Below, one piece after another: positions 1 to 64,000 of a stretch of 64,000 bases of DNA. The position numbers were made by a program, and so were the translations under genes. A model generated the notes under the pieces. It worked only from the letters and a program-made list of their open reading frames with translations, was not told the DNA's origin and did no database searches. The DNA is taken from the NCBI GenBank assembly GCA_963082975.1, contig OY720345.1, positions 17,696,491-17,760,490 of the forward strand. The letters run 5' to 3'. Position 1 is the first letter of the stretch. Each line of letters begins with the position of its first letter. Origin of the DNA: Labia minor (taxonomy: Eukaryota > Arthropoda > Insecta > Dermaptera > Spongiphoridae).

Positions 1-140
1 TAAACGGAACAAATAAGTATGAATATTTTTTTACATCTTTCTACTTTCACACAAACACTCAACAAACGAAACAAATTCGTATATTTAATGTTAAAGTATA
101 CAGGATTCTTGGATATATTTACTTACAATTATAACTATAA

Positions 141-392
141 TTATAAAAGATGAAAATTACCTCTAATTATTAAAATATCTTCCAATATATTTGTATTTAA
201 ACTATTTCTATTGTCTCGTAAAATAAACTTTAAACCAGAGAAAGCTCTTTCAACACTAACTTGTGTTGCAGTATCTCCTAAAACCACCATTGCAATTTTG
301 TATAAATGAGGAATTGTATTTTTATTTTCCTCCCAAAATTGTAAATTAAGTTTTTTACTGTCTAATCTTCGTACCTGGTCAAAGTTATTCAA
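141..392 (-). pseudogene. hAT transposase C-terminal dimerisation domain fragment
   Basis: An 83-codon open frame contains the hAT dimerisation signature: FWEENKNTIPHLYKIA, then TATQVSVERAFSGLK and ILRDNRNSL (compare the family pattern W, then P.L..la, then p.sS..sER.FS). The N-terminal zinc finger and the RNase H-like catalytic core are missing upstream. It ends at a natural stop. It is a relic rather than a host gene, because a hAT terminus lies about 450 bp upstream in the expected orientation. Confidence 0.75.
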
Positions 393-399
393 TATTTGT

Positions 400-467
400 T
401 TAAATTTATTTAATAATTTTATTTATATTTATGAATCATTTTCTTTATATCAATACATAACCCTGTA
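400..467. mobile_element. Single terminus of a Tc1-like element
   Basis: The segment ends in ATACATAACCCTGTA and resembles, over roughly 60 bp, the right terminal inverted repeat of the element at 1276-2046 (both end in AACCCTGTA at a TA). No matching left end is seen. It lies between the hAT transposase fragment and the hAT 5' end, so it is either a deleted insertion or a solo end. Confidence 0.45.
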
Positions 468-929
468 ACAAATAGAATAAATAATTTAAAAAATTAATAC
501 TATCATTAAATCAAAATATCAGTATTAAACAAACGATGAAAACATTAAATTCTGTATTGCGACTACGAGACGCTGCCAACACAACCGAAGGGAGAGTATG
601 ACTAGGACACTAATTTTTGAAACAAAGTTTTTAGCGACACCATGCAGTACGAGACATAACTAATTGAAAAAAATTCGGGGTTGTGTGTTGCCAAAACGCC
701 CAAAAACACCACTTTTGGCAACTCTGGATTGAACACTGAACTGAAATAAACCGATATTATTTTTTTCGGTTCAGCTCCGGTTTTCGTTCCGACAAAAATA
801 CCGGTTTTTTCGGTTTTCGGTTTTCGGTTCAGTTCCGGTTCGAAGCCCTGGTTTAAACCACTAAAAAAAATAATTAATTAGTGGAATTGGAGTAAAAGTA
901 TATTTTTTAAATAAATATATATATATATC

Positions 930-1236
930 TCCAGGAACTGACAAGCCCTGGTTCTATACAGTCCTGCACCAGCAGGACTACTTCAAAAACAAGCAACCAT
1001 AAGCAACAATAGATCGTGATGAGAATAACTCCAGGTGGTACCCAATTTACCCGTCACCTGGAGGATCCGGATCTTCACGAGCACACAAAATGAAGAATAA
1101 AGTTAACACCTAAAGAACATTCATATATGGGCCCACTTAACATCAATACCCTTAAATGTATGGGAGCTTTGCGTGATCCTAGATGGTCCAAACGCAAATA
1201 ATAATAATAATAATATATATATATATATATATTTAA
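930..1236 (+). mobile_element. Possible 3' tail of a LINE-like retroposon
   Basis: A patch of normal base composition (CACCTGGAGGATCCGG, TATGGGCCCACTTAAC, GGGAGCTTTGCGTGATC) stands out from its AT-rich surroundings. It ends in CAAACGCAAATAATAATAAT, running into AAT and AT microsatellite repeats. Such a repeat tail is common for non-LTR retroposon 3' ends. No reverse transcriptase is visible, so the class is a guess. Confidence 0.3.
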
Positions 1237-1275
1237 TTTTATAAAATGTTCTCAGAAAATATTATTATCATAATA

Positions 1276-2046
1276 CAGGGTTATGCATTATAATAAATAA
1301 AATTATTCAATGATATATATAAATGAAATCAAAATAAATACAAATAATTTTTATCTGTTGCAAAAAATCGTTGAAATTTGAACACTAATAAATTAAATTA
1401 ATCTAAATTTATTAATTAATTATTGTATTTATTTTGTTTTCATCTTTTTTTTGACCCAAATGACTTTAAATTATAACGACTCTGAAGTCGAAATATTTCT
1501 ACCTGAAGAAGAATCTTCTGTAGACTCCGAACCCATAAATAACTCAAGAAAAAAACGAAACATGGTTATCTCGGAAATAATTAAAGGTGTAAGACGAGTA
1601 TTTGAAAGAAATGCTCCAGTCAAAGAAATACCTGAAAATCTTGACCTCTCAATTTCGGCCGTTTATAAATTAATAAAACAAAATAGGGAGGAAATAGTTT
1701 TTACTAAAAAAGGAAGAAAAGAGACACCAAATGGAGGAAAAAAAATAAAATTTCTCAATATCTCTTTAGAGATTCTTAATGAAGAATTGGTTTCTGAAGG
1801 AATTTTGAAGAGCCGAAATACCATCTCAAGGACCCTTAAAACCATTAAATATACTAGGAAGAAGCTCGTTAGAATTCAAATGAAACGAAACAACCAAAGA
1901 ACAGTTGAAAGTAGACAACTGTATGCAAGAGGTATAGAATAACTTAATGACTCAAATTTGGTTTTTAAATAAAATTTTGTTTATATTTATTTTGAATTTA
2001 TTTATATACTATTGAATAATGTTATTTATATTAATGCAAAACCCTG
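1276..2046 (+). mobile_element. Deleted Tc1/IS630-like transposon with about 50-bp TIRs
   Basis: The left end, CAGGGTTATGCATTATAATA, and the right end (reverse complement CAGGGTTTTGCATTAATATA) form imperfect terminal inverted repeats of about 50 bp. They are flanked by TA at 1274-1275 and 2047-2048, the Tc1/mariner target. The 771-bp interior keeps only the DNA-binding part of a transposase. The DDE catalytic region is absent, so the copy cannot encode its own transposition. Confidence 0.75.
1451..1942 (+). pseudogene. Tc1/IS630-like transposase, N-terminal half only
   Basis: The 163-codon frame has a helix-turn-helix-like segment at about residues 38-75 (RRVFERNAPVKEIPENLDLS, then ISAVYKLIKQ). 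A second follows at about 105-135 (ILKSRNTISRTLKTIKYTRK), then RNNQRTVESRQLYARGIE. Paired HTH domains followed by a YTRKK linker are usual for Tc1/IS630 transposases just before the DDE domain. The frame stops where that domain should begin, and the right TIR follows about 100 bp later. The exact subfamily is not certain. Confidence 0.6.
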
Positions 2047-2084
2047 TAATGAAAAAAAATCAAATAATTAATTTAAAAAAAAAA

Positions 2085-2282
2085 TATGCAAAGCTTAAGG
2101 CGCCACAGGGTGAGAGGTTAGCGAAGCTGCCTCACATTCTCGTGGTCCCGGGTTCAAGTCCCAGGCCTAGCAAGGGAATTGCTCTATCTGGGGTCTATAG
2201 GACTTTGCATTGTCGATCCGACATACTTGCCCCCACCCCCTCCCTCTTCATCTCAGTATATCTACCAAGAAAATTAATATAA
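2085..2282 (+). mobile_element. tRNA-derived SINE
   Basis: A GC-richer island has a tRNA-like head: GGTTAGCGAAGCTGCC near 2117-2132 resembles a tRNA D-arm, and GGTCCCGGGTTCAAGTCCC at 2144-2162 is a near-perfect T-arm with a Pol III B box (GGTTCAAGTCC). An unrelated body (GGGTCTATAGGACTTTGC, then a C-rich run near 2230) and an AT-rich tail follow. There is no cloverleaf with a matching acceptor stem, so it is not a functional tRNA. Confidence 0.6.
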
Positions 2283-2920
2283 TATTGTCTTCTATTATAA
2301 CATACAATATAATATGTTTAGTATAATATTTAATCAATAAATGAATAAATTAAAGAATAAATAAGAAAATAAAAAATAAATTAAGGCTTTGATATACTGA
2401 AATGATAATATAATTGAAAAGTCTTAAAAATAATTATTATTATATTTACATGAGCACAAATTAATGAATAATTAATTTGATTTTCTTTTCATTAATTATT
2501 ATATTTTTGATTCTTGAATGTTTGAGATACATATATATAATGTATATTATTGGTTTACCTAAGTATAGCATATATGATAGATATATATAATACATAATCA
2601 TACATATAATATATTTATTTAATTGTGTTATATGTAATTTTGATAACCGATTTTATTATTTCTGGAAAATATATTTAAAATAGGTTACATAAATTAACAA
2701 AAATAATTAAATAAAAACATGAACATATTGAAATATTAAAATAAATACCTGGAAAATAATTAAATTTCACGTTATTTCAAATTACAAAAACAAAACAAAC
2801 AAACTAATAAAAACATTATTCATAATTCACTAATATAAATAAATAAATAAAATAGTTCCCAATCCTCTCACTATGTCTCTGGGAGCAATTAGATATAAAT
2901 AATATAATAATATTATTTAC
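2283..2920. other. AT-rich stretch beside the Gypsy fossil
   Basis: No gene is seen. The part next to 2921 may be the remains of the retroelement's 3' LTR, since it begins TGTAAATAATA on the minus strand directly after a purine tract. No second LTR copy in the window can confirm this. Confidence 0.4.
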
Positions 2921-5340
2921 ATCTTCCCCCTACAAGTTAATTTTCGGAAGAAAATGGAGACAATTTATTTGTGTGGAAATAATTAGAGCACTTTTTCTTT
3001 TTTCCGCTATCAACTTCATAAATTGATGTTGAAATTCTTTTCGTAATTTTAAAAGGTCCAGATCTCACTTTATCAGTTTTCTTCCTATTTATTTTGTTTC
3101 CGTTTTCAATATACACTCTATTTCCAATCTTAAATTCATGAGTTTTCCGATTCTTGTCTATTCTTGCTTTATTCTTTTCAAAACTCTTCATTGAATTTTC
3201 GAAAGCCTTCTTCCTTAATTCCATAAGACAATTTCTGTTTAGTTTATCGAATGGATCAATGGGCGATTTTTTTCCAAATAGCAAATATGCTGGTTCAAAC
3301 TTTGTTGAGCTATGAATAGTTTTGTTATATTCTATAACACAATCCTCTGCAATCTTTGTCCAAACTCTGGTATCTCTACTATTAATTTTACATCTTATTC
3401 GGTTAACCAGAGTTTGGTTCAGTCTTTCGTTTAGTCCATTAGATTGAGGACAGTCAATAGTGGTAAATATTAATTTTATTTGATTATTCTTTAAATAATT
3501 TTTGAAATCCTTTGAGTTTAGGGCCGTATATTGGTCAGATAAAATGATTTTAATTTTAGCCTTTTCTTCTAATTTTTCAATCATTTTTATAAAATCTTTT
3601 GCACATTGACCTGTAGAAGTAAATATCCATGCATATCTAGTAAAATGATCAACCAGAATATGCATAAACTTCTTTGGTGATCTGTTTCCTCCGAAACCTC
3701 CCACGGAATCTATGGACATGATCTCATAGGGTTCAGTTGGTGGACCCAACTTTGACATAAAACCTATTTGTCTGCCTCTTCGCACTTTATTTTCTCTGCA
3801 AATTGTACAGTTTTTACAAAATTTATATATTAATTGATCAAAATTTTTAAAATAATAGATTGGTCTTATCTTTTCACTCATTTGACCTGCACCAATGTGA
3901 CCATAGTACTCATGTACCCTTTTTATTAAATTTAAACCAAATTTCTCCGATACAAATATCCTTGATCTACCTCTTAATTTCCTGAATGTAATATTATAAC
4001 GTTTTTCCGTATCTTTAGTAGAATTCAATTCTTTAAAATTTTCTTTTTGATCCTTCTTTATTTCGTTAAGTTCCACTATATTGACTACCTTAATCGTATC
4101 TTCGTTTTCGAAATATTCTAGTATTGGCTGTCTTGAGAGGAGGTCTGCCAGTAAATTGTCCTTTCCTCTTTTATAAATTATTTTGAAATTGAATTGGGAC
4201 AAGTAGTGAACCATATCTCACAATATTTCATCAGTTCTTGACTTAGTACGAAAATTCTCCAATGGTTTGTAATCTCAATACACAGTGAATTCTCGACCAA
4301 TCAAATAATATTGCCAAAACTATATGGCATCTTTAATGGCCTTACACTCTAAATGGATAATGCCTAATTTTTTTTCTTTTTCAGAAAGTCTTCTCGAAAA
4401 ATAGGCTATTGGATATAGCTTTCCATCAACTTGAGGTTGTTTTAGAGTTGCCCCTCTAAGCCCTTTAAACTTGCGCCCGTTTCAATGAATACCTCTTTGT
4501 TGGTATCATAAATTGGTAAAATTGGAGCTGAACATAAATGTTCCTTTATTAAATTGAAGCTGTTCTCACAGTCATCAGTCCATTTAAATTCTGTATTTTT
4601 TTTCAATAGTTTGTGCAAAGGTTCAAGCTTTTCCGAACTTTTTTCAATATATTTCAAGTAAAAGTTTATCGATCCCAATATGCTTCTTACTCCTGATTTA
4701 TCTGTTGGTCTCTTTAGATTTCTTATCGCAATCAAGTTTTCTTGTGTGGGAGATATTTTATTTTCTTGAATAAAATGACCAAGATACTTTACTGAATTAG
4801 CAGCAAATGAGCATTTTTCCAATTTAAGTTTGAAACCCTCCTTTTCTATGACTTGTAATAGTTTCCTAACTTGTTCAACATGTTCATCCCATGTTTTAGA
4901 AAACAGCAAAATATCGTCCATGTAATTTATACAGCATTCATCAAGATTATTTCTTCTAATGACATTTGAAAGAGTCCTTTGAAAAATTGCTGGGGCATTC
5001 TTTAGTCCAAACGGCAGAACCTTGAACATGAACTTTCCAAAATTTGTGATGAATGAAGATTTTTCTCTATCTTTTTCTTTTAAAGGAATATTCCAGAAGG
5101 CAGAGTTTATATCAACTACAGTGAAATATTTGCAGTTAGACACTTTGTCTATCACATCATTTATGGTCGGAAACGGATAACATTCGGGTAAAATTAAGCT
5201 ATTCAACCTTCTGAAATCGATACATAATCTTGTCCTTCGACCATCTTCTTTTTTGTATGCAAGTGTTACAGGTGATGAGAAGGGTGAGTCTGACGTAATA
5301 TGTATTTTCCAAATTTTCATCAATCTTGATTTTCAAAACG
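2921..5340 (-). mobile_element. Ty3/Gypsy LTR retrotransposon fossil (pol part)
   Basis: Read on the minus strand, the order is reverse transcriptase (YMDD box), RNase H, then integrase with an HHCC zinc-finger region, an rve catalytic core and a C-terminal domain. RT-RNaseH-integrase order is that of Ty3/Gypsy. A purine tract at 2922-2932 followed by TG marks the probable start of the 3' LTR. No gag, protease or 5' LTR is recognised, so the left part is lost. The copy is broken, with at least two or three interruptions, but domains are still easy to read, suggesting moderate age. Confidence 0.85.
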
Positions 5341-5714
5341 CGATATCCATTAATACGTTTAAATATAAATTAAGATAGTATTTATATATTTTTATTAATA
5401 CTCATGTCACTAAGAATGATAATTATTTTTTATTAGAGATAATTTTTTTTTTGTTTGAAAAACAAATGTATATTTATATATTTGTATAAATAAGTGAACT
5501 ATGAATTTGTTAGATTAATATTCATGTGTGTTAGATTCTAAAAACTTTCTAGTGAACTTGTCTTGTTTGTTTTTCATTCAAAGTCCAAATTAACTCATCT
5601 AATTATATACCTACATATACATTCAATGTATTATTCTAAATAAAAATTAATAGTTTTATGAAATATAAAATAAGTTTTTGTTATATATATTTTAATATTC
5701 TCTTTTTTAGATTG

Positions 5715-6495
5715 CACTTTAAGGTCAATATTACAATGAAATTTTATTTCATAAATAGTTTTTATGAATTACTAATTATAATCTATTTCTTTGTAATTAA
5801 ATCCAACATTTATTTACATTTAACAATTTTGAAAATTTGTTAAAAGAGGTCAGGTCAATAAGTCTGTGACTTATGACTTGAATGAAACAGGTTTTTTTGA
5901 TAAAAAATTATTTTATTTTTAACTTAGTCTCCACTTTGAGCTCTATACACTTCGTCCAACGTTTCTCCAATATTTTTATCCCTTCCAAAAAATAAGATTT
6001 GACGAGGATATTAAAATAATGTTAGATTTGTTTGTGAGATGATTTTGAATCCAATCTCTTTCCGCTGATCCATTTCTTCAGGTTTGTAAACATGAAATAG
6101 TCATTCGGGGCTAAATCCGGAGGATAATGCGGATGAGGGAGCAAATCATATCCCAATTCATAGATTTTCATGGAAATTCACTTTTTTCCATTTTCATCTC
6201 CAATCACAAAGTAGTATTTTATTAATAGATGTCAAACAAAAACTAAAACACCCAGCTGGTTCTAATTTCGACAGGAGTCAGCTGATTGTTGCCTTCAGAC
6301 AGGAACAGTGTTGCCATTTTATTTAAGAGACGGGAAATTCAAAAATTCACGGACTTATTGACCTGCCCTCGTATAACAAATTTTCAAAATTGTTTAATGT
6401 AAATAAATGTTGCTTGTAATTACAAGAAATATATTATAATTACTAATAGAAACTATTTATGAAATAAAATTTCATTGTTTTATTCACTTAAAGTG
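5715..6495. repeat. Long palindromic repeat split at its centre by a mariner-like element
   Basis: The left arm, about 5715-5842, and the right arm, about 6372-6495, are inverted copies of each other over roughly 125 bp (for example ACAATGAAATTTTATTTCAT against ATGAAATAAAATTTCATTGT). Without the element at 5843-6371 the arms would meet in AAAATTTGT-TA-ACAAATTTT, an almost perfect palindrome with a TA at its centre. It is a foldback repeat with no coding capacity. Confidence 0.75.
5843..6371. mobile_element. Mariner-like non-autonomous element, 529 bp
   Basis: Inverted ends (AGGTCAGGTCAATAAGTCTG, and on the opposite strand GGGCAGGTCAATAAGTCCG) are bounded by TA at 5841-5842 and 6372-6373. Internal minus-strand fragments look like eroded mariner transposase. 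For example, the sequence around 6095-6135 can be read as an L-A-P-N-D-Y-F-like stretch near the third catalytic Asp. No long frame remains. A single end of the same family sits at 42581-42645. Confidence 0.65.
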
Positions 6496-7507
6496 ATGAA
6501 AAATACCATATTAGTTATCATATGATGCGATACAATTTTTATCCTAAATATTTTTCTTTATTAATTATTGAAATTAACTAATAATTGATTAATATTCATA
6601 TTCAATTATATTCTCTCTCTCTCTCTCATATTTGAATATTATAATAAAAAAAATTTCTAAAACATCATTTTACATTGGTAGTACAAATATCACTTTGTTT
6701 AAAAAAATTATATTTAAATTTACACGTTATAATGTAACTGTATTAATAAAATAAAAATAATAAAAAATAGATTTAAAAAAACCCCTAGAAAACTGAAATA
6801 TTATGATAAAAAATAATAACTGATTGTACTGAAACGACATTACAACATAATTATGAATGAACGTAATTTATCATCCTATTATACATATTTTGCAATTGTA
6901 ATATAAATTGAATAAAAAAAACATATATTTCAAATTCATTACCTATTATCTATTATGTCACGATAATAATAAAATAATTGAATAAATTTCATTTTAAAAA
7001 GGCTTAAATAAAACTTGATAAAATATACTTTTATAATATTTATTATATTTCAAATTTTCTTCAAAATTTTCAAATTAAATATAAGTTTAACAAATAAATT
7101 ATTCTATAGTTTAAAGAGATGCCTATAATAATATGCTTCAATACTAATTCAAACCTATTTACCAAGTCATATTTATTTACATAACTTTAAAATAATCATC
7201 TAAATTCAATTTCAATTTATATTTTCTTTTTTTTTCTTTTTGATGTAATTTTAATTATAAATTTATAAATTGCATTGAGAATTATCTTCTTTCTTGATCT
7301 TCTGCCTTTATTTGTGTGAATTAGACTATTTATTAATAAAAATTTTTTAATGTTATTAACGGTAATATACTGGTCAAGCTATAATAAGGATAATAATAAT
7401 AAATATTTTTTATTTTTTTATAATTTAATGTCAACTTTGCAAGCTCTGTTGATGGCTATCCATGCATTAACAAAAAATAAATGAGCCGGTAAAATAAATT
7501 ATAGATA

Positions 7508-7558
<51 letters not shown>

Positions 7559-7864
7559 ATCACATAATTCTCTTTTAATCATATTATTATTTATTTCATT
7601 TCGTTTATTTAACAAAAAGAATAAATTAACTAATAACAAAATAAAAATAATGAAAATATTTACTATTAAAAATCATAGTAAAGCACAATATTTTAAATAT
7701 ATACCTATAAATAAAGGTACATTAATATTATAAAACTCTTGAATCATATTAATTTATTGATTTTGATATTCTTTGATATTTATTCATACTTATTGATTGA
7801 TCTAATTTAAGAATAAATCCAATAATTTTTTTATTTAAACATATAGAGATCAAAAACCCTCTGA
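6496..7864. other. AT-rich intergenic DNA
   Basis: No gene or element recognised apart from short simple repeats: CT at about 6611-6626 and the long TA run at 7510-7559. Confidence 0.5.
7510..7559. repeat. (TA)n microsatellite
   Basis: About 25 uninterrupted or nearly uninterrupted AT dinucleotides. Confidence 0.9.
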
Positions 7865-8099
7865 CAGTGATTCTCAACCTTTTTTTTTACCGCGGCACAC
7901 TTTTAACGGTTTAAAAATTTCGCGGCACGCAAAGAAAATAATAAGTGTAAAAGTTTACCATATTGAAAAAAGTGGTCCCAAAAACGGTTTACCTTTTTTT
8001 AAGAACCAAATTAAAAAAATTTAGAAAAAAAAGTCGGAAATGTTTAAGAGCTTCTTTACATTTGTAATAATCTCGCGGCATAACGGTTGAGAATCACTG
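7865..8099. mobile_element. hAT MITE, CAGTGATTCTCAACC family
   Basis: The ends CAGTGATTCTCAACC and GGTTGAGAATCACTG are perfect 15-bp inverted repeats of the hAT type. The inside has the GCGGCACAC / GCGGCACGC motifs shared with the copies at 55682 and 63475. It is 235 bp with no coding capacity. No clean target duplication is visible. Confidence 0.75.
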
Positions 8100-8925
8100 C
8101 TCTAATATGTGAATTTCATATTTTCGAAATTTTAGGGCTCTTATATTTAAATAATTAATTAATAATTAATAAATTTCTAGATTAATATATAAATAATCGG
8201 ATTTATTTTATTAATTTTTGAAATTTTTATAAAAAATAAATTTTCCAATTTGATTATATATTTAGTTATTAGATAATATAAATCTTTTATTATATTGTGT
8301 TATAATAGTCCAAAAGTTAATATATTAGACATTCGAATGAGAGTGAAGGTTAGTTAGCTGATTTGTTCGATGAATCACATTATCTGTTCTTTAATCACTG
8401 AACAATTCAATGCACATTATATAGAGTTTACAGTACATCATTAAACATCCACAAAAACCTCAATATAGTTTATATTAAAGCTTTTTTGTTATAAAGTAAA
8501 TAAATTGAAATATCTATCTTAATATATTAATCTATAATAAAATATATAAATTAAAAATGATTGATTAATCTTGATACTTAAACATATATCCAATACTTGC
8601 TTATCTTAATCATTAAGATTATGATATTTCATAAGATTATGATTAAATAAAATATTAAGAAGGAATTTATTTATAAATAAATATTCTATAATAAAATTTT
8701 TCATTGAATCTTAAAAAATATAATCAAAAAATCTACCTATCTATCAGGAAAGTTTTTGGCCGCAGCAAACACATTCCAACAACTATCTTTATCAATGCTT
8801 ATCTTCAAAAATAAACTAGTATTAACTACTAACTCTTTATCTTGAGCCATTTACAAACAATGCTTATCTTCAATAAAATATAAATTAGTTAAACAAATAA
8901 GAATTTACTGAAGAATATATATATA
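8100..8925. other. AT-rich intergenic DNA
   Basis: No gene, RNA or recognisable repeat seen. Confidence 0.4.
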
Positions 8926-9817
8926 AGGTTTGTAAAAAGAAAAGGTGAATTTGGAATTATTTCGAAAAATATTTATTTATTCATCAATATCCATTTCGTC
9001 CCGTTCAAAGTAATTCCCCTCAGATATAATGCACTTTCTTCCAATCGTCGAAGTAATTTTGAAATGAGCTTTTCGGTATGGCCATCAGCTCGTTCTTCGA
9101 TTCCGACTTTATCTAATCATTTGTGGCAAAACGCTTCCTTTTATTGGTCTCTTCAGTTTTAAGTATAGGAAAAAGTCACGGGGAGCCAAATTTGGTAAAT
9201 ACGGTGGTTGAGACATGATTACGGTGATGTTTTTGGCCAAAAAATCACGACCAAGCAATGATGTGTGAGCTGGTACATTATCGTGATACAGATTCCATGA
9301 TTTGTTTTTCCACAATTCCGATCGTTTGAGCCGTATTGCTTCACGCAAACGTTGCATACCTTCCTTGCAGTATTCCATATTTACAGTACGACTTGTTGGC
9401 AAGAAGTCCTGATGCACACACCATTGTAATCGAAGAAAACAGTAAGCAAAACCTTCACATTTGATCGAACTTGGCGTGCTTTTTTAAAGCACTTGTACTA
9501 ATAAACTTTTTTTTGAGACAAAGTAGACTCGCCGAATGCCAGATTCAACATTTTAGGTGCACTTTATTCCATTTCTAACGCAAAATTTAATATAGATTCT
9601 TGGATCCATTTTTTTTAAAGTAAAAAATCGAGGAACACACAAAAATGTGACTAACTTTTTCAGTAGTCAAAAACAAACTACTAATCCAAAATGGTTGATA
9701 ATGTCAATATATGAGAAACATATGTGTACCAACATTAAAAAAAACACAAATTGCGATAATCGAATATACACAGACCGCGAAAATTTAAAATTCATCCTTT
9801 CTTTTGTACAAACCTCC
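8926..9817 (-). mobile_element. Mariner transposon copy, deleted (892 bp)
   Basis: The ends AAGGTTTGTAAAAAGAAAAG and (opposite strand) AGGTTTGTACAAAAGAAAGG are the TIRs also seen at 23720-24122. TA flanks lie at 8924-8925 and 9818-9819. The coding strand is minus. The length is well below the usual 1.3 kb because the first half of the transposase is missing. The downstream part, about 8990-9110, still reads as the transposase C-terminus but is out of frame. Confidence 0.8.
9109..9417 (-). pseudogene. Mariner transposase fragment (catalytic DD34D part)
   Basis: The frame holds YHDNVPAHTS with the second catalytic Asp and LAPRDFFLYLKLK with the third. Thirty-four residues lie between these two Asp, the mariner DD34D spacing. 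The first catalytic Asp and the N-terminal HTH are missing. The frame closes at a stop shortly after KGSVLPQMIR, where intact relatives continue for about 50 residues. It is inactive. Confidence 0.8.
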
Positions 9818-10137
9818 TATATATATTATAAGTAATATTATACAGAATCAATATGTATTAACAAGTTTTTATAAAAGAATAATTTTCATAAAAGAACAGG
9901 AAAAAATATTTTAAAGATATACCGATTAGAATTTTAATTTAATCCTAACATTTCAATCTTACTTTACCCTCCTGATGAACAATTTTAACTAAATGTATTT
10001 AAATACAAAGTACACATACACATCCATGAATGATAATAATTATAAAACAAAAATTAATTAATAATATATATTTATAATATCACCCTAAGTATAAATTATT
10101 ACTTCAACAGTTCAAATTTCAAGTATCATCATTTACT
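9818..10137. other. AT-rich DNA upstream of the first FABP exon
   Basis: No gene or repeat family recognised. Confidence 0.4.
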
Positions 10138-10175
10138 TATATATACGTATAGTGTGTGAGTGAGCGATAGAGACT
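10138..10175 (+). promoter_or_regulatory. Candidate TATA promoter of FABP exon 1a
   Basis: TATATATAC at 10138-10146 lies about 127 bp before the ATG of exon 1a. A GC-richer segment (GTGTGTGAGTGAGCGATAG) begins about 12 bp later. A start near 10165-10175 would leave a leader of about 100 nt. TATA-like strings are common in this AT-rich DNA, so this is weak. Confidence 0.25.
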
Positions 10176-10272
10176 TGAAATGATATAATAAATTTACAGA
10201 GGAATATTAAGTTAGTCATTTGAAATCATTTGATAAGACATTATTGATAAAATATTCAAGTAAAGAAACAAA

Positions 10273-10345
10273 ATGGATTCGTGCATAGGAAAACAATATA
10301 AATTGGCATCGAGTGATAAATTTCTTGAATATATGAAAGCATGTG
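10273..10345 (+). CDS. FABP alternative first coding exon (1a)
   Basis: ATG followed by 24 codons and one extra base (MDSCIGKQYKLASSDKFLEYM, then KACG), ending at a consensus donor G|GTAAGT. It matches exon 1b (14012-14084) in length (73 bp), splice phase and 14 of 25 residues. It carries the FABP opening pattern G.K.YKL....F.EYMKA.G, which forms the first strand and start of the helix-turn-helix lid. No second set of exons 2-4 exists before exon 1b, so it most simply splices to the shared exon 2 at 25666. A first exon left over from a partly deleted duplicate gene is the alternative. Confidence 0.7.
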
Positions 10346-10797
10346 GTAAGTTATCATATAAATCTACTCTTTTTATTCGTTTAATTGTTTTATTATAATC
10401 TAATCCTAACAATAAAGAATGTGACCTCGTGTCATATTTGATAGGAACTGGTTAATTTAATTCAAAAATGAGATGAAAGGATTCAAGTGGTTTAAATAAA
10501 GAATCCGTTCTATTCTTATTGGAAAAGAAAAGAATATGTCTTTATATATGATATAATGCTCCACTACCTGGATATTCTCAATTTCTTTTGAGATATATTA
10601 TAATAGTTAGATAAGAGAAGAATTTAACTCGATTAAATTAATTATTAATTGAATTAAATGTATACAAGGATTAGATGGGAATAAAATTCTTATAATAATT
10701 AAATTTCTTTGATTTGGCTACTTGTATTCAAATCCTTTTATTGTATTGTTGATTTTAAACACTAATTTAGGAAACAAATATAAAAAAATAAAAAATA
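10346..10797. other. Intron start of the exon-1a transcript
   Basis: AT-rich sequence with no recognised element before the HINE-A copy. Confidence 0.4.
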
Positions 10798-11403
10798 AGC
10801 TGGAGTGTTTCCACTCGACTATCTCGCAAATTTGAATTGGATTAATTAACATATATTATATTTAAATTAAATTTAATTAATTATAAATTAAAATTAATAA
10901 ATAATATTTATTAAATCAACGCATGTTTGGCTCTTTGTTGATGGCACCACGTCACATGCTGGCGCGTGATTTGTAGTAGTGTTAAAAAATTATTTCCGGT
11001 ACTTTCAGAGTTTCAATCAAGCTGAAATTCTATATATAGGAGTTTTATACAATTTTTAATCATGTGAAAAACTATCAAACATATATCTTTATTTTTACGG
11101 TCTCTTTAGAGGAAACAAAATCAAAACGTTGTAGATAATGACCCTCTTCCGGTTGAGCTACATTTCTCAAAAGTTGATAGAAAACTACGAATTTTGAATA
11201 ATTGCCGTATACCAAATTTCATTATTCTAGCTCAAACCGTTTTTGAGTAATCTTGTCTACATACATATACACATACACACACACACAGACATTTTTCTCA
11301 ACCTTAGTGAAAATGATTCAGGGACCTTCAAAACGTATAAAAACATCAAAATCTCGACATCGAAAATTTTCGTGATCGCAATACTATCTCTAGCGAGATA
11401 GTA
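10798..11403 (-). mobile_element. HINE-A element, copy A1 (Helentron-like)
   Basis: A copy of the roughly 600-bp family A, inverted. Read on the minus strand it begins ACTATCTCGCTAGAGATAGT (a hairpin), has a CA/TG microsatellite core, and ends GCGAGATAGTCGAGTGGAAA followed by a short hairpin and AGCT. The 5' and 3' parts share the 10-bp inverted motif ACTATCTCGC / GCGAGATAGT. No reading frame is present. Confidence 0.6.
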
Positions 11404-11608
11404 AAAAGATAAAATTAAGATTTGAGGTGTCCGATTATTTTTATCCTTAAACTTATATATAATTTGTAAAATTTTAATTGAGAAATTTTTATTATTTTGT
11501 GTATTAAAAGGATATTAACCAAATAACTGAGATTTGTGATAATTAACTTTTTCTATTTTTATTAAGCAAATTATTTATATTATAAATTAATCTTTAAATG
11601 GGGTCTCA

Positions 11609-11865
11609 TGGTGTATTGGGAGAGGAACGAGGGGGAACGACGTTCCCTTACCTTTTTTCAGAACCGGAACACGTTCCAGTACTTTATCATATCCCGACAA
11701 CTCCCACCTAAATCTACTGTTAGAATTTTTTTTTTAATATTTTGTATATATCATAGTAAGAATAAGAAAAAATAAAAACTTATTTGGAAAATATAGTTTG
11801 CTGAAAATAGTACTTTTTTGCTCCCACCATACGTTCCCTTACTTTTTATTTTACCAATACATCAC
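11609..11865. mobile_element. hAT-like MITE, 257 bp
   Basis: Inverted ends GGTGTATTGG and CCAATACATCAC are flanked by GGGTCTCA (11601-11608) and TGGTCTCA (11866-11873), an 8-bp target duplication with one difference. The inside has repeated GTTCCCTTAC motifs in both directions. It is non-coding. Confidence 0.6.
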
Positions 11866-12534
11866 TGGTCTCAATTCCAAAAAATATTAATATAAAAAAA
11901 TATTTTTAATTTCCGTATTGTTATTAAATATTTCAGAAGAATAATATGAAATATGTTTGTCTCATAGATTTTGTTATTTTCTAATTTCTAACTTATCTCA
12001 AAATAATATCTAATCATTCTATACCTCTACTTATATTTAAATTTATATAATATGTGAGTTATGAAAACTTTGCAATAAAAAGTATTATATATCGGGTGCT
12101 TAAAAAGATAAAAATAATTATTTAGTTGGAAATATCATAATGAATACAAAATGAGGATTTATCTCAAAATAATATCTAATCAATCTTTACTTAATTATTT
12201 ATAAATGATTTATGAAAAAAGTTCAATTAATTATCTTAAATAAATAGATATTTTTTTTAATATGGAATATAAAATATTGTCTAATTTGAAACATAAGACC
12301 ATTAATTCTTTCTTGAATAATATATAACTTTTTTATTAGCTATTTATACTAAAGTATATTCTAAATAATGCATATAATATACACATATATATTATATAAG
12401 TTCGAATTTACCAAATAACTTTGAACAAAAGGAGCAAGGTTAGAGATAGTTATTGAATAGGGAAACCAATTGGGAAACTACCAAAAACACACAGACAAAA
12501 AATAAATAATTAGACCATCGTAAAGTTATTATTT
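11866..12534. other. AT-rich intron/intergenic DNA
   Basis: No gene or clear element seen. Confidence 0.4.
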
Positions 12535-12660
12535 ACACGCTTTTATTTAGTTTCACATCGTGTCCTGTCTTCAAATCTTTCAAGGTGAATTTGACCCACT
12601 TCTAGTTAAGCGATTTCGCTCAAATTTGAAAGGTATATTGAAAGTCGATGACACTGCAAT
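12535..12660 (+). mobile_element. Repeat family G, copy 1
   Basis: ACACGCTTTTATTTAGTTTC followed by ACATCGTGTCCTGTC and TTTGACCCACTTCT recurs in inverted orientation at 42670-42840. The short AAAGCGTG end motif also appears as a palindrome at 40600-40652. This looks like the terminus of a non-autonomous transposon. The open frame across it is incidental. Confidence 0.5.
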
Positions 12661-12970
12661 AATCAAAAAGAAATATATTAAATTTTTCAAAAATACGTAT
12701 TTTAAAAATCTGTGTATTAAAATAATAAAAATAATAAAATAAAAGCATGTAAATAAAAAATTTATTTTAAACAAAATTTAATTAAATTTCAATTATAAAT
12801 TCATTTTAATAAAATTAAAACTATTTAATTATTTCAAATGATTAATAATGAATAATATTATATAAATAATTAATTTTTTATAATTATAAATATTTTTATA
12901 TGACTTATAAATTTATAATTTATAATAATAATAATAATAAAATTTAAAAAACTAAAAACTTAAAAATAAA

Positions 12971-13255
12971 TTAATAAAAAAAACATTAATATACACGTTT
13001 TTTAATCAAAAATGTCCTAAAAAATGGAAAATAAAATATTAATTAAACCTTGAATATTATCCTTTACATATGTCCAACAAAAAAGCGTGGGCCACAAATA
13101 ATAGTATTAAATTCTTTACCTACTACTTATGTTCATATGCACTCATGTTTTTTTGTAAAAGTTAATATTCAAGTTTAATTAATATTTTATTTTCTATTTT
13201 TTGGGGCCTTTTTTTATTAAAAAGCGTGTATATTAAAAAGTTTTTTTTTTATTAA
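12971..13255. repeat. Foldback MITE with arms of about 110 bp
   Basis: The left arm (TTAATAAAAAAAACATTAAT, then ATACACGTTTTTTAATC) is the imperfect reverse complement of the right arm ending ATTAATTTAT. The shared AATAAAATATTAATTAAACC segment is well conserved in both. A spacer of about 60 bp separates the arms. Non-coding. Confidence 0.65.
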
Positions 13256-13800
13256 TTTATTTAAACTAAATTTTAATTTAAATTATTTTATATTAAAATA
13301 ATCACTCTTCGAAGTGTATTTATTAAATTTATGTACATGTTTAATGTAAAATTAATTAATTTTAGTTATAATTTATACATTTTATAAATATTTTCAAAAT
13401 TAAATTTTTAATTAAATAAGTTCAATACTCTTAAATTGTTGTGTTTTACTTAATTCTAATAAATATTGGGATATAAGCTCATTGATTTCAATTAAATCAA
13501 TTATTTGTTAATTACTATGATTATTATAAAATAATTTAACTTGTTAACGTTCGATAGTGCGTTCTTTTTATATAAAATTGTATTAACTACTAGGAAATTT
13601 ACTTTATTATAAAATATAATATTAAATAGTCTGGAGGTCAATTAACAACCTTCAATTTATCTAATTAGAAATTGTGTATTTTATTATTATTATTATTATT
13701 ATTACTATTATTATTAATCATAAATCATATTTTAAAAAATAGTAAAAATAAAATTTAGATTATTTTAAAGGATCTCTTACGCCCTTTGTTTGTTAAGTTT
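13256..13800. other. AT-rich DNA upstream of FABP exon 1b
   Basis: No gene seen. It holds a TTA trinucleotide run at about 13684-13718. Confidence 0.4.
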
Positions 13801-14011
13801 GTCAAAAGTATTCATAGGTGGCAGTGTAGGTCATTTGATGAGCCACATAAAGTCGATCTATAGTAACCTCCCCTCCACGGCCCCTCCAACTCACCAGCGT
13901 TTCTTTTCATATATACCGGCAATCGTTCCACCGTTGAATCCAGTCGCTTAAGGTGATCCAAACATTTATAAACTAAAAGAAACACTTCTTTGAAAATAAA
14001 AAGAATCAACG
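13800..14011 (+). promoter_or_regulatory. FABP promoter and 5' leader for exon 1b
   Basis: A clearly GC-richer patch in AT-rich surroundings. TATATA at 13910-13915 lies 32 bp before the A of TCCAGTC at 13939-13945, an arthropod-type initiator. That spacing is right for a TATA-Inr core promoter and gives a leader of about 70 nt to the ATG at 14012. C-rich motifs (CCCCTCCACGGCCCCTCC) lie just upstream. No experiment supports the start site. Confidence 0.5.
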
Positions 14012-14084
14012 ATGGACGCTGTCTTAGGAAAAAAATACAAATTGGATAAGACAGAAAATTTCGAGGAATATATGAAAGCGCTTG
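14012..14084 (+). CDS. fabp: FABP exon 1b
   Basis: Encodes residues 1-24 plus the first base of Gly25 (MDAVLGKKYKLDKTENFEEY, then MKALG). It ends at G|GTGAGT. This ATG is the first in frame, matches the family start, and sits about 70 nt below a TATA-Inr pair. Confidence 0.9.
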
Positions 14085-17000
14085 GTGAGTTTTCAATTTT
14101 TTAAAAAAAAATATTTTTTTCTATAATTACACTTAAAAATATTACTAATATTAATTAAATAAATAAACAAATTATTTATTTATTATATTTGTTTTATAAA
14201 TTACAAATAAGATGAAAAGTTATATTTCTAATTACTATTATAACAAAACAGAACAGAACCGGCTTTTTTTAATTATAAACTCCTATATATATCTTTTTTG
14301 TAGAAATTATATTTACTTGTAATATTTTAAGAGATTTATATATATATTAATTTAAAAATAAAATATTAAAATTTAAATTTATTCTAATTCTAATAAAATT
14401 CCATAGAAATTTATTTTATTTTCTGATTAAAAAAATTAATTAAAAATAAAACCCACGTGGCAAATTTATATTTTTATACCGGGAAATAATAATTATCTTA
14501 AAAGATGAGTAGATTAAAATTTTTATTTAAAAAAAAAAATAATAAAATAATTACATGTCAATTTTTATTAATTATAATTAATAATAATGTTCGATGCGTG
14601 TACTAAAGATTATTTAGTGTAGTGGTGGGAGGCGGATGGGGGGGGATTAAGCATTTTTATATGATCTATAAAATAATGATGATTTTTGTTAGTTTGTTTG
14701 TTAATTTGTTTATTAGATATTGATTTTAGTTGATCAAAACTGGACTTTTATTTCTAAAATTCATTCTTATACATAGATTATTGATAAAAGGGCTTAAACC
14801 ACGCCCATAAATATCGCGCCACCCCTGAAACATACCAATCGGATCAAATCTTTTCTTTTCAATAATTTATATAAAATAAACCTATTATTAATTTCCTTAA
14901 ATAAATCATAACAATAATAAATAATATGTATATCATAATAAATTTAGGTAATTAAATAAATTGATCATCCAGTCATGGATTTGGATAAAACTTTACCAAT
15001 GGATTCCTTTTTACTATCTCGCCAGAGATAGTATTGCGATCATGAAAATTTTCGATGTTGAGATTTTGATGTTTTTATACGTTTTGAAGGTTCCTGAATC
15101 ATTTTCACTAAGGTTGAGAAAAATGTCTGTGTGTGTGTATGTGTGTGTGTATGTGTGTATGTGTGTATGTGTGTATGTATGTAGGCAAGATTACGCAAAA
15201 ACGGTTTGAGCTAGAATGATGAAATTTGGTACATGGACATTATTCAAAATTCATAGTTTTCTATCAACTTTTGAGAAATGTAGCTCAACCGGAAGAGGGT
15301 CATTACCTACAACGTTTTGATTTTTTTTCCTCTAAAGTGACCGTAAAAATAAAGATATATGTTTGATAATTTTTCACATGATTAATAATTATATAAAACT
15401 GCTATATATAGAATTTCAGCTTGATTGATTCGCTGAAATTACCAGAATTAATTTTTTAACACTGAAAATCTCACGCGTCAACACGTGACGTGGTGCCATC
15501 AACAAAAAGCCAAACATGCGCTGGTTTAATATTTATTATTTATTATTTATAATTTATAATTAATTAAATTTAATTTAAATATAATATATTATGTTATTTA
15601 ATCCAATTCAAATTGCGAGATAGTCGAGTGGAGACACTCCAGCTAATTTAATTTCTAATAAACTTTTCTTATGTAATTTTTGCGGCTCACTTCTAGTTTA
15701 CGGGATAAAAATGATTAAAGTTTGCATATAAATCCATTGATTTTCTATTTAGCTACCATGTTTTATTAATTTGACCATCAGAGGACTCCACTAATTTTCT
15801 GGGAGGGGTTCAGTTTGGATTAGAGATATAGAAAAATTTCAAAAAATTAATTAAATAATTTCCCTATATCCAAACCGAACCGAAAAAAACCGAAAATTAT
15901 GAATAAGTGAATTAATCAATAAAACATTACTTAATGAGATCATATTTCGAGGTTCATAATAAGCTATTCTGGCAAACTTTAATCCTTTTCGTAAACTAGA
16001 AACGACCCGCAAAAATTGCATAAGAAAAGTTTATTTGGAATTAAAAAAGGAACCCACTGGTAAAGTTTTATCCAAATCCATGTCTGGATGACCAGTTTAT
16101 ATAATTACCAAATATTTTTTTCTAAATATTATATATCTTATATTGAACTAAACTTTGTGTTACGATAAATTTATTTCTCAAATGAAGATAGAGATTATAT
16201 ATATATAAACACACACACACAACACAATTCTATTTTATATTATTATCTTATTTTTTTAAAAATATTTTTATAGTTACAAATATTCAAATATTAACTTTTA
16301 TAAATTTAAATAAATACAATTTGTTTTTTACATTTTTATATTTATTTTAAAATATTTTTATTATATATTATTTATTATGCTTAATCTTTATTCAATCAGA
16401 ATTTATTAATAATAAATAAAATAACTTTGTCCAAATTTCATATGATTTCTATTTTCAATTTATATTAAATAGGATTATTTTTATTCATTCCAAAAAAAGT
16501 ATCATTTAATATTAGGGGGTTATAAACTGAATAGTGTTATTCACACACCTCACCTGATGTCTCCGCCCCACATCGTCCTACCAAACTCCCACTCATATTA
16601 ATTTTTATTTAATTTAAAAGAAATTTTTTTTTTAATCAATTATAAAAGAATATCACTATTCTATCAATATACATTTTTCTGAATATTAATTCTCAAATTA
16701 TTTTAGTAAAATATAAAATAATTTATGATTTTTTTTAAGTATTTAACATATGGATTATTTTTTTTAAAAAAATGGCCAATTTTTGGAAAATGTATTATTT
16801 TAATTGAAAATTAAGCAAATCAATTATATATATATACCTATATATATAAGTTTTTTCTCTGGTATATTGATTTCAATTTAAAGATGTTTACATATCTTTA
16901 CATTTCGTAGTCTAAAGAATCCAAATAAGTGCCTCGACTTTGGAACTCAATAATGATATGGGTAAATGTATTGAGCTGGAGTATAGAACTTGTCAATTTT

Positions 17001-20000
17001 TAAGTTTCTTCTATGAAATATATATTCAAATATTTACTATAGAAAAATAGAATATTTTAAAATTAATTTAAATTAACATTATAAAATGTTTATATATTAA
17101 ATTTAGTTATAAGTTTATAAAAAAAATTTTAAAGTTGGTTTTAGTTTTTGAGCGATAAAGATTAGTTTAAGACAGCGATTCTCAACCTGTGGGGCTCGAG
17201 CATAAACTAAGAGAAATTCCCGACTTTTTTCAATATAGTTATAAAAAAAAAGGTCAGATGATTTTGCGATGCTCTGAAACATTTCCAATGGGGCGGGGGC
17301 GATGAAAATTATGAGTGAAAATTGGGCCGTGAATACTAAAAGGTTGAGAAACACTGGTTTAAGAGATTATCTTCCGATTTCCTATACATCATAAACTATT
17401 CGTCTAATTATGTATAATGAAAATTATATTATTAAATTAAATTATTATATAGAATGAAAATGAATACCATTATAATATAGGTGATTTGATACAGATTCTT
17501 TAAAAAATCGAACAACACACAAAGACGTGACTAACTTTTTCAGTTGTCAAAAACAAACTACTAATCCCAAATGGCTGATAATGTCAATATATGACAAACA
17601 AACAAAAAATTCTATAATCGAATGTACACAGCCCGCGAAAATTCAAAATTCACTTTTTGAAAAGACCTCGTATATATATAATTAATTTAGTGATTATATT
17701 CAATATAAAAGAAGAAAACAAAAAGTAAATCAAGGTTTTAAGACGGAAATAAAATAAATGTAATGCTATTATTATATTACACATATAATTTCAACATAAT
17801 TTATACATCCTTCTGTTTTGATTCTCGGTATCAAGTATTTATATTTAAGTAAACAAATAATAAATTTTTAATTTTAATACATTATATCAAAAAATCATAT
17901 TTTCAGATCCAATAATATTAATATATCTAATATTTATTTAAATGAAAAAAAAACATGTTTATAGATAAGAATATTGAGATTTGATAATTTAAAAAATAAA
18001 TAAACCGGGAATATTTCTTTGAATGAAAAATATGAATCACCTGTAATTTAAATAAACGTTTTTCTTCTTAATTTTGTTTTTCCATATAATCTTAGATTAC
18101 GTAAATATATAAAGTTAGGTTTAGAACAAATGGTATTTGAATAAATAATAGATTTCAAATAAAAGATAAAATTGAATTCCAGCAAAAGTTAAGACATATA
18201 AAATATTTATAATATCAAATATCATTACAATGAATGGAATCGAAACTTTTATCAATGTGCCAAGTGTTTGATTAAAAGAATAATATTTCATCCTAGTCCT
18301 AATAATTTTAACTGAATAAAGAAAATATTTATTAAACAAATGTTAAGAATCAAATAATTATGAATATAATATTATAAGTAGACTTAGATTTGTACTGAAG
18401 ACATTTTTCCATATGATAATTTTCCCCCATTGCCTTGGACTTATTTTTCATTTATTTGTTTTATTAATTGTTATTATATATATATTGAAATTAATTATAG
18501 ATATATATAATAGATTCAATTTAATATTAGAAATTGTGCTTCATATTCAAATGTTTCATTCATTATCAATTATTCAATATTAAAGATGAAATATCATTCA
18601 ATTATATAAATTTGGGGTAATTGTTTAGTCTAGCCCAGAGGTGGCCAACCCAAATGATCTTGCGGGCCACTTTGGAAATGCATCATAACTTCGCGGGCCG
18701 CATATAAAATTATACATACCCATATTAGATTTAGACCCATTATAGATATTGTTTGGTGTGACAAATTGAAAAATAATGAATTGTTATTATGTTTACTATT
18801 ATTTTTACATATAATCATATATAATATAATAATAATGATACTCTGAATGCACATTGTAAAAAATATATGATACTAAAAATAAAAAAAGAAACAACGAAAT
18901 AAAAAAGATGAAATCATATTTATTTCACTAGTGCGATATTTGTTTCATGAGGGCGCAGAATATAAAAGTGTGATGAAACTCGCGGGCCGCAAAAATGTTT
19001 ACGGCGGGCCACATGCGGCCCGCGGGCCGCGGGTTGTCCACCCCTGGTCTAGCCGATGTATGATGGATTTGGATAAAACTTTACCAGTATATTCCTTTGT
19101 TGATTCAAAACAAACAACTTAAGCAGAATGTGGCGATCGCTTCTAGTTTACGAGATAAAAATTATTAAAGTTTGCCTATCTTATAATCTAGTTATGAATG
19201 AGCAGCCATTTAGTAATGTTTTATTGACTAATTCACTAATTTTCGGTTTTTATAAATTCGGTATGGATATAGGAAAATTATTTAATTAATTAATTGTTTT
19301 TAATCTTCTTCTATCCAAACCAAATAAAAACAAAATTAGTAGAGCCCTCTGGTGGTCAAATAATAAAACATGGTAGCTAAATTTAATATCAATGGATTTA
19401 TATGCAAATTTTAATAATTTTAATCTCGTAAACTAGAAACGACCGACATATATTGCATAAGGAAAGTTTGTTTGGAATCAAAAAAAGGAATCCAATGGTA
19501 AAGTTTTTGCAAAATCCATCATACATCGGTTAGACTAAACAATTAGCTTTTATTTTATGTAACAAAGAAAATAATTAATTTAAAAATGCAATTGCAAATA
19601 AATAAACAAATAATACCAGATTTTGGATTTAAAAATATATAAATTTATTTTTATACCAACTTATTGACATTATACGTGTATCAACATATTAAACAAAATA
19701 ATTCAAATTTCAATCAAAGATTTTTGTATTTTTAATTAATTTTTGTTCTTTTATAAATTCTTCGTTATTATTATTATTATTATTATTATTTATTTTTTTT
19801 ATATTAAACAATAATTTTTTTAAATCATTTATAGTAGCTACTGAAAATTAATATTAGAGTTCTCTTTGATGAACAAAGTTTTTGATTTATTGAAATATTT
19901 TGTGAGTGAATCTAGCAATATATATATATATACAAAAGAAAAGAAAATTATTTTTTTTTAATATGAGAGAAAACGGAAGAGGAATTAGTATTCTCTGAGA

Positions 20001-20547
20001 AATACTCTTCTACTCTTGAGAAATGGTGGGTGTTGCTATGGTAACAAAAATCAATGATTGACTTGAAAAACAGACAAGTGTGCAATAAATACTAGGGTTC
20101 AAAACCAAAGTAAAATTGAACAAAATATTTTCAAATTATATTAAAAGTCTATCTATAAGAATATATCTATAATAATAATAATATAAAAAATAATTTAAAT
20201 AAATCTTCAAAAAAATTGTTACTAAAAATTACTCTTTCATATAAAATTTTTTTTTCCTCTTCTTTTTTTTTATTCCTTTTTAATTTATTACCACTCTCCA
20301 GATGTTAAGTTAATAGGATGTGGAGATTCATTCGAGTCATGCTATATGTCGTCAACGAGTTGGTGGTTAATTTAAACATTCATTATATGATAATTAAATG
20401 CGAATCTCAGAATAGATCAAATTATTTTTCCTTATTTATTTATTTATTATTTTTTATATAATGAAGCGTAAAACTTAAATCAATGAAAGAAAAGAAAATT
20501 ATAATATATGAAATAATTTGAATTTATACCACTAATTTCAAACTTTA

Positions 20548-20586
<39 letters not shown>

Positions 20587-23500
20587 TCTAAAAAGGCGTT
20601 TTTATTGAGGGGAGAAGTGAATAGAATGAAACGCCTTCTGCAGAATAATATAGGAAAGAGTGGTCAAACCGCTTAGAATGAATGTGCAAATCGGAAAGTG
20701 CAGGGAAGGTCATTGTACTTAAAATTACAAAAAAAACTTCACGGACAATTAACGAACGATGGCTAAAAACTGAGTTGAAGTGAGAACAGACATTAATTGA
20801 ACTGTGTTAGAAAATGTAAGGGTTTCTTTCAACATTAATTTGCAACTTGTTAATGGATCTTTTGAAAAAACAACATTTTTTTTTAAAAACTTCAATATGT
20901 TAATTAATGAAGGATATTTTAACATAAGACTAATAAATATACTAATAATAGGAGTTGAAGAGTTTAGTTAGGTAGGGTCAGTGCTGAAAGAAAGTAGGTT
21001 CTACTCAATGTTTCTTTAAAAGAACCAAAAATTCTCTCTATTATTATGTAAGGGAGGAGAATATCTTAAAATTACATGAAGCAGAAAAAAATCATAAAAT
21101 AAATATAAGTAAAAATTTTAAAGTATTTAATTAATTATTTAACTGTGTATTTAATCAGAATCCTAACTTTATTGTTAATATATTACAAAATTTTGTTGGT
21201 TTATTAATTTTGTTATTATTATGAAAATTTTAATTCAAAATTGGATCAGGAGAATAAAACAGAAAAATATAAATTATTTTTATTTTTTTAAATTTTAACA
21301 TTTATTATTTTATTTATAATTAAAACGTTTTTATCAACTTCACTTCGTGTCTGTCTGTCTGTCTGTTCGCTCTTATGACAAATAGAAATCTTTTTTTTCA
21401 TCAACTTGAAATTGACTTTTTTATAGGTATTTCAATGGATCCCTTGAAAGTATGAAAGAAATATAATTGAATTATAATTAATTAATTGCCTTTAGTATTT
21501 GAATTTTCATTCACACCATCTGACCGATAAATATTGAGTTGGTTTCATTTTGAAAATAAAATTCAAAATAATTTATAACAATAAATGAGGAATTTTTAAT
21601 TAATATAATAATTATAATAAATATTTTAATATAATATTTTAAAAACATTAATTTAATAATAACATTTGCTTAATAAATACATATTATAAACATTTTTAAT
21701 TTTCTTTTTGTTTTATTCTATTACTAAATGCGTCCAACGTTTTTCGTTGAATATGAAGCAATTCATCCATAAACTTTGTCAGGCTTATAGAAGATTATTT
21801 TATTAGTTATTTATGAAAAACACGTTATTTTATAAAAAAATTTTATATTTATATTATTTTTATTTTATTCCTTTATTTTTGAAAACAACTTAAAGAATTG
21901 TAATTTTTTTAATAAATGTACACACGTCTTTTTCCCTCAAAATTTAATCTCATCTCTTCTCATTTATTTTTTTTTTTTTTTTGTTTTTTGTCATGAATAA
22001 GTTTGTTTCTAGTTCCAAATAATTATTTAACTTTTAACAAGATAAATTTTTTTACGCTAATTAAAACTTCTCGGTTCCTATTTTCCTATGTCACTCTTGT
22101 TACCCCTTGTTACCTATTGTTATTACCTCGGTTAATAGTATAGTTTGAATAATATATGTTTAAATAATAGACAGAGCGAATAATGAATGGTTGGATCTTT
22201 TAGTCAAACTTTCTGGTTTAATGAACATTTCCTTTCCGGGATATAAATGTAAATATTTTTGTTTTATTCAATATCATTTTCAAAAGAAATAGGTAAATAT
22301 CTATTATCTCATAGAAAAATTTTAAAAATAATAAATAACGAAAACAAAAATTATTTTGTATCAATACAAATAACATCCTAATATATTATTCATTATTATA
22401 TGAATAAATAAATTAAATAATAACTTTTATAATTTTTTTCATTTTTATGAACGAATCAATGAATTTTATTCATGGCTATTTTATAAGACTGGACACACAC
22501 AAATCAGTGCTCTATAAAAAAGATTCTTTATATTATAATGCCGACTTTGATTTATTTATCATCCTAATCATATTTGATTTATTAATTGAATTTGTCTCTG
22601 TCAATCTAAATAGACTTATAAATCTATATTAAAATTTTCAAAATTGAATATAATTATAGGTGTATAGAGTATATATAATTTAATTTATTAAAATTAATTC
22701 AATCATTGTATAATTTTCCGCTCCTCTGGCTAGTTTTTAAGTTCAAAGGCTAAAGTCCATTTAATTATAAGAGATCATTGGGTCAAATGTAGTTCTATGA
22801 AACATTTCAAGTTATGTGTCGAAAAAAATTAAAACCAATTTCAATTAGGTAAATTAAGAAAAAGTTACATATTATCATTTTTCATTTTATTTCTATATTA
22901 TAAATTTGTTAATATTTCAATTAAATTATTATCTTCTAAAATCTAAAATATATGTTATTACTAGGAGTACGTTAAATAATTTAGATATTTAAGGAAAATA
23001 TTATTGATTAAATTTATATTGAAATTATTTATTATTTACAAAGTATGGATTCAAAAATAATATTTTATTTAATATTTAAGTTTCCCTTTATTAGGCTGTC
23101 CCGAAGGCTTTTTTCGGGACACCGGGACAGAGCACCTAAAAACGGGACAATCCCGGAAAATCGGGACGTTTGGTCACCCTACCCTTTATAATAGCAACTG
23201 ACTTTAAAAAGTAATACATCTTAAAAGAGTAAAATTATAGTAAATTATAATGAAAATAAATAAACTAATATACTTAAGTATAATTATCTACATTTCCTCT
23301 TATAGCTTATACGTCAGAGAAACAATTTTCTAAAGCAGAAATTGTTAATAAATAATTAACATGAAATTTATCGGGGCTAAGTAATAATCCTTTGCACCAG
23401 CCATAAAGTCAACTTTCCAATAATCTATTTAATAGAAATTTAAAATCTATAGATTTTTATTTTTTTCTTTAAAAATTTAAAATTTTAATAATACTTTAAA

Positions 23501-26500
23501 AATGTATATTTCCAATTAGTTAACTCAAGACTAAGTATTACAAATAGCTATCTCCAAAATGCTTAAATATTGCATCATTATTTGTCCCCTATTTACAAAA
23601 TTTAAATATTTTTTAATTTAAATACATGGTCTGTTCAAAAGAAAAGATGAAATTTAACTTGCTTTTTTGTTTTCTTCTTTTATATTGAATAAAATCACTA
23701 AATTAATTATATATATGCACGAGGTCTGTTCAAAAGAAAAGTTAATTTTGAAATTTCGCGGGCAGTATACATTTGATTATCGAAATTTTTTTGTTACACA
23801 CACCGTAATCATGCCTCAACCACCGTATTCACCAGATTTGGCCCCCTGCGACTTTTTTCTATTCCCAAAACTGAAGAGTCCAATGAAAGGAAAACGTTTT
23901 GCTACAATTGATATGATAAAGTCGGAATCGAAGAACGAGCTGATGGCCATACCGAAAAGCGCATTTCAGAAGTGTTTCGACAATTGGAAGTAGCGCTGGC
24001 ATAACTGCATTATATCTGAGGGGAATTACTTTGAACAAAATTGGGACAAAATGGGTATTGATGAATAAATAAATACTTGTCCAAATAATTCAAAATTCAC
24101 CTTTTCTTTTGAATAGACCTCGTATATTGAAATAATATTTACACAAAAATGTATTGTTATAAAATTTTTGTCTTGGAAACATTCATATATGAATTTTTTC
24201 AAAACAATTTCACTCGTATAAATATGTTATTCTTTTTTTCTTCCTCTATAATTGACACTATCTATCTATGACATTTCTCTCCATCCCTTTTAATAAAAAA
24301 TCCCCTTTTGGATTAGTCCTTTCCTGTTCATCTATTATGTTTTATTTCCTTTATTTTCTAACCCGATCCTACTTCCTGTCAGTTTCTTTGTAATCAATTA
24401 CATCATGATCAAAAGGAGACATTGTAATTGAAATAAAAACGAGGGAAATTAAGTTAATATTACCTATATGTATTCATACAATATATAATACTTATATAAA
24501 CTTTATATTATTGTTTATAATTAAATGAAATATATATTTATATATATTTGAATATATTAAAACGTATAAATACTCATAAATAATAAAGTAGATATGTAAA
24601 TGCATATTAATAAAGTCAATCATAGAGAAAACAATTTATTATGATTATCTATAGACCAAGCTATTCCTCTGAATAGGATGGTTTGAAATAATATGTGAAA
24701 CTATAAACTTTCGTCATTGAAAATAAATATTTGCTATCCAGTTGAGAAATTATCTAAAAAAAACCTTAAATAAACAAATATATAAACATGATTGGCTTGA
24801 TTATTCTCTTAAAAATGTGATAATGAAGAATTGAATAATCTTTATACATTTCCAAATAGAGAGCTATTAGAATTATAAAATGAAAAGGGTTAATATGAAC
24901 ATAAGGGATTTTTAGGTTCGAATGTGATAGAAGAAAGATTAATGAAAAAGTTTATTTATAGAGAAGCAATTGGTAAATGATTGTGGGTGGTTAAACCAAG
25001 GACTGTAACGTCTCAGGATGGGGTGGTTGGAGGAATATGTGGTTGTTTCGCGAAAAACCTTTGTGACCAGTACTAATAATAAATATATATAGTATTACAT
25101 TATTACATTAAAAATACGATATTACTATGGTCTTCCTAACTATATTATAAAATAACGTATATATTCAATAGAACAATTATGTATGTTTTCAAATTAACTC
25201 TTTTTTTTTCTATTATTAATCCTAATAGAAGTATAATAATAGAAAAAAAGAAAATCTTCTAATCATTCATTTCCTCAATTAAACTTCTCTAAAGGCTCCT
25301 TAACAACAGAACTTTTTCCCTTGTTCCTTAATCAATGGATCAATGCATTTATATAAATTTGAATTAATATATATATATATATATATATATTAAATATGTT
25401 GACTTGCATTTAATTAATATTTATAAAGTATTTCTTATTTTTATAACTATTAATAGAAAAATGTAAGAAAATCGATTTATATCGAATTATATTAAAAATG
25501 ATTAAAAATCCTTAAATTTATTACTAATAATATCCATCATTTACAATCCAAAAAAAGGTGATAAATATGCATAGCACGAATTCAAAAAGAGAACAACTTT
25601 TATAATAAAAACTTAAAAAATAACAATGTCGAATCTTTTCTAATCATTTTTTTTTTCAATTACAGGTGTTGGTCTTATGACCAGAAAAGTTGGAAATTCT
25701 GTCTCGCCCGTTGTTGAACTTGTTAAGAATGGTGATGAATATACTTTAAAGAGTAGTTCCACATTTAAAAACACCCAAATTACATTTAAAATCGGAGAAG
25801 AATTTGACCAAGAAACTCCTGATGGTAGAAAAGTCAAGGTAAACATTTATTTATTATTATTTCAAAATTATAAGTTTTTTTTTGGTATAAATAAATTTAA
25901 ATAAAAAAGAAAAAGGAAAATAGTTGTTTAAAGTAAATTGACATTGTTTTGTGATTTAACATCCAGAGTAAATTTGCAATTTCTTTCAAAATATTATTGA
26001 TTTATTAATTATATAAAAAAATTTTACATAATTTAAATAAAATGTTTTTAAGTAAAACAATAAGTGTTTAAAAAAGATTATATGCAAAAATACTTATGTA
26101 ATATATGTATATTATTATGATTATTAAGATTATACATTTGTTTACATTGAAAAATATGAAATGATAATTAATACATTTAATTAATGATTATTATTTACAT
26201 AATTATATTTGTTTCATTTTACTGCAAAAGTAGTCTTTTAATATTGTAGATGTAGACAATACATCATTTACAACTCTTCATTTCCTTTCATTATGATAAA
26301 AAATAAAATCCTCCCATATATATATATATATATGAATAAATAATTAAATAAATCAATAATTAAATATTTATTAAAAGAGCAATAATATTTTGTTTAATAA
26401 AAATAAAAAATGTATTTTTGAATTACAATTTTTCTATATAATATAATAATTTCATATTTATTATATAATTATTATCAATTAATGACAAATAAATATTTTA

Positions 26501-27807
26501 TTGATAAATTAATTATTTATAAATACTTTATAAATATTTTTTAGGCTTTGATAACTCAAGATGGCAACAAACTTACTGAAGTACAAAAGGGTGATAAAGA
26601 AACTACAATTATCCGAGAGTTCAGCCCTGACCAAATTGTTATGGTAATTTTTTTTAAATTGTTTTTAGTAAAAAAAAAAATAAAGAAATATTATTTATAA
26701 TAACAAGTATATAATAGAGGAATATAATGTATTATTTATATTTTTTATAAAATATATTCTATGCTAAAAAATTATATTTTGAACTTGATACCTTATCATA
26801 AATTGATAATATTTCTATAGCATAGCTCAGTGGTGAAATACTGAACTACTAAACTTGAGGGCGAGGATTCAAACTGGAATAAATTCACAAAAATAATAAT
26901 ATAATATTTTATTTATATATATGTAATGGTATACATTCTCAAATAAAAACTAACATGAGTAAAATGAAGTTAGACCCATCAGATCTATAAATATTTTATT
27001 AATTAAATTCACAATTTTTTATACACATTTATATACGCATTAAATATCTTATCATTTTTAATGTATGTAAACTATATATAGATAATTATTATTATGATTA
27101 TTATAAACCTTAATAATCTCTAACTATTCTGTTTGATATATTTAATATGCTTATGAGATAGATACAAAATGATTAAAATATATAAATATAAACTTAATAA
27201 TGTTTATTCGACTACAAGGTTGGGAAACACCTACTTTTTTGCTATTTAATCTGAGTAGACCAGTGTTTCACAATGTGGGGTCCGGGCCCCATGTGGGGGC
27301 AATTCGAAAATGGACTTGACACGAGTTTAACCCATTTTAATATTAAAAATTATGTATATATAACATAGGAACCATAAAAATTTTAGAAAGGCTTAACTAG
27401 GGCATGATACAAAAAAGGTAGGGAAATACTGGAGTAGACCGAACATATGACAGGCTAATTCAATTTAAGAATCTAATTTTACTTATTTTATAACATTTAT
27501 TTATTAATTTTTCATCTTCATGTAAAATATAAAATTAGTAGATATATTATGAATTTAATAAATTAATAAGGTTTATATTTATGTATCATTGACAATGGGT
27601 TTGCGTATTAAGGGATTCTTGAGTAAAAGTATCCATCTTTGCTTTATTCAATTTACTTATTTAAATAATTTAATTAATTTTTAATGTTTTTTTTTATACG
27701 TATATCAGAACAATTGAATTAGATTAATATTTTTTCTTTTGTTTCTGTTTCAGACACTCAAAGTCGACGATATTGTTTGTACTAGAATTTACAAACTTCA
27801 AGAATAA
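14012..27807 (+). CDS. fabp: Fatty-acid-binding protein gene (four coding exons)
   Basis: A small cytosolic lipid carrier that binds long-chain fatty acids in a ten-stranded beta-barrel and shuttles them within the cell. Joined exons 14012-14084, 25666-25838, 26545-26643 and 27754-27807 give 132 residues, the usual family length. Coding lengths of 73, 173, 99 and 54 bp follow the classic four-exon FABP pattern. The fatty-acid carboxylate site is present: Arg106 (TTIIREF), Arg126 and Tyr128 (CTRIYKLQE). The signature GKKYKLDKTENFEEYMKALG lies at residues 6-25, and there is no signal peptide. An 11.6-kb first intron holds several transposons. A second possible first exon lies upstream at 10273. 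Closest resemblance from memory is to insect FABPs. Confidence 0.92.
14085..14946. other. FABP intron 1, first part
   Basis: AT-rich. A G-run at about 14637-14645 is the only compositional oddity. No element recognised. Confidence 0.4.
14947..16109. mobile_element. Foldback element C1 (long TIRs), carrying a HINE-A insertion
   Basis: The left end GGTAATTAAATAAATTGATC and right end (opposite strand) GGTAATTATATAAACTGGTC continue as inverted repeats through CATGGATTTGGATAAAACTT and TACCA. The interior shares CTAGTTTACGGGATAAAAAT with the related element at 18616-19547. The HINE-A copy at 15013-15644 interrupts the left arm. No coding capacity. Confidence 0.65.
15013..15644 (+). mobile_element. 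HINE-A element, copy A2
   Basis: Starts ACTATCTCGCCAGAGATAGT (8-bp stem, 4-nt loop). It has a GT-rich core at about 15125-15184, ACGGTTTGAGCTAGAATGAT and ATGAAATTTGGTA motifs, then an AT-rich 3' half. It ends GCGAGATAGTCGAG, TGGAGACACTCCA (5-bp stem) and GCT. It is very similar to the copy at 48729-49354. Confidence 0.65.
16110..17173. other. FABP intron 1, AT-rich
   Basis: No gene. A short GC-richer patch near 16545-16595 (CACACCTCACCTGATGTCTC) is unexplained. Confidence 0.35.
17174..17356. mobile_element. hAT MITE, 183 bp, with perfect 8-bp target duplication
   Basis: The ends CAGCGATTCTCAACC and GGTTGAGAAACACTG are flanked by GTTTAAGA at both 17166-17173 and 17357-17364. The interior differs from the 7865 copy (GGGGCTCGAGCATAAAC), so it is a separate subfamily. 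Confidence 0.85.
17490..17670 (-). mobile_element. Mariner 5' end fragment
   Basis: Matches the outer 5' part of the mariner at 9610-9817 (GTGACTAACTTTTTCAGTTG, GATAATGTCAATATATGA) and ends AAAGACCTCG before TA. The flank from 17671 to about 17730 is also repeated, in inverse, at 23652-23719. Confidence 0.7.
17680..18615. other. FABP intron 1, AT-rich
   Basis: Apart from the mariner flank up to about 17735, no element or gene is seen. Confidence 0.35.
18616..19547. mobile_element. Foldback element C2, split by a hAT MITE
   Basis: Once the hAT insertion is removed, the left arm reads GGTAATTGTTTAGTCTAGCC then GATGTATGATGGATTTGG. This mirrors the right arm at 19500-19547. Inner motifs AAACTTTACCA and CTAGTTTACGAGATAAAAAT are shared with C1. 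Non-coding. Confidence 0.65.
18636..19046. mobile_element. hAT MITE D1 with perfect 8-bp target duplication
   Basis: The ends CAGAGGTGGCCAACCC and GGGTTGTCCACCCCTG enclose GCGGGCC-rich subterminal repeats. GTCTAGCC is duplicated at 18628-18635 and 19047-19054. It is the same element, inverted, as 48583-49602 but without the HINE-A inserted there. Confidence 0.85.
19548..21334. other. FABP intron 1, with one higher-complexity patch
   Basis: Mostly AT-rich DNA with ATT and AT microsatellites (about 19767-19790 and 20553-20582). The interval about 20590-20850 is more complex and GC-richer (GAAACGCCTTCTGCAGAATA, GGAAAGTGCAGGGAAGGTCA). It has no frame and no visible repeat partner. Confidence 0.4.
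21335..21900 (+). mobile_element. Repeat family F, copy 1
   Basis: Starts near ACTTCACTTCGTGTCTGTCT with a GTCT microsatellite, then CGCTCTTATGACAAATAG. It continues through an AT-rich body to GCGTCCAACGTTTTTCGTTG and GACAAAG-rich DNA. The same order appears inverted at 52870-53950. Non-coding. Confidence 0.6.
21901..23091. other. FABP intron 1, AT-rich
   Basis: No gene or recognisable repeat. Confidence 0.35.
23092..23181. mobile_element. 90-bp hAT-like MITE
   Basis: Ends TAGGCTGTCCCG and (opposite strand) TAGGGTGACCAAACGTCCCG, with repeated CGGGAC inside. It is flanked by perfect 8-bp duplications CCCTTTAT at 23084-23091 and 23182-23189. Confidence 0.75.
23720..24122 (+). mobile_element. 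Mariner copy, strongly deleted (403 bp)
   Basis: The TIRs CGAGGTCTGTTCAAAAGAAA and (opposite strand) CGAGGTCTATTCAAAAGAAA match, with TA after the right end. Only the last third of the transposase remains. An extra copy of the TIR lies in direct orientation at about 23633-23652, separated by a flank that is also present at 17671-17735. Confidence 0.8.
23799..24068 (+). pseudogene. Mariner transposase C-terminal fragment
   Basis: Contains QPPYSPDLAPCDFFLFPKLK with the third catalytic Asp, then KRFATIDMIKSESKNEL and the family's end RWHNCIISEGNYFEQNWDKM. A TAG at 23991-23993 interrupts the frame (FDNWK, stop, RWHNC), where relatives have a coding triplet. The first two catalytic Asp are deleted. 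Confidence 0.8.
24123..25665. other. FABP intron 1, last part
   Basis: AT-rich DNA with an AT microsatellite at about 25366-25390. A slightly GC-richer patch at about 24960-25080 (GGATGGGGTGGTTGGAGG) is unexplained. No gene. Confidence 0.35.
25666..25838 (+). CDS. fabp: FABP exon 2
   Basis: Encodes Gly25 to Lys82 (VGLMTRKVGNSVSP, then TFKIGEEFDQETPDGRKVK), covering the rest of the helical lid and strands B-E. The acceptor is TTACAG and the donor AAG|GTAAAC. 173 bp is the canonical FABP exon 2 length. Confidence 0.92.
25839..26544. other. FABP intron 2
   Basis: AT-rich with an AT repeat near 26316-26333. No element recognised. Confidence 0.5.
26545..26643 (+). CDS. fabp: FABP exon 3
   Basis: Encodes residues 83-115 (ALITQDGNKLTEVQKGDKET, then TIIREFSPDQIVM), including the ligand-binding Arg106. 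Acceptor TTTTAG, donor ATG|GTAATT. Confidence 0.92.
26815..26885 (+). repeat. tRNA-like fragment (degenerate SINE head or pseudo-tRNA)
   Basis: CATAGCTCAGTGGTGAAATA resembles a tRNA D-arm with A box, and GAGGATTCAAACTGG resembles a T-arm with B box. A continuous acceptor stem is not seen, and the D-stem does not pair well. It lies inside FABP intron 3. Confidence 0.35.
27261..27431. mobile_element. hAT MITE, 171 bp, in FABP intron 3
   Basis: The ends CAGTGTTTCACAATG and GGTAGGGAAATACTG are imperfect inverted repeats. GAGTAGAC is duplicated exactly at 27253-27260 and 27432-27439. Confidence 0.8.
27754..27807 (+). CDS. fabp: FABP exon 4
   Basis: Encodes residues 116-132 (TLKVDDIVCTRIYKLQE) and the TAA stop at 27805-27807. 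It holds Arg126 and Tyr128 of the fatty-acid carboxylate site. The acceptor is GTTTCTGTTTCAG. Confidence 0.92.
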   Translation, partial: TLKVDDIVCTRIYKLQE

Positions 27808-27955
27808 AAATTTTCTTATCATCACTGCTTTTTTTTTTAAGAAAATTAAGAAAAGAAAAATTTTGCAAGAATTTTATATATAAATTATAAATTTCTATTA
27901 TAGATTTTTTATCTATGTTTATAAAAATAATTATAATCATTATTTCCGAAACTGG

Positions 27956-27961
27956 AATAAA
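27956..27961 (+). terminator. FABP polyadenylation signal candidate
   Basis: AATAAA about 150 nt after the stop. A second AATAAA near 28073 is an alternative. AT-rich DNA makes chance matches likely. Confidence 0.4.
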
Positions 27962-28416
27962 TCTGCTTTTTTTTATTTAAAAAAATTAATATTTTTTTTT
28001 TTTTTTATGATCAAAAAATATTTATTATTTTTTTTGATTGGCTTATTATATATTTTTTTTATTTTTGTTTAAATAAAGGGTGTAGCTTTTAACCTTTTTT
28101 TCAAATTTCCTATCAAATATCTTTATAACATTACAGTTATTTATATTTTATTTCATTAATTTTTATAATAAAGTAATAATAAATTTAAAAATAAAATTGC
28201 TTAGGTACTACATAAAACAGTACGACTCGCAGACTTCATAAAATCATTTTGGTCTCAATTCTATATTCTTTGATGACTTAAAATAAAATTTTAATGTTTG
28301 CCTGGGAGGACAATTGAGGACAATTCAAATACCTATTAGAATATCACAACTAATGTTTTTTTTCTCAAAGAGGCATTTAAAAATTAGAGTAATTTAGAAA
28401 ATCTTAAACTTTATAT

Positions 28417-28723
28417 CAGGGGTGGGCAACCCGCGGCCCACGAACATATTTAAAATTTATATGGTGGCCGGCCATTATTCAAATGTTTTAATGATATTTA
28501 CCAAAATATTGAGTTATTTTTAATGACATTCATTACTAAAGTAAATAACATACCAAAAACATCATTTTTCGTCAATTGTGATTATTTTATGATAAATTTT
28601 CTTCACCGTTTTTTGAAAACATAATTTTCATTTTCATTTACCTACAAAACCAAAGTTAATGGCCCGCTTAAGTTTGGTTGTTTTCAATTTTGGCCCGCAT
28701 TACAAAAAGGTTGCCCATCCCAG
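28417..28723. mobile_element. hAT MITE, CAGGGGTGGGCAACC family
   Basis: The ends CAGGGGTGGGCAACCCGCGG and (opposite strand) CTGGGATGGGCAACC are inverted, with GGCCCGC subterminal motifs. CTTTATAT (28409-28416) and CTTTAAAT (28724-28731) form an 8-bp duplication with one change. Confidence 0.75.
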
Positions 28724-28904
28724 CTTTAAATAAATATTAAGTAATTTTATTGAATTTTCAAACTCAAGTAATTTTGTCATGTAAATTAATATGTAACTTA
28801 AAAATATAAACTTAATAAGTAAGAATAATTTTTAATTAAACACTCTGGGAAAATTTCAAATTTATTCTATTGATATATTTGATTTATGCGCATTTCAGTT
28901 GTTA

Positions 28905-29612
28905 CACCATCATCGGTAGTTAATAAGAGCAAAGCTTTTGATAATGATGCAAAAAATCAAATATTTTAATAAACTTAAAATCATCCCGAATGTTTAATTA
29001 ATCATTATTCTTTTTACTATTTCACCAGAGATAGTATTGCGATCATGAAAATTTTCGATGTCGAGATTTTGATGTTTTTATACGTTTTGAAGGTCCCTGG
29101 GTCATTTTCACTAAGGTTGAGAAAAATGTCTGTGTGTGTGTGTGTGTATGTAGACAAGATTACGAAAAAACGGTTTGAGCTAGAATCATGAAATTTGGTA
29201 TACGGGCATTATTCAAAATTCGTAGTTTTCTATCAACTTTTGAGAAATGTAGCTCATTCGGAAGAGAATCATTACCTACCACGTTTTCATTTTTTTTCCT
29301 CTAAAGTGACCGTAAAAATAAAGATATATGTTTGATAGTTTTTCACATGATTAAAGATTGTATAAAACTGCTATATATAGAATTTCAGCTTGATTGAATC
29401 GCTAAAAGTACCAGAATTAATTTTTTAACACTGCAAAACACGCGCCAACACGTGACGTGGTGCCATCAACAAAAAGCCAAACATGCGCTGCTTTAATAAA
29501 TATTATTTATTAATTTTAATTTATAATTTAATTAATTAAATTTAATTTAAATTAATATATGTTATTTAATACACTCCAACTGCGAGATAGTCGAGAGGAG
29601 ACACTCCAGCTT
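28905..29612 (+). mobile_element. HINE-A element, copy A3, with extra 5' segment
   Basis: The standard A element spans 29015-29612 (ACTATTTCACCAGAGATAGT to CACTCCAGCT). The preceding 110 bp (GTTGTTACACCATCATCGGT onward) is shared, inverted, with copy A5 at 34363-34485 but with no other copy. Confidence 0.6.
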
Positions 29613-31851
29613 TTTAAGTAATTTTTGACAATATTTCAACTAATGCCTAGGGTGGAATTTATTCAATTATTTTTTGTCTTTAATTAAAATTTTTATTATC
29701 CCATGTGTCAGTAGTGGGTCTTCTACACAAGAGGATATCAAAGTCGATGATAATGTTTCTACTTTTTCGTGAACATCGCCCAGGTGTATTATTAGAAAAA
29801 AAAATTCAATTTTTGCTTTTAAATAAATTTATTAGGAGTATATTATATTATTTTATATATACAATATTTATTGAATAGAATATGCGTATCTTTCAATCGA
29901 TTGAGATACAAAAAGATTTGAGATCACTCTGTCGATTTCAACTTTCAACTTTAAGCATTTATTAATCATTTTTTAACATTTCATTAGATTCTTTTAATAA
30001 TTTCTAATTATTTTATACTTATATACATAGTAATTAATAAAAAAATATTAACTATGCAGTGTGTTAGATTTTTAGTCATCTTTTTTCATGATATTCTATT
30101 TTTTTGGGAAATTTTATTCACATCTGTCGAGCATTCAATTCTGTTTCCTTTAATACACCGTCAAAAATAAATCATTCTGTCATATTAATTAAATATAGTA
30201 TTAATTATAAATAAAACTGATATGAGAAAGATACATTTGACTTTAATAATTCGATAAATTTAAATTATATAATATTGAATTTGTTTTGTAAATTTTGCAA
30301 TCATATTAAATTATTTTGGTATTTTTTGCATTTATTTTCCAGTTAAATATTTTAGAATAAATAACTATGAAATTCACAAACCTTTCTTATAGATTATTTT
30401 ATAAACCATTTATTAATCATCTTTCATATGTTTTTTATAAATTATATTTAGATTTCTTTTAGTAAATGATTTCACTTTAAATATATTTCAAGTAGATAGT
30501 TTAGTATAACGGAATAATATGAGATATATAGAATAAATGAGTCCTCTTTAGAAAATGTCATGACTACTAATTAATTAGTAAAAATACTGTTAAAATATTA
30601 CTTTATAAACTCTTCACTAAATCTGTGTTTATTATTTTAAATGTAACATTTTAATTTATAAATTTTGTTTTAATTACTTTAATTTAAATACAATTACATA
30701 TATTTTGGTTGATCTCTAAATAATATGAATAAAGTTTTCAAATTTTTATTTTCTTCTTCAAGAAAAAACATCACAGTACTGACTATAATAAAATTATTAA
30801 TAATCAAAAGAATTTTGGAAATCATATATACCTGAATTATAATATTAATCAGAAAATGTAAATAAAATCGCTAATTCATTGGCAATTATTAATAATAACC
30901 GGTTAACGCAATTAATGTATATACATTATTTACCAAAAAAGTAATTATAACGAATAATTATCAAATTTATAAATTACAAAGTAACATGTATATTGATATG
31001 TAAATATCTAATTTGTTCCTAACCATATATAATATAGGGAGGTATACTTTTAAGAAGTTTTTTTTGTAGATTTTAACTCTATTATATCTTTTTATGCTGA
31101 GTGAAAAATGATTCATTAAATTCTGAAATATTTTATTCGAATGAATTGATCTTAATATAAAAAAAAAATGAAAATTTATCAAAAATTATTTTATATTGAA
31201 ACATTTTTTTCCTCTCACAATGAGATTGTAGAATATTTATTATATCAATTTATTATATCAAAATCAATCTAATCTATATATTTTTAAGTATATGAATTTT
31301 TTATTCTAAAATAAAAAAAAAACATCTCAATAGTTGTCATATTTGGTTCGAAAATTTGGTTTTAATAGTACTAGGATTATAGATTTTTAATGTAAATTAA
31401 TTATAATGATTAAAATTTAAACAAATGATTAAATTTGCTTTTCAAAGTGTAGAAGTAGAAAAGTCTGACTGGTTATTTTCAATGTTTTTGTTTACTTTTC
31501 TTAAATGTAATAGAATTTTATTTCAAATGTTTTGAAATTAATTTCGCACAGATGTTCTGCTCAAAAAGCCATTATTTAGTCAATCTAATATTAATGATTG
31601 ATAGCATATTAAGCTAAAATCTCTGAAAAATATTTAGAAAAACCATCAGATCCAATAATGATTAGAAAAACATTGAAATTGAGTCTGAGAAAGTTGTATA
31701 TTCTAATTGAAAAAATTATAATTTTATTAAACCTATTGAACAAGCAAATCGTAATTTAGTTTTTGGGGGAAGGACTCTATATTTTTTTATTTTAGTTTAT
31801 TGCTCATCAAGATCATTAAAATAGCCTTGTGATTTTAATTTTAGTATGTTT
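29613..31851. other. Intergenic AT-rich DNA between FABP and the 32-kb repeat cluster
   Basis: No gene, RNA or repeat recognised in 2.2 kb. Open frames here are short and of chance type. Confidence 0.4.
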
Positions 31852-32482
31852 TTACCGACCGACGATAGTAAGGGAGGTATTGTTTTCACACCAAATTTCA
31901 CATGTGGAGATTTTTACATATCTCCACGAATCATGCATTTTCTAAACAGAAAAAAGTATTTTTAGCATGATGTATGTCCGTCCGTCTGTCCGTCCGTCCG
32001 TATAGATGTGTACAGCCTGAACGGCTCAACCGATTTTGATGAAATTTGGTATATTTACTTAATGCATCAGTGGGATGAATTGATAAACTTTTGGTGCAAT
32101 TCCGGAAACCGGAAGTGGTAGTATTAGCGATCGACGATAGGAAGGAAAGGGTTATTTTCACACCAAAGGAGATTTTTTTATATATCACCACGAATCATGC
32201 ACTTTGTATTGGTTTTATCCTCGAGAAAAATCATATTTATTAGTTTTTTCTTGATTTAAAATTATATGACGTCATCCAGCCATTCATGACGTCACAGCCT
32301 GGTCTTGCATATATATTATAAATAAAATAAAATTAAAAATGTTTATATTTATTATTTATGTATCCATATCTGTTTTTTATTACATTAATAGATATATTAA
32401 AATTATTTTAAATTGTTTCTGTAGCTGGAAATTAATTTATTTCAAACAGTCGGTCGGTTCGGACCTGGCCACAGGTCAACTT
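31852..32482 (+). mobile_element. HINE-B element, copy B1
   Basis: Begins TACCGACCGACGATAGTAAG and has a GTCC-type microsatellite near 31978-32002, then CCGATTTTGATGAAATTTGG and CGGAAACCGGAAGTGG. Two TGACGTCA sites lie at 32267-32274 and 32287-32294. The inverted partner CAGTCGGTCGGT is followed by the hairpin GACCTG-GCCA-CAGGTC and AACTTA. Non-coding. Confidence 0.65.
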
Positions 32483-33086
32483 ATTTTTTAAATTTTAAAT
32501 TATAATATATATATTAAATTATTATCTTGACGAGATTCGATCTCTAGTTTGCTGAACGAATCATAGTCTATATCGTAGTTACGTAAACACAAATTTAAAT
32601 TATATTCCAGAACAACTTGTGCTCTGCTATATGAAGTATATATATATAGGATAGGCATAACCGGCTCTACCTCGAAGCAAATATGCGACGCATCGAAGTG
32701 CTTCCGTATAAGGGCGCCATAATTTACGCAATATTTAACAATAATCTATTGAAATAAGTAAGATATAAATAAATATTTATTTCATTTTGTTGTTTTTAAT
32801 TTTAATCAATTTTTAAATGTTTGTAAAATAATTCAATAAAAATTATAAAATAATTTTTTTTTTTAATACTTATTTGAGGTGAGTCAATTACTATTCTGCA
32901 TGGGGCCTCAAGAACGTAAAACTGTATATACCTAGGTAGATTTAAGAATATAATTTTAAAATAGAGAATATATACAAAAGAGAATTATTGCATAATTTTA
33001 AAATGAAAATTTGATCTGTATTCAAAAAAGTGTAGTAAAGTATCTAGACATAAGAAATACAACAAAAAATATATTAAAACCAATTT
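32483..33086. other. Interior of the nested repeat cluster
   Basis: AT-rich with a higher-complexity patch at about 32650-32730. No gene seen. Confidence 0.35.
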
Positions 33087-33206
33087 AAAAAATTAGTTAC
33101 AGGTAAAAATTGTATTTAAATTTCCGACAACTTAAATAGCAGATTAACCACATGTAATAAATTACTACCTGGTTCACCAGACTATCACTCGGCCCTTAAA
33201 AAATAT
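33087..33206. repeat. Direct repeat J, copy 1
   Basis: AATTAGTTACAGGTAAAAAT through CACTCGGCCCTTAAAAAATA. The same segment lies in direct orientation at 34627-34742. Its end also resembles the inverted sequence at 51915-51950. Confidence 0.6.
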
Positions 33207-33765
33207 ACATACATAAAAGCACAGAAAATATACAACCTTCAGATTGTTCTTTCTGTTATCAAGCAACTGCGTTGCCCAAACGACCAGAACCGATATTTTT
33301 TTAAAATTTGTTTCTTTGAAAAATATATTCCTTCTCAAAAACCCAAAAATGTCTTAGAAATAAAAACCAATAGCTATTCAGTCATTTTTTAATACTGTTT
33401 TATTTTATAAGAAAAAACTCACGAGAGAAACAATTTTTCTTCATTAACTTTAATAATACTCCATATACAGAGATATTAAAAAAAATAATTATTATTAAAA
33501 TTTGTTTTAAATAGTTTTCATTCTCCGGATATCAATATTTTATCGATATAAATAAATTATCTTTCAAATTACAATCTGAATTGTATTAATATGTAATATG
33601 TAACTAAATAATTTTTATGTTAAATTTTATTTTTTTAAATGTGACTATAGTTAAATTATGATTATTTTTAAATTCATTGCCTAATTAGTTTCGATGGTCA
33701 TTAATAGCATTTTGTTTTATTTCTTTTCTTTTAAATATACATACATTTACATTTAAAATCAAAAT
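33207..33765. other. Unassigned AT-rich DNA
   Basis: Nothing recognised. Confidence 0.3.
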
Positions 33766-34485
33766 CTGGACTGTCTTTACTCGACTATCTCGTAAATTTG
33801 AATTGGATTAAATAACATATATTAATTTAAATTAAATTAAATTAATTAAATTATAAATTACAATTAATAAATAATATTTATTAAAGCAGCGCATGTTTGG
33901 CTCTTTGTTGATGGCACCACGACACGTGTTGGCGCGTGATTTGCAGTGTTAAAAAATTAATTCTGGTACTTTTAGCGATTCAATCAAGCTGAAATTATAT
34001 ATATAGCAGTTTTATACAATCTTTAATCATGTGAAAAACTATCAAACATATATCTTTATTTTTACGGTCACTTTAGAGGAAAAAAAATGAAAACGTGGTT
34101 GGTAATGATCTTCTTCCGAATGAGCTACATTTCTCAAAAGTTGATAGAAAACTACGAATTTTGAATAATGCCCGTATACCAAATTTCATGATTCTAGCTC
34201 AAACCGTTTTTTCGTAATCTTGTCTACATATACACACACACACACACACAGACATTTTTCTCAACCTTAGTGAAAATGACCCAGGGAACGTATAAAAACA
34301 TCAAAATCTCGACATCGAAAATTTTCATGATCGCAATACTATCTCTGGTGAAATAGTAAAAAGAATAATGATTAATTAAACATTCGGGATGATTTTAAGT
34401 TTATTAAAATATTTGATTTTTTGCATCATTATCAAAAGCTTTGCTCTTATTAACTACCGATGATGGTGTAACAACTGAAATTTTT
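33766..34485 (-). mobile_element. HINE-A element, copy A5, with extra 5' segment
   Basis: An inverted copy of family A at 33766-34362. It shares with A3 both the altered 5' hairpin (TTTCACCAGAGATAGT type) and about 115 bp beyond it, to 34485. Confidence 0.6.
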
Positions 34486-34496
34486 GCATTATCTTG

Positions 34497-34632
34497 GTTA
34501 CATACATACACACACACACACAGACAGACATTTAGTGAAAATGATTCAGGAACCTTCAAAACGTATAAAAACAACAATATCTCAACATCGAAAATCTTCG
34601 TGATCGTAATACTCTGGCGAGATAGTAAAAAT
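34497..34632 (-). mobile_element. HINE-A 5' end fragment (A6)
   Basis: Only the 5' third is present: CA microsatellite, AGTGAAAATGATTCAGGAAC and the terminal CTGGCGAGATAGT. It is fused directly to direct repeat J. Confidence 0.6.
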
Positions 34633-34742
34633 TAGTTACAGGTAAAAATTGTATTTAAATTTCCGACAACTTAAATAGCAGATTTACCCACATTTAATAA
34701 ATTAGTGCCTGGTACTATCTATCACTCGGCCCTTAAAAAATA
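34627..34742. repeat. Direct repeat J, copy 2
   Basis: Second copy of the segment at 33087-33206, slightly diverged, abutting HINE-B copy B2. Confidence 0.6.
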
Positions 34743-35361
34743 AGTTGACCTGTGGCCAGGTCCGAACCGACCGACGGTTTGAAATAAATTAATTTCCAGC
34801 TACAGAAACAATTTCAAATAATTTTCATATATCTATTAATGTAATAAAAAACAGATATGGATACATAAATAATAAATATAAACATTTTTAATTTTATTTT
34901 ATTTATAATATATATGCAAGACCAGGCTGTGACGTCATGAATGGCTGGATGACGTCATATAATTTTAAATCAAGAAAATACTAATAAATATGATTTTTCT
35001 CGAGGATAAAACCAATACAAAGTGCATGATTCGTGGTGATATATAAAAAAATCTCCTTTGGTGTGAAAATAACCCTTTCCATCCTATCGTCGATCGCTAA
35101 TACTACCACTTCCGGTTTCCGGAATTGCACCAAAAGTTGATCAATTCATCCCACTGATGCATTAAGCAAATATACCAAATTTCATCAAAATCGGTTGAGC
35201 CGTTCAGGCTGTACACATCTATACGGACGGACAGACGGACAGACATCATGCTAAAAATACTTTTTTCTGTTTAGAAAATGCATGATTCGTGGAGATATGT
35301 AAAAATCTCCACATGTGAAATTTGGTGTGAAAACAATACCTCCCTTACTCGTCGGTCGGTA
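34741..35361 (-). mobile_element. HINE-B element, copy B2
   Basis: A full-length inverted copy of B1. It carries the 3' hairpin near 34747-34762, TGACGTCA at 34930-34937 and 34950-34957, the GTCC-type repeat near 35222-35242 and the ACCGACCGAC end at about 35350-35361. Confidence 0.65.
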
Positions 35362-36240
35362 ATATACATACATTTTTATTTTTTATTATTTATAAAATAA
35401 TAAATGAATATTTAAAATTCTAATGTCATATTTTTTAAATTACAATAAAATTTGTTTTATGGACTGAATTAATATTAATAATTCTGGCCCTGCATTTATT
35501 ATACTTAGAAATATTTACATAAACAATATATAAAAGGTATAAGAAAGTTCAAAAACATACTACATATAAATTCAATTCTAAATTTTGTCAATGATATCTA
35601 TTAATCTTTTCCTGTATTTTACTTAATTATATTTTTATTAGTTTTTAGGTGTGTGTAATGAGTGTTTAATCAATATAGAATATTATTTTGAAAATCAAAT
35701 TAATTTGATATATATGTTCGATCTTTTATAAATATATTTTAAAATAAAAATATTTTATAATATACCTATATATATTTTAATTTTTATTTAAGAAAAACAT
35801 ATCTTTCAAATATAAAAATAAATAAATAAAATTATTAATATATGACCATCAACATATAAGAATTCACTATCCACTGTTTCTTAATATTTAAGGGGGTGAG
35901 AGGACAATCACTAAATTTTATGTATTTGCAGTTAACTTTGTAAAATGTACGATCTTATGTGTTATTGCATTTTAGCATTTGATCGATAACAAATGATAAT
36001 TTAAAAGAATATTTTAGTCTTATAGTTGAATTTAATTAAAAAATATATAAATAAGAAATATTGAATTATTAAAGAAAGTAATGTGCACATTTCTTTTTAG
36101 TTTTTCAATATTTTTTTTTAATTAAATGAATGTTCTAATTCTTTAGTAGTTTATAAATGAAAATATATATAATAAATATATTCTTAAATAGTAATGTGTG
36201 ATATTATACTATAAAATGAGGCTTGTATGACTGTAATAAA
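35362..36240. other. AT-rich DNA upstream of the myosin gene
   Basis: No gene or repeat seen. Confidence 0.35.
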
Positions 36241-36546
36241 AAAAAGTGTCCTATTATGGATAAAGTAAAAGTTTCCGTTCATTCACGTAAAGTACAGTTA
36301 GGTAGAGGGAAAGAAGAGGACAGGAATAGTAATAATATAAAGCACGGCTATGTTCAGTATTAATTCAAAGAAAATGGCGTCCTTCACATATTTCAAATAA
36401 ACTCTCCCCCTTTAACATATTACAACTCTCTTGTTTATCTGTGATTTTGTTTTTTTATATATTTTTTAAATATTTTTATATATTTATTATATTTCTACAC
36501 CAGTTTTAAATAGTGTTTATGCTTTAAAAAAAAATTATTAAAAAAA
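36240..36546 (+). promoter_or_regulatory. Promoter region and 5' leader of the long myosin isoform
   Basis: A higher-complexity patch 36255-36420 precedes the first ATG. GTTCAGTAT at 36352-36359 contains an arthropod Inr (TCAGT). A TATAAAG at 36336-36342 is closer to it (20 bp) than usual. An upstream ATG at 36374 (ATGGCGTCC) lies in the leader and would open a short upstream frame. Confidence 0.4.
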
Positions 36547-36726
36547 ATGTTTAATTTTATGAAAAAGAGCACGAATCCGTCATCCTCTTCATCTACTTCA
36601 AATGCATTTGACAAGGAACAAGAAAAAGAAAAAGAAAAAAGAAAAAAAGAAAAACGAAAAATTGAAGGTAGTAAAAAACGGGATCGAGCACATTTAAGTA
36701 CAGATGAAATTCATCGAATTGATGAG
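36547..36726 (+). CDS. Myo18: Myosin XVIII exon 1 (KE motif)
   Basis: Encodes residues 1-60: MFNFMKK, a Ser run, then the Lys/Glu-rich stretch [16 protein letters not shown] typical of the long MYO18A isoform. The start matches the MFNLMKK opening of the vertebrate protein. Donor GAG|GTATGT. Confidence 0.88.
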
Positions 36727-39700
36727 GTATGTAAGAAAAAATTCACACCTTCAAAATATTTGACATTTCAATTCAAGGTTAGGCAAAATCAATATTGATT
36801 GTGATTTCCATTTCTAAGTGTATTAGATTAATATAATTCAAATTAAAATTCTATAATATATATATATACATAGACATAGATTGTTAGATGTAAACATTTA
36901 ATTATCAAAATATATTAATTTGCAATATTTCCTATATTTATCGAAATTTAATCGAATAAATCTATTATTTTTCCTATTGTATGTTACAGAATCTAAACGG
37001 TATTTAATCCAATTTATCAAGAGGTATTATAATTTAATTGAATTTGCTCATTTTCTGATTTTAATCATAGCTTCAATAAAAAAAAAATTAAATCACAATA
37101 ATAATTCAACTGCTCTTAATACTCCTACTACTATAATTAATATGTTAATTAAATTTAAAATTCATTATACTAATGCAATTTGACAACAAAAAATTAAATA
37201 TTAATCACGTCTGTTTATATATTAATTAAATGAAATAGTTAACCAAAATATTCAAATTGTCAAAAATATGAATATATATCATTTTATTTTTTCTGTTTAT
37301 TAAGATATAGAGTATACCAAAGTTATTTAATACATTAAACATTTATCTTTTTATGATTATTCTATTTATTTAAATTGAATATTGAAAGAAAATTTGTATA
37401 AATTAAAAGTATAGGAAAATTTTTGACAAATTACGATTTAAGATTTTTGTCTAAATTAATGTTTTATATATATTTACATTTTTATAAACTTGTCAATTAG
37501 GTATAATGTTTTTTAGCTATTAATCTCATATTTGTCGAAATTTATTAAAATTGTATTCAATCACATAAGCCTTTTTGAATTTTGAAAATATATGAAATCA
37601 AAATTCAAAATAATCCTAAACTTTGAAATTCAATATGAGAAACCTAAGAAATATGAATTAGCCAATGATTTAAATTTCTTAAAGATTAAATAAATTGTAT
37701 TCAATCACATAAGCCTTTTGAATAAGCATTTTGAAAATATATAAAATCAAAATTCAAAATAACCCTAAATTTTGAAATTCAAAGAAGCCTAAGAAATATT
37801 ATGAATTAGCCATTGATTTAAATTTTTTTAAAGATTAAATAAAAATGATTAATTAAATTTGAATTTTTTTTTTATTTAAAACTATTAAAATAAATATTAG
37901 TTTGTTCGATTACGAGCTAAATTAAGTTTAGAGAGATGATGACAACCAAAGACCTCATGCAAAACTCGGTGGGAGGTTCAAAGGAACACGGACGTGTGAT
38001 TACATATAAAAACTGTCCAAATATATAAATTATATTTATATAAAATCGCGATAGTAATATAATTCTTTAATAAAATTGTATTTTTTCCAGATTTCTATCT
38101 ATGATTTTTTATTTTTTGTAAAATATAAGATAATTATAATAATTAGAAAGCGTAGATATTTATAGAAAGTAAAAGCGAATACTATGTATATTATTAAGAA
38201 GAAATAAATATATTTTCTATTAAATTTATTATCTTTATTTATAAATATAAGATAAAATATTACAATTATGTATTATTTATTAAAATAATATGTTTTAAGG
38301 CAAATTTAAAAAAAATAAAGTTAATTTTTTAAATTTATATTATATTATTTTTCAAAATATTATATATTTAATTGAAATTTTTCCAAAATTAAAAGTCAAA
38401 CATTGACGTAAATATAAAACAATTTCATTATATAAAACCAGCCATATCTTTCTATGATTCAATTATATTACAATATAAATCTCAATTTGTCACAGTTTCT
38501 CATTATAGTCGTATTTGAATTTTTTTTAATTTTTTCATTTCATTATTTTGAAAGGACAGATAATATATAAATAAAGTAAATTATTAAAATATATTCGTTT
38601 AAATAATTTTATTCAAAATTTGAATCAATTTTGACGATAAATCGACCCCTAACGGTGAATTTATAACCACTTTGAAATTCAGAGGTGAGAAACCCGGAGA
38701 ACCAAAAATCAACCCGGGTGATTTTGAAATCTGATTCTTATTCTAACTATTTCTAACGTATAATTATTTTATGATTATTGTGAAGTCTGACTAAAATATC
38801 TAAATCAACATAGAATTTATAGACATACATATTAGAATTGGGAAAATGGTTGCGGATTAACAGGCGTTTTTTATTTATTTTTAATTGATTTATTTTAATC
38901 AATCTTATCCTGATCCTTAAAAATTTGATTATTGTTAATTTCAAATCGTATAACAAAATGTTCATGAATTAGTATTTTTTTGATTTAAAAATTTTGCAGG
39001 ACATCATTTTGGTTCCTCAAATCCATTCCATTTTCTTTAACTAAATTTAATATTGAACTCAAGTTAGAATGGAATGACTTTAAAATAGATTTTATGAATC
39101 ATACTAGAATGATATAAGGAAGAAATCAACTTCCGCTGATAATATGCGGTTGAAGAAGTTTTAACAGTGATCCTTTTTGCATTTTATTTTGCAAATAATT
39201 AATTTATACATAATCTTAATAACACTTTAATTTATAACTACAAATATTATATAATAGAATTTTCAATTTTAGATATTTTACTATTTAATTTTCTTTTGAA
39301 AAAAATCTTCTCTACAATAAATATTTCATAATTATTCCATAAGTACATAGATTTAGAAAGAATTCTTAGATTATATTAAATATTTATAATAATATTTTAT
39401 ATTATTAAAAAGCCTATAATTTAATTAAGTACCTTTAATTTATATCAACAGATTTTAAAAAATATCTAATAAATTATTAAATATTTAAAAATCACAAGTG
39501 ATTACTATTATTATTATATTATTATTAACACCACCTATTTATTAATAAACTAAATATATAATAATACCATAAATATACAAAGTGCAATATTGTAATTAAG
39601 AATATTTAATGAAATTATGCATATATTATGAAAGAATTCTTCTTTCTATTGTATTGTTTTATTTTTGTTTCTTTTTCATGTTTTTATCATCTTTTGCATC

Positions 39701-42700
39701 GTTTCTGTCAGAAAGCGTTTAAGGTTGAATATTACTTTTTTTTAACATATTCACTAATTGTATATTTTTATCCCATAATCAGATTTTTAAATAATTTAGG
39801 GCATTAGGCTAATTGTTTTTGTACAATTCCTTTTTTTTCAAAAAAAAATTGATTAAAAAATCATTTAATGCTATTTTACGCTGCTAAATAATAAACTCTT
39901 ATTATTTAGAATGCTTTTAATATAACTTTAACTAAAAAAAATTGAATAAAACATATAGTAAATATATATTTAATTAATTTTATAATTTTTCCTGCTATTT
40001 GAATTTTTTCTAACTGATAAGCCTTAAATGATACTAATTAGTATTATAAATAAATAATAAATACATTTTTTAATTTGACTATTATATAAACACAGTTTAA
40101 TAATTTAATATTGGTAAAAGGTACTAACCATTTAATTATTTGAATTTGTAATTTTGAATATTGAAATTTTAAAATAAATAAATTTTAATTATAATCATTC
40201 TAGGTTCGTCGTTCGTTAAAAATAAGAGGTCGACGAAAAGATAAAGAGAAATTGCCTTCTGGAATAACAGCTGATTATACAGCGAGTTTCCTAGCTGGTC
40301 TTGTGGAACATAATGGAGAGGATACAGTGGATCAAGCCCCTTCAACTTCTAGTCTACCGATTCATACTCAGGAGGTTCATATTTATTTACCATTTCTATT
40401 TTCTATTAATGTTCATTTTCATTCATAGTTCTCACTCAAGTTTTTTTGTATGAAACAACCACCAACCTTTATGATGGCGAGAAGGGGGAAAGATTTTTTT
40501 TTTTTTAATGCAATTTAAGAGAATCTCTGTATCTCCCGGGAATGACACAATCTGCATTCACTTTATATTAATTATTACTAAAAATAAAAAAAAACTTTTT
40601 AAAAACACGCTTTTATTTAACTTTTTAGTGCATTTAAATAAAAGCGTGTTTTTACCGACCGACGATAGTAAGGGAGGTATTGTTTTCACACCAAATTTCA
40701 CATGTGGAGATTTTTACATATCTACACGAATCAAGCATTTTCTTAACAGAAAAAAGTATTTTTAGCATGATGTCTGTCCGTCCGTCCGTATAGATGTGTA
40801 CAGCTTGAACGGCTGAACGGATTTTGATGAAATTTGGTATATTTACTTAATGCATCAGTGGGATGAATTGATCAACTTTTGGTGCAAATCCGGAAACCGG
40901 AAGTGGTAGTATTAGCGATCGACGATAGGAAGGGAAGGGTTATTTTCACACCAAATTTCACATCAGGGGATTTTTTACATATCACCACGAATCATGCACT
41001 TTGTATTGGTTTTATCTTCGAGAAAAATCATCTTTATTAGTTTTTCCTTAATTTAAAATTATATGACGTCATCCAGCCATTCATGACGTCACAGCCTGGT
41101 CTTACATATATATTATATATAAAATAAAATTAAAAATATTTATGTTATATCGATATCTGTTTTTTATTACATTAATAGATATATTAAAATTATTTGAAAT
41201 TGTTTCTGTAGCTGGAAATTAATTTTTCAAACCGTCGGTCGGTTTGGACCTGGCCACAGGTCAACTTATTTTATATTTTTTTTATTTCTTAATTTTTAGT
41301 CTTGACAAAAATTTTAGAAATGATTTCAGGTTATAGCAAAGGTTCCCAATCCTTTCCCGTTTGCGGCTCCCTAAATAATCAGATTTTTTCCCCGGTGTCC
41401 TCACTACATCAGATTTTTTTCTAAATTTTTGACTTTCTTTAAAAATTGGAAAACTCCTTTTTACCGACTGACGATAGTAAGGGAGGTATTGTTTTCACAC
41501 CAAATTTCACATGTGGAGATTTTTACATATCTCCACGAATCATGCATTTTCTAAACAGAAAAAAGTATTTTTAGCATGATGTCTGTCCGTCTGTCCGTCC
41601 GTCCGTATAGATGTGTACAGCCTGAACGGCTCAACCGATTTTGATGAAATTTGGTATATTTACTTAATGCATCAGTGGGATGAATTGATCAACTTTTGGT
41701 GCAAATCCGGAAACCGGAAGTGGTAGTATTAGCGATCGACGATAGGAAGGGAAGGGTTATTTTCACACCAAATTTCACATCAGGAGATTTTTTACATATC
41801 ACCACGAATCATGCACTTTGTATTGGTTTTATCCTCGAGAAAAATCATCTTTATTAGTTTTTCCTTAATTTAAAATTATATGACGTCATCCAGCCATTCA
41901 TGACGTCACAGCCTGGTCTTATATATAAATATATACATATATTATAAATAAAATAAAATTAAAAATATTTATGTTATATGCCTATATGTTTTTTATTACA
42001 TTAATAGATATATTAAAATTATTTGAAATTGTTTCTGTAGCTGGAAATTAATTTACTTCAAACCGTCGGTCGGTTCGGACCTGGCCACAGGTCAACTTAT
42101 TTAAAAGCGATTACCCAAAAATTAAAAACTTATACTTACCATTACGGCCCCCTAATGACGACAACGCGGCTCCCCGGGGAGCCGCGGCGCACACTTTGGG
42201 AATCACTGGGTTATAGTGTGAATGTGTGAAGAATTATAATATAGTTTTTGAAGTTACGTGAAATAATTTTAATAATTTTAACTGTTTTGTTTTAGTTATT
42301 TATTGATGCCTGTTATCAATAAATGAAGCTAATTCAGGTCGATTCTTCACCTCAAAATACTATATATCAAATCGGAAGTATAGTGGACTGATTATTATTA
42401 TTATTATATTATTGGTTTATATATACATATATCTTTTCAAAAACAATATCGCGATTACTTTAATTGATATTCATTTAAATTAAAAAAACGTATCTTATTT
42501 TGACAAAATAATTAAACATGATTTAAATTAATTTAATTAAAATGATAACTTTTAGAATAAATTATTTAATTCAAATGAATTACGAGGGCAGTTAAATAAG
42601 TCTGTGAGTTTTTGAATGAAACCCAGATTTTTTGATAAAAAATTAAATTAGATCTTATTAATATATATATTTATAGATATTTACTGACCTGGGATGATCC

Positions 42701-45700
42701 TGAAAATTGCATTGTCATCTGAGTTACATATGTATGCAAAATTTCAGCTCATCCGAATATTGAGAAGTGGGTCAAATCCACCTTGCAAGATTTGACGACA
42801 GGACACGATGTGAAACTAAATAAAAACGTGTATGAGTTAGCCTTCTTAAAGGATTATTATTCTTTTGGTTAATGAATAACTTAATAACTTAACTCAAATA
42901 TCTATTGAATTTGAAAAAATTTCCGTCTCCTCTATTTAGGTATATTCTGGAGTTTACCACTGTTTCAAAACATTAGGAAGCTCTTTCCTAGAGCTATAAA
43001 TAGATTAATTTATTTATTTTACTTAACTTTTCTATTAGTTTTTTTAATTTAGGCTAAAATTGAAGATTTTTCTTATATTTCTTATTGTTTAAAGTTCAAG
43101 AATCTTCTATAGATATTTTTCGTTTTAAGCATATTCCATTATAAAAGTTTATTCTCATTTTATAACCTTTTTAAAATCGTAATTATTTTTTTTAATGAAA
43201 TATAAATTATTTACAATAAAACAAATTATAATATTTATATTTTTGAAATTTTTTTTAGTCCCCTCAACGGATGACACTTCATTTAGCTGACCCTTCTTTA
43301 ACCCAATCTGATACAAGCAGTGAAACTTCATTAACATCATCAGCAGGACGACCATTACCTCCATTGCCACCAAGGCCTCCGAAACGAGGAATTTTAAAAG
43401 TATCCAAAAATGTCACCAATACCCAAAATACAAAACAACCAAAACCACCACCTGCTACTTTGCCTGGATTATCAGCGGCTGTTGTCGCACAAAATACATT
43501 GCAAAATGAAGGTAAAAAAAAAAATATTAAAATTATTTAATTTTTTTTATATATACGGTACAGTGAAAACAACATGTTTGTAAGGTATATTATGTAACTT
43601 CAGGAAATTTCACTAGGAAAAGTAGCAAGGTCAAACCACACAATATTGGTGGCTCATTCATGTGACCCCTGCGATAGTTAACAATACGCTCAAATAGTTA
43701 TGCAAAAGGTTCAACGTGTGGCACGTATTCGTCCACTGTATCCACATGTTATTCATGTTCATTCATATCATTCAATTTAGGTCAAAATAAATTATCAAAA
43801 TAAAATCTTGAGCATATGGCATGATAGTCTAATAGGACTAAAGTTTGCACAATCACTGATACCACCTCTTCATTTCCATTAGGGTATAATAATGCTCTAT
43901 TTCCAGATACCCATTTATAAAACCCTTTATTTTAAAAATTACTCAAGATCAAAAAAATTTAATCGGAACATTAATCTTTTATTAATTAATTATAAACGTG
44001 AAAGTCTTAATAATAATAGAAATAATAAATAAAGTTGGTTATATTCTCTATTTTCTATTAATAAATATATATATATTTTCTTTTAGTTATATCGTATGAA
44101 AATACAACCAATGGGGTAATGACAGAACATATTCTTGCTATATCACCCGATCAAGAATCTTTATCAGATACAACAAATAGTTCTTTTGCAACTCCACCTT
44201 TGAGTCTTTCCCCTGAAGGTAAGACTCCAGGATTGTACCAACATTCCATAAAAATTGGTAAATATATAATTTTTTAAATGTAAGATCTTAATTTTAATTT
44301 GAAAATATTTTTTTTTTTTTAATATTTTAGATTGTCCTCTACCAAAACTACGTCAAATCTCACTTCCACCTCCACGTGATGTTATTTTACAAAGATCAGG
44401 TCCCTCTGGAGAATTCGGCCTTTCTTTAAGGAGAGCAATTATGCCCTCATCTAGTCCAAACCACCCACCAACATCATTAGTTCTAGCTGAACCAGGACAG
44501 GTAATATTATTTATTCTGTTTTATAAAATATTTGATTAATTTAACTAATTAATTTTATTAATAATATAAAATTACAGATGGCTTCAAGTTCAAATGGTAG
44601 CCATCGTCTTCTTCCGGGGGATCGTTTGAATCAAGTCAATGATATTGAAGTGAAAAATAAACCTAGAGAAGAGATTATACAAATTATTCGTTCAGCTGGC
44701 ACACATTTAAAAATACAGGTTGATTGTTAATTATGAATTTTAATTTGAACATCTTTGTCTAAATTAATTTATTTTAAATAAGATATTTTTTTTTTATAAA
44801 AAAAATTTGATTAGTTGAAATATTAAATTTATATATCTTATGTTTCAGGTTGAACCTATAGTGGAGCTGTCGGAATTTTCCAAACGTTTATTAGTTTCTC
44901 AAGAGGATGACGAAAAAGAAAAACAAAATAATAATTTTTCTTCACCTGCTCTTGAATCATGCAGTTCGAATGGGAGTGGAACATTAAAAAGAAGCGCAAG
45001 TCGACGATTTTATAAAGATTCTTCAACGGTAAGTGTCTATTGTTTATTTATTTGACATATTATAAAAAATATTGTTTATTTTTATTAAAATTTTTTTCTA
45101 AATATAAATTTAATGTAAAAAAAAACATTAGAAACAAATAAGAGTATAAATAAAATTAAATTTTTCCATTGTGTGTGTGAGATATTTCACAAAATATTTC
45201 ATAAAACAATTTGAATCACGCTCAAGTCCCAATTTGATAACTACATTTTAATGAAATTTTATTATACTTTTTAGATTCAACGAGGGTGAATCAATTAAAA
45301 TCTTGAAATTTTAATTAAAACATTTGATACACGATACAAATATTAAAGTTACATATATTTTTCTATGCATTTTTTTTTTTTTTGCATTTGTTAAATGATA
45401 TTGAGTTTGTTTGTTAATTTCATCATCATAGAAAGAAAGGGGGTGTGTGGCCAGCCAATTGCGCACAAGCATCTCTTCAGCAGTGTCATCATCGAATCAT
45501 TTCCCTTCTAGTTCTTCTTTCTTAGACCTAAACATGTGATAATCACTTTAGGATAAATAAGTGCTCATTCAGTGTAGTTCAATTAAATTTTTCAATTTTT
45601 TACTAGTCAGTTTGGCATTGTTATTAAGGAGAATCACGATTCTGATCTGAAAGTTGCATCTTTTCACCATATTTCTCAACCATTCTAAGTTTGAACTGTG

Positions 45701-48700
45701 TTAATGAAGAAAGTCGATTTGCAAAACACATTTGAAGTCTCAGAACACCGTCGCAAGGACCTTTTCATTTGAAAGGTCAGTTTTTGTCTTCTTCCTTCCT
45801 CATCCACTCTATCTTCATACTCTCTTCTTTTGATTCAGAGGTATAATGTCTCATCATATATTTACGTTGAAATCGTTCTCAAAGGGCTTGTCACATGCTT
45901 CTTTTTTATTAAGAGGACATTAAATAACTCTCAATACATTGGGACAAAATTATAATAAAATCAGATTATGTAGAAAAATTGAGAGTAACTTATTATTTGT
46001 ATCTCTTATCAAAAGCGATTTAAACAAACTTTCTGGATTGATTTGATTCACTTTCGTATTTAAATAATTTAATAAGCAACCTAACAATGTATTAAAATTT
46101 ATGAATTCAGAATAATAGAAAGGATTTTTAATTTGGAATTGATTATATATATTATTTAAAATTCGATTCCTTCTTTAATCATTTTTTTAAAATTTTTATT
46201 AAAAATACAATGTAAATTCAAGAGAAATTATGATCAATTTTGATAAATTATAGTTTATAAATATAGTTAATATAATATAAGATATAAGATTAAGACTCGA
46301 CCCTTTAATACATTCAAAGTGATGTATAAATGTAAAGTATAAAGTTTAATGTCTATATGTAATAGCTTTATTTTTTTATTTTTATTTTGTTTCATTAAAA
46401 GTATATTAAAACCTTAATTTTTTCTTGTTTTTCTTCATTTTTTTTAAATTTAATCAGTAAATAAATACTGAATATTAGTGATTATCTCATTAAGTAAACA
46501 CTGCACACTAGCTTTATCAATATTTAAAAAGAAAATGGTCTATTTTTGGGATTTTAACTGAAAATTATCTGAATTAACTGTTATTATATTAATATACCTA
46601 TTTTTGTAATTAAGTATATATTAAATAGTAATAGTAAATTTTAAATTAAATATCTAAAATTTGAACTTAAAAATTGAGAAAATTAATTAAAATTTTTTTG
46701 CTATTTAAATTTCAATTGAAAAAAATGTATCTTTACTGCATTTAGGACGGCATTTTATATAAAAACTAATTTTTAACAATTATATATATTCATATTTACA
46801 ACCAAAAAAGATAAATAAACCATCCATTACACTAAATATATTGCTTTTCAGAGTTCTTACAAATTTCATATAAACTTAAATTTTACTAAATCGGCAAAAA
46901 CTAGGTGAAAATTGTAAAATATATTTTCTACTCTTGTATATTAGTTTCATTATTTCATTAATATCATTAACAAATTTTGACAAATCTTTTACTAAATATA
47001 TATGACTAAAAAATAAAAATTTGTTCAATTGAATTACAAATAAATATAACAAGATTTAAAAATTATATTTCCGGACAATTAGTGATTAGAAAATATATAG
47101 TTAAATAATTTTTAAATAATTCTGAAGATATTTTTTTTTTAAAAGCATGAATTTTAATGATGGAGTATTATTATTATTTCGTATCATTTATAATGTACAC
47201 AAATCTAGTTTTGATATCAGAAGGGGCACAAAATAATACTTGTTAAACTTGGAATTTATTTTATTCATGTTTAAATTAGCTTTTATAAAATTTAAATATA
47301 CAATCATCAAAGAAACTACTAATTGGCTTTGATCATCAAGACACTGGGTTAGAGAATGAATGTTTTAGTTGAATACTTAAAATTAAAATAATTATATTTG
47401 AATCGCAAATACAATGTGTCAAATTTGTCTTTGTTTAATATTTATGTTTATAGACAAATTTTTTTCGAAATAAAAATATTTCCAAAAAATTTCCTAGACC
47501 CATTTGTAAATACATATCTAAAATGAAAAAATACTAGCAAGAGGGGAACACAGTCTACTTGGTAAGATGAGAAAACCCACTTATTAACTAATATTAAATA
47601 TAATTTTTTCCTTGACCTCTTTCACAATAATATAAGGAGTTCTCTTGACTATAGTATTTTTGTTTTCGGAGGGCCAAAAACTATCCCTCAATATATTTGC
47701 CAAATAATATCCATTAACATTATATATAATATTCCTATCATATTTGCGAGTCAAATATCCGTAAAAGATTAAGCTATTTTCAATTTTATCTGTTAATTTA
47801 AAACAATTTTGAAGATATGATATCATATCTTTTCACTTGCTGCGATTGTGAATATCAGTCTGAGTAAACGAAATAAAACAAATGGTATTTATTGATTTCA
47901 AGTGAGCATTTGACATGGAATATCTTGACAAAATGGTACACTCAGTTCGGGTTAATAAGAATTTTAAGGAGTTTAGGGTAAGTTCCAGAATTAACTCTGA
48001 TTATAGTGATTGGTTTCGGATTCGGATTACCAGATGCGTGTTGCAGGGAGTTTATTTCTTCAATCTTCTAATTTTCTCCTTGTATCTAAGCGATATAACT
48101 GACTTTTTTGATAAAAGAGATGTATGTGAATTATGTTATTATTCGCGGATGATGTGATGTTAATGAGTGGGTCCTAAAGAGATGCTCAGATAAATATTAT
48201 AAAGAAAAATTGCTCAAACTAAATATTAGAAAAATTAAAAAGATATATTTTAATAGGGGAGATGGAAGAAAATTAGAAAAGTGTAAGTTTGGAAGTTAAA
48301 ATACCTTGATAGGGTGACACAATTTTATAAATGGTTCTGCTGATAACCGTAACATACTTCCAATCACAATATTATAAGGGAAGAAATTGAACGGAAAGGA
48401 ATCGTTATACAGAGCGCTGAGCTAGCGTAACTCCCTGCCATCGAAGAGATACTCCTTCAGGGAGCCTCTTATAATGAATTATTAAAATGATCTGAACAAC
48501 AAAAAAAAAATTGAATAAAGGGAAAAGATATATTATTAAAACAGAAGAGGAGTGTGGGAGAGGTGAAAAGGAAACCCTAGGACAAGGGTGGCCAACCCGC
48601 GGCCCGCCGTAAACATTTTAGCGGCCCGCGAGATTCATCACACTTTTATATTCTACGCCCTCATGAAACAAATATCGCACTAGTGAAATAAATATGATTT

Positions 48701-51700
48701 CATTTTTTTTATTTCGTTGTTTCTTTTTACTATCTCGCCAGAGATATTATTGCGATCACGAAAATTTTCGATGTTGAGATTTTGATGTTTTTATACGTTT
48801 TGAAGGTTCCTGAATCATTTTCACTAAGGTTGAGAAAAATGTCTGTGTATGTGTGTGTGTGTATATGTGTGTGTGTATGTATGTAGGCAAGATTACGCAA
48901 AAACGGTTTGAGCTAGAATGATGAAATTTGGTACATGGACATTATTCAAAATTCATAGTTTTCTATCAACTTTTGAGAAATGTAGCTCAACCGGAAGAGG
49001 GTCATATCATATATATCTTTATTTTTACGGTCACTTTAGAGGAAAAAAAATCAAAACGTTGTAGGTAATTTTGATTGATAATTTTTCACATGATTAATAA
49101 TTGTATAAAACTGCTATATATAGAATTTCAGCTTGATTGATTCGCTGAAATTACCAGAATTAATTTTTTAACACTGCAAATCTCACGCGCCAACACGTGA
49201 CGTGGTGCCATCAACAAAAAGCCAAACATGCGCTGGTTTAATATTTATTATTTATTATTTATAATTTATAATTAATTAAATTTAATTTAAATATAATATA
49301 TTATTTAATCCAATTCAAATTGCGAGATAGTCGAGTGGAGACACTCCAGCTAATTTTATTTTTAGTATTATATATTTTTTACAATGTGCATTCAGTATCA
49401 TTATTATTATATTATATATGTGTTTATATGTAAAAATAATAGTAAACATAATAAAAAATCATTATTTTTCAATTTGTCACACCAAACAATATCTATAATG
49501 GGTCTAAATCTAATATAGGTATGTATAATTTTATATGCGGCCCGCGAAGTTATTATGCATTTCAAAAGTGGCCCGCAAGATCATTTGGGTTGGCCACCTC
49601 TGCACTAGGATATTATATTTAATTATGCATTATCCAATATATGAAGGAAAAAGGAGGATTTATTTGGAAGCATCGATTCAAATGCCTGTCAATGTGATTC
49701 AATTGCTTAAAATGGATGCCCAAAATAAAATAGATTGTGATAAAGTGCTCTTGTAATGGATGAATGAATTAAATTGTAATCAATGAATTATAATTTTTAT
49801 TTTGTTTTATTTAGTACACTGTAATAATTTCTAAAAATTATTTAATTTTTGAAATTTTCAAATTAAATTTAAAATAGTCATGAGGAAAAAATTCACTGAA
49901 AATTTACATAATTGCAACAAAAATTATATCATTTTGGAAAATAAAGAATTAATTTAAAATAATTTTAAAACTTATTAATATTTTTTTTATAAAATTTTTA
50001 ACGTTAATTGCCTAATTATCTGATTAGATAAAATACATTTCTTCCTTCTTAATATATTGAATTTGTGAATTTGTTATGATTTCATACAATCATCATATTA
50101 AAAATATTTTATTTAATTATTTAATTAAAAATATTTTATTTAATTATTTAATTAAAAATATAAATATATAAAATCCATTTAAAGTTAATGATTTTTATAA
50201 AATAAATAAGAATTATATAATTTGATTTACTTAAAGATATAAGAGCAAAGATTTCTCTTCATTAAAAAATTTATCACATTTTTCAAATAACAAAGATACA
50301 AATAAGACAAATGTCCATGGCCTGTAACTTACAATAAGGAGCTCTTACTTATTTTACCTAGTTTTACCTAGTTTAAAGAAATTGTTAAAAATTTCAAAAT
50401 TTATTATGTTTGGAATAAAGTACAGATTCAATAGTGGCAAATAACAGAGAATAAAAGAATTAAATATTATTTTTTGTATTATTTGTGAATTTGACAAATA
50501 AAATAATAAAAAATAATATGTAAATGTGTTTTTTTAAATTTTTGCCGAACGTTTAAGGAAATTCCAATTTATTCAGGAATTCCGGAATGGAAATTAAAGG
50601 TGAATGAATTCAAGAATGCCATAAGAATTGGATTAGCTTCAAGTGAAAGGCATCTATCGGTCGGTCGTTGCTTGCTGACTTGACCTAGTGACCTTCGTAC
50701 GGGATGACCCAATTTAATATTTATAAAACAAAAGGATTACTCATTTTTAGTCATTTTTCCAATATATCCTATATTTTTTTTTATTTCCATTTCATATAAT
50801 TATATTCTAATATATATATATATATTAATTCAATTAAAATTCATTTTTATTATATTTAAATATTTTTAAGAGAAAATTAAGAACAACTTTTACTCAGAAG
50901 AATGTCTGAACACGAATGGAATGTGTTAAAAATTTATAATCAATTAAATTTAAGATCCATTATAAAAGGAAAAGTAAATTCTAATAAAAATTGTTAAAAT
51001 TACAATATTTCAAATAATAAATAAATAAAAGCGATTTTTAACTTATGATTATATTATATAATCATTAGATTATATTTTTTTTTAATTGAATTTAAATTGT
51101 TTTCTATTAGAAACATTAGAAAAATGTATTATAATCAACTTAAAGATAGATAGCAAGCACTTTGATGGAACTAAAATAAATGAAAATTATCTTATATAAA
51201 TGTCATCAGGATTGATCGAATAAATAAGAATAAATATTCTATTTTTCATTGATTGACTGAACGAGATTTCAATTATACTAAATTACTATAATTGTTATAT
51301 TATCATGTAATGATTATATGATAAAATAATATATTTATAGATTTATTTAATTATCAAATCATTAAATATCAAACTTTAAAATATTTTTTCAATCTCAATT
51401 TTAATTATATAAATTTTATCTTATTATTCTAGCAAAAATTGTATATATATATATATATATTTGTGTATATATTTTTGTATTTTTGAAATATTAAACCTGG
51501 ATTTTTTTAAATTCACACCATAGATAATTTTTATAAAGAAAAATCGATTTCTATTGTGTGGTTTCAGCCTCGGGAAAAATAATCTTTGTTAGTTTTTTCT
51601 CAATTTAAAATAGGAATTTTTATATTAAAAAAAATGGCACCGGCGGACAGCGCTTCGTTAAATACAAAATATTATAAATAAAATAAAATTAAAAATATTT

Positions 51701-54700
51701 ATTTGAATAATATTTTGTAATCAAATTATATATATTATGTTATATCCACAGGCCATACTTTTCTGTCTTTCTGTGCATTAATAGGTAGGTTTAAGAGTTG
51801 TAGGTTTTAGGGCTATTTTTTTAATTTAATTTTAAATTATTTAAAATTGTTTTATTTATTTTAAATAATAATCTTAATCTTCAATATTTATAGTTCATAA
51901 GGAATAATTCTTTTAAAGTACCGAGCCGCGGCTCGATGAACCAGGTACTTTATTGTTATTAGTTCAAAATTCGGCCACATTTCAATTTTTAGAAAATTTT
52001 TGAATTAAATTTATATTCTTTACATAGACTGTAACGATAAGAAATGAAAGGGAGGGAGGTGAATGTAATATATATGAATTCACACCAGAAGATCGATCAT
52101 GAACTCACCTGTGGGGAGGGTGTCTATACCATGAAGTCGATCTTATCTACTTGTTCCCCGTATATATATTTTCTATATATTAAATATTTAAAGAAAAAAA
52201 AAACAATTAACGAAATGTTCTTAATCAGAACTAGTCCGGAACATGGATCGTGGGATTTTCACAATTGATCATTCTGCTACTGTTATTATTTAATAAGCAT
52301 AATTGTTTATAAAGGCAAAATATATTCATTTTTAGATCTACTTCCATATTTAATTATTATTAATTAGGATGATGTTTTTTAATAATAAACATGGATTAGA
52401 ACATCGATATTTCATCATTTTTGTTCATTCATTGAAATTTTGTTATATAATTTAATTTATCAATTATTTTTTTAAAAATATAATTAAAGTTAATGATGTT
52501 TTCATGGATGGTTGATTAAAATTTTTGCCCCATGTTCTAGTATAGATCAATAAATATAAATTCTGGATATTATTATTAAACATATTTTCTTTTTGATTCT
52601 GCATCTACTGTAAGTCAATAAACTTTGTTGTAAATTTAAAATTTTAATTCAATCTAATAATTATACTCACCGTTTATGAATATCAAGATTACTTTCCATA
52701 GTTATTATTCATTTTATGCTTTTATGTACTTTGGATGACTACTTTTCAAAGCGCAACATTTGATAAATTTAAATTTAAATAAATTAAACATTAAATTATT
52801 ATTTAAATGTTGTACCTATGGAGTTTCAAACAAATGCTATCAAAACGAACGTTTTATCTTTCTTAAAGCCTTTTAATATAATATAAAATCAAAAATATAA
52901 ATATAAAAAAATCTTTATAAAATAACGTATTTTTCATGGACTAAAAAGAATAAAATAATTTTTCTATAAGCCTGACAAAGTTTATGGATGAATTGCTTCA
53001 TATTCAACGAAAAACGTTGGGCGCATTTAGTTTTATTTATTTATATGAAACATCAAAATTTTTGTAATAATAAAAATTTTCTTAAACACATAAACTGACA
53101 AATTTTTTCATTAAGTAATAAAATTGATAGATTAAGCGCTAAGAAATTAATCTTTTATTATTTTTCACTGTAATATACTTATTTCAAATTATGTAACAAA
53201 TTTTAAAAGAATTATTATTTTCTTAAATTTACACATTATCAATCAAATCTAAAACAGTTGATTATATTAGAAGAAATAGTGTTATTGTTAATGAAGTGTT
53301 ATAGTGTGGTATGTAAGGATATATATAAATTATAGCTTTATAAAGGAATTTAATTACATAGAAATAAAATAGAAAGCAAATAAAAACTAAATGCTCCCAA
53401 CGTTTTTCGTTGAATATGAAACAATTCATCCATAAACTTTGTCAAGCTTAGAGAAAAAAAAAAATTTATTCTTTTTAATTCGATAAAATAAAATTATTCA
53501 TACAAAAAGATCTAAGATGAGAAATAGATAAAGATGATGTTATACGAAAATTTGCAAATAGAATAAAACAAAAAGAAAATATTAATCTTCTAAAAATGAT
53601 TATAATTATATTAAGTAAATGTTATTCTTGAAGTAATGTTTTTAAAATATATTTTTTATAATTATTATTTTAATTAAAAATTTCTCTTTTATTGTTATTA
53701 ATTATTTTCAAAATGAAAACCACTCAATATTTATTCGTCAGATGGCGTAATTGAAAATTCAAATATTAAATCAATTAACGCTAATTGCATTACAATTAAT
53801 TAGTTATAATTATATTTCTTCCATACCTTCTAGAGATCCATTGAAATATCTATAAAAACTATCTCAATTTAAAGTTGATGAAAAACGATTTCAATTTGTC
53901 ATAAGAGCGAACAGACAGACAGACATGAAGTGAAGGTGATAAAAATGTTATAATATAATATAATAATAATATTTATAGACGTATTTAATTCAGTTTTTTA
54001 ATTAATTTATGAATATAGAATATTTTAATTTATAGTATAATTCTATTTATAATTATAATTATTTTTAAAATAATATTTAAGAAAAAATTTAGTATTTAAT
54101 TGTAAAAATATGTGGACCATCTATGCCTATGGTACTCAGTCATAAGAACACCAAAAAGGAGGTTTTAGCTCCTTACAAGTCCCATGTTTAATTCATTTAT
54201 TCAACATGAAAGTGTGACAAAAACAATCTGAAAGATATGGCCAAAATTTCTCCAGATTTCTCCCTAAAATTTTTCTTTTTCTCATTTCTGCTATGGAAAC
54301 CTTTTATTAAATTTGTTTAAATTTTCCCAATGTGAATAAAAAACTATAATCTTATTAGAATGGTAGAATTGTTTATTAAATAAATTACTTACATGTTTTT
54401 GTTCACTTTAATTAATACATGATTGGTTTGTCTTTGTTAATACGTAATACTATTTAAATAAAATAATTTATTTAACAAATTATCTTTATTATTTAAATTT
54501 TAATTAAAAATAATTAATCTCTCTCAATATTTTAAATTATTAATAAAAATATAGAACTTCTATATTAATAAGAAAAAAATAATAATAAAATATTTATTTT
54601 ATACTCCAATTTAAATAAATATTTTTTTAATTTATCTATTCTATTAAATTCTTCATTATAATAGTTAAATTTGGCCTCTGCCTTAATCAAAATGAAAGAG

Positions 54701-57700
54701 AAAGTGTCTAAAAGAAAAGAATCCCGAAATTGGTACAGTCCCTTTAACAAGTCTAATCCTTTCAACATCCTACACTAATTTAACATTTTTGTGATACATC
54801 ATCACCAGGATATAATCTATATATAATCAAAAATTACAATAATTATTTTTTTTATATTTGATTGATTAAATTAATTTCATCGTTATGTCATCATATTATT
54901 ATTTATTTATTCTATTTACTAACCATTATTAATTTATTTTACATATTTATGAAAAATTTTGTTCAATTTAAAGACTAATAAGAATAAAAATGAAAAATAT
55001 CATTATCCATTTGGAAATATTAATCTCTTTAATTAAATTTTTTATATTAAAATTTGAATATATATATATTGTATAGTATATAATTTAAAAAATTATTATT
55101 ATTTAATCCATCAACCATCAAGTTACTTATTTACATGAATATTCGAAAAGATTTTTTAATGTGTGGGAGATGTGCATATCCCCGTTATATGAATACCCGT
55201 TAGGTAAAGATCCTTTATATATATATTAATTTTGCATATAATTCAAGTAGTAGAATATATAAATATATATATATGTGAGGTATTTATAAAATTATTAAAA
55301 TTTATTTCATATTAATAATTCCAACATAGAATAAAATAAAATAAAAAATTATAAATTTAAAATTTGTTAAATTATACTTTTGTAAAGTATTAAGAGATAA
55401 AATTTTAAAAGAATACATAAAATAAAAATAAAAAACCTGTTAGAAAATACAGCTTATTTGTTGATGAAGACATTCAATAAAATATCTTATAATAGGGGGT
55501 GTTTGCAATTTCCTGTGTGAAGAAAATAGAAGACTAGCATCTTCATCATTATATAATGTTTAGTTAGAACTGATGTGATAATAAATGTGATAAAAAATAT
55601 TAATTAATACTTTTTTCATTTTTTTTTTTAAATATTGCAAAATTAATTTTTATTTAAAATAATCAATGTGATTGTATAGATCAATGATTCTCAACCACTG
55701 TGCCGCGAGATTATCAAAATGTGCCTCGAGATTTTCAAAATGTGCAAATTTTACAAATGTAAAGTTCAAATTAAGAAAAAGTACTTATTTATTTTATATA
55801 TATATATATATATATATGTGTAAAAAAAAATTGTAAAATGTTTTTGCGATCAGACTCTTAAACATTTTCGACTTTTTTTCACTATGGTTCTAAAAAAAAA
55901 AGAAAAGGTAAAATGTTTTTTTCAATATGGTAAATAGGTAAATAACTTTTACACTTATCTTTTTCTTTGTGTGCCGCCAAATTTTTAAACCGTTAAAAGA
56001 GTGCCCCGGTAAAAAAAAGGTTGAGAATCACTGGTATAGATGAGTTAAATTTTCAATAAGTTATTGGGGTTCAAATTCCTTCAAATTTAAGAAATTTTTA
56101 AATTATTAATAATAAAAAATAGTGCAATAAAACATTTATATAAAATTTATCTTTGGTTATTATAAGGATTAGTTATACTTTAAAATTTTAGAAAAATATA
56201 CATTAATTTATTTCAAAATTTTTTTTATAGAGAAAATATGTGAATGGTAAAGAATAAATAATCGGTTTGTGATGTTTTTCGAGAAATGATTCGAATATAG
56301 GTTGCTGGAATATTTGATGATGATGTTGATGATGAAGATGATGATTTGATAAATGAGAGTGAATGTGTGAGTGTGTGTATCCTGGTGGCCGTGTTGTCCT
56401 TGAAAGCTGAAGTCTACGTCCTGAGGTGGCCCCACCTGTGCTCGGTGTTCCTTTTCCTTATTCGGCCCCTCTCACTCAGTTGTCCAACAACGGCTGCCTG
56501 GCCACCAGCTGCTTGGCTCGGCCTGTCTACGGTGTTTGCCTTTCCCAAACGAAAATCTCTCTCTGTGATTTTATCTCTCTCATCATCTCTCCCAACTCAG
56601 TGTAACTGTGCGGCAAAGAAATATCAATTCTGAAATAAATCATTAATTTATTTAATATTCATTCATATATGAATATGATTTAAAATAAAAAAAAATTAAA
56701 TCAAGTGACATTTGTGTGTTTATTTGAAGTTTTATTTTACTCTTATAATGGATCATCACAAAAATTAAACTTTAAAATTCCAATTCAACTAAAAATGTTT
56801 CGTCTTGTATATCGATTTCCTCAATTTCACATTTGGATTTTATCTTTTTTTTATATTCTTCATGTTTTTTTATAATTCAAAATTAGATCATATACAAAAT
56901 GTTAAATACAAAGGCCAATATTAAATCCATTTTCACGACGTTGAAAAAATATAATAATAGTACAAATTCTTTAAATATGGGTTCCCCAAAACCCGATGAT
57001 AAATTGACAAACTCTACAAACGCAAAGCAGACAACAAATAAAGTGAAAAACAAATCCATGGAGTCGTTAAGTATGAAAACGGCTAAAAAACCACCCACTC
57101 AAACCCATCAGAAAGCAGAACGGCGTAATTCTTACACTGGAATTGCTTCTTCAACAATTTCAAGTCCACCCACTCTTTCCACAACCTCCAATACAACAAC
57201 ACCTACACTCGAAATGAATAAAAAAAACAAAATTGTAAATAGAAATATTAAAAGAAATTTACCAAAAAACAATTCAAAACTATCGAAATTTATAGCAGAT
57301 TTAATTGAGGAGAGTCTTTATAAAAGAGAGGGGGTCGATTCTTATCCAAATATTGAAATAAATCAGCAACAACTCCCTCAGGTTTGTTTGATTTTTATTT
57401 TAGTTCTTCTATAATTTTATATCAATTTTTTTCCAATAAAAAGACTCAAAAGCGCTTGACAAGTGTTTGTGGATATAAAATTTATAAAGAAAAATTTTAT
57501 ATACATTTCATTATATATTTATTTTTAATTTTATAAATACTTGAATAAGGTTTATAAATTCTCACTGGAAAAGAAATTGAATGAACATTCCTGTCAATTT
57601 TTTTTTTCATTTTTAAATCATTTCTATATTTTTTAAATGAAGAAAAATCATTAAGTTAATTTATGATAATTGTATTTTGTATCAAATTCTTTACTTTTTT

Positions 57701-60700
57701 CTAATGATGATATTTTATTTTATTTTATTTTTTAATATATAAGAAAATTCATTGAAAATGTATTAAACAATTTTTTAAAATGATTTAATTAAATTATTAT
57801 CTATTTTTGTTTCTTTATAGGCCCGAACCGAAAGTGAATTACTTGATTCCCAATCAAGCGAGCAAAGTTTTTGGTTAATGCACCGATCTGGTTTTTCGGA
57901 AGCGACCCTTGTCGATGATGGTTCTGCCACCCCCACGAGTATAGTTGCTTCACCTTCTTCATCAGCTGTGTCCCAAGATGTTGCTGGAGGTCGTGTTTCT
58001 GTTCGTCTTGAAGCTACAAAGCAAATTATCACAATTCATCCCGATGATTTAGAAAAGGTATTAAATTATTTTTCTAGTTTCATATTAAATGATATTTATA
58101 ACATAATATTTATTATTATTTTTGTTTTGTAATAATTATTAGAAAAATTAACGTTATTTTGTATTTTTTTTATTTTTATTCATAATTACGATATTAAATT
58201 GAAAAATATTCATATATTAGATAAGAATATAAATTATTTATTAATTTTTTTTTTGTTTCTTTAAGGCAAATCCTCCTTCAATGGACTTTTGTGAAGATCT
58301 TTGTCAATTAAGGCATCTCAATGAGTCCTCTGTACTTCATACAATTCGTCAACGCTTCGGAAATCATCTCATCTATACTCGGGCTGGACCAGCGCTCATT
58401 GCTATTAATCCATCAGTACCTTTACCTATCTATAGTGACAAAGTAATTAATTCTTCTATCCAATTATATTTACTTTTAATGATAAAGAAACTTTTTCTTT
58501 TTTATTTCATAAAAATACAAAAATATTTTTAAATTAATGAAAAAATATAATTGATTAATATTTTTACTATTTTTATAATTGAATAGTTTTTTTCATTAAT
58601 TTTAAATCGATTGCCTGAAGTTAAGAAAAATATTCTTACATTTACAAACGATATTCTTACATTTACAAACATCTTAAGTTTAAAAATTTTAATAATAATT
58701 ATTTATAATCTTATTTTATAAAAATTGTATTTTTTTTTTTATTTTATTTTAGTTAGTGCCTCTTTTACGAGGATGTAAACCTGAAGATACCCCTCCGCAT
58801 ATCTACAGTTTAGCTCAACAGGCATTTCAGCAAGCAATGTCTACTCGTAGGGACCAAAGCATTATCTTTTTGGGACGATCTGGTTCGGGATCTACCTCGA
58901 ATGCTCATCGTGCCATGGAATATATTGCCCAAGCCGCTACTCCCTCTTTTTCCGGGGCTTCCAAAGGTTCTGAACGGGCCAACTCTGTTTCTTCAACCAC
59001 TACTCTTACTCAGTCTTCCTCTAATAATAATTTTATGAGTAGTGGAAAGGTAACTAACTTTCAATTTAAAAAAAAAAATAATTTTATTATTTTATTTTTT
59101 AAAAGAAATTTTTGTTTTAATAACAATCGAAAGAATAATTTCTTATTGTTTTTTTAATTTTCAAGGGAACAATTACAGTTGAACATCTCCAGGCGGCATG
59201 GATTATCCTTGAAGCTTTTTGTAATGCCCAAACGCCTTTAAATTCAAACGCTAGTCGAGCTACTCAACTATGGACTTTAGAATTAGATCATTCTGGTTTC
59301 ATCAATACAGTATCAATTCAAGTAATTAATTTTTATTATAGCTTTAATTCCTTAATAAAAATTAAGAAAAGAAACATTAATTAAATAAATTAATCAATAA
59401 ATAACGTGAGAATCTTTATAAAACCTATTTAGAAAATATATAGTAGGTTTCTAAAGAATTTAAATGAATTAAAATTAATTTATTTTGTTATTATGATATT
59501 AAATTTATTTAAATGACATTTAAATAGTGATGGGAAGATATCAATTTTTTTTTTATTTTATTAACAATAAAAAGTCTTAATTTTATTCCCTTTTTTAATG
59601 AAAAACTTATAAAACAAGAATAATATCTTATTTTCATTCTTTAATTTTCAAAAAACAAAAATTAATCAATTAATTGAATGATTTATAAAATACATTTTGA
59701 TAATCAATTTTCTACCTCATTTATTGTTTAAAAAATATAATATATATTGAGAAATTAAAATAAATTTTATTAAGAATAGAATTACAAATATCGCAGAAAA
59801 TTATGATTCCGAATCCTATGTTGATTTCTAAATATTCTACCTGATAACAATTTCAATCTAAGAAAAAATATAAATTATAGAATCCAAATCAGTACATAAA
59901 GATTATTAATTCTTTTGTTGTTTTCTTTTTAACAGGTGTTGCTTCTTGATCGAGCGCGAGTTTTCCGACGGCGTTCAACGTCTGCAACTCAACCTGATAA
60001 TAATTTTCATGTCTTTTATTATTTATTAGCTGCTGCTTGTGACGATGAAACACCTCTACCTAGGGATTTACAACTTCAATTAAACCTTCAGGTATGACTA
60101 GAATAATTTATTGAATATTTATTTTTATAGATTGATTTTAATTTTAAATCACTTTCAATTAAATAGACTCGATCCCATGGACAATCGCCAAATCCAGTAG
60201 CAACATTGGTTTCTAATATAGGCACGTCGAATACATCGGGGCCCGCAAATTCAGGAAACTGTATTCTTGGATGGACTCGTTTAGTTGCAGCTATGCATCG
60301 TTTGGGATTCCAAGAAAATGAAATGCGTGTCATTTGGAGTATTTTAGCTGCAATAATTCATTTGGGCGCTGCTGGTGTTGTTAAAGGTATTTCCATTTTA
60401 TTCTAAACATATATCTTATGTTGACTTTTTACATTCGTGCTTTGACTAAATGAATATTTAAAAAAACCATGTCTTACATTCACTATTATAAATAAGAGTG
60501 AACATTAATTTAATTTAATAACATAAAAAATTAAAATTAATATTGTTTAAATATTTATATATTTTCAGTTGGTTCAAGATGGCAATTTGGACAACCTCAT
60601 TGGGCACAGGTGGCATGTCAACTGCTTGGAATTGCTTTCGATGATCTTGCTAGAGTTCTCTTTAATACTACCAATGCAAATATTTCAAATTCTAATTCTA

Positions 60701-63435
60701 ATTCTCCTAATAATACTCCTCGTACACAAACTCCAAATTCTTCTGGAATCAGGTATTAATATCTGTTATTTTTTAATATATATTCATAAATATTATTTAA
60801 AATTAACAAATATTACTTATTTTTAATTAATTAGGACACCTTCGCCGGAAAGTTCAAATCACCCATCTTTAGGTGGAAGTGGTATCGATAATCTTGAGGC
60901 TCTTCTTGGGTCTTGGTATGGCGAATTAGTAGGACTAGTACTTTCAATAGTTAATAGGTATATTTTTAATATCTTTGAATTAATTAAAAATGATTAATTA
61001 AATTGATAATTCAATCTAAACTTTTTTCTTTTAAGAAATTTATCTTCTACAAGTCACGGTGTCTGCAGTATTTTAATATTAGATACACCTGGTTTTCAAA
61101 ATCCTTCTACTGCTAGTGTACAAAATTTTGGAACTCTTGAAGATTTATGGACAAACTATTTTCATGAAAGACTTCAAAGTTTAATGGAACATCAACTTTT
61201 AGCCCAGCCCAGGACTAAATATTTACAAGTAAATTGATTATTTTTTTTTATTTTTTTAATGAATGTAAAATTGAATAATAATTCTTATATTTATTCTCTT
61301 TTGTAGGAGCAAATAACAATTGATCTTGATGATGAGCTCGTAGATGAATATCAGCTTGTAGGTTTCCTTGATAGGGAACCTCGTCCTTGGGCACCCATGA
61401 GTAATCTTCTTCGACATTCCGCATCTCCTTCATCAAATACTAATTCTTCGAATAATACACATTCTCATGTTACCAATAATCATTATACTAGTCCATCGGG
61501 GTCCTCGGGATCAAATAATCACGAAACTTCTGGTAATTTGTGAATATTTTATTTTACATTTACTAAATTATATTTGGTGTTCGAAAACAAAATTATAAGT
61601 GTTTTTTTGATAATTTTCTAAAAGAACACCCAACACCTAGTTATATGATTTTAATAACTATTCGAAATTACATACTTTTTTGATTACAAAATATTTTGTT
61701 GTAATATAATATATGTGGATTTATTAATCAAAGGAAATTAAAAAACTTATAATAATAATATAAAAAAATCAATTTTTTATAATTATATTAATATTTTATG
61801 TTTCTTTTATTAATATTAATACAAATTAATTATTTTATTTTCAGAATCATTAGATTCCTCGGAAAAGCCTGGCTTACTTTGGATTATAGACCATGAGGCA
61901 ATGATGTTACCTGGTACTTCAGATCAACAACTTCTAGAAAAAATCTTTAACTATTACAATGATCGCGGTAATTAAAATATTATTATACTTATTTAAAACA
62001 TTATTTAAATTAAAACATGACAAATTTATTTTGAAAATTTCTGTTATTTTATTAGTTTTGTAAATTCATTTTTATTAAATATATACTTATATAAATATTA
62101 ATATAATATATGTTTATAACATTTGATTTTCCAATAACGTTCTTATTTATTAAACTTTTCTTAGCAGAAGACCATTTGCTAATTCGACGTCCACCTACTG
62201 GAGGAACTACTCCTTCTTGTCATTTAGCAATTCAACATCTTAGGGGTACTAATCCCGTCCTATATAATCTTAATGGTTGGTTAAGGAAAAGTCGAGAACA
62301 TCCCGTTCACGGTCATGCTATTGGTTTACTTCACTCAACTCAAAGGTAAAATGAATTAAATCATTTTTTTAATATGATAAATTATATTATTTAATTAATG
62401 ATTGTTATTAATAACAATTTCTAGAGATGAAATTTGTCAATTGTTTCGTGGAGGTTCTCTGTTGGCTACGACCCTTCCTTTGGGTCCAGGAGTGGCGGAT
62501 GTTGTTGCTAGTGCCTCAGCATCAGCTGCTGCTGCTTCTCTTCGACGAGCCAGTTCAATACGTCGTACCCAAGCACATACAGGGGCTGCAATCAAACGGA
62601 AATCACTGTGTTTACAAGTGAAATTCACTGCTGATGCTATCATTGAAATTCTCCGAAAAACTTCTGTCTTTTATGTATATACAATGATTGGAAACAATAC
62701 ATCCTCTAATTCAATCAATGATGATCTCAACGTACCTATGCTACGTTCTCAGGTTAGTTGATATTATAATTTTGGAATCAAACTTTTTTACAACTTTAAA
62801 ATTAAATAACTTATCTTTTGTCTTATTTAAACCAAAACAATAAATATATTCATTAATTTTATGAGTTTCATATGACATAATTTTTCTTATGCTTGAAGAC
62901 GATAATTAAATTAAATATTTCATAGTTATAAAATCATTTTTACGGAAATTATTATCAATGAAACCCCTTTATAATTAATGAACTCTTCTTTATATTAAAC
63001 ATTTGTTTTTAAGAATAAAATATTTCCTTAAGGGAATAAAATTTGATTTGATTAATAAAATATTTTCATAGATATTTTTCTTATGTTTCAGTTAAGAGGA
63101 TCTCAACTATTACCAATTATGCGCCTCTACAAACAAGGTCTACCATTCGCGATGCGTTTTGGTGAATTTGCAAGACGATTTAGTTTACTCGCATTACCAT
63201 CTGAGGTGAGTTAGAATATTTATTTTTGTTATATTTATATTATTTATTTATTTTATAAATTGATTTTAATTTACTCATAATTTATTTTTAGTCTTGTGCT
63301 GTTCCTCCTGTTCTGTCAAAATTAATATCAAGATCTTCACGATGTAGTTTGGATGAGGAAAAAGAAGCTGCCAAATGGTTACAGGAAAATATAGATGGTC
63401 TTGAATCATCTCATTGTCGACTTGGCTCCAGTCAG
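36547..63435 (+). CDS. Myo18: Unconventional myosin XVIII (MYO18A/Mhcl type), 3' end beyond window
   Basis: A class XVIII myosin tethers actin to membranes and protein partners and is thought not to be a working motor. Joining 22 exons gives 1362 codons in frame. Domain order: KE-rich N-terminus (about residues 20-45), Ser/Pro linker, PDZ (about 255-350, loop FGLSLR), then the myosin head from about residue 410. Head landmarks are [24 protein letters not shown]-loop GRSGSGST (588-595), switch I NSNASR (672-677) and switch [10 protein letters not shown] (D942). The P-loop lysine is replaced by Ser594. The neck and coiled-coil tail must lie past 64000. Long Asn/Ser-rich loops interrupt the head. 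An internal ATG exon (56899) would give a PDZ-less form. Confidence 0.93.
36727..40203. other. Myosin intron 1
   Basis: AT-rich. Contains a tandem duplication at 37550-37841 and otherwise nothing recognisable. Confidence 0.45.
37550..37841. repeat. Tandem duplication, unit about 144 bp
   Basis: ATTGTATTCAATCACATAAG starts both units (37550 and 37694). They remain similar to AAAGATTAAATAA with small indels. Confidence 0.75.
40204..40374 (+). CDS. Myo18: Myosin XVIII exon 2
   Basis: 57 codons, basic at the start ([20 protein letters not shown]) then [18 protein letters not shown]. Phase 0 at both ends. The donor GAG|GTTCAT is weak, but the frame joins exons 1 and 3 exactly. Confidence 0.75.
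40653..41269 (+). mobile_element. HINE-B element, copy B3, in myosin intron 2
   Basis: Full-length, same layout as B1, with TGACGTCA at 41064-41071 and 41084-41091. Just upstream (40600-40652) is a near-perfect palindrome, AAAACACGCTTTTATTTAA and its reverse, which shares its motif with family G. Confidence 0.65.
41337..42208. mobile_element. hAT MITE interrupted by HINE-B
   Basis: The ends CAAAGGTTCCCAATCC and (opposite strand) CAGTGATTCCCAAAGTG are flanked by the perfect duplication GGTTATAG at 41329-41336 and 42209-42216. The right part carries GCGGCTCCCCGGGGAGCCGC, a perfect palindrome. HINE-B copy B4 fills 41462-42100. Confidence 0.8.
41462..42100 (+). mobile_element. HINE-B element, copy B4
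   Basis: Full-length copy inserted after a T-run inside the hAT MITE. TGACGTCA lies at 41881-41888 and 41901-41908. It is very similar to B3. Confidence 0.65.
42581..42645. mobile_element. Terminus of the 5843-type mariner-like element
   Basis: CGAGGGCAGTTAAATAAGTC continuing to GAATGAAACCCAG and TTTTTTGATAAAAAATTA matches one end of the element at 5843-6371. The other end is absent. Confidence 0.6.
42670..42840 (-). mobile_element. Repeat family G, copy 2
   Basis: Inverted relative to 12535-12660 and longer. It includes GTGGGTCAAATCCACCTTGC and GGACACGATGTGAAACTAAA and ends at AAACGTGT. The left part (CTGACCTGGGATGATCC) is absent from copy 1. Confidence 0.5.
42841..43258. other. Myosin intron 2, last part
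   Basis: AT-rich, nothing recognised. Confidence 0.4.
43259..43511 (+). CDS. Myo18: Myosin XVIII exon 3 (Pro-rich linker)
   Basis: 84 codons plus one base. It contains the Pro-rich stretch [15 protein letters not shown], a possible SH3-type ligand, and [10 protein letters not shown]. Acceptor TTTTTTTAG, donor GAAG|GTAAAA. Confidence 0.85.
43512..44086. other. Myosin intron 3
   Basis: 575 bp. The first 300 bp is less AT-rich than most introns here (GGTCAAACCACACAATATTG, CACGTATTCGTCCACTG) but has no splice-flanked frame. Confidence 0.4.
44087..44218 (+). CDS. Myo18: Myosin XVIII exon 4
   Basis: Encodes [20 protein letters not shown] and the Ser/Thr-rich linker up to LSLSPE. The donor used here is GAAG|GTAAGA. 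A second in-phase donor, ATTG|GTAAAT, lies 39 bp downstream and would add 13 residues. Confidence 0.8.
44331..44500 (+). CDS. Myo18: Myosin XVIII exon 5 (PDZ start)
   Basis: Encodes [20 protein letters not shown] and the PDZ carboxylate-binding loop [10 protein letters not shown], through LVLAEPGQ. Acceptor ATATTTTAG, donor CAG|GTAATA. Confidence 0.88.
44578..44718 (+). CDS. Myo18: Myosin XVIII exon 6 (PDZ)
   Basis: 47 codons including [15 protein letters not shown] and [14 protein letters not shown], equivalent to [31 protein letters not shown]-type PDZ strands and helix. Donor CAG|GTTGAT. Confidence 0.88.
44849..45028 (+). CDS. Myo18: Myosin XVIII exon 7 (PDZ end, linker)
   Basis: Begins [15 protein letters not shown], matching the VQPIPELSELSRSWL segment after the vertebrate PDZ. 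It then runs to a Ser-rich, basic linker ending YKDSST. Donor ACG|GTAAGT. Being phase 0, it can join exon 9 at 57821 directly. Confidence 0.88.
45420..45775 (+). promoter_or_regulatory. Unexplained conserved-looking patch in myosin intron 7
   Basis: A 350-bp stretch of near-normal composition holds two TCAGT initiator-like sites (about 45570 and 45608). It ends in AAAG|GTCAGT, a reasonable splice donor near 45775. It could be a non-coding alternative first exon or an enhancer. No frame supports coding. Confidence 0.3.
45776..47839. other. Myosin intron 7, AT-rich
   Basis: No gene. Open frames such as the minus-strand one at 47584-47826 have no recognisable motif and are about as long as chance allows here. 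Confidence 0.4.
48583..49602. mobile_element. hAT MITE D2, filled with HINE-A
   Basis: An inverted sister of D1 (18636-19046), with ends CAAGGGTGGCCAACCC and GGTTGGCCACCTCTG. The flanks CCCTAGGA and CACTAGGA are an 8-bp duplication with one difference. The HINE-A copy at 48729-49354 splits it. Confidence 0.8.
48729..49354 (+). mobile_element. HINE-A element, copy A4
   Basis: From ACTATCTCGCCAGAGATATT to CACTCCAGCT. It matches A2 but lacks part of the centre. It interrupts the T-run that is intact in MITE D1, so its borders are defined. Confidence 0.7.
49761..51499. other. Myosin intron 7, AT-rich
   Basis: A short direct duplication at about 50100-50155 (AAAAATATTTTATTTAATTA twice). A GC-richer patch lies at about 50650-50715 (CTATCGGTCGGTCGTTGCTT). 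No gene. Confidence 0.4.
51500..51950 (+). mobile_element. Diverged HINE-B-like 3' half
   Basis: GCCTCGGGAAAAATAATCTT then TTAGTTTTTTCTCAATTTAA and TATAAATAAAATAAAATTAA align with the 3' half of family B. The end differs: AAAGTACC and GGTACTTT pair around an internal GAGCCGCGGCTC palindrome (about 51915-51950). Confidence 0.45.
51951..52869. other. Myosin intron 7, AT-rich
   Basis: The short frame at 52044-52268 has no recognisable domain. Nothing else seen. Confidence 0.35.
52870..53950 (-). mobile_element. Repeat family F, copy 2, with an inner TIR-bounded segment
   Basis: An inverted copy of 21335-21900. It carries an added stretch of about 480 bp (52971-53452) whose two ends are inverted copies of a 65-bp motif containing CCAACGTTTTTCGTTGAATA. 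The GTCT-type microsatellite end lies near 53905-53935. Confidence 0.6.
53951..55681. other. Myosin intron 7, AT-rich
   Basis: A more complex patch at about 54115-54300 (GGACCATCTATGCCTATGGT, AGGAGGTTTTAGCTCC) has no frame or repeat partner. No gene. Confidence 0.35.
55682..56033. mobile_element. hAT MITE, 352 bp, with perfect 8-bp target duplication
   Basis: The ends CAATGATTCTCAACC and GGTTGAGAATCACTG are flanked by GTATAGAT at 55674-55681 and 56034-56041. Interior GTGCCGCGAG and GTGCCGCC motifs match the 63475 copy. Confidence 0.85.
56340..56640 (+). promoter_or_regulatory. Candidate internal promoter for the short myosin isoform
   Basis: A conspicuous GC- and CpG-richer island (GGCCGTGTTGTCC, CGGCTGCCTGGCCACCAGCT) lies 250-550 bp before the ATG exon at 56899. 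It contains TCAGTT at 56477-56482 and TCAGTG near 56597, both initiator-like. Neither TATA nor DPE is convincing. PDZ-less class XVIII isoforms from internal promoters are known in other animals. Confidence 0.5.
56899..57381 (+). CDS. Myo18: Myosin XVIII alternative first coding exon (short isoform)
   Basis: 161 codons from [20 protein letters not shown] to [11 protein letters not shown], donor CAG|GTTTGT, phase 0, so it splices in frame to exon 9. It is basic and rich in Lys, Asn, Ser and Thr, with no recognised domain. The interval before it lacks a good pyrimidine-tract acceptor. Homology suggests the long form goes straight from exon 7 to exon 9. An internal exon read from 56887 is the less likely alternative. 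Confidence 0.7.
57821..58057 (+). CDS. Myo18: Myosin XVIII exon 9 (start of head)
   Basis: 79 codons including [16 protein letters not shown], matching the KVWLVHRDGFSLA segment of MYO18A, and [20 protein letters not shown], an SH3-like N-terminal strand set. Donor AAG|GTATTA. Confidence 0.9.
58266..58442 (+). CDS. Myo18: Myosin XVIII exon 10
   Basis: 59 codons. [20 protein letters not shown] is the strongly conserved myosin head start. [20 protein letters not shown] follows, where conventional myosins have TY.G..L..VNPY. Donor AAA|GTAATT. Confidence 0.92.
58753..59049 (+). CDS. Myo18: Myosin XVIII exon 11 (P-loop)
   Basis: 99 codons. [20 protein letters not shown] is followed by [20 protein letters not shown], the P-loop. 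The Walker A Lys is Ser (TCT at 58891-58893). A Ser/Thr-rich, low-complexity stretch of about 35 residues ends the exon. Donor AAG|GTAACT. Confidence 0.92.
59166..59321 (+). CDS. Myo18: Myosin XVIII exon 12 (switch I)
   Basis: 52 codons. [20 protein letters not shown] corresponds to LEAFGN..T..N.NSSRFG. The Asn and Ser-Arg are kept but the Phe-Gly-Lys that normally follows is not. Donor CAA|GTAATT. Confidence 0.9.
59322..59935. other. Myosin intron 12
   Basis: AT-rich, nothing recognised. Confidence 0.5.
59936..60091 (+). CDS. Myo18: Myosin XVIII exon 13
   Basis: 52 codons. [13 protein letters not shown] matches the LEKSRV...ER region, and [16 protein letters not shown] is the FH.FYQLL-type motif. 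Donor CAG|GTATGA. Confidence 0.92.
60167..60386 (+). CDS. Myo18: Myosin XVIII exon 14
   Basis: 73 codons plus one base. [20 protein letters not shown] and [16 protein letters not shown] match the class XVIII head (F..L..AM..LG.S..E). Donor AAAG|GTATTT. Confidence 0.92.
60569..60752 (+). CDS. Myo18: Myosin XVIII exon 15
   Basis: Encodes [20 protein letters not shown] and [15 protein letters not shown], then an Asn/Ser-rich run. The open frame that starts with ATG in this interval is a different, wrong frame. Acceptor ATTTTCAG. Confidence 0.88.
60835..60957 (+). CDS. Myo18: Myosin XVIII exon 16
   Basis: A Ser/Pro-rich start ([12 protein letters not shown]), then [20 protein letters not shown] and SIVNR, the helix before switch II. 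Phase 2 at both ends. Confidence 0.9.
61036..61228 (+). CDS. Myo18: Myosin XVIII exon 17 (switch II)
   Basis: [20 protein letters not shown] holds switch II. DTPGFQ replaces the conventional DIAGFE, so the catalytic Glu is Gln, as in vertebrate MYO18[21 protein letters not shown] follows, equivalent to LC.NY..E.LQ..F. Donor CAA|GTAAAT. Confidence 0.93.
61307..61532 (+). CDS. Myo18: Myosin XVIII exon 18
   Basis: [20 protein letters not shown], then a Ser/Asn/His-rich insertion of about 40 residues ([16 protein letters not shown], then [14 protein letters not shown]). Donor TCTG|GTAATT. Confidence 0.88.
61845..61967 (+). CDS. Myo18: Myosin XVIII exon 19
   Basis: [20 protein letters not shown] and [14 protein letters not shown] correspond to the G.L.LLEEE...PG.....L.....Y head segment. 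Acceptor TATTTTCAG. Confidence 0.92.
62165..62345 (+). CDS. Myo18: Myosin XVIII exon 20
   Basis: [20 protein letters not shown], then [20 protein letters not shown] matching HGTNWVEYNVTGWLNYTK. The acceptor is a TAGCAG tandem, so a form one Ala shorter is possible. Donor AG|GTAAAA. Confidence 0.92.
62425..62752 (+). CDS. Myo18: Myosin XVIII exon 21
   Basis: 110 codons. [20 protein letters not shown], an Ala/Ser-rich loop, [20 protein letters not shown] (basic loop before the actin-binding helix) and [20 protein letters not shown]. Donor CAG|GTTAGT. Confidence 0.92.
62753..63091. other. Myosin intron 21
   Basis: AT-rich, nothing recognised. Confidence 0.5.
63092..63205 (+). CDS. Myo18: Myosin XVIII exon 22
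   Basis: [20 protein letters not shown] then [14 protein letters not shown], the SH1-helix and converter region (LR.SR.LD..R..R.GYP....F.EF..R). The donor GAG|GTGAGT is strong. Confidence 0.92.
63292..63435 (+). CDS. Myo18: Myosin XVIII exon 23 (last in window)
   Basis: 48 codons in the converter: [20 protein letters not shown] then LGSSQ, matching [21 protein letters not shown]. Donor CAG|GTAAGA. The next exon should begin near VFFRAG and lies past 64000. Confidence 0.9.
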
Positions 63436-63474
63436 GTAAGAATATATTTATATTTATATATTAATCACCTAAGT

Positions 63475-63672
63475 CAGTGATTCTCAACCACTGTGCCGCA
63501 GCACTTTTGTGTGCCGCGAGATTATCAAAATGCGCCAAATTATTACAAATCTAAAATTTTATCAATTTGGTTCTAAAAAATGGTAATTTACACATATCTT
63601 TTTCTTTATGTGCCACCAAATTTTTAAACCGTTAAATGTGTGCCGCGGTAAAAAAAAGAATGAGAATCACTG
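63475..63672. mobile_element. hAT MITE in myosin intron 23
   Basis: The ends CAGTGATTCTCAACC and AATGAGAATCACTG are flanked by ACCTAAGT (63467-63474) and ACCTAAAT (63673-63680), one difference. The interior is like the 55682 copy. Confidence 0.8.
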
Positions 63673-64000
63673 ACCTAAATTATAAAAATACACAGAGTTA
63701 ATCAAATATTCGTTAACACTTTATAAATCTTAATTTAATTTTTTTGTTTCTCCAACTTTAAAAGAATATGTAGTCATTACATAACTTTTTACAATATATT
63801 ATTGTTGATGCATAAACGGAGGGTCATTTTTAAATCTATTATTAAATAATTTTGTAAAAGTTATCTATATGATTAATATAGAAAAAAAGTATGAAGTTTT
63901 TTATTTAATTATTTAAATGTAATGTTCTAATTTATATTTTGTGAGGTTTAAAAAAATCGTCATTTATTTATTAGTTTTGTATTCCAAGAATACTTTTTCT
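63673..64000. other. Myosin intron 23, to window edge
   Basis: AT-rich, nothing recognised. Confidence 0.5.

Follow-up and report, generated by a model that had tools for sequence, protein, structure and literature searches.

The current analysis identified an intact-looking class-18 myosin gene, from an animal that is probably an arthropod, in which the lysine of the P-loop is replaced by serine. The most plausible interpretation, to which we assign a probability of about 0.7 from the sequence, is that the encoded head has no useful means of holding ATP phosphates and would act in a nucleotide-free state as a passive actin tether or brake. The gene lies in the window, i.e. the whole 64 kb stretch of DNA that was analysed, and the coordinates of its features are collected in Table 1.

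The P-loop of the window protein

The initial annotation reported a P-loop in which the lysine codon was replaced by TCT at 58891-58893, and both its coordinates and the codon are right on the raw sequence. Positions 58873-58899 of the forward strand (GGACGATCTGGTTCGGGATCTACCTCG; codons GGA CGA TCT GGT TCG GGA TCT ACC TCG) translate to GRSGSGSTS, with the seventh codon (Ser) standing where Walker A normally has its lysine. When the product was compared with solved myosins using phmmer, the motif GESGAGKTEN was found opposite the P-loop of the window, its lysine facing Ser346 in 3/3 displayed alignments of one run and 5/5 of another; this count covers the displayed alignments alone (seven distinct sequences, one chain being common to both), from runs that matched 150 and 158 sequences. 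The 150 distinct solved sequences were matched at a threshold of 0.001 and, among the 60 matches listed, all are named as myosins. Since the P-loop exon matches myosin heads along its length and the 16 exons of the gene model join in phase, the P-loop is not a chance reading.

According to the code table, TCT differs from the lysine codons AAA and AAG at all three bases; a single-base miscall is thus ruled out, and neither one nor two miscalls could have produced this codon. A search for GxxxxGK[ST] in six frames across the whole 64 kb window returned no match, which excludes an alternative exon encoding an unaltered P-loop inside the window. Residues 308-370 of the chain were checked for a replacement lysine near Ser346 and contain none, so that no neighbour in the chain obviously stands in for the lost residue. 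The possibility that the P-loop arginine compensates for the loss was dropped, as arginine is also printed for Myo18B (PMC11112018).

Structure of the gene

Reading frames and splice signals together gave a model of the head with 16 exons, the first of which supplies the starting ATG; the model extends beyond the end of the window, for which reason the neck and tail are outside the present view. The exon phases are consistent, the 1114 codons are free of stops and GT..AG borders are present at 15/15 introns. The introns (3195 bases) are very AT-rich, with a G+C content of 14.5% versus 39.6% in the coding part. The product contains a myosin head (Pfam Myosin_head, PF00063, E 2.8e-76). No match was obtained when the whole window was searched against Rfam at gathering scores and for tRNAs.

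Table 1. Features of the class-18 myosin gene, in positions of the window.
Feature	Position	Strand	Basis
Putative K/E-rich first coding exon, long form (MFNFMKKS...)	36547..36726	+	translation; joining to head presumed
Putative exon	40204..40374	+	translation; 3' end placed by eye, uncertain
Putative long-form exon, Pro-rich	43259..43511	+	translation
Putative long-form exon	44087..44218	+	translation
Putative exon, first part of PDZ-like stretch	44331..44500	+	translation and weak PDZ match
Putative exon, second part of PDZ-like stretch	44578..44718	+	translation and weak PDZ match
Putative exon beyond PDZ-like stretch	44849..45028	+	translation
16-exon class-18 myosin head model	56899..63435	+	phases, GT..AG, open frame; Pfam Myosin_head
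Exons 1-4	56899-57381, 57821-58057, 58266-58442, 58753-59049	+	gene model
Exons 5-8	59166-59321, 59936-60091, 60167-60386, 60569-60752	+	gene model
Exons 9-12	60835-60957, 61036-61228, 61307-61532, 61845-61967	+	gene model
Exons 13-16	62165-62345, 62425-62752, 63092-63205, 63292-63435	+	gene model
Exon 4, P-loop	58753..59049	+	gene model
P-loop GRSGSGSTS, TCT (Ser) for Lys	58873..58899	+	sequence and alignment to GESGAGKT
Exon 5, switch 1 (NSNASRATQ)	59166..59321	+	gene model and phmmer alignment
Exon 10, switch 2 (DTPGFQ)	61036..61228	+	gene model and phmmer alignment

Two compositional features of the head were observed. Inserts rich in Ser, Asn and Thr are present in exon 4, after the P-loop helix, and in exon 11, and these face gaps in an alignment to a provisional human MYO18A head sequence. 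The head is also poor in lysine, which makes up 19 of the 899 residues between 216 and 1114 (2.1%; window 57983-63435) as against 40 of 812 (4.9%) in a provisional human MYO18A head sequence, while arginine is alike in the two (6.2% and 6.3%). Such a scarcity is odd in so AT-rich a genome, and the loss of the P-loop lysine may form part of a broader lysine depletion in the head.

The gene probably has a PDZ-bearing long form, in which the putative exons located upstream would be spliced to the head. A 115-aa stretch encoded there resembles a PDZ domain (Pfam PDZ, 20.7 bits, E 0.00057), this being a weak match under the gathering score of 23.2 bits, while a longer upstream query of 210 aa returned no Pfam family at 0.001. 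With E values of up to 0.1, the PDZ-like stretch matched 28 PDB sequences, whose names we take to be those of PDZ proteins.

Repeats were observed in this region, as were other open reading frames elsewhere in the window. A unit of approximately 820 bases is present as two direct copies at 40649-42054, between two putative upstream exons, the matched pieces being 94-98% identical. A short repeat ending in gagaatcactg, with copies at 55948-56050 and 63587-63689 (84%) in introns of the myosin gene, looks like a small non-autonomous DNA transposon. The ORF at 25644-25904 (+) contains one exon of a gene for a cytosolic fatty-acid-binding protein (Pfam Lipocalin family, E 1.2e-09), and those at 2937-5332 (-) and 9109-9483 (-) resemble by eye a Ty3/gypsy integrase and reverse transcriptase and a mariner transposase fragment; a Pfam scan of the mariner-like ORF returned no match at 0.001.

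Class assignment and active-site residues

Myo18A and Myo18B are marked by replacement of the P-loop glutamate with serine (Myo18A) or arginine (Myo18B), by a switch-1 Ser-to-Ala change and by a switch-2 sequence of DTxGFQ (PMC11112018). The window protein carries arginine in GRSGSG, alanine at the first serine of SSR (NSNASR versus NDNSSR) and DTPGFQ in switch 2, and because these residues fit the Myo18 pattern the gene is placed in class 18, bearing out the identity proposed in the initial annotation. Residues 162-1114 are identical to the human MYO18A head at 322 of 985 positions (E 2e-140), although the human sequence used is provisional and the comparison serves as a lead rather than a test. 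Prokaryotic and viral contig collections were scanned for class-18 relatives and yielded none, a result that says nothing about animals.

The residues of the active site were numbered after those of Dictyostelium myosin, namely Thr186, Asn233, Ser236, Ser237, Arg238, Asp454, Gly457 and Glu459 (PMC9599734), the matching to the window being our own reading of the phmmer alignment. Switch 1 reads NSNASRATQ, against NDNSSRFGK in smooth-muscle myosin; the equivalents of Asn233, Ser237 and Arg238 are kept, Ser236 is replaced by alanine, and the Phe and Gly that follow are lost. In switch 2 the equivalents of Asp454 and Gly457 are kept and Glu459 is replaced by glutamine. The purine loop (NPSVPLPIY), the glycines of the P-loop and the threonine after the lost lysine are all retained. 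Judged from these residues the pocket is a mixed one, in which the adenine-side and Mg2+-side positions stay, while the lysine for the phosphates and some of the hydrolysis residues are missing. As regards the features of an ATP-driven motor, the P-loop is GRSGSGST in place of the lysine-bearing GESGAGKT, and the salt bridge between switch 1 and switch 2 is ended, since its arginine is kept but its glutamate is now glutamine.

Consequences for nucleotide binding

In the reviewed structures the site at the beta and gamma phosphates of the nucleotide is always filled by the P-loop lysine, which forms bonds to both (PMC6310460). Loss of this lysine makes normal phosphate holding unlikely, and the published role of this residue backs the earlier proposal that the head probably cannot hold ATP phosphates normally; that the protein consequently fails to bind ATP is something we infer from its sequence. 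In kinesin-1, ADP contacts the P-loop Lys91, and substitution of the next residue (T92V) renders the protein unable to bind nucleotide (PMC5307337). The bridge from switch 1 to E459 is required for activity, and its loss has been given as the cause of the lack of measurable ATPase in myosin-18 (PMC3949407); a role for this Arg/Glu salt bridge is also described elsewhere (PMC11112018).

Myosin-18A of fly, mouse and human has been reported to bind actin and to be devoid of ATPase (PMC7900500). As to the vertebrate copies, to which the initial annotation ascribed an intact GSGKT, retention of the lysine in mouse is implied by section 6 of a 2024 review, where the P-loop changes listed are E-to-S in Myo18A and E-to-R in Myo18B, with no loss of the lysine (PMC11112018). 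Given that these relatives are already without ATPase, the functional weight of the lysine loss is smaller than was first suggested, and the loss represents a further step in an enzymatically dead head and not a newly broken motor. Fly myosin-18, in one biochemical study, reportedly does not even bind ATP.

The following mechanism is proposed. The head retains the signature of the myosin fold and has lost the catalytic set, namely the P-loop lysine, the first serine of switch 1 and the glutamate of switch 2; the alanine of switch 1 and the glutamine of switch 2 are marks of the class and the Lys-to-Ser change an extra step. Such a head would most likely have no useful hold on ATP phosphates and remain in a single, nucleotide-free and presumably actin-binding state, in which it may act as a passive tether or brake in this species. 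The N-terminal part would position the protein, and the tail, by analogy with relatives, may co-assemble with myosin-2 filaments; Myo18 has been reported to enter mixed filaments with myosin-2 as a regulator (PMC13249394). What the window itself shows is the sequence, the gene model and the residue changes; actin binding, myosin-2 co-assembly and the absence of ATPase are taken from published work on relatives.

Alternative explanations

It is conceivable, though we consider it unlikely, that weak binding of ATP or ADP persists in the head and serves a structural or regulatory purpose; the contacts would come from backbone amides, Mg2+ and the retained residues of switch 1, with a monovalent cation perhaps sitting where the lysine was. 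Retention of the purine loop, the threonine, the P-loop glycines and the Asn233, Ser237 and Arg238 equivalents leaves room for such binding, and in simulations of Mg-NTP in water the site of the lysine is occupied by K+, Na+ or NH4+ (PMC6310460). Furthermore, some use of ATP in class 18 is suggested by one study, in which Golgi shape after knockdown was rescued by wild-type Myo18A and not by an ATPase-less motor mutant; the Golgi model has been contradicted by other groups, and the review that recounts it terms the ATPase of Myo18A negligible, not zero, and does not decide whether the natural activities of class-18 myosins include an ATPase (PMC11112018). Weak binding is opposed by the constant presence of lysine at that site in the reviewed structures (PMC6310460), by the lysine-free stretch around Ser346 and by the reported lack of ATPase in relatives (PMC7900500).

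An equally doubtful explanation is that the lysine was lost long ago and commonly in class-18 myosins of arthropods or invertebrates, in which case serine would be ordinary for the group and not the step of one lineage. Against this, the P-loop of fly myosin-18 apparently keeps its lysine. Nor is such a loss mentioned for the mouse proteins in section 6 of the 2024 review (PMC11112018).

A decaying copy, with an intact class-18 gene bearing the lysine elsewhere in the genome, is much less probable: the loss of several catalytic positions and the Ser/Asn-rich inserts would suit it, but the stop-free frame across 16 exons and the 15 canonical introns tell against it and leave a pseudogene unsupported. 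Least probable of all is a fault of assembly or sequencing or a rare allele in a species that has the lysine since, even though the locus is known from a single sequence, TCT shares no base with either lysine codon and lies within an open frame that is unbroken to its left and right.

Significance

In the open-licence PMC literature, judged from titles and the openings of abstracts, no description of a class-18 myosin without the P-loop lysine was found, and the available part of a 2007 myosin survey contains nothing on the P-loop (PMC2375034). An intact-looking gene lacking the phosphate-binding side chain argues that class-18 myosins, at least in this species, need no ATPase, although the effect is modest as the class has already been described as being without it. 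Should orthologues show that the loss is inherited and that the rest of the head is under selection, the tether role would be separable from the nucleotide role. A wider and tentative proposition, against which we judge the odds to lie, is that a whole animal lineage turned its class-18 myosin into a natural apo-myosin, constrained, free of nucleotide at all times and serving solely to tether actin; if true, the class-18 head would need no working ATP pocket, and such a lineage would be a natural experiment to settle whether residual nucleotide binding matters in class 18.

Comparison with known myosins

The window protein is like mouse and human Myosin-18A in its DTxGFQ motif, its switch-1 Ser-to-Ala change and the loss of the P-loop glutamate, and the window in addition has the upstream K/E-rich and PDZ-like exons. 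It is unlike Myosin-18A in that the P-loop lysine is serine, that arginine, the residue printed for Myo18B, takes the second P-loop position instead of serine (PMC11112018), that the head carries Ser/Asn-rich inserts and that the switch-1 Phe and Gly are lost. The sole class-18 myosin of Drosophila, Mhcl, is reported to bind actin and to have no ATPase (PMC7900500). Class-2 myosins, represented by smooth muscle myosin (PDB 1br2; 39% identity to the window protein over the N-terminal head stretch compared), keep GESGAGKT, NDNSSRFG and DIAGFE, all three of which are altered in the window protein. Mhcl resembles the window protein in being a class-18 myosin and apparently differs from it by the lysine of its P-loop.
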